Below, in pieces: positions 1-24,723 of a DNA stretch of 24,723 bases. Each line of letters opens with the position of its first letter. The stretch's first letter is position 1. The notes under the pieces were generated by a model. That model was not told the origin of the DNA and ran no database searches. It worked only from the letters and a program-made list of their open reading frames with translations. Source of the stretch: a virus. Location of the stretch: positions 1-24,723 of IMG/VR virus record IMGVR_UViG_3300009497_000040; one strand, written 5' to 3'. The translations under genes and the position numbers were made by a program.

Positions 1-2079
1 CAGATAGGGCAAATACTAGAGATTCAAAACTTATGTATAGCATTGCCGCCGGAACCTAAAGGGTTAAAGAAAGGTGCAAACAAGTGGACGGTTTCAGACT
101 ATCCTAAGGAGCTTAAAAATATTAAAAGCATATTCGACTGGCAAACCTATCCAGATGAGTTTAAAAGCAATTGGGAGGGATATATTGATGAAGAATTCAA
201 CCGGCGTGACAACGGTTATTGGTTTTATAACAAAGGGATTCCTACTTACATTACTGGGACTCATTACATGTACTTGCAGTGGAGTAAGATCGATGTTGGA
301 CACCCCGATTACAGAGAAGCAAATAGACTCTTCTATATATTTTGGGAAGCCTGTAAGGCAGATACCCGAAGCTATGGAATGTGCTATCTTAAAAACAGAC
401 GGAGTGGATTTTCGTTTATGGCCTCTGGAGAAACAGTTAACCTTGCTACCATTTCAAGTGATGCAAGATTCGGTATATTATCAAAAACCGGTTCGGATGC
501 AAAGAAAATGTTTACCGATAAGGTTGTACCCATATCCGTTAACTACCCGTTTTTCTTCAAACCTATACAAGATGGTATGGATCGACCGAAAACTGAACTG
601 GCGTATAGGGTTCCTGCTTCTAAGCTAACCCGTAAATCAATTCAGGCAAAAGAAAAGCAAATAGAGCTTGAGGGTCTTGATACGACTATTGACTGGAAAA
701 ATACAGGAGATAACTCTTATGATGGTGAGAAGCTAAAGCTTTTAGTGCATGATGAAAGTGGTAAATGGGAAAGGCCTGATAACATATTAAATAACTGGCG
801 TGTTACAAAAACTACGCTTCGTTTGGGTGCTAGAATTATAGGTAAATGTTTAATGGGCTCAACATCAAATTCATTAGAAAAAGGTGGTGAAAACTTTAAG
901 AAATTATATACGGATTCTGACGTATCTAAAAGAAACTCGAATGGCCAAACAAAATCGGGATTATACTCGCTCTTTATACCAATGGAGTGGAACTATGAAG
1001 GATTTATTGATCAGTACGGGCAGCCGGTTTTTAATACACCTGAAGAAGAAGTATTAGACCCATTTGGGGACACTATAGAACAGGGTGTTATAAATTACTG
1101 GGAAAACGAAGTTGAAGGTCTTAAACAAGACCAGGACGCTTTAAATGAATATTACCGTCAGTTTCCGCGTACAGAAGAACACGCTTTTAGAGATGAAACA
1201 AAGAATAGCTTGTTTAATCTTGCAAAAATATACGAACAGATTGATTATAATGAGGATCTGCGTAATACTAATGTTGTAACCACTGGCAATTTTCAGTGGA
1301 TTAACGGTATAAAAGATACAAAAGTTGTGTTTATGCCAACGCCGCAGGGAAGATTTAAAGTATCCTGGATACCAGGTGCTAGTCTTCAGAATAGGCAAAT
1401 TACAAAGAATGGTGTTAAATACCCGGGTAATGAGCACGTCGGCGCATTTGGTTGCGATAGCTACGACATATCGGGAACTACCGATGGTAAGGGTTCAAAA
1501 GGAGCTTTACACGGACTCACTAAATTCACTATGGAAGATGCACCGCCAAGTACATTCTTCCTTGAGTATATAGCTAGACCACAAACCGCTGAGATATTTT
1601 TTGAAGATATATTAATGGCATGCGTATTTTATGGTATGCCTATACTAGCAGAGAATAACAAACCTAGGTTGCTTTATCATTTTAAGCGTCGTGGTTACAG
1701 AGGATACTCTATGAACCGTCCGGATAGACTTTGGAACAAGCTGTCAGTAACGGAAAAAGAAATAGGTGGTGTACCTAACTCGAGTGAGGACATGAAACAA
1801 GCGCACGCCGCAGCGATTGAAATGTACGTAGATAGGTACGTAGGTTTAATGGAAGATGGGCAATACGGAAGCATGTACTTTAACGAAACACTTAATGACT
1901 GGTCTAAGTTTGATATAAATAAACGTACTAAGTACGATGCTGCGATAAGCTCAGGCTTAGCGATTATGGCATGTAATAAAGAATTATATAGACCAGTGGG
2001 CAAATTAGAAAAAACAAAGTTAAATCTAAAGATTTCAAAATTCCGTCAAGACGGATTTACTTCTGAAATAATAAAATAA
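1..2079 (+). CDS. terL: Terminase large subunit (TerL), 5'-partial
   Basis: Packaging motor: an N-terminal ATPase that drives DNA into the prohead and a C-terminal RNase H-fold nuclease that cuts it. The reading frame has no stop back to base 1, so the true start lies upstream; a TTG at 43 is only the first alternative start inside. Counting from that TTG: a deviant Walker A at 117-124 (KNRRSGFS, with Phe where the usual Lys sits), Walker B ending in D237-E238 (KLLVHDE), and a coupling-motif candidate GSTSN at 272-276. The nuclease acids are probably D472 (GCDSYD), E537 (ILAENN) and D632 (KYDAAIS). The N-terminal section with 'GIPTYITGTHYMYLQW' resembles TerL of crAss-like and related Bacteroidota phages as I remember them. 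Only three bases separate it from the portal gene. No small terminase is in view. Confidence 0.93.
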   Translation, partial: QIGQILEIQNLCIALPPEPKGLKKGANKWTVSDYPKELKNIKSIFDWQTYPDEFKSNWEGYIDEEFNRRDNGYWFYNKGIPTYITGTHYMYLQWSKIDVGHPDYREANRLFYIFWEACKADTRSYGMCYLKNRRSGFSFMASGETVNLATISSDARFGILSKTGSDAKKMFTDKVVPISVNYPFFFKPIQDGMDRPKTELAYRVPASKLTRKSIQAKEKQIELEGLDTTIDWKNTGDNSYDGEKLKLLVHDESGKWERPDNILNNWRVTKTTLRLGARIIGKCLMGSTSNSLEKGGENFKKLYTDSDVSKRNSNGQTKSGLYSLFIPMEWNYEGFIDQYGQPVFNTPEEEVLDPFGDTIEQGVINYWENEVEGLKQDQDALNEYYRQFPRTEEHAFRDETKNSLFNLAKIYEQIDYNEDLRNTNVVTTGNFQWINGIKDTKVVFMPTPQGRFKVSWIPGASLQNRQITKNGVKYPGNEHVGAFGCDSYDISGTTDGKGSKGALHGLTKFTMEDAPPSTFFLEYIARPQTAEIFFEDILMACVFYGMPILAENNKPRLLYHFKRRGYRGYSMNRPDRLWNKLSVTEKEIGGVPNSSEDMKQAHAAAIEMYVDRYVGLMEDGQYGSMYFNETLNDWSKFDINKRTKYDAAISSGLAIMACNKELYRPVGKLEKTKLNLKISKFRQDGFTSEIIK

Positions 2080-2082
2080 TTT

Positions 2083-4512
2083 ATGGCTAAGTCGGTTTCA
2101 AATAGCGCTTTCCCCAGTCAGATAGCCAGCGATGGTGAAAAAATGTCAAATGACTATGGATTGCAAGTAGCTAGAGCTATTCAAAACGAATGGTTCTCTA
2201 GCAATTCAGGTACTACGCGCTTCAGAAGCAACCAAAATACGTTTCATAACTTGAGATTGTATGCACGTGGCGAACAGAGTGTTCAGAAATATAAAGATGA
2301 ATTATCTGTAAATGGTGACTTGTCGTACTTAAACCTTGACTGGAAGCCAGTACCTATCTTATCTAAGTTTGTAGATATCGTAGTTAACGGTATTGCAGAT
2401 CGTTCATTTGATTTAAAAGCATATTCACAAGATCCATATGGTGTAAGCAAACGCACAAAGTATATGGAATCTATTATACGTGATTTGCAGACAAAAGAGT
2501 TAAATGAGTTTGCGCAAGAGCAATTCGGAATGAATTTGTTTGAAAATAACCCAGAGCAGTTGCCTGATTCAAAAGAAGAGCTAGAGTTGCACATGCAGCT
2601 AAGCTACAAGCAAGGCGTTGAGATTGCAGAAGAAATAGCTATTAATACTCTTCTTGACGGTAACTATTACGACCTAACTAAGAAAAGACTTTATTACGAT
2701 CTTACCACGCTGGGGATTGCTGCAGTTAAAAATACATTTAACCAATCGGAAGGTGTAACAGTAGAATATGTAGACCCTGCATATTTAGTACATTCTTACA
2801 GTGAATCGCCGTACTTTGAAGACATTTATTATGTTGGTGAAGTAAAGTTTGTGCCTATTAATGAGCTTAAGAAGCAATTTCCTGATCTTGATGAAGCACA
2901 ATTAGAAAAAATACAAAAGCAAGGGTCACATAACCATAGCGCTGGATACGATCAGTCTTTGGTAAACCATGATGTTCGTGACAATAATGTAGTACAAGTG
3001 TTGTACTTCAATTATAAAACGTACATGAATGAAGTATATAAGGTTAAGGAAACCGCAACCGGGGCTTCTAAAATTATAGTAAGAGATGACCAATTTGATC
3101 CTCCTGTAGAATTGCTTGAGGCTGAGTTTGGCAAAATGTCCCGTTCACTTGAAGTATTATATGAAGGTGTACTTATATTAGGTACTGACATTCTGCTTAA
3201 GTGGGAGATGGCTAAAAATATGATGCGCCCTAAAAGTGATTATGCTAAAGTTAAGATGAACTACAGCATTGTTGCACCGCGCATGTATAAAGGTAAGATT
3301 GAATCTATTGTAAGCCGTTGTACTGGTTTTGCAGATATGATTCAAATTACTCATCTTAAGATGCAGCAAGTGCTGAGCAGAATGATGCCTGATGGGGTAT
3401 ACATGGATGCTGATGGTCTTGCTGAAATTGATTTAGGTAATGGTACCAACTACAGCCCGCAAGAGGCACTTAACATGTTCTTCCAAACGGGTTCTGTTAT
3501 TGGCCGTTCATTTACGAGCGAGGGTGATATGAACCCAGGCAAAGTACCGATTCAGCCATTGCAAACCGGTGCGGGCGGCCAAAAGCTGCAAACACTTATA
3601 CAGACTTACAACTATTACTTGCAAATGATTCGTGACGTTACGGGTCTTAATGAAGCTCGTGATGGTTCATCACCTGATTCTAGAGCATTAGTAGGCATTC
3701 AAAAAATGGCAGCAGCTAATTCAAACACAGCAACACGTCATATTCTTGATGCTGGTTTATTCTTAACAGCAGAAACAGCTGAGTGTTTATCACTGCGTAT
3801 TTCTGATATTATAGAGTTTGATCCTTCACGTGAAGCGTTTATACAAAAAATTGGTAGTCATAACGTAGGTATTTTAGCTGAGCTAGAAGACTTACACTTG
3901 CACGACTTTGGTATTTCATTAGAGCTTTCGCCGGATGACGAAGAAAAAGCGTTGCTAGAAAACAATATTCAAACTGCATTATCTGCGGGACTTATTGATT
4001 TAGATGATGCTATTGATATACGTGAAGTTAAAAACTTAAAGCTAGCTAACCAGTTATTAAAGCTACGCCGTAAGAAAAAACAAGAGCGTGATCAAATGAT
4101 GCAACAACAAAATATGCAAGCACAGGCACAAGCCAATGCTCAAGCGCAACAAGTTGCAGCACAAGCTGAAATGCAGAAAGATCAAGCTGCATTACAAACT
4201 AAGTCTCAGCTAGAACAACTTAAAGCTCAACTAGAGCAAGCAAGAATTGACAAAGAAGTTGAGGCTAAAATGCAATTAATGGCATTAGAGTTCCAGTATA
4301 ACATGAAGCTTAAAGGCTTAGAGGTTGATGCCGCTAAGACTAAGATCTCAGAAACTGAAGATCGCAAAGACAAAAGAACAAAAATTCAAGCTACACAACA
4401 AAGTGAGCTTATAGACCAAAGACAAAAAGGCGGTTCGCCTAAAGACTTCGAATCCTCTGGTAATGATATACTTGGCGGGGGTTTTGGTTTAGGAAGTTTC
4501 GAACCTAGGTAA
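2083..4512 (+). CDS. Portal protein
   Basis: Dodecameric ring at the capsid vertex through which DNA enters and leaves, and docking site for terminase and connectors. It is identified by its place between terL and scaffold, its 809-residue length (close to P22-type portals, about 725), and its make-up: an alpha/beta body with a conserved portal-like stretch around 517-540 (RDVTGLNEARDGSSPDSRAL), then a C-terminal tail from about 655 to 780. The tail is almost pure Gln/Ala/Lys/Glu heptad-like sequence, fitting a long helical barrel or coiled coil, and it ends in a Gly-rich segment (GGGFGLGSF). The ATG follows the terL stop by three bases, with an A/T-only leader and no Shine-Dalgarno. The extended Q-rich tail is the only unusual part. 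The exact subfamily is not certain. Confidence 0.88.
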   Translation: MAKSVSNSAFPSQIASDGEKMSNDYGLQVARAIQNEWFSSNSGTTRFRSNQNTFHNLRLYARGEQSVQKYKDELSVNGDLSYLNLDWKPVPILSKFVDIVVNGIADRSFDLKAYSQDPYGVSKRTKYMESIIRDLQTKELNEFAQEQFGMNLFENNPEQLPDSKEELELHMQLSYKQGVEIAEEIAINTLLDGNYYDLTKKRLYYDLTTLGIAAVKNTFNQSEGVTVEYVDPAYLVHSYSESPYFEDIYYVGEVKFVPINELKKQFPDLDEAQLEKIQKQGSHNHSAGYDQSLVNHDVRDNNVVQVLYFNYKTYMNEVYKVKETATGASKIIVRDDQFDPPVELLEAEFGKMSRSLEVLYEGVLILGTDILLKWEMAKNMMRPKSDYAKVKMNYSIVAPRMYKGKIESIVSRCTGFADMIQITHLKMQQVLSRMMPDGVYMDADGLAEIDLGNGTNYSPQEALNMFFQTGSVIGRSFTSEGDMNPGKVPIQPLQTGAGGQKLQTLIQTYNYYLQMIRDVTGLNEARDGSSPDSRALVGIQKMAAANSNTATRHILDAGLFLTAETAECLSLRISDIIEFDPSREAFIQKIGSHNVGILAELEDLHLHDFGISLELSPDDEEKALLENNIQTALSAGLIDLDDAIDIREVKNLKLANQLLKLRRKKKQERDQMMQQQNMQAQAQANAQAQQVAAQAEMQKDQAALQTKSQLEQLKAQLEQARIDKEVEAKMQLMALEFQYNMKLKGLEVDAAKTKISETEDRKDKRTKIQATQQSELIDQRQKGGSPKDFESSGNDILGGGFGLGSFEPR

Positions 4513-4544
4513 TAATAACCATAACAATTATATAATATTTTATC

Positions 4545-5690
4545 ATGAGTGAAGAAACCAAAGACACATCTCCTGTTTCGCAGGGTGATGATGGTACTAT
4601 TAAAGTGGATTTTTCAGCAGTACCTCAGGAAGCACCAGCAGAAGAAACTGTTGCCCAACCTGTAGAAGAGGCACCTGTCGAGGAGCCTGTTGTTGAAGAA
4701 ACACCAGTACAAGAAGAAACACCTGTAGAAGAACCTACAGAAGCGGCAGCTGAAGAGCCTGTTCTAATGGAAATTACAGAAGAAGAGGCAGAGATTGCGG
4801 CAAACCAGCTTGACGAACAAATCGCTGAAGCTGTTTTAGAGCAGGAAAAAACTGGCGTTGAATTACCGGAAAACATTCAGAAGGTTGTAGACTTTATGAG
4901 TGAAACAGGAGGATCATTAGAAGATTACGTTCGTCTAAACACAGACTACTCTAGTCTTAACGAAGATCAACTGCTTCGTGAATACTATGAAACTAAGTAT
5001 AGTGCTTATGATAGAGAAGACATCGACTTCTTATTAGCCGATAAGTTTTCTTACGACGAAGAGCTTGATGACGAACGCGAAGTACGCTTAAAGAAATTAG
5101 AGCGTAAACAAGCATTAGCAGAAGCTAAAAATCATTTAGACGGTTTAAAGTCTAAATACTACGATGAAATTAAGATGGGTTCAAGATTGAATCCTGAACA
5201 GCAAAAAGCGGTTGAATTTTTCAATCGTTATAATAAGGAGAGTGAAGAGGCTGCAAAAATAGCAGAACGACAAACCAGTAGGTTTAAACAAGAAAGCGAG
5301 AAAGTATTCAGCGACAAATTCGAAGGTTTCGATTATAGCGTTGGGGACAAGAAGTACCGCTTTAAGGTTAAAGACGCTGGCCAGGTTAAGGAAACTCAAG
5401 GTGACATTAACAACTTTATCAAGAAGTTCTTGAATGAAAAGGGGGAAATGAAAGATGCCAAGGGTTATCATAAATCGCTGTTCACCGCTATGAATGCCGA
5501 TCAAGTTGCACAACACTTTTACGAGCAAGGTAAAGCCGATGCAGTAAAGGACAGTATGGCACGCACGAAGAATGTTGATATGAATCCGAGAGGGGCTCAT
5601 GAGAAAGTTACAACACAAAACGGGTGGACTATACGCGCTGTAAATGATGGTGAAAGCACTTCTAAACTCAAAGTCAAGTTTAAAAAATAA
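4545..5690 (+). CDS. Capsid scaffolding protein (putative)
   Basis: Probably the internal scaffold that shapes the prohead and leaves before or during packaging. Evidence is position (immediately before the major capsid gene) and composition: 381 residues, very acidic, with a disordered N-terminus made of degenerate V-E-E-P/T units at about 28-80. A Glu/Lys-rich helical middle (about 100-270) follows, including EREVRLKKLERKQALAEAK, which should form coiled coil. The C-terminus is short and basic (TSKLKVKFKK), as in scaffolds whose basic tail touches the capsid protein. No prohead protease gene lies nearby, so proteolytic removal is not evident here. The leader 4513-4544 is all A/T and C, without Shine-Dalgarno. 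Function is inferred from context and composition, not from a catalytic motif. Confidence 0.72.
   Translation: MSEETKDTSPVSQGDDGTIKVDFSAVPQEAPAEETVAQPVEEAPVEEPVVEETPVQEETPVEEPTEAAAEEPVLMEITEEEAEIAANQLDEQIAEAVLEQEKTGVELPENIQKVVDFMSETGGSLEDYVRLNTDYSSLNEDQLLREYYETKYSAYDREDIDFLLADKFSYDEELDDEREVRLKKLERKQALAEAKNHLDGLKSKYYDEIKMGSRLNPEQQKAVEFFNRYNKESEEAAKIAERQTSRFKQESEKVFSDKFEGFDYSVGDKKYRFKVKDAGQVKETQGDINNFIKKFLNEKGEMKDAKGYHKSLFTAMNADQVAQHFYEQGKADAVKDSMARTKNVDMNPRGAHEKVTTQNGWTIRAVNDGESTSKLKVKFKK
4640..4785 (+). repeat. Degenerate Val-Glu-Glu-Pro coding repeat in the scaffold N-terminus
   Basis: Imperfect tandem units encode EEAPVEEP, VVEETPVQEE and TPVEEPTE. At the DNA level the core gaagaaacacc(t/a) recurs with substitutions and variable spacing. 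This is low-complexity coding sequence, likely an extended acidic arm rather than a mobile repeat. Confidence 0.55.
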
Positions 5691-5710
5691 TTCATTAAAA
5701 CAAATAAGAA

Positions 5711-7129
5711 ATGAGTTTTGCAACGTCGCCAGCTGGTCTGGCAAACTTAGCTCACCTTACTCCACGTCCTATCAAGGGCTTGTTTGGTGACAATTATCTG
5801 TCTGTGGCTGACATGGACTTTACACAACAGTTCCTTCCTGAGGTATACGAGAAAGAAGTAGAGCGCTACGGAAACCGTACAGTATCAGGATTCTTGCGCA
5901 TGGTTGGTGCAGAAATGCCTATGGCTTCTGACCGCGTAGTATGGCAAGAGCAAGGACGTCTTCACATTGCATACGACAGTATTACTGTTGATGCTGATGG
6001 TGATGCACTTACTATGCCTTCTGGTCACTTGATCGGTGCAGGTATGACTTTGGTAGTATCTAAAGGATACGTAAGCCACAAAGCATACGTTACTTCTGTA
6101 TCTGGTAATACTGTAAACATCGCTGTTTACGATACTTCTGATGCAAACTTGAGCAGCACATTCGATTCTGCTACTGACGCTAAAGTATTCGTTTACGGTT
6201 CTGAGTACACTAAAGGTTCTAGCGGTGCTGGTAACTCACTAGATGCTTCTTTCACTACTTTTGACAACAAGCCTATCATCTTACGTGATAAGTACAATGT
6301 TAAAGGTTCTGATGTAGCTCAAATTGGTTGGGTTGAAGTAACTACTGAAGCTGGTACTTCTGGTTACTTATGGTACTTGAAGTCTGAGCACGAGTCTCGT
6401 CTACGTTTTGAAGACTACTTGGAGATGAGCATGGTTGAAGCTGAAAAAGCACAAACTACTATCGCTCAAGCTGCTGCTTTTGGTAACACTGCTAAGATCG
6501 AAGGTTCTGAAGGTCTCTTTGCGGCTCTAGAGTCTCGCGGTTTGGTATTTAACGACCAAGATTTCAATAACGCTGCTGGTTTGACTGGTTTGGGTGACTT
6601 CGACGTTATCCTTCAAGAATTAGACAAGCAAGGTGCTATTGAAGAGAACATGATGTTCTTAGATCGTCGTACTGCTTTAGATATCGATAACATGCTTGCA
6701 CGTGCTAACAGCTACGGAACGGGTGGTACTTCTTACGGAGTATTCGACAACTCTGAGGATATGGCTTTGAACTTAGGTTTCTCTGGATTCCGTCGTGGTT
6801 CTTACGATTTCTACAAGACTGACTGGAAATACTTGAACGATTCTGCAACTCGCGGTAGCATTGCTGACGTAGAGGGTGTTATTGTTCCTGCTGGTACTTC
6901 TACTGTATACGACCAAAACTTAGGTCAGAACATCGCACGTCCGTTCTTACACGTACGTTACCGCGCTTCTGAAGCTGAAGATCGTCGTATGAAGTCTTGG
7001 GTTACTGGTTCTGTTGGTGGCAACTACACTAGCGACGCTGATGAAATGAACGTACACTTCCTTTCTGAGCGTGCACTTTGTGTTCAAGCTGCGAACAACT
7101 TCGTAATGCTTAAGAAAACTACTGCATAA
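5711..7129 (+). CDS. Major capsid protein (HK97-fold, putative)
   Basis: Shell-forming protein, 472 residues, directly after the scaffold gene. The N-terminal arm (1-60) leads into an alpha/beta core. Residues about 93-168 look like an inserted beta-barrel domain (GMTLVVSKG, then alternating Val/Thr/Asn strands up to KVFVYGSEY). The helix-rich segment from about 230 (RLRFEDYLEMSMVEAEKAQ) fits the long spine helix region of HK97-type capsid proteins. Codon use sets it apart from its neighbours: arginine is CGT or CGC throughout, with no AGA or AGG that I could find, and GGT, ACT, TCT and GCT dominate. This is what very high expression selects for, and it supports the capsid call. A strong hairpin follows 20 bases after the stop. 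The start at 5711 sits behind 'aaacaaataagaa', without Shine-Dalgarno. Confidence 0.87.
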   Translation: MSFATSPAGLANLAHLTPRPIKGLFGDNYLSVADMDFTQQFLPEVYEKEVERYGNRTVSGFLRMVGAEMPMASDRVVWQEQGRLHIAYDSITVDADGDALTMPSGHLIGAGMTLVVSKGYVSHKAYVTSVSGNTVNIAVYDTSDANLSSTFDSATDAKVFVYGSEYTKGSSGAGNSLDASFTTFDNKPIILRDKYNVKGSDVAQIGWVEVTTEAGTSGYLWYLKSEHESRLRFEDYLEMSMVEAEKAQTTIAQAAAFGNTAKIEGSEGLFAALESRGLVFNDQDFNNAAGLTGLGDFDVILQELDKQGAIEENMMFLDRRTALDIDNMLARANSYGTGGTSYGVFDNSEDMALNLGFSGFRRGSYDFYKTDWKYLNDSATRGSIADVEGVIVPAGTSTVYDQNLGQNIARPFLHVRYRASEAEDRRMKSWVTGSVGGNYTSDADEMNVHFLSERALCVQAANNFVMLKKTTA

Positions 7130-7149
7130 TTAGCATAGTTTATTATAAT

Positions 7150-7178
7150 ATTACCCTCGTCCTTGTGGCGGGGGTAAT
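7150..7178 (+). terminator. Stem-loop after the capsid gene, likely terminator or mRNA-stabilising hairpin
   Basis: Arms 7150-7161 (ATTACCCTCGTC) and 7167-7178 (GGCGGGGGTAAT) pair over 12 bp with two G-U wobbles, and the loop is CTTGT. Downstream DNA (tattacctttattta) is T-rich but lacks an unbroken T run. Partial termination or 3'-end protection of the abundant capsid message is therefore more likely than a full stop, since gene order continues on the same strand. Confidence 0.62.
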
Positions 7179-7206
7179 TATTACCTTTATTTAATTATAT
7201 TATATC

Positions 7207-8058
7207 ATGGCACAAGCTAAAAAGCCTGCAGCAACGCCTGCAGCAAAAAAAACAGCACCTGCTCCGGCGGTTGTTGAAGAAACAGTTGCGGCACCAGTCG
7301 CAGCACCTGCACCTGTAGATACATGGGTTATCAAAGACAGATTGTACGAAATCACTTCAGGACGTAAGCCATTAGCGTTTACATTACCTACCGTACATTC
7401 AGCCCGCACTCCTTTATTATACTTTGATGAAGAATTAGGATACAACCGTGAATTGCGTTATGCAACTAACCAGCGTACCCCTTTCGTTGATGAGCAACAA
7501 GGAACTGCAACATTAGGTCGTATCGTATTTAGAGACGGCATTTTGAGGGTACCAAAAGAAAATATAGTTTTACAAAAAATTCTTTCTTTATACCACCCAT
7601 ATACACTGCAAGGTCGCATTATGGAATACAAACCAGAGCAGATCGCAGAAAACGAAACTGACTGGATTGAACTAGAGCTAGAAGCGATGACTGTTGCAAA
7701 AGCAATGGATATCGACGAAGCCGAAGCAATTTTAAGAGCTCAATACGGCTCACAACAGGTATCTAACGCGTCTTCTAAAGAACTAAAACGTGATTTACTA
7801 ATACTTGCGCGTAATAACCCTAGTCTCTTCTTAGACTTGGCTAATGACGACAACGTAATGCTGCGTAACATTGGGATCAAAGCTACCGAAACGGGAATTT
7901 TGAATCTATCACAAGACCAACGCACATTTACATATGCAAGTAACGGAAGAAAGCTGTTAACAGTACCGTTTAATGAACATCCATATTCAGCACTCGCTGC
8001 TTACTTTAAAACAGATGAGGGTATGGAAGTATTACGAGCCGTAGAGAAACAGCTATAA
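7207..8058 (+). CDS. Conserved-looking phage protein of unknown function, downstream of capsid
   Basis: I do not recognise a named family. The 283-residue protein has three parts. Residues 1-37 are a Lys/Ala/Pro/Val linker; two copies of gcctgcagcaa (7224-7234 and 7236-7246) encode its PAA units. About 38-140 is a beta-rich domain (LYEITSGRKPLAFTLP, LLYFDEELGYNRELRYATNQ). A helical segment follows (about 155-225), then a compact C-terminal piece (GRKLLTVPFNEHPYSALAAY). Position straight after the capsid gene suggests a head-associated structural, decoration or completion protein. It lies alone between two strong hairpins, so its transcript level may be set separately from its neighbours. The N-terminal linker echoes the scaffold's (both contain EETVA-PV), probably through shared low complexity. 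The ATG follows 'ttatattatatc', with no Shine-Dalgarno. Confidence 0.8.
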   Translation: MAQAKKPAATPAAKKTAPAPAVVEETVAAPVAAPAPVDTWVIKDRLYEITSGRKPLAFTLPTVHSARTPLLYFDEELGYNRELRYATNQRTPFVDEQQGTATLGRIVFRDGILRVPKENIVLQKILSLYHPYTLQGRIMEYKPEQIAENETDWIELELEAMTVAKAMDIDEAEAILRAQYGSQQVSNASSKELKRDLLILARNNPSLFLDLANDDNVMLRNIGIKATETGILNLSQDQRTFTYASNGRKLLTVPFNEHPYSALAAYFKTDEGMEVLRAVEKQL

Positions 8059-8071
8059 TACATATCTTTTT

Positions 8072-8105
8072 GTGATTAGGCTGCTGTAACAAGCGGCCTA
8101 ATTAC
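8072..8105 (+). terminator. Stem-loop between the unknown gene and the connector genes
   Basis: Core arms ATTAGGCTGCT (8075-8085) and AGCGGCCTAAT (8092-8102) pair with one G-U wobble around the loop GTAACA. Three more pairs (8072-8074 with 8103-8105, one of them G-U) lengthen the stem to 14 bp. No T tract follows (tt aatatacata), so this could be an attenuating terminator or an RNA-processing/stability element. It falls in the 71-base gap, one of the two largest intergenic spaces in the window, the other holding the first hairpin. Confidence 0.6.
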
Positions 8106-8129
8106 TTAATATACATAAACAAACACAAA

Positions 8130-8816
8130 ATGGCAGTAAGCGTAGATACGGTATACCAAAGAGTATTGGCTATCCTTAACAAAGAACAAAGAGGGTACGT
8201 AACTCCTCAGGAATTTAACTTGTTTGCAAACCAAGCACAGTCTGATATTTTTGAGCAGTACTTCTATGACATTAACCAATTTGGTAGAATGCATGGTAAT
8301 GATACTGAATACTCTGACATGCTTAACCTCTTGAATGAGAAAATCAACATATTCGAGAAGAATGGTAGTATGACCTACTCTGCTCCTAACTGGACGGTCC
8401 CTAGTGATCTTTACCGGTTAGGTACAATTATTTATAATAGCATCGAAGCTGAGCGTATTAACGCAAACGAATATCTATATATTAATGCTTCTCCGCTTAC
8501 TAAGCCGACTGACGCCCGCCCAATATTTGTAGCAAACTCTTCAGGCTATAAGGTGTATGGCGCGGCGGCATTAACTTCAGGAGTATCGTGTAATTATATT
8601 AAAGTACCTGCAACGGTTGAATGGGCATACAATACAGTATCTGGTAGAGCTATATATAATGCTTCTAATGCTACTGATTTTGAGTTGCATGCTTCTGAAG
8701 AAACCGAACTGGTTTTTAAAATATTACAACTAGCAGGTCTTTCTATCAAAGAACTTCAGGTTTACCAAATCGGTAATCAAATGGAAGGGCAGAACACACA
8801 ACAAGAAAAAGCTTAA
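8130..8816 (+). CDS. Head-tail connector / ring protein (putative)
   Basis: A 228-residue structural protein, probably one of the rings stacked beneath the portal. The helical N-terminus (VYQRVLAILNKEQRGYVTP, then QEFNLFANQAQ) resembles proteins that precede the P22 gp4-like connector in crAss-like and uncultured marine phages, as I remember them. The middle (about 65-180) is beta-rich with YRLGTIIYNS and a Gly/Ala/Val strand pattern. The C-terminus is helical (ETELVFKILQLAGLSIKELQVY) and ends in a polar Gln/Glu tail. It is separated from the next gene by a single extra TAA codon, so the two are surely co-transcribed and may be translationally coupled. The start at 8130 is the first ATG after the hairpin and has an A-rich leader. 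The role comes from context and pattern memory. Confidence 0.68.
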   Translation: MAVSVDTVYQRVLAILNKEQRGYVTPQEFNLFANQAQSDIFEQYFYDINQFGRMHGNDTEYSDMLNLLNEKINIFEKNGSMTYSAPNWTVPSDLYRLGTIIYNSIEAERINANEYLYINASPLTKPTDARPIFVANSSGYKVYGAAALTSGVSCNYIKVPATVEWAYNTVSGRAIYNASNATDFELHASEETELVFKILQLAGLSIKELQVYQIGNQMEGQNTQQEKA

Positions 8817-8819
8817 TAA

Positions 8820-9725
8820 ATGGGATTAATTAATCAAACACAAAAGCTCTATTATGAAGGTGCAGACGGCAACTGGAACAGTGGAGACGAAAATTACGGT
8901 GATTACCAGTTTGTAAGCATTAAAGATATCATTAACAATTTCATCATCGCTTATGTTGGAGAAGATAAAATCATTAGCAAAATTAAGCGCACAGATGTTG
9001 CATTTCATGCTCAGCGTGCTTTACAAGAGCTTTCCTTCGATATATTACCCTCGGAAAAAGCTTTAGAAATTGAATTGGGGCCAGCGCTAGAAATGATTTT
9101 GCCACAAGACTACGTTAATTACGTTCGTTTTAGCTGGGCAGATGCAGGTGGTATAGAACACATTATATATCCTACACGCCATTCTAGTAACCCTAAAGCT
9201 ATTGTACAGGATTCTGATTACGAATATACGTTTGATGGAAGCGGTAATAAAATATATGCTGATAAATCAGAAACGTTAAAAAAATTCGAAGCGTCTAACC
9301 ACGAAGCTAATAACAAAGCGGAACTTAGCACTAGTGAACTCTTTAATCTTTACCGTCACGGTAGACGTTATGGCTTAAACCCTGAGTTTGCTCAAGGTAA
9401 TGGTGTGTTCTACATTGACAAGCTTAAAGGTATTGCACACTTTAGCTCTAGCTTGGTAAATAAAATTGTTACATTAAAGTACATCAGTGACAGCTTAGGA
9501 TCTGACGAAGAAATGCGAGTGCATAAGTTTGCAGAAGAAGCTGTTTACAAATATCTAGCTCATGCCATTCTGGCAACGAGAGCCAACACACAAGAATATT
9601 TAGTCGCGCGCTTTAAGAAAGAAGCGTTTGCAGCAAAAAGAGTTGCAAAACTCCGTATGTCTAACCTTAAGATTAGCGAGATTGCTCAAATCATGCGCAA
9701 CCAGGCTAAATGGATTAAACACTAA
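8820..9725 (+). CDS. P22 gp4-like head-tail adaptor (tail tubular/connector protein, putative)
   Basis: A 301-residue protein likely to form the first connector ring on the portal and close the head after packaging. An N-terminal helix bundle segment (FHAQRALQELSFDILPSEK, about 61-80) is followed by a beta turn region (ELGPALEMILPQDYVNYVRF), a pattern seen in gp4/tail-tubular-like adaptors of short-tailed phages. The C-terminal third is long, basic and helical (residues about 225-301, ending in NQAKWIKH), suitable for lining the portal. It begins right after the preceding stop (gct taa taa atg) and is followed, after one codon, by the nozzle gene. That gives a tight connector-connector-nozzle cassette in the order expected for podovirus tail assembly. 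Confidence 0.7.
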   Translation: MGLINQTQKLYYEGADGNWNSGDENYGDYQFVSIKDIINNFIIAYVGEDKIISKIKRTDVAFHAQRALQELSFDILPSEKALEIELGPALEMILPQDYVNYVRFSWADAGGIEHIIYPTRHSSNPKAIVQDSDYEYTFDGSGNKIYADKSETLKKFEASNHEANNKAELSTSELFNLYRHGRRYGLNPEFAQGNGVFYIDKLKGIAHFSSSLVNKIVTLKYISDSLGSDEEMRVHKFAEEAVYKYLAHAILATRANTQEYLVARFKKEAFAAKRVAKLRMSNLKISEIAQIMRNQAKWIKH

Positions 9726-9728
9726 TAC

Positions 9729-12700
9729 ATGCCAAAATTAGCACACAACTTTGTCCAGGGTAAGATGAACAAGGATCTCGATGAGAGACTTGTACCCAAT
9801 GGCCAATATCGTGACGCTCTAAACATTCAGGTTTCAACATCTGAAGGTTCTGACGTCGGCGCTGTTGAGAACATATTAGGTAATACTAAGCTAAACAAAA
9901 AGTCAGCTTCTGTTAATTGGGATGCAAACTTTGGTTTTACTTCTGCACAATGTATAGGTACAGCTAGAGATACTCAAAATAACAAGTTATACTGGTTTGT
10001 TACCTCAACTTCAGTTGATGCTATTTTAGAATACGATGAAGCAACTGGGTTTGTAGCGCCTGTACTGGTTGATACTGGTAGTGTATTAAACTTTAACACT
10101 AGCAATTTTATAACTGGTGTAAATGTTTTTGAAGGTTTATTATGTTGGACTGACAATTTAAACGAGCCTAGAAAAATATTAATATCAAGATTTAAAACTG
10201 GTAGCACACAAAGTGGAACGAGTATAAACACTCATACGCAGGTGTATAGCAGAAATTTTATTGCATCGGATATTACTGTAATAAAGAAAAAGCCAAACGA
10301 AAGATTACATTATACCGCTGCATCTTCTACAAGAACAGGTAATGGTGTTGGTATAAACAGAGTTACAACCCCTAAAAACTTTACAGAAACTTATAATGCT
10401 GTAAAAGTTCCAAGGGAAGTAGGCAGCTCTGTTTCTTTTGTAACTAGCTTAGCGCCAAATTGGCAGGCTAATGACATTATAACACTTACGGGTTTTGAGT
10501 TTAATAATGAAAGAAACCTTAATGATAAGTATCAGGTAAGAGTTAAAGTAACCAGCATTACTGGAGCGGCGTTAAAGAACGTAACAGGTACTATACTTTC
10601 TATATCTTCTGATATGCCTGATCTAGAGATAACTTGGGAGTGTGAACTGCAAGAAGACCCACCTATGTTTGAGTTTTCTTTCCCGCGCTTTGCATACCGC
10701 TGGAAGTACATTGACGGCGAGGTATCTGCTTTTTCACCGTGGACCAATGCAGTGTTCGTACCAGATACGTTTGAGTACGGTTCTTTCGATGCTTATAATG
10801 AAGGCATGCGTAACAACCTGCGTAAGCTTACTTTAAGCAACTTTGAAACACCACCTGCTGATGTAGACAAGCTTCAAATTTTATATAAAGATTCTTCAGA
10901 GAATATAATTTATAAAATAGAAGAAAAAGATGCATCTGTAACTAGTATTGCTATTACCTCAGAGGTTGTAACAAATGTTGTAGATTCTAATCAGATACTT
11001 AGACCTTACGATAATGTGCCAATAAAAGCTCTGGCACAAGAAGTTATTGGTAACCGTATTGTATATGGTAACTACGTACAACAATACGACATTATTGACG
11101 AAGTTGATTTAACGGTAGGGCTACAGTCTTCTGATATAACTGCGATTAAAACCCCTGAAGAAAGTGTTAAGTCTTTACGTGATTACCAAGTAGGTATTGT
11201 TTACGTAGATGAAAACGGTAGAGAAACTCCTGTGTTTACTAATAGTTCTGCAACTACCAAGATAGGTATAGATAAAGCTTCTAAGGTTAATAAAATAACA
11301 GTTGACTCTGGCCAAGATGCCCCTTCCTGGGCAACACACTTTAAATACTATGTAAAAGAAGTATCTAATGAATATTACAATGTTTCATTAGACCGCTACT
11401 ATGCAGATCCTGATGGCTTTATGTGGCTATCTATACCAAGTGCGGAAAGAAATAAGGTACAAGAGGGCGATTTCTTAATTTTGAAAAAGCAACACAATAC
11501 TGATACTCCAGTTGATGAGCCTACTAGATATAAGGTTATAGATATTAGCAATGAGGCACCTGATCCTATAAAAACAAAAAGAAAATTTAAAATTTCAGCG
11601 GGTGCAATCAAAGGGGCTAATGGTACTCCAATTGCTTCGGGTTTAAAAACTTTTACGTTTGAAGGCCCTGTTCCCAATGCGGGTAATGCTGAATTTGTTA
11701 GTTCGTTAAACCAAGATGTTTATGTTCGTTTTGTAAAGGGTGCTAATAAAACTGCTTTTTATGAAGTTGAAACCGCGGGCTATACAAATGACTCTCATAA
11801 TCATTATGAAGTAACTTTATACAAGAAACTATCAACTTATTCATGGCTTGATCTTTTAGGGTCTGGTGGTGAATACACTGTAGAGGTTCACGAAAGAAGA
11901 ACGGATAGATTACCTGAATATATAGGAAGATTCTTTGTTAAGATTGACAGAGACATGGCATTTGATGAAAACATAATTTACAATTTCACAAACAATCCGG
12001 GTGACTATGAGCAAGACGGTACAGCTAATCCAGGTGTACTAGTCGATACTATTTCGGACGATCCTGATTTAGACAATATATTTTTGGCAGAAGAAGGTTG
12101 GGACGAACATGCGAACGCCCAGCCTAGTGTAACTCTTTACGGCAAGCCTACTTTGAATTCTTACAACTTCGGTATAGTGCATGCTCCGTGGGATTCTCTT
12201 ACCCCTGTTGGCGGTTCAGGACTACAGTCGTTTAACAATAAAGCAGTTGCTGATGCGGTAGTACAATTTAGAGAAGGCAGTGGCTCATGGGGCGCTTTAT
12301 ACGAAATTGAAAGCGTTGCAAAAGGATCTTATGTAAGAGGGCAGGGCACCGGGGGTGTGACTCAGGGTAATGATGAAAACGGCTATTATTGGAACTTTGT
12401 ACTAAAAACAGCGTTTATTGACGATATAGACCCTGATCAAGTTAGAGTAGCGGTGAGAAAAAGAACACAACCAACAGTGTTCGATGAAGACAGCGACGTG
12501 CTGCCTACGGAAAACCCGGCTATATTTGAAGTTGAACCAAACCCAGCTGTTGATTTAGAATTATACTATGAAGCAACCGAAGCGTTACCAATTGCACAGC
12601 TTTCAACAGAGCAAACATTAGATTACTTCAATGTATACTCTTTTGGTAATGGTGTAGAGTCGGATAGAATTCGTGATGACTTTAATGCGAAGCGTATCGG

Positions 12701-14024
12701 AAAAGGGGTTAAGGTTTCTAGTGTAATAGAAAATGAGTACAAACAAGAACGCCGTAAGGCAGGTTTAATATACAGCGGTTTATTTAACAATACTAGTGGC
12801 TTAAATGAGCTTAACCAGTTTATTCAAGGTCTTAAAATAACAAAAGACTTGAACCCTATATATGGTGGCATACAAATTTTAAAGGCTAGAGATACTGACT
12901 TAGTGACTCTTTGTGAAGACAAATGCTTTAGAATACAAGCTAATAAAGATGCGTTATTTACAGCGGACGGTAACCCTAATGTTACATCTACAAATAATGT
13001 GCTTGGCCAAACAATGGCGTATGCTGGTGAATTTGGTATATCTAAAAATCCTGAATCGTTTACTACATATGGGTTCAGATCTTACTTTACAGATAAAGCA
13101 AGAGGCACGGTAATACGCCTATCAATGGACGGAATTACTGAAATCGCAGACAAAGGCATGTCAGATTACTTTGAAGACAAGTTTAAAGCACACACAGGGG
13201 CTATTTTAGGCTCATATGACGAAGCTTCGGGTTCTTATAATGTAAGTTTAAGCGGTGACGAATCCGTTGCGTTTAAAGAAGGCGTGAACGGTTGGACATC
13301 AAGATTGTCTTTTGTGCCTGAAGCGGCAATATCACTGAATAACGATTACTACACCATTAAAAATGGCGAGCTATGGATTCATTCTAACACAGCACGTTCT
13401 AATTTTTACGGTACTCAGAACAATTCTACAATCACGCCTATCATTAACGACGTTCCTTCTAGCATTAAAAACTTTAAAACATTATCTTACGAAGGCGATG
13501 CCGGGTGGGTAGCTGATGTGCTTACTGACCAGCAAGATGGGGAAGTAGAAGCATGGAAGACTAAAGAAAACCTACACTACAACTATATTAAAGGTAAGGC
13601 AACTACATTATCAAATATTGATACTGGAGAGTTTTCAGTGCAAGGATTAGGCAATCCTTCATCGGTTAATGACAATAGTATAGTAATTGGCGGTGTTCAA
13701 AATCAGGTATACGAGCTTACATTTGCGGAAGATTTAAATGTATCTTTACAAATAGGTGATGTAATATTTTTTACAGACGCTAGTGATGGTGATGCTTTAA
13801 AGGAACTAGGCAAAGTGCATTTAATAAATGGTAAGATAGTTACCGCTTTATGGGACGGGGCAAGTGATGAGCCTACTGCTTCAGACTTTGTACTGTTTGC
13901 TAAAGACTCAGAAAAGAACACATCAGGTATTATTGGGTACTATGCGGAAACTGTAATGAAAACAACTAGCTCAGATAAGAAAGAGCTCTTTGCTGTTAAC
14001 TCTGAGGTGTTTATCAGCAGCTAA
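9729..14024 (+). CDS. Tail nozzle / packaged-DNA stabilization protein (P22 gp10-like or crAss 'muzzle'-type, putative)
   Basis: At 1431 residues this is probably the protein that forms the end of the short tail and plugs the DNA channel. The opening (FVQGKMNKDLDERLVPNGQY, then SEGSDVGAVENILGN) is a strongly conserved signature of stabilization proteins in crAss-like and marine phages, as I recall them. Residues about 50-160 have propeller-like strands (NKLYWFVT, LLCWTDNLNEPRKI). A beta-sandwich-rich middle (about 300-950) holds Fn3-like patches such as RFAYRWKYIDGEVSAFS. A second conserved block at about 1110-1250 includes GFRSYFTDKARG and, at 1188, GWTSRLSFVPEAAISLNNDY. The last 150 residues are beta-rich and may bear host-contact surface. 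The gene follows the adaptor by one codon. A tail-fibre or receptor-binding role cannot be excluded for the C-terminus. Confidence 0.74.
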   Translation: MPKLAHNFVQGKMNKDLDERLVPNGQYRDALNIQVSTSEGSDVGAVENILGNTKLNKKSASVNWDANFGFTSAQCIGTARDTQNNKLYWFVTSTSVDAILEYDEATGFVAPVLVDTGSVLNFNTSNFITGVNVFEGLLCWTDNLNEPRKILISRFKTGSTQSGTSINTHTQVYSRNFIASDITVIKKKPNERLHYTAASSTRTGNGVGINRVTTPKNFTETYNAVKVPREVGSSVSFVTSLAPNWQANDIITLTGFEFNNERNLNDKYQVRVKVTSITGAALKNVTGTILSISSDMPDLEITWECELQEDPPMFEFSFPRFAYRWKYIDGEVSAFSPWTNAVFVPDTFEYGSFDAYNEGMRNNLRKLTLSNFETPPADVDKLQILYKDSSENIIYKIEEKDASVTSIAITSEVVTNVVDSNQILRPYDNVPIKALAQEVIGNRIVYGNYVQQYDIIDEVDLTVGLQSSDITAIKTPEESVKSLRDYQVGIVYVDENGRETPVFTNSSATTKIGIDKASKVNKITVDSGQDAPSWATHFKYYVKEVSNEYYNVSLDRYYADPDGFMWLSIPSAERNKVQEGDFLILKKQHNTDTPVDEPTRYKVIDISNEAPDPIKTKRKFKISAGAIKGANGTPIASGLKTFTFEGPVPNAGNAEFVSSLNQDVYVRFVKGANKTAFYEVETAGYTNDSHNHYEVTLYKKLSTYSWLDLLGSGGEYTVEVHERRTDRLPEYIGRFFVKIDRDMAFDENIIYNFTNNPGDYEQDGTANPGVLVDTISDDPDLDNIFLAEEGWDEHANAQPSVTLYGKPTLNSYNFGIVHAPWDSLTPVGGSGLQSFNNKAVADAVVQFREGSGSWGALYEIESVAKGSYVRGQGTGGVTQGNDENGYYWNFVLKTAFIDDIDPDQVRVAVRKRTQPTVFDEDSDVLPTENPAIFEVEPNPAVDLELYYEATEALPIAQLSTEQTLDYFNVYSFGNGVESDRIRDDFNAKRIGKGVKVSSVIENEYKQERRKAGLIYSGLFNNTSGLNELNQFIQGLKITKDLNPIYGGIQILKARDTDLVTLCEDKCFRIQANKDALFTADGNPNVTSTNNVLGQTMAYAGEFGISKNPESFTTYGFRSYFTDKARGTVIRLSMDGITEIADKGMSDYFEDKFKAHTGAILGSYDEASGSYNVSLSGDESVAFKEGVNGWTSRLSFVPEAAISLNNDYYTIKNGELWIHSNTARSNFYGTQNNSTITPIINDVPSSIKNFKTLSYEGDAGWVADVLTDQQDGEVEAWKTKENLHYNYIKGKATTLSNIDTGEFSVQGLGNPSSVNDNSIVIGGVQNQVYELTFAEDLNVSLQIGDVIFFTDASDGDALKELGKVHLINGKIVTALWDGASDEPTASDFVLFAKDSEKNTSGIIGYYAETVMKTTSSDKKELFAVNSEVFISS

Positions 14025-14062
14025 TAATACGTAATAATGAATAATAACTTAATATAATACGA

Positions 14063-14722
14063 ATGGCTTTAATAGACAGCGTGATCCAAGGAGGCGTAGG
14101 AATTGCTTCCGGTATTATAGGTCATAAGCAAAGAAAGCAAGAGCAAAAAAATGCCCAAGCTCAGTTTGATCAGAACATGACAAGATACCAGTCCCAGGAT
14201 CTATCAAACCCATATGCTAATATGGAGAATGTTTATGAGGATTTAACCGTAAACACTCAAGCAGCCGACTTTGCAGCGCAGCAACAAGCTCAAGGTATGG
14301 CTAATACTATGCAAAGCATGAAAGGCGCTGCTGGCGGGAGTGGTATTGCTGCATTAGCACAAGCAATGGCCGGACAGCAATCACAGAATGCTCAAAGCGC
14401 TTCTGCTGATATAGCTAGACAAGAAGCGGGTAATCAAAAAGCACAAGCTCAAATGGCTGGTCAATTGCAATCTATGGAACGCGAAGGCGATATGATTTCA
14501 AGATCTTTAGAAAGAGAGCAATCAGAAACTGAATTAGGAATGAGCCAGCAAAGACTTGGCGCCGCTAACTTAGCACGTCAAGAAGCTACACAAGCTCTCG
14601 TGGGTGGCGTTGGTCAAATCGCTGCTGCTGGTCTTAAAGCAAATCCTGCTTTTGCTGCTGGAGGCGCTATGGCAGCAGGTGGTGAAGGAGTTGCCGGTTT
14701 TGTAGGCAATTTGTTTAAATAA
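14063..14722 (+). CDS. Small internal virion / ejection protein (putative, T7 gp14-like in character)
   Basis: A 219-residue protein rich in Gln, Ala, Gly and Met. It starts with a short apolar glycine-rich segment (VIQGGVGIASGIIGH, 7-21), then has a long Q/A helical middle (about 28-175) with a Gly break (KGAAGGSGIAALAQAMAG). It closes with an apolar Gly/Ala stretch (VGGVGQIAAAGLKANPAFAAGG). Amphipathic or membrane-active ends on a helical body fit a protein that leaves the particle and enters the host envelope, as T7 gp14 does. It is first of three genes between nozzle and lysin, the place where ejection proteins sit in several podoviruses. No catalytic motif is present. A tail-assembly chaperone is the main alternative. 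Confidence 0.6.
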   Translation: MALIDSVIQGGVGIASGIIGHKQRKQEQKNAQAQFDQNMTRYQSQDLSNPYANMENVYEDLTVNTQAADFAAQQQAQGMANTMQSMKGAAGGSGIAALAQAMAGQQSQNAQSASADIARQEAGNQKAQAQMAGQLQSMEREGDMISRSLEREQSETELGMSQQRLGAANLARQEATQALVGGVGQIAAAGLKANPAFAAGGAMAAGGEGVAGFVGNLFK

Positions 14723-14726
14723 TATT

Positions 14727-15872
14727 ATGGCAAATAGTGATTTAATAAAAGGTGCTGGCTTCGTAGGCAAATCTGAAGGCTTTGTAAATTATGCAGAGGC
14801 TATTAATGTACCCAACCCAGTACAGGGTGAAAACTTCTACATAAAAGAAAGAGAACGTAAGCAGGCTACAAAGTCGCGAGTAAACGGGTATATAGATAAC
14901 CTTAAGTCTGACATTGACTTAGACGGGCTTAGCCCAGAACAGACATCGGCAATGCGAGGCTTTTTAGTTTCGCAACGTTCTATATATGCTAATGCTGCAA
15001 ACGAGATTGCTAAGATTGACGATGCTTCATCACCTGAGTACCAACATTACGTTGATATAATGAACGGCGTGAACCGTAGCTTTGTTAATTTGTCTGAAGA
15101 AGTAAAGGCTTATAAAGAGGCTAAAGTAAGCTATGCTGAAACTCACAAAGCTGATCTTTACTCTAATGCGGCAAGCGGCAGTGAAATACAAGCTGCAGCA
15201 TCGCTTTACGGCTTAGACCCTGAAGTGCCTGCAAATTTTACTGTAGCAGACGGTGGTCATATAATGTTTGAGGTTGACGGTGTAGCTCAGTCTTATAAAG
15301 ATTATAAAGAGCCTATGATGAAAGACTATAAAACAATGAATAGTCTTTTGGAAACTACAAATCAAATTTTCAACACTGGTCAAAAGCTTGACGGAACTAA
15401 AGCACAGCTTTTAGGCACACAGGTTGAAGCTATGCTTGCAAACCCTGATACTATAAAATCTATATTAGCGGGGGACTTTGCGGGTAACGGTATTGATTTA
15501 AGCGGGATTGCTTACAATCCTGAAGATGTAGCTGGTACGCGTATGCAGGTTAAAGACGCTATAATGGGTGCTTTAACACAAGTTGCTAATGAAGGTTATG
15601 CTGAAAAAGAAAGAAAGCGTAAAAAAAGAAACAATCCAAGTAGCACCCCATCAAGCCCAAAAGGTGGTAAAGACTACGCTGAAAGATGGGCTGACGTAGA
15701 TAAATATCCGCAAACACCTCAAAAGATTAGTGGTAAAGTAGTGCAAAAAGTTGATGTCCGATTTGCTCCCGAAGATAAAAAGGAAATGATTAGCCAATTA
15801 CAGGGCGACCATTATTATATTGATGGTGTTATTTACACTCTTGAAGAAGCAAAAGACATTTTAGATAACTAA
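14727..15872 (+). CDS. Second candidate internal virion / ejection protein, function unknown
   Basis: No family recognised. The 381 residues are largely helical. The N-terminus (to about 45) contains GAGFVGKSEGFVNY; a charged helical body runs to about 290 (KSRVNGYIDNLKSDIDLDG, AKIDDASSPEYQHYVDIMNG). A very basic, flexible linker sits at about 293-315 (KERKRKKRNNPSSTPSS), and a small C-terminal alpha/beta piece follows (QLQGDHYYIDGVIYTLEEAK). The basic linker may bind DNA or tether two domains. It starts four bases after the previous stop and ends 17 bases before the giant gene, so it belongs with both. By position it is the middle of an ejection-protein trio comparable to T7 gp14-gp15-gp16. 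That comparison is inference from order and composition only. Confidence 0.6.
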   Translation: MANSDLIKGAGFVGKSEGFVNYAEAINVPNPVQGENFYIKERERKQATKSRVNGYIDNLKSDIDLDGLSPEQTSAMRGFLVSQRSIYANAANEIAKIDDASSPEYQHYVDIMNGVNRSFVNLSEEVKAYKEAKVSYAETHKADLYSNAASGSEIQAAASLYGLDPEVPANFTVADGGHIMFEVDGVAQSYKDYKEPMMKDYKTMNSLLETTNQIFNTGQKLDGTKAQLLGTQVEAMLANPDTIKSILAGDFAGNGIDLSGIAYNPEDVAGTRMQVKDAIMGALTQVANEGYAEKERKRKKRNNPSSTPSSPKGGKDYAERWADVDKYPQTPQKISGKVVQKVDVRFAPEDKKEMISQLQGDHYYIDGVIYTLEEAKDILDN

Positions 15873-15889
15873 TAATCCAATTATATAAT

Positions 15890-18800
15890 ATGGATCTTAA
15901 CAAATTTAGCCCTGAAAAATTGCAAGAAATTGCTAACCGCAATGGCATAACAGTTGAAGAGCTATTAGCAAATAATACTGAGGGAAAGCAGAACGACTTG
16001 ATGGAAACAGACCCACCAACAAGTCAGAATACAGAAACGTCCGCTGGGGAATCCAGATCGGGCGATATTTCTTTGGGGTCACCAAACTTTGAGCCTTATC
16101 TTTTAACACTTGAAGATTTAGAGGGTGAAGAAGAAGACGTAGAGCCACGCATAAAAGATAAAATGCAAGCGCTAGGCATTAGAACCGACCAAACTGGCTG
16201 GGGAAATACTATTATGTTGCAAAGCCAATCTATAGATGGGCAAGGGCATCGTGTTAGAACTTCGGCAAAATTAAAGGATAAACAAAAAGCGCTTGAGCAA
16301 TTAAACACGTTTATTTTAGAGCAAGGTGACCTTGGCTACGCTGATAAAATTAAAGCAGAAAACCAAGATGTTATTAATAAATACTATGAAGCTACTGCTG
16401 AAAAAGAAGTTGGTCTTAGCGAAGCTAATGACATTTATGTAGATTCAAAAATAAATAGTTGGAATAAAGCGGAAACTATATCTACCCCTAGAATGGATGG
16501 TAGCAGTATGTTTGTGGCCAACCAAAAAAGAACTCTTGAGGCAAAAGATTTTGAAACGCCAGAAGAGCTCGATGAGTATTTAAACTGGAAAGAAACCGGT
16601 GTAGTTAATACTACAGAAGATCAGATCAAGTCGTTTAGAGAAGAGCTGATATTTAATAATAAGATAAGAAGCGGACAAAAATATATTGATAACCTTCCAG
16701 ACGACGTAAAAGAGTCTGTGGCGGCTGTACTTTCAAAAGAAAAAGTGGATTTAGCTTATAGAGCTAATAACATAGAAAATGAGATTGGCCAAATTCAAAT
16801 GGCTGAAAACGATCTTGCTTATAGAATAGAAGAATTTAAAAACAATCCTACTAATCAGCAGGATTTATTTAATTTACAAGAAGAAATCCTTTCACTACAA
16901 AATCAAAGATCTGAGGTAGCCTCATTTATTGAAACTATATCAGATACTGATGATTTAATGATTGCAGTAGATAACTTTAATAAAGACTATAGCTTGCTTA
17001 ATAAGCTAGGCGTAGACTTTAAAAGAACTGCTGTAGATTTAGGTTATGCCGGTGCACAGTTAATTACACTTTTAGGTACAGGTGTAGCCAAAGGAGTAGA
17101 ATTTGCTGATGATGAGGTAATGGACGAGCTAGATGCAGCGTGGTTGCCCCTAATTGAAAGAGGCCAAAAAGAAAGTCAGTTATTTGCTACAGCACCTACT
17201 TTAGAGCAAGTAGAAGACTTAGATGACTTATTTGATTGGGTAGGTAGCACAGCGATCGGAGCGATACCTTCTTTATCTATGGCCTTTGCCGGACCAGCAG
17301 CAATGCCTTTATTCTTTCTTAGTGGCTATGGTGGTACATCTAGTGAAATAATGATGAACCAGTATGAAGCTACAAAAAGGTTAGCTACAAATGCTGAGAT
17401 ATTAGAGAATCAAAGGGTTAACATGTCTCCTGAAGAAATTTCAGAGATTGAAACTTTAATGGAGGAAGATGCTAAAATAGCAAATTTGCCCCAGTGGAGA
17501 AAGATTACAACATCAGCGTGGGCCGGTATGTCCGAAGTGCTTTTTGAAAGACTTGGTACTATGGCTATTCTTAAAAATGCGTCAAAAGCCATTAACCCGA
17601 CAAGCTTAACTGGAGCGGGAATAAAATTTGCAAAAGCTTCTAACCAAGAAGGTATGTCAGAGGGTGCAACCCAAATTTCTAACAATTTTGGAAAATGGGC
17701 CTTTATGGGCGAACAAGTTAACTTATTCGAAGGATTAGGTGAAGCTTATGCGGGTGGTGCTCTTATAGGCGGTCCTTTATCTTTAAAAAGTGTAGCCCCT
17801 GCGGTTTACGAGTATGCGGTAAGTACTCTTATGGATAAAAACACTCGTGCAGATATCCAAGCTAAGCTTAATCAATTAGAAGAGTTAACTGGTATAGACA
17901 ACTTACAGAACGTATTAGATCCTAATACTGATTTAGAAGGGCTATCCCCAGAAGTAAAAAAGCTAGCTACTGAAGTAATTGGTGAAATTGAATTGTTAAA
18001 ATCAGGTATTGCAAACAGATTGGGTAACGATTTATCTAATGACGTTGTAATAGAGGTTGGCCGTATTTCTTTAGAAATGCAGCAGATAAACGAAAGGTTT
18101 ACAAAAATTGCTCAATCAGGTGTGGCTGGTGCCGAATTAGTTGCGGCAGAAAAAACATTAAGAGCTAAGTTTGATAAACTTGCAGATAAGCGGGAAGCAT
18201 TGCTTTCATATGAGACTAATACAAAAGAGGCTAAAGCTTACAACGCTTCTTTAAAGGCATCGATGGATGCGTCAGCAGGTTACGCGTCTATGCTTTATTT
18301 ACAGAACGCTAGAAAACAATCTGAAAGCTTTAGAGAATTTAATAGACTAAAAAATTCGGCACGAAGCAAGTACTTATCACAAGCAAAAGAAAACCTTGGG
18401 GAAAATGCTACTAGTGAAGAAATAAGATTAGAAGCTGGAAAGTCTTTTCATATTGAAAAAACCAAAAATCTTATTAGCGAAAATAAGATTACTGCAGACG
18501 AACTTTTAAAAGCAAGCGGATTAGAAGTTGAACTTATAGAAGCTAATGAGGCTGAATTTATAAAGCGTGGCGGTAACAAAGATGGGGATGCATTTATTAG
18601 CGCTGATGGTAAAACAATTGTAGTTAATATGGATGTTGCTGCGGCAAACGGTCGTACAGGAGTATGGGCGCATGAAGCACTTCACGCTATTGTTCAAGAC
18701 AAACTTGGTAGTAACAAAGACGCAAACGCTGCGGGAGAAGAATTATTAGGTTGGCTACAAAAAAATGCACCCGAAACTCATTCTTACGTTAAAGCTAGGC

Positions 18801-21800
18801 TTGATTTAGCTTACACTAGAGATGGTGTAAAAGCTGACGCATATTACGAGGAAACAATGAATGTGCTTTCTGATTACATTGCGGAAGGCAACGAAATAGG
18901 GCTAAAGTCTTTATCACAAATCAACGTATTTGTAAACAACCTTGTTCGGGGAGACAAAACTTCAATTAAAATACAGGACGGCGAACAAACATTTGCATTT
19001 ATAGCCAATTACGCTAATAAAAATAAGTCAAAGAAAACTGCTAAGCTTATTAGAAATTTTGCTAGAGCATTTCAAAATGAAGAAAGAAAAAGCAAAAAAG
19101 ACTCACAGTCTATATCTAAAGAAGCAGAACGTGCAAAGCAGGTTTTAGAAAAAGTAAGTTCCAATATGGAATTCTTTGATCCTAACTCTCCTTTAATTGC
19201 AAAAGTAATTGATGGCATGGTTCAGGCGCAGTTGGCTAAGCTATCTATAAAAGGATTAAAGTTTGATGCGGAAGAAGCTAAGTACGATATTATTGCCAGA
19301 ATATACTACAACCAAGACATAAACAAGTTTGACGGTAGAGGTACGCTGTATGGTTATATAAATGGTCGTATTAGTTTCCGCATTAAAGACATGCTTAAGG
19401 CTTCTGGTGAGGGGAAAAACGATATTGTTGACGATTTTAACCAGAGCGACGTAGAGGACCTTAAAGGAGCTGCGGCTGATGTTACCACTATAGAACAAGT
19501 AGAAGAGCGTGTGGAAGCCGAAAGAGCCACGTATCGCCCTTTATTAGATAGTCGTATGGCTACGCCAGAGTTGGTTGAGGCTTTAATGGAAAAAATACCA
19601 AGAGTTGTAGGCACACTTAAAAATCGTATTGACGCACCGATTTCAAAAAACACAACTGTTACACCTTTAATGAACGAATTACGTTTAGCATTGGGTAAGC
19701 AGGTGGACATTGATTTGAAAAAAGCAATGGGTGGCAAGAAAGACGGGGTGCTAAGAAAATTTTTAGTAGCTAACAAAAAAGCTATTCTTGAAAACATGAC
19801 CACTACTTATTTGATGACAGCTTTTCCCGCTGCCATTCAAAAGAAAGTTAATGGCGTATTTACAAGCGATTGGAAAGGTAAAAAAATTGATCGCGAAACT
19901 ACAAATACGGATAAAGCAGGTAGAACATCAGGAGCTGAAATAGCAAGAAGACTACCTCAAGCTTCATTAAAAATAGATGACAAAACATTCTTGTCATTTA
20001 TTCTTGACGAAAAAGGTAATCCATTACGTGGTAAAAAAGAGTCTCTTGCCAAAGCTATTGGCGAAGAAATGGCTATTGAAATTGTTAACCGTGAAATGCA
20101 AGATCCGGATAGCAAAATACGCCAGGCTTTAGAAGCTAACCAAGAAAGATTAGGTGTAGAGCAAATAAATGATTTTGCTACTAAGTTAGCTCTTGATTCT
20201 GAGCGCGGTAATGTTAAAGCTTCTAATAGCTTTACAATAGAAGAAACACGTCAAGAAGATGTAATTAAAGCTTTGCGTGTTGGTGTTAAGTATTGGAGCG
20301 GTCAAGACGATGCAAAAGCTATGTCCGCGTTAGAAGACCCCAACAATAAGGGCAATTTTAAGCCAGAAGTAATTGAATATTTACAAAAAGATGCTTTAAA
20401 AAAGAAAACTAAAACAACTAAAATAGTTGATATATCAAATGTTGATTTTTCAAAATTATTTTATACTCTTTCTAAAGCTGAAGATGCGGGGCTGCTTGAT
20501 GAATATTCTAGCGGGCCTCAAATTGCACGTTTAATTACAGAATCAGACCTTTTTGACGGCGAACTTAAATATACTTCTATAGAAACGCTTGTAAAAAAAG
20601 CTGAAAGTGGTGATGCCGATGCCATACTTGAACTACAAGCCCACAATACGGAAACGTTATCTCTTGTTTCTTTATTTAATGCTGAAGAAATTAAAAAATT
20701 TGGAGGAGTAGAATTTTTTAGTAGCACTAAAGATCAAATAATTAATTTACGAAAAGAAATTAATGAAAGCAAGATAGGAAGCACAATTACTAATATTATT
20801 GAAGATGCTAGTCCTTATCATTCAGAAGCATCATCTATAGCAGAATCAATTCGTGTTTATCAAAAAAGTAAAAAAGGAATACCAAAAAATTTAGAAGGCG
20901 AAGAGGTATTTAAAATGAGGCTAAGCATTGTGCAGCGTACCAACATTGCAAATAAAGCATTAGTAACTGCTATAGCTGAAAGAATGGTTTTAGCGGTTCA
21001 GTATGAACTAGTATCTCCCGTCACACTTTTAAGGATCTTGCAAAAGCAAAATAAATCACAAACTAAGGGGTTCAGGGCATTTGGTCAATTAATATATGCT
21101 TCTTTAAATATAGAGGGTACACCAAAAATTGAGCACGTTTATCCCAATGTTCAGTTATCTTTTGATATTATTAAAATTGCTATTGAGGCTAGAAATGCTA
21201 GGATTGCGTCAAATATTGATCCTAATATTATAACATTAAAAGTTACTCAAGAGCTAAATAAGTTATTTCAAAAAAATACATTGTGGGCTACAGATCAAAA
21301 AGTTACTGATTTTGTTGATACCACAGGTACTTCAAATCCAATAGGTATTTTAAGAGCAATTACCTTGGCTAAAGCGGATAGAAAAAATATTGTTGCTTTC
21401 GTAAGCGAAAATAATAAACTGCAAACGCTTGAGGATCATATTAATAATGAACAGCAGCGAGCAATATATGAGCAGCAAATTGACATTAACTACGAAAATG
21501 CTCAAAGAGCTAAAGATTTATTAAACCAGTCTGTTAAAAATTCATCAAGCGTTCCAATTGCCGTGTTTATGGTCGGGGCTCCTGGTGCGGGAAAATCCAG
21601 CGTTTTAAAAGGTTTAGGCTTAACTGATAAAGGATACAGATTAGTTAACCAAGACCCTTACTTAGAAGGATACATTAAAGAGGCCGGGCTACCAACCGAC
21701 GAAAAAACTTATGACAAGGAGCAGCGTTCTTTACGGGCTAAGCTAGGTTGGAAAGCTAGAAAAGCCGCTGAAGAAGATTTAGCTAGGAATACTGCCGCAA

Positions 21801-24322
21801 AAGAAAGTATGGTAGTCGATGGCACCGGCGCATCATATAAAGCTACAACGAAAAAAATGAAAGCTTTAGAAGATGCAGGGTTTGAAATACATATGGTGCA
21901 TGTTAAAACTAGTAAAAATGTAGCTGTTGACAGAAATAAAAGTAGAACAGAAAGATCATTAGCTGACTTTATAGTAACCAAAACTTGGGATAGCGTACAA
22001 GAAAGCGCTAAGCAGTATAAGGAAGACTATGCAGGTCGCTTTTACGAGATTAATACTGACAATCTTTCTTACGGTGAAGCTTTACCTGAAGCATTTGTAA
22101 ATCAAGTAACTACTGGGCTGGAAGCATCCGGCGCTAAGTTTAGCCAAGGGCTAAGTGAAGAGCTTAACGGAATGATTGAGCGGACTAAAGGAGTGGCTGC
22201 TGACAAGATTTATTCAAAAGCTCAAGCTCGTATGATGGGTGAGAGAAAAGGTAAATACCGCTTGTTTGTGCCGGCATCAGCTGAAGACTTTAGAGGCTTA
22301 ACCTCATACACCTTTGCAGGAAAAGGGAAGCAAGGGGAAGCTGATCAAAAGTTTATTGAAGATAATATAATAACTCCTTATACTAGGGGTATTGCAATGA
22401 TTGAAGCTGTAAAGCAGCAGATTCGTCGCGAACTTAATGCCTTAAGAAAGGCAGATAAAAAGTTGTTTAAAATGCTAGGTAAGAAAATTGCAAATAGCGA
22501 TTACACTTATGACCATGCATTAAGGGTGTACATGTGGACCCAGCAAGGTATAGATATACCGGGAATGGATAAAAACGACATTAGATTTTTGATCAACGCT
22601 ATTAATGCAATGCCACAGTTTATTGAAATGGGTAATGCGATGCAGCTTATATCTAGACAAGATACATGGATGGAGCCGGGTGAGCATTGGTTATCTCGCA
22701 CTTTAGTTTCCGATTTGAACGGAATGACTGAAAAAGTTGGTAGAAAGAAATATTTACAAGAATTTATTGAAAACTCTGAAGCAATATTTAGTGCTGAAAA
22801 CTTAAACAAAATAGAAGCCGTTTACGGAACGCGACATAAAGAAGCTATAAAAGATGCTTTATTTGCAATGACTAACGGTACTAACCGCACAACAGGCAGT
22901 GATAATGCACAGGTGAATGCTTGGTATAACTGGGTGAACAACTCTACTGGTGCTATTATGTTCTTTAACCGTCGGTCTGCAATATTACAAACTCTTTCAA
23001 CCGCTAACTTTATAAACTGGTCAGACAACAATCCTTTAAAAGTTGCGGCGGCCTTTGCAAATCAACCTCAATATTGGTCTGACTTTGCAATGATATTTAA
23101 TTCTGACAAGTTAAAAGAACGTAGATCGGGATTACAAACAGATGTAAACCAGGCGGAAATTGCTAATGAAGCAAAAGGTGCAAAAAATAGAGCGGGTGCT
23201 GTGATTGCTTACTTGCTAAAAATTGGTTTTACACCTACTCAAATTGCGGATAGTTTTGCTATTGCAGCTGGGGGTGCGTCGTTTTATAGAAATCGCGTAA
23301 ATACTTACGTTAAAGAAGGTATGGAGCAGGCGGCCGCAGAAAAGCAAGCATTTGAAGACTTTAGCAAAACCGCGGACGAAGCACAGCAATCTTCTGACCC
23401 ATATTTGGTTTCTCAAGAGCAACGTAGTCCTTTAGGTCGTCTTGTATTAGCATTCCAGAATACTCCGATGCAGTATACTCGATTGATGAAAAAAGCGATG
23501 AAAGATCTTGCTAATGGTAGAGGCGATGCTAAAACACATATATCTAAGATTATTTATTATGGTGCAGTGCAGAACTTTATATTCTCTGCATTACAAAGCG
23601 CATTGTTTGCTATCATACCTGGATTTGACGAAGAAGACGAGTCTGAAATGACAGAAAAAGAGCTAGAAAAGCTTGAACGTAAAAATGACCAAAGAACCTT
23701 GCGTATTATTAATAGCATGACAGATTCTGTTTTAAAAGGTAGCGGGGTTAGAGGCGCAGTAATTGCAACGCTTAAAAATACTATTACAGAGTATTTTAAA
23801 CAAGAAGAAAAAGGATTTATGTCCGACCACACCTACACTATACTACAAGCGTTAAGTTTGTCTCCACCTATTGGTTCAAAAGCTAGAAAACTTTATTCAG
23901 CTATTCAAACCAAAAAGTTTGAAAGAGATACTTTAGCAGCCAGAGGTTTTGATGTTATGGCTGACGGTAAGTTAAATTTAAGTCCAGCTTATTCTATTAT
24001 AGGTAACCTTTCATCTGCACTCGGAAATGTACCGCTTGATCGTATTGTTGATGAGCTTAACTCAATAGTCGAAGCACTCGATTCTCGCAACACAACTTGG
24101 CAACGTATAGCATTAGCACTTGGCTGGAAGACTTGGGACGTAGGCGCTAAAAATGAAGAGCACGATCTTATTAAGACTGAAGCTAAAGCAAAACGAAAAG
24201 AGGAAGGTAAAGTTAAAGCTAAAGAAACTCGGGCTACAAATGCAAAAAAGAAAGAATCAGAAAAAATAGATAAGGCTCTTGAGAATTACTATATCAGATA
24301 TCCTGAACGTAGGCCTAAATAA
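15890..24322 (+). CDS. Giant multidomain virion ('polyvalent') protein with metallopeptidase, sigma-2-like and P-loop kinase segments
   Basis: A 2810-residue protein, about a third of the window, probably packaged and ejected. From the N-terminus: acidic disordered start with helical repeats; apolar segments near 383-405, 452-480 and 610-640, interleaved with EGMSEGATQISNNFG, a pattern I associate with phage polyvalent proteins; HEALH at 928-932 with E987-E988 (zinc-peptidase-like); a stretch resembling sigma region 2 at 1101-1169 (INKFDGRGTLYGYINGRI); a long A/T-rich helical section (about 1500-1885); a P-loop kinase domain at about 1888-2065 (GAPGAGKS 1896-1903, D1922, VDGTG around 1977, DRNKSR); conserved blocks FVPASAEDFRGLTSYTF and, at about 2350, NSTGAIMFFNRRSAILQTLS; a membrane-like helix at about 2550-2580; and a Lys/Glu tail. 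No transglycosylase or RNA-polymerase motif was found. The reading frame is unbroken. A virion location is inferred. Confidence 0.8.
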   Translation: MDLNKFSPEKLQEIANRNGITVEELLANNTEGKQNDLMETDPPTSQNTETSAGESRSGDISLGSPNFEPYLLTLEDLEGEEEDVEPRIKDKMQALGIRTDQTGWGNTIMLQSQSIDGQGHRVRTSAKLKDKQKALEQLNTFILEQGDLGYADKIKAENQDVINKYYEATAEKEVGLSEANDIYVDSKINSWNKAETISTPRMDGSSMFVANQKRTLEAKDFETPEELDEYLNWKETGVVNTTEDQIKSFREELIFNNKIRSGQKYIDNLPDDVKESVAAVLSKEKVDLAYRANNIENEIGQIQMAENDLAYRIEEFKNNPTNQQDLFNLQEEILSLQNQRSEVASFIETISDTDDLMIAVDNFNKDYSLLNKLGVDFKRTAVDLGYAGAQLITLLGTGVAKGVEFADDEVMDELDAAWLPLIERGQKESQLFATAPTLEQVEDLDDLFDWVGSTAIGAIPSLSMAFAGPAAMPLFFLSGYGGTSSEIMMNQYEATKRLATNAEILENQRVNMSPEEISEIETLMEEDAKIANLPQWRKITTSAWAGMSEVLFERLGTMAILKNASKAINPTSLTGAGIKFAKASNQEGMSEGATQISNNFGKWAFMGEQVNLFEGLGEAYAGGALIGGPLSLKSVAPAVYEYAVSTLMDKNTRADIQAKLNQLEELTGIDNLQNVLDPNTDLEGLSPEVKKLATEVIGEIELLKSGIANRLGNDLSNDVVIEVGRISLEMQQINERFTKIAQSGVAGAELVAAEKTLRAKFDKLADKREALLSYETNTKEAKAYNASLKASMDASAGYASMLYLQNARKQSESFREFNRLKNSARSKYLSQAKENLGENATSEEIRLEAGKSFHIEKTKNLISENKITADELLKASGLEVELIEANEAEFIKRGGNKDGDAFISADGKTIVVNMDVAAANGRTGVWAHEALHAIVQDKLGSNKDANAAGEELLGWLQKNAPETHSYVKARLDLAYTRDGVKADAYYEETMNVLSDYIAEGNEIGLKSLSQINVFVNNLVRGDKTSIKIQDGEQTFAFIANYANKNKSKKTAKLIRNFARAFQNEERKSKKDSQSISKEAERAKQVLEKVSSNMEFFDPNSPLIAKVIDGMVQAQLAKLSIKGLKFDAEEAKYDIIARIYYNQDINKFDGRGTLYGYINGRISFRIKDMLKASGEGKNDIVDDFNQSDVEDLKGAAADVTTIEQVEERVEAERATYRPLLDSRMATPELVEALMEKIPRVVGTLKNRIDAPISKNTTVTPLMNELRLALGKQVDIDLKKAMGGKKDGVLRKFLVANKKAILENMTTTYLMTAFPAAIQKKVNGVFTSDWKGKKIDRETTNTDKAGRTSGAEIARRLPQASLKIDDKTFLSFILDEKGNPLRGKKESLAKAIGEEMAIEIVNREMQDPDSKIRQALEANQERLGVEQINDFATKLALDSERGNVKASNSFTIEETRQEDVIKALRVGVKYWSGQDDAKAMSALEDPNNKGNFKPEVIEYLQKDALKKKTKTTKIVDISNVDFSKLFYTLSKAEDAGLLDEYSSGPQIARLITESDLFDGELKYTSIETLVKKAESGDADAILELQAHNTETLSLVSLFNAEEIKKFGGVEFFSSTKDQIINLRKEINESKIGSTITNIIEDASPYHSEASSIAESIRVYQKSKKGIPKNLEGEEVFKMRLSIVQRTNIANKALVTAIAERMVLAVQYELVSPVTLLRILQKQNKSQTKGFRAFGQLIYASLNIEGTPKIEHVYPNVQLSFDIIKIAIEARNARIASNIDPNIITLKVTQELNKLFQKNTLWATDQKVTDFVDTTGTSNPIGILRAITLAKADRKNIVAFVSENNKLQTLEDHINNEQQRAIYEQQIDINYENAQRAKDLLNQSVKNSSSVPIAVFMVGAPGAGKSSVLKGLGLTDKGYRLVNQDPYLEGYIKEAGLPTDEKTYDKEQRSLRAKLGWKARKAAEEDLARNTAAKESMVVDGTGASYKATTKKMKALEDAGFEIHMVHVKTSKNVAVDRNKSRTERSLADFIVTKTWDSVQESAKQYKEDYAGRFYEINTDNLSYGEALPEAFVNQVTTGLEASGAKFSQGLSEELNGMIERTKGVAADKIYSKAQARMMGERKGKYRLFVPASAEDFRGLTSYTFAGKGKQGEADQKFIEDNIITPYTRGIAMIEAVKQQIRRELNALRKADKKLFKMLGKKIANSDYTYDHALRVYMWTQQGIDIPGMDKNDIRFLINAINAMPQFIEMGNAMQLISRQDTWMEPGEHWLSRTLVSDLNGMTEKVGRKKYLQEFIENSEAIFSAENLNKIEAVYGTRHKEAIKDALFAMTNGTNRTTGSDNAQVNAWYNWVNNSTGAIMFFNRRSAILQTLSTANFINWSDNNPLKVAAAFANQPQYWSDFAMIFNSDKLKERRSGLQTDVNQAEIANEAKGAKNRAGAVIAYLLKIGFTPTQIADSFAIAAGGASFYRNRVNTYVKEGMEQAAAEKQAFEDFSKTADEAQQSSDPYLVSQEQRSPLGRLVLAFQNTPMQYTRLMKKAMKDLANGRGDAKTHISKIIYYGAVQNFIFSALQSALFAIIPGFDEEDESEMTEKELEKLERKNDQRTLRIINSMTDSVLKGSGVRGAVIATLKNTITEYFKQEEKGFMSDHTYTILQALSLSPPIGSKARKLYSAIQTKKFERDTLAARGFDVMADGKLNLSPAYSIIGNLSSALGNVPLDRIVDELNSIVEALDSRNTTWQRIALALGWKTWDVGAKNEEHDLIKTEAKAKRKEEGKVKAKETRATNAKKKESEKIDKALENYYIRYPERRPK
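18557..18892 (+). other. Zinc metallopeptidase-like domain within the giant protein
   Basis: Residues about 890-1001. Strands (AEFIKRGG, DAFISADGKTIVVNMD) lead into VWAHEALHAIVQD; H928, E929 and H932 match the HExxH zinc motif. E987/E988 in YYEETMNVLSDYIAE, 55 residues on, is the likely third ligand of a gluzincin-type site. The arrangement resembles peptidase domains of phage polyvalent proteins. Activity is not shown. Confidence 0.62.
19190..19396 (+). other. Sigma-factor region-2-like segment within the giant protein
   Basis: Residues 1101-1169. The run from PLIAKVIDGMVQAQLAK through FDAEEAKYDIIARIYYN to KFDGRGTLYGYINGRISFRI and KDML follows the ECF sigma region 2 layout: an A-E-D/E acidic helix, an aromatic-rich helix, F-D-G-R-G/S, then Y-I-x-x-R-I-x-x-x-I-K-D-x-L. 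A region 4 helix-turn-helix is not evident afterwards. Resemblance is by eye. Confidence 0.4.
21551..22084 (+). other. P-loop kinase domain (zeta-toxin / AAA_33-like) within the giant protein
   Basis: Residues about 1888-2065. A beta strand PIAVFMV runs into Walker A GAPGAGKS (1896-1903; K1902). N1920-Q1921-D1922 follows strand two, as the acidic residue does in small-molecule and nucleotide kinases of this class. MVVDGTGAS (D1977) is the third-strand motif, and DRNKSRTERS supplies lid arginines. The domain looks complete. Substrate is unknown: a UDP-sugar, as for zeta toxins, or a polynucleotide end are both possible. Confidence 0.72.
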
Positions 24323-24359
24323 AAAATAAATAACAAAAAAATCGTGTAATAATAAAATA

Positions 24360-24723
24360 ATGAATCGTACTATAAAAAAAATTATAATACACTGCTCCGC
24401 TACAAGAGAGGGGCAAGATATAAGTGTAGATACCATTAGAGATTGGCATTTAAAAAGAGGCTGGGCAGACATTGGGTATCATTATGTTATTGATTTAAAC
24501 GGCGTTGTTCATGCGGGCAGACCTGTTGAAAAAACCGGGGCTCACACTAAGGGGCATAATACTGGCAGTATAGGTATATGTTATATAGGTGGTGTCGAAG
24601 AAGACGGTAAAACACCTAAAGACACTAGAACGAAAAATCAAAAAGCAGCTTTAGATAACCTGTTGTTTATACTCACAGATATTTTTGCCAACGTTACTGT
24701 TCACGGGCACAATGAGTTTGCAA
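24360..24723 (+). CDS. N-acetylmuramoyl-L-alanine amidase (T7 lysozyme-like, Amidase_2), 3'-partial
   Basis: Endolysin that cleaves the bond between muramic acid and the stem peptide of peptidoglycan. The 121 visible codons align closely with T7 lysozyme. H11 in IIIHCSAT matches the first zinc ligand; IRDWHLKRGWADIGYHY carries the catalytic Tyr (Y40); NGVVHAGRP and NTGSIGICYIGG match the T7 segments; H117 in HGHNEF matches the second histidine ligand. The third ligand (Cys) and the catalytic Lys would lie just past the window end, so activity cannot be judged. No signal peptide precedes the domain: translation from ATG 24360 begins MNRTIKKII. Export would then need a holin, which is not in view. 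The leader is A/T-rich (aataataaaata), without Shine-Dalgarno. It begins 37 bases after the giant gene. Confidence 0.93.
   Translation, partial: MNRTIKKIIIHCSATREGQDISVDTIRDWHLKRGWADIGYHYVIDLNGVVHAGRPVEKTGAHTKGHNTGSIGICYIGGVEEDGKTPKDTRTKNQKAALDNLLFILTDIFANVTVHGHNEFA

Follow-up and report, generated by a model that had tools for sequence, protein, structure and literature searches.

Here, we analysed a window of 24,723 nucleotides, the whole stretch of DNA taken from the virus record IMGVR_UViG_3300009497_000040 of IMG/VR, which belongs to a marine phage whose host is probably a member of the Bacteroidota. A single open reading frame that starts with ATG occupies positions 15890-24322 of the plus strand and encodes a protein of 2810 amino acids, hereafter referred to as the giant. 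The longer contig L002 carries a 100% copy of it, and L003 holds a relative at 55%. The genes of this region, followed by the parts of the giant, are as follows.

9729..14024, plus strand: muzzle (tail-end) protein, 1431 aa
14063..14722, plus strand: first protein of the trio, 219 aa
14727..15872, plus strand: second protein of the trio, 381 aa
15890..24322, plus strand: giant, third protein of the trio, 2810 aa, downstream of the muzzle gene
24360..24723, plus strand: amidase gene, truncated by the end of the window
15890..16087, plus strand: N-terminal leader, aa 1-66
17210..17809, plus strand: N-domain, aa 441-640, containing an apolar stretch rich in Gly and Ala
18518..19024, plus strand: zincin-like metallopeptidase module, aa 877-1045
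18671..18685, plus strand: HExxH motif (HEALH), aa 928-932
19097..19111, plus strand: junction word 1, KDSQS, aa 1070-1074, ahead of MID
19106..20224, plus strand: MID module, aa 1073-1445
19133..19450, plus strand: stretch suggestive of sigma region 2, aa 1082-1187, from VIA re-ranking
20216..20230, plus strand: junction word 2, KASNS, aa 1443-1447, at the end of MID
20225..21541, plus strand: diverged region, aa 1446-1884, with no Pfam or PHROG match
21536..21550, plus strand: junction word 3, KNSSS, aa 1883-1887, ahead of the kinase
21542..22087, plus strand: P-loop kinase module, aa 1885-2066, Pnkp/zeta-like
21575..21598, plus strand: Walker A motif, GAPGAGKS, aa 1896-1903
22127..24259, plus strand: C-domain, aa 2080-2790, all-helical in the model
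22136..22150, plus strand: junction word 4, KFSQG, aa 2083-2087, at the start of the C-domain

A preliminary description, made from the letters alone, had placed the giant last in a trio between a tail nozzle and a lysin, and had read it as one 2810-residue chain with an HExxH peptidase and a P-loop kinase. The open reading frame, the gene order and both modules are borne out. The muzzle protein matches the Pfam families crAss_MUZ (3e-13) and crAss_MUZ_C (1.8e-8), and the amidase, read on L002, matches Amidase_2 (4e-13); the order of genes is thus muzzle, 219 aa, 381 aa, giant and amidase, a late-gene setting beside virion genes. The first protein of the trio has weak homology to gp99 of Cellulophaga phage phi38:1, gp20 of the Flavobacterium elemo phages and gp72 of Maribacter phage Panino. 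No family was found for the 381-aa protein, which had no homology to the neighbours in the named phages (best E 0.022, set of 17 proteins). Its C-terminus resembles the N-termini of some giants, and docking between the two was considered and rejected, since in only 3 of 114 cases did the own pair score above every one of 60 random windows.

The leader is kept at 81% over aa 1-65 in a close relative, although the following ~1000 residues differ. The N-domain is common to the giants of elemo (1.6e-19), phi38:1 (8.6e-18), Panino (8.3e-9) and Cellulophaga phage phi18:3 (3.3e-8), the best decoy being at 0.0035. The membrane segments that had been proposed at both ends of the protein are replaced by three marginal apolar stretches, with best 19-residue Kyte-Doolittle means of 1.50 (aa 459-477), 1.48 (aa 1699-1717) and 1.49 (aa 2558-2576). 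No stretch sits at either terminus, and one is located centrally in the protein.

The assignment of the peptidase is firm at the level of sequence. In alignment A7, residues H73, E74, H77 and E133, which correspond in the first row to aa 928, 929, 932 and 988 and include the downstream Glu, are at least 90% kept. The HExxH motif is present in all 39 relatives of at least 2364 aa in the first set (the window included; 30 from one family and 9 from another), in all 81 proteins of at least 2000 aa with a closed 5' end in the second set, and in 30 of 30 metallopeptidase modules. The elemo giant also carries this module (5.8e-12). In the model of aa 856-1445, the part over the peptidase is mixed alpha/beta rather than a single helical fold. 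Structural comparison gave lethal-factor and Certhrax domains, which we take to be zincin-like, at Z 4.1-4.5 over the module, a weak indication of a zincin fold. Foldseek found no match for this model in the PDB at E<=0.001. Profiles of the peptidase with MID, of the HAD module described below and of the C-domain each retrieved few rows from PDB sequences, with best E of 1.1, 0.68 and 0.3, respectively, which we took as chance; a sequence search of the PDB with protein P0001 gave no matches at E<=0.1. The absence of a family from such structure or profile lists was not counted as evidence.

The first ~105 residues of MID are suggestive of sigma region 2, while the remainder is conserved and its fold was not identified. 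After VIA re-ranking, in which 952 chains were aligned, the first two were 6jbq_F (Z 7.2, RMSD 4.7, 91 aligned) and 6pss_L (Z 6.1, RMSD 2.7, 86 aligned), with the caveat that a Z of 7 can arise by chance for helical domains. These chains are sigmaE and sigma70, respectively, and the stretch aligned to MID is presumably their region 2. Further rows for the same model (terpene synthases, exportins and cyclins) were set aside as common helical arrangements. In addition, the MID of one relative matches a late-sigma PHROG (0.0021 over 29 aa). That the front of MID is an ordinary helical domain unconnected to sigma factors is, in our estimation, as likely as not. No Pfam family matches the MID of the window at E<=10, Foldseek is silent as stated, and profile comparison put sigma region 2 where it should lie, though with a poor score (P 0.032). 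Moreover, an ordinary sigma factor is already encoded elsewhere in this phage, and PF04542 had two matches in 10 records, both to another ORF (251 and 253 aa) and none to any giant. Against the ordinary domain stand the rank of the two sigma factors and the PHROG match of the relative. Of the sigma-like module in the preliminary description, the structural likeness is thus retained as suggestive, and a Pfam match or a good profile alignment to region 2 is lacking.

The P-loop kinase is firmly assigned from its sequence, with Pfam matches to AAA_33 (3e-12, 47.5 bits) and Zeta_toxin (3.6e-9, 36.8 bits, cut-off 22.3), both above cut-off. In an alignment of nine kinase sequences, G12, G15, G17, K18, D38, R131, R135 and R138 are invariant; we presume that the catalytic Asp and the lid Arg are among them. 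When compared with the PDB, the profile of these nine sequences was nearest, by a small margin, to 4gp7 (8.6e-5), which we take to be the kinase domain of C. thermocellum Pnkp, followed closely by zeta toxin (0.001), two adenylate kinases (0.0011 and 0.0012) and T4 Pnk (0.008). A HAD phosphatase replaces the kinase in 96 of 129 proteins. Of 15 kinases, 8 lie within the HAD module, while the kinase of the window stands alone. The HAD module of the relatives matches phrog_415, 'polynucleotide kinase' (5.5e-8). Because the profile is nearest to Pnkp and a HAD phosphatase occupies or surrounds the same slot, the kinase may act on nucleic-acid ends, and the action on host metabolism put forward in the preliminary description is not favoured. 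A small-molecule target, such as UDP-GlcNAc for a zeta-toxin-like enzyme or a nucleotide, would imply harm to the cell wall or metabolism rather than repair of RNA. The Zeta_toxin score of the window, that of protein P0002 (3.2e-13), the adenylate kinases in the PDB search and one BFVD relative named UDP-N-acetylglucosamine kinase speak for such a target, which we nevertheless regard as improbable in view of the order of Pnkp and zeta toxin, small as that margin is, and of the 'polynucleotide kinase' HAD in which kinases are nested.

The model of the C-domain is all helical and of middling confidence (pLDDT 65.8, pTM 0.44). Its predicted shape resembles pieces of polyvalent phage proteins in BFVD and is weakly like the ejectosome chains 8vb2_A (Z 5.7) and 6yt5_A (Z 3.9). 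MATE and XPR1 transporter rows were taken as common helical arrangements. With hhalign, individual C-terminal sequences taken from five named phages gave no match to the C-domain.

The new observation is that the modules of these proteins are joined at short words that match within one protein and change in concert between proteins. Such matched words do not appear in the preliminary description. Words at the end of MID matched those at the start of the C-domain (n=57, 20.07 vs 14.95, z 11.9, 0 of 5000 permutations), as did words at the HAD start and the C-domain start (n=87, z 10.9, 0 of 5000). The matching persisted after thinning (n=37, z 10.2) and in the first and second sets alone (z 7.5 and 8.7), and vanished upon shuffling inside windows. 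Controls ranged from z -1.0 to 4.2, and three of the 12 lay above zero (4.2, 2.8 and 2.7), so kinship or unmarked junctions contribute something. Matching was not significant for kinase-start words (n=15 and n=8) or between the MID start and the HAD start (n=27, 416 of 5000). In only 18 of 57 proteins did the own partner rank first, ties included. In the window the words are degenerate: 47 of the C-domain starts of 56 other proteins outscore its own against its MID end, and the pattern K-x-S-x-[SG], which fits all four of its junctions, was chosen post hoc. A single fixed word, [VI]K[FY]S, was considered and given up; it occurred 54 times in 43 proteins of the first set (shuffle mean 6.6, maximum 15 of 200) and was weakened by the second set (49, shuffle mean 13.65, maximum 27; 20 of 86 C-domain starts), where the word varies between proteins yet matches within each. 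When repeated reduced tetramers were counted without bias, the junction word did not rank among the top 15, and a noisy scan of 45 whole proteins found 104 extra copies against 79.5 in controls.

A giant ORF lies in the corresponding place in seven records of portal or capsid relatives, as two ORFs in phi46:3, and modules are exchanged among relatives with sharp edges. The giants of elemo, Panino, phi38:1 and phi18:3 are alike in place and in N-domain, and differ in having no MID, kinase, HAD or C-domain homology above decoys among the best eight rows per test. The positional counterpart in phi18:3 was annotated from virion MS/MS. Because of this annotation and the N-domain in common, the giant is best read as an ejection protein of the polyvalent type; the injected effector that had been suggested also fits the gene position, the metallopeptidase and the exchangeable modules. 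We hold, with slightly more confidence than doubt, that the giant belongs to the ejection proteins of a podovirus with a crAss-like muzzle, among which it is third in order and the largest, and that it carries kinase or phosphatase and sigma-like effectors as cargo released at the junction words. The N-domain, with its Gly/Ala-rich stretch, and the 710-aa helical C-domain would form the delivery frame. The exchangeable cargo would be the metallopeptidase, MID with its sigma-2-like front, and the Pnkp-like kinase, with HAD instead of or around it in relatives. Packed in the virion, the giant would travel through the tail, either preceding the DNA or together with it. The junction words resemble sites at which an injected polyprotein would be processed. 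As putative protease sites they would be cut, the probable enzyme being the giant's own HExxH module, acting inside the particle or once in the cell, and the modules would be freed. RNA ends left by the nucleases of host defence could then be mended by the kinase or phosphatase, and host RNA polymerase could be the target of the sigma-like part.

Alternatively, the giant may be an ejection protein that remains uncut and works whole, like T7 gp16 or N4 vRNAP, its words serving for docking or as flexible linkers, or being traces of module exchange. The sharp-edged exchange between relatives could leave such repeats at joints, and N4 vRNAP, according to the part of PMC5512222 consulted, is packed unprocessed despite a metallopeptidase. 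In a partial Mantel test the peptidase was not singled out, MID and HAD tracking the word at least as well, so a word driven by the peptidase was set aside. Recent exchange marks predict common codons, however, and of 200 matched residues 110 had the same codon against an expectation of 98.9, an excess too unclear to indicate recent DNA copying. The words also vary in concert at several non-homologous joints, which suggests a common reader at the protein level, possibly a docking one. We consider an uncut giant unlikely. That it is a true injected polyprotein of tailed phages, cut at self-matching, co-evolving words, probably by its own metallopeptidase, to free a sigma-like effector and RNA-end-repair enzymes at entry, is a tentative proposal in which doubt still slightly outweighs confidence.

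The T7 ejectosome is built of gp14, gp15 and gp16, three internal proteins that become larger in that order. The trio described here also rises in size, and its C-domain model is weakly like the ejectosome chains; it differs in that no PDB sequence match was found at E<=0.1 and in its far larger third protein with cargo. Pfam showed no lysozyme or lytic transglycosylase domain in the giant at E<=1. Like the kinase-phosphatases T4 Pnk and bacterial Pnkp, the giants have a matching kinase profile and, in relatives, a HAD partner; unlike in those enzymes, the kinase of eight relatives lies inside HAD rather than ahead of it, and that of the window has no HAD. If the exchange of kinase and phosphatase means that RNA-end repair is delivered before phage gene expression, it would be an answer at the stage of entry to RNA-cutting host defences.

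In crassvirus phi-crAss001, as given in the part of PMC10172136 consulted, cargo proteins are stored in the head and tail of the virion. A homologue of its muzzle protein is encoded close to the giant here, whereas its cargo comprises presumed channel proteins, gp45 and gp46, and RNA-polymerase-related giants, where the present giant has a peptidase, a sigma-like module and a kinase. In the open-licence PMC literature, no title or abstract opening dealt with words at the module joints in polyvalent or ejection proteins, though such work may be in print elsewhere. In the consulted part of PMC5512222, the word 'linker' is absent and 'cleavage site' occurs in references only. The giant lacks a Pfam match to LPD38 (PF18857), unlike polyvalent proteins; among 11 records, 10, the window included, had none at E<=10, and Panino had one at 1.8e-5, below cut-off. 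Phage polyvalent proteins, as described in that part of Iyer et al. 2017 (PMC5512222), are late-gene products that unite numerous unrelated domains in a single chain, presumed to be injected with the DNA. Their commonest domain is a zincin MPTase, which was proposed to process them into units; P1 DdrB is cited as an example that is processed, N4 vRNAP as one that stays uncut. The giant is alike in holding unrelated domains, a peptidase and a kinase, in one late polypeptide, with HExxH and a downstream Glu; its domain order and matched junction words are not described there. The matched, co-varying words provide sequence-level support, across a large phage family, for the 2017 idea of polyvalent proteins cut by their MPTase, with exact and testable sites.

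The window, a 24.7-kb virus record in itself, carries a single ATG open reading frame (ORF) of 2810 amino acids, hereafter called the giant. The longer contig L002 has an identical copy, and contig L003 encodes a relative that is 55% identical in the best-matching segment. The genes located 5' of the giant match PHROGs of the large terminase, the portal and virion structural proteins. The features discussed here are as follows.

9729-14024, crAss-type muzzle protein (crAss_MUZ 3e-13, crAss_MUZ_C 1.8e-8)
15890-24322, plus strand, the giant
aa 441-640 of the giant, N-domain
aa 877-1045, MP, a zincin-like metallopeptidase module with an HExxH motif
aa 1073-1445, MID, the middle module
aa 1885-2066, kinase module
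aa 2080-2790, C-domain

After the muzzle gene come two ORFs, of 219 and 381 amino acids, and then the giant; on L002 an amidase gene (Amidase_2 4e-13) comes directly after the giant. With the muzzle upstream and the amidase next, the preliminary description was correct in placing the giant third in a group of three genes that lies between the nozzle and the lysin. It had also proposed membrane segments at both ends of the protein, a claim that is weak, since the three best 19-residue hydropathy means (1.50, 1.48 and 1.49, at aa 459-477, 1699-1717 and 2558-2576, respectively) include no terminal stretch.

Searches with the portal and the capsid retrieved the Flavobacterium elemo phages, Cellulophaga phages (Pervagoviridae, Pachyviridae), Maribacter phage Panino and one environmental genome; the portal search alone also retrieved two Tenacibaculum records. 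In the records of seven relatives, the corresponding place, behind the long gene for a structural protein and a small number of shorter ones, holds a giant ORF, with 3694 amino acids in elemoF, 1829 in Panino, 1691 in phi38:1, 1935 in phi18:3 and 3859 in MW202828. The giant of Calle_1 crosses the record start, and its place in phi46:3 (L011) is taken by two ORFs, 22439-26758 and 27078-28958, with some 320 bases between them, in contrast to phi18:3. The phi18:3 giant is annotated in its record from experimental MS/MS. A profile of the N-domain, built from the window and metagenomic relatives only, matches elemo (1.6e-19), phi38:1 (8.6e-18), Panino (8.3e-9) and phi18:3 (3.3e-8), the best reversed or shuffled decoy scoring 0.0035; MW202828 is absent from the best eight matches. 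From its position and N-domain homology, we infer that the window giant is probably a virion protein. The hosts of the cultured relatives are Flavobacteriia, and the C-domain is found in two MAG loci, one from Crocinitomicaceae and the other a Maricaulis record.

The phage with this crAss-type muzzle has its closest cultured relatives among Cellulophaga, Flavobacterium and Maribacter phages. Relatives L004, L005 and L006 have GroEL and GroES annotated, with a GroES gene positioned immediately 5' of the terminase in Panino and elemoF. Within a set of 17 proteins, the 219-aa neighbour has weak homology to phi38:1 gp99 (1.2e-6), elemo gp20 (3.8e-4) and Panino gp72 (5.4e-4), and little to phi18:3 gp120 (0.014), while no homology was found for the 381-aa neighbour in that set. 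A candidate docking motif at the C-terminus of the latter (window 15813-15869, YYIDGVIYTLEEAKDILDN), resembling the N-termini of some relatives' giants, was unsupported over 114 pairs.

With the C-domain as query, 54 loci were retrieved. Together with the window and five named phages, 53 of these gave 48 non-redundant proteins, of which 43 are from the window or metagenomic (first set). Further scans and the two MAG loci, making 158 loci among the matches listed, gave 86 more after removal of redundancy and short ORFs (second set). The C-domain is present in all 129 proteins by selection.

The HExxH motif is found in 30/30 MP modules of the first set. In L031, L032, L041, L045, L046, L049, L051, L055 and L066, MP is replaced by another HExxH family, mostly TVxLHExxHxxxDA, so that all 39 first-set proteins of at least 2364 aa have the motif (30 and 9, respectively). 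The four ORFs lacking it have lengths of 1072-1689 aa, three being cut by the contig start and one, L059, starting within MID. The motif is also found in 81/81 second-set proteins that have a closed 5' end and 2000 or more residues, and a glutamate downstream of it (aa 988) is conserved to at least 90%. These features bear out the peptidase module. Furthermore, a model of aa 856-1445 from 32 sequences (mean pLDDT 73.7, pTM 0.43) is mixed alpha/beta over MP and not the single helical fold, devoid of a peptidase core, that had been named as the opposing case. Structural re-ranking with VIA matched this model weakly to lethal factor and Certhrax (Z 4.1-4.5).

The proposed sigma-2-like module is suggestive at most. 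Among 952 aligned chains, VIA placed sigmaE (6jbq_F, Z 7.2, rmsd 4.7, 91 residues) first and sigma70 (6pss_L, Z 6.1, rmsd 2.7, 86 residues) second, both within aa 1082-1187, although Z values of that size may arise by chance for helical domains. In a profile of seven sigma factors, region 2 aligned to the expected stretch of MID, though poorly (P 0.032), and the MID of one relative touched a late-sigma PHROG (0.0021 over 29 aa). Against this, a Pfam search of MID gave no match, nor did Foldseek with the aa 856-1445 model at E<=0.001. The chances that the front of MID resembles sigma region 2 are about even. The window's phage also encodes an ordinary sigma factor of 251 aa (L002:27517-28272, minus strand; Sigma70_r2 2.2e-5, 24.6 bits with the cut-off at 24), as do the records behind L016 and L020.

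The P-loop kinase is well founded, with aa 1885-2066 matching AAA_33 (3e-12) and Zeta_toxin (3.6e-9). Compared with solved structures, a nine-sequence kinase profile placed 4gp7, which we take to be the Pnkp kinase domain of C. thermocellum, and three other sequences of that protein at the top (8.6e-5 to 1.2e-4), a small lead over zeta toxin (0.001), adenylate kinases (0.0011 and 0.0012) and T4 Pnk (0.008). Among the 129 proteins, 15 have the kinase, 96 a HAD phosphatase without kinase, and 18 neither at the coverage cut-off, a class that includes partial HAD matches, e.g. L024. All three HAD motifs sought are kept in 87/96, and one HAD module matches phrog_415, 'polynucleotide kinase' (5.5e-8). 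In eight of the 15 (L032, L061, L111, L143, L104, L127, L092, L172), the kinase is nested in the HAD, after the DxDx[TS] motif, as at L032:9023-9568 inside 8885-10090; the other seven, with the kinase alone, are the window's clade. No description of such nesting was found in the parts of the literature searched. According to a jumbo-phage survey, a HAD phosphatase family counts among RNA-repair enzymes, usually with a fused N-terminal polynucleotide kinase (PMC7824862). Taken together, the profile ranking, the exchange and nesting with HAD and these fusions favour repair of RNA ends by a Pnkp-like kinase over the action on host metabolism suggested earlier. That the kinase would act on a small molecule is less likely, though a rival of some weight, since the adenylate kinases reach the score of zeta toxin in the profile search.

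The giants of the window and L003 are alike in three stretches, aa 1-65 (81%), about 1077-1440 (83%) and 1881-2810 (C-part 81%), and differ outside them, which indicates that modules are exchanged with sharp edges. The fast-changing segment aa 1446-1884 (window 20225-21541), with no match in a family search, has KIEHVYP, similar to RxEHxxP in the consensus of alignment A3.

At the module joints we found junction words, short residue strings that are alike within one protein. The 43 first-set proteins hold 54 copies of [VI]K[FY]S, against a mean of 6.6 and a maximum of 15 over 200 shuffles. In this set, the wider form [VIAT]K[FYW]S lies up to 15 aa from the MID end in 19/30, the C-domain start in 22/43, the HAD start in 8/21 and the kinase start in 5/9, against 0 at seven other edge types and 164/8600 random positions. 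It is rarer in the second set (C-domain start 20/86, MID end 6/27, HAD start 6/83, HAD end 3/83, MP start 1/77, kinase start 0/6, other edges 0, random 145/17200) because, as reading of the joints suggests, other proteins use another word, alike at each joint: IKESKG, VKESKG and VKESKG in L058, KSSIAP twice in L029, KKYRSA and KKYRSK in L147, KLSENP twice in L099. In the window giant K.S[QNS][SG], a pattern picked after seeing its joints, occurs four times in the 2810 aa, precisely at positions 1070, 1443, 1883 and 2083, against a shuffle mean of 0.37; the looser K.S.[SG] adds a fifth copy at 809.

Best 6-residue matches between joints of one protein were compared with those between different proteins by permutation, which takes no account of kinship. 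For MID end and C-domain start, the match was 20.07 within versus 14.95 between proteins (n=57, z 11.9, 0/5000 permutations); HAD start and C-domain start gave z 10.9 (n=87, 0/5000), and MID end and HAD start z 4.4 (n=27, 0/5000). Without K[FYW]S on either side, the z values were 9.0 (n=26), 6.5 (n=50) and 3.7 (n=12), respectively. The first pairing held in each set (n=30, z 7.5; n=27, z 8.7) and after thinning by MID similarity, a partial repair for kinship (n=37, z 10.2). Shuffling residues within the compared stretches abolished the match (z -0.6 to 1.0, six runs). Nine of 12 control pairings gave z -1.0 to 1.3; those above were MID start with C-domain start (4.2), HAD start shifted by 40 (2.8) and MP start (2.7). 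The first of these is not a clean control, since the MID start partly carries the word (MID start with MID end, n=54, z 5.9; with HAD start not significant, n=27, 416/5000). Matching of kinase-start words was not significant (n=15 and n=8). A protein's own partner was best or tied in 18/57 and in the top five in 32/57; for the window's MID end, the C-domain starts of 47/56 other proteins outscore its own.

In 45 word pairs, the same codon is used at 110/200 identical residues against 98.9 expected from codon usage; the lack of a clear excess speaks for selection on the protein and against recent DNA copying. Three words covered by models start within stretches of pLDDT below 50, two of which lie at the ends of the models, and low pLDDT is to be expected there in any case. 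In partial Mantel tests controlling for the C-domain, the word follows the peptidase (r 0.166, p 0.002, n=57). With C-domain and peptidase both controlled for, MID (r 0.230) and HAD (r 0.179) show links to the word that are at least as strong, and the peptidase link loses significance once either is added (p 0.086 and 0.067), so the peptidase is not singled out as reader of the word. Matched, co-varying junction words were not found described in the portions of the literature searched.

The C-domain model (37 sequences, pLDDT 65.8, pTM 0.44) is almost entirely helical. Its BFVD matches are four close relatives, then pieces of phage proteins, several named polyvalent, and among them a piece from Cellulophaga phi19:3 (8.8e-4). 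Among solved structures, the model weakly matches, with others, the PhiM1 ejectosome in second place (Z 5.7) and the T7 gp15-gp16 complex (Z 3.9), which stand below and among unrelated transporters. LPD38 was not found in a search of the window.

Most likely, the giant would be stored in the particle along with its two neighbours and would exit early through the tail, by analogy with crassvirus cargo, for which such an exit is proposed in PMC10172136. Cutting at the junction words would then most likely let the peptidase, the sigma-like MID and the kinase act separately; PMC5512222 (Iyer et al.) proposes that units of polyvalent proteins are released by their metallopeptidase. That the giant works uncut is a serious rival, because N4 vRNAP, according to the same paper (PMC5512222), is packed uncut in the particle. 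By its architecture and context, the giant belongs with the polyvalent proteins of phages, as the preliminary description had conceived it.
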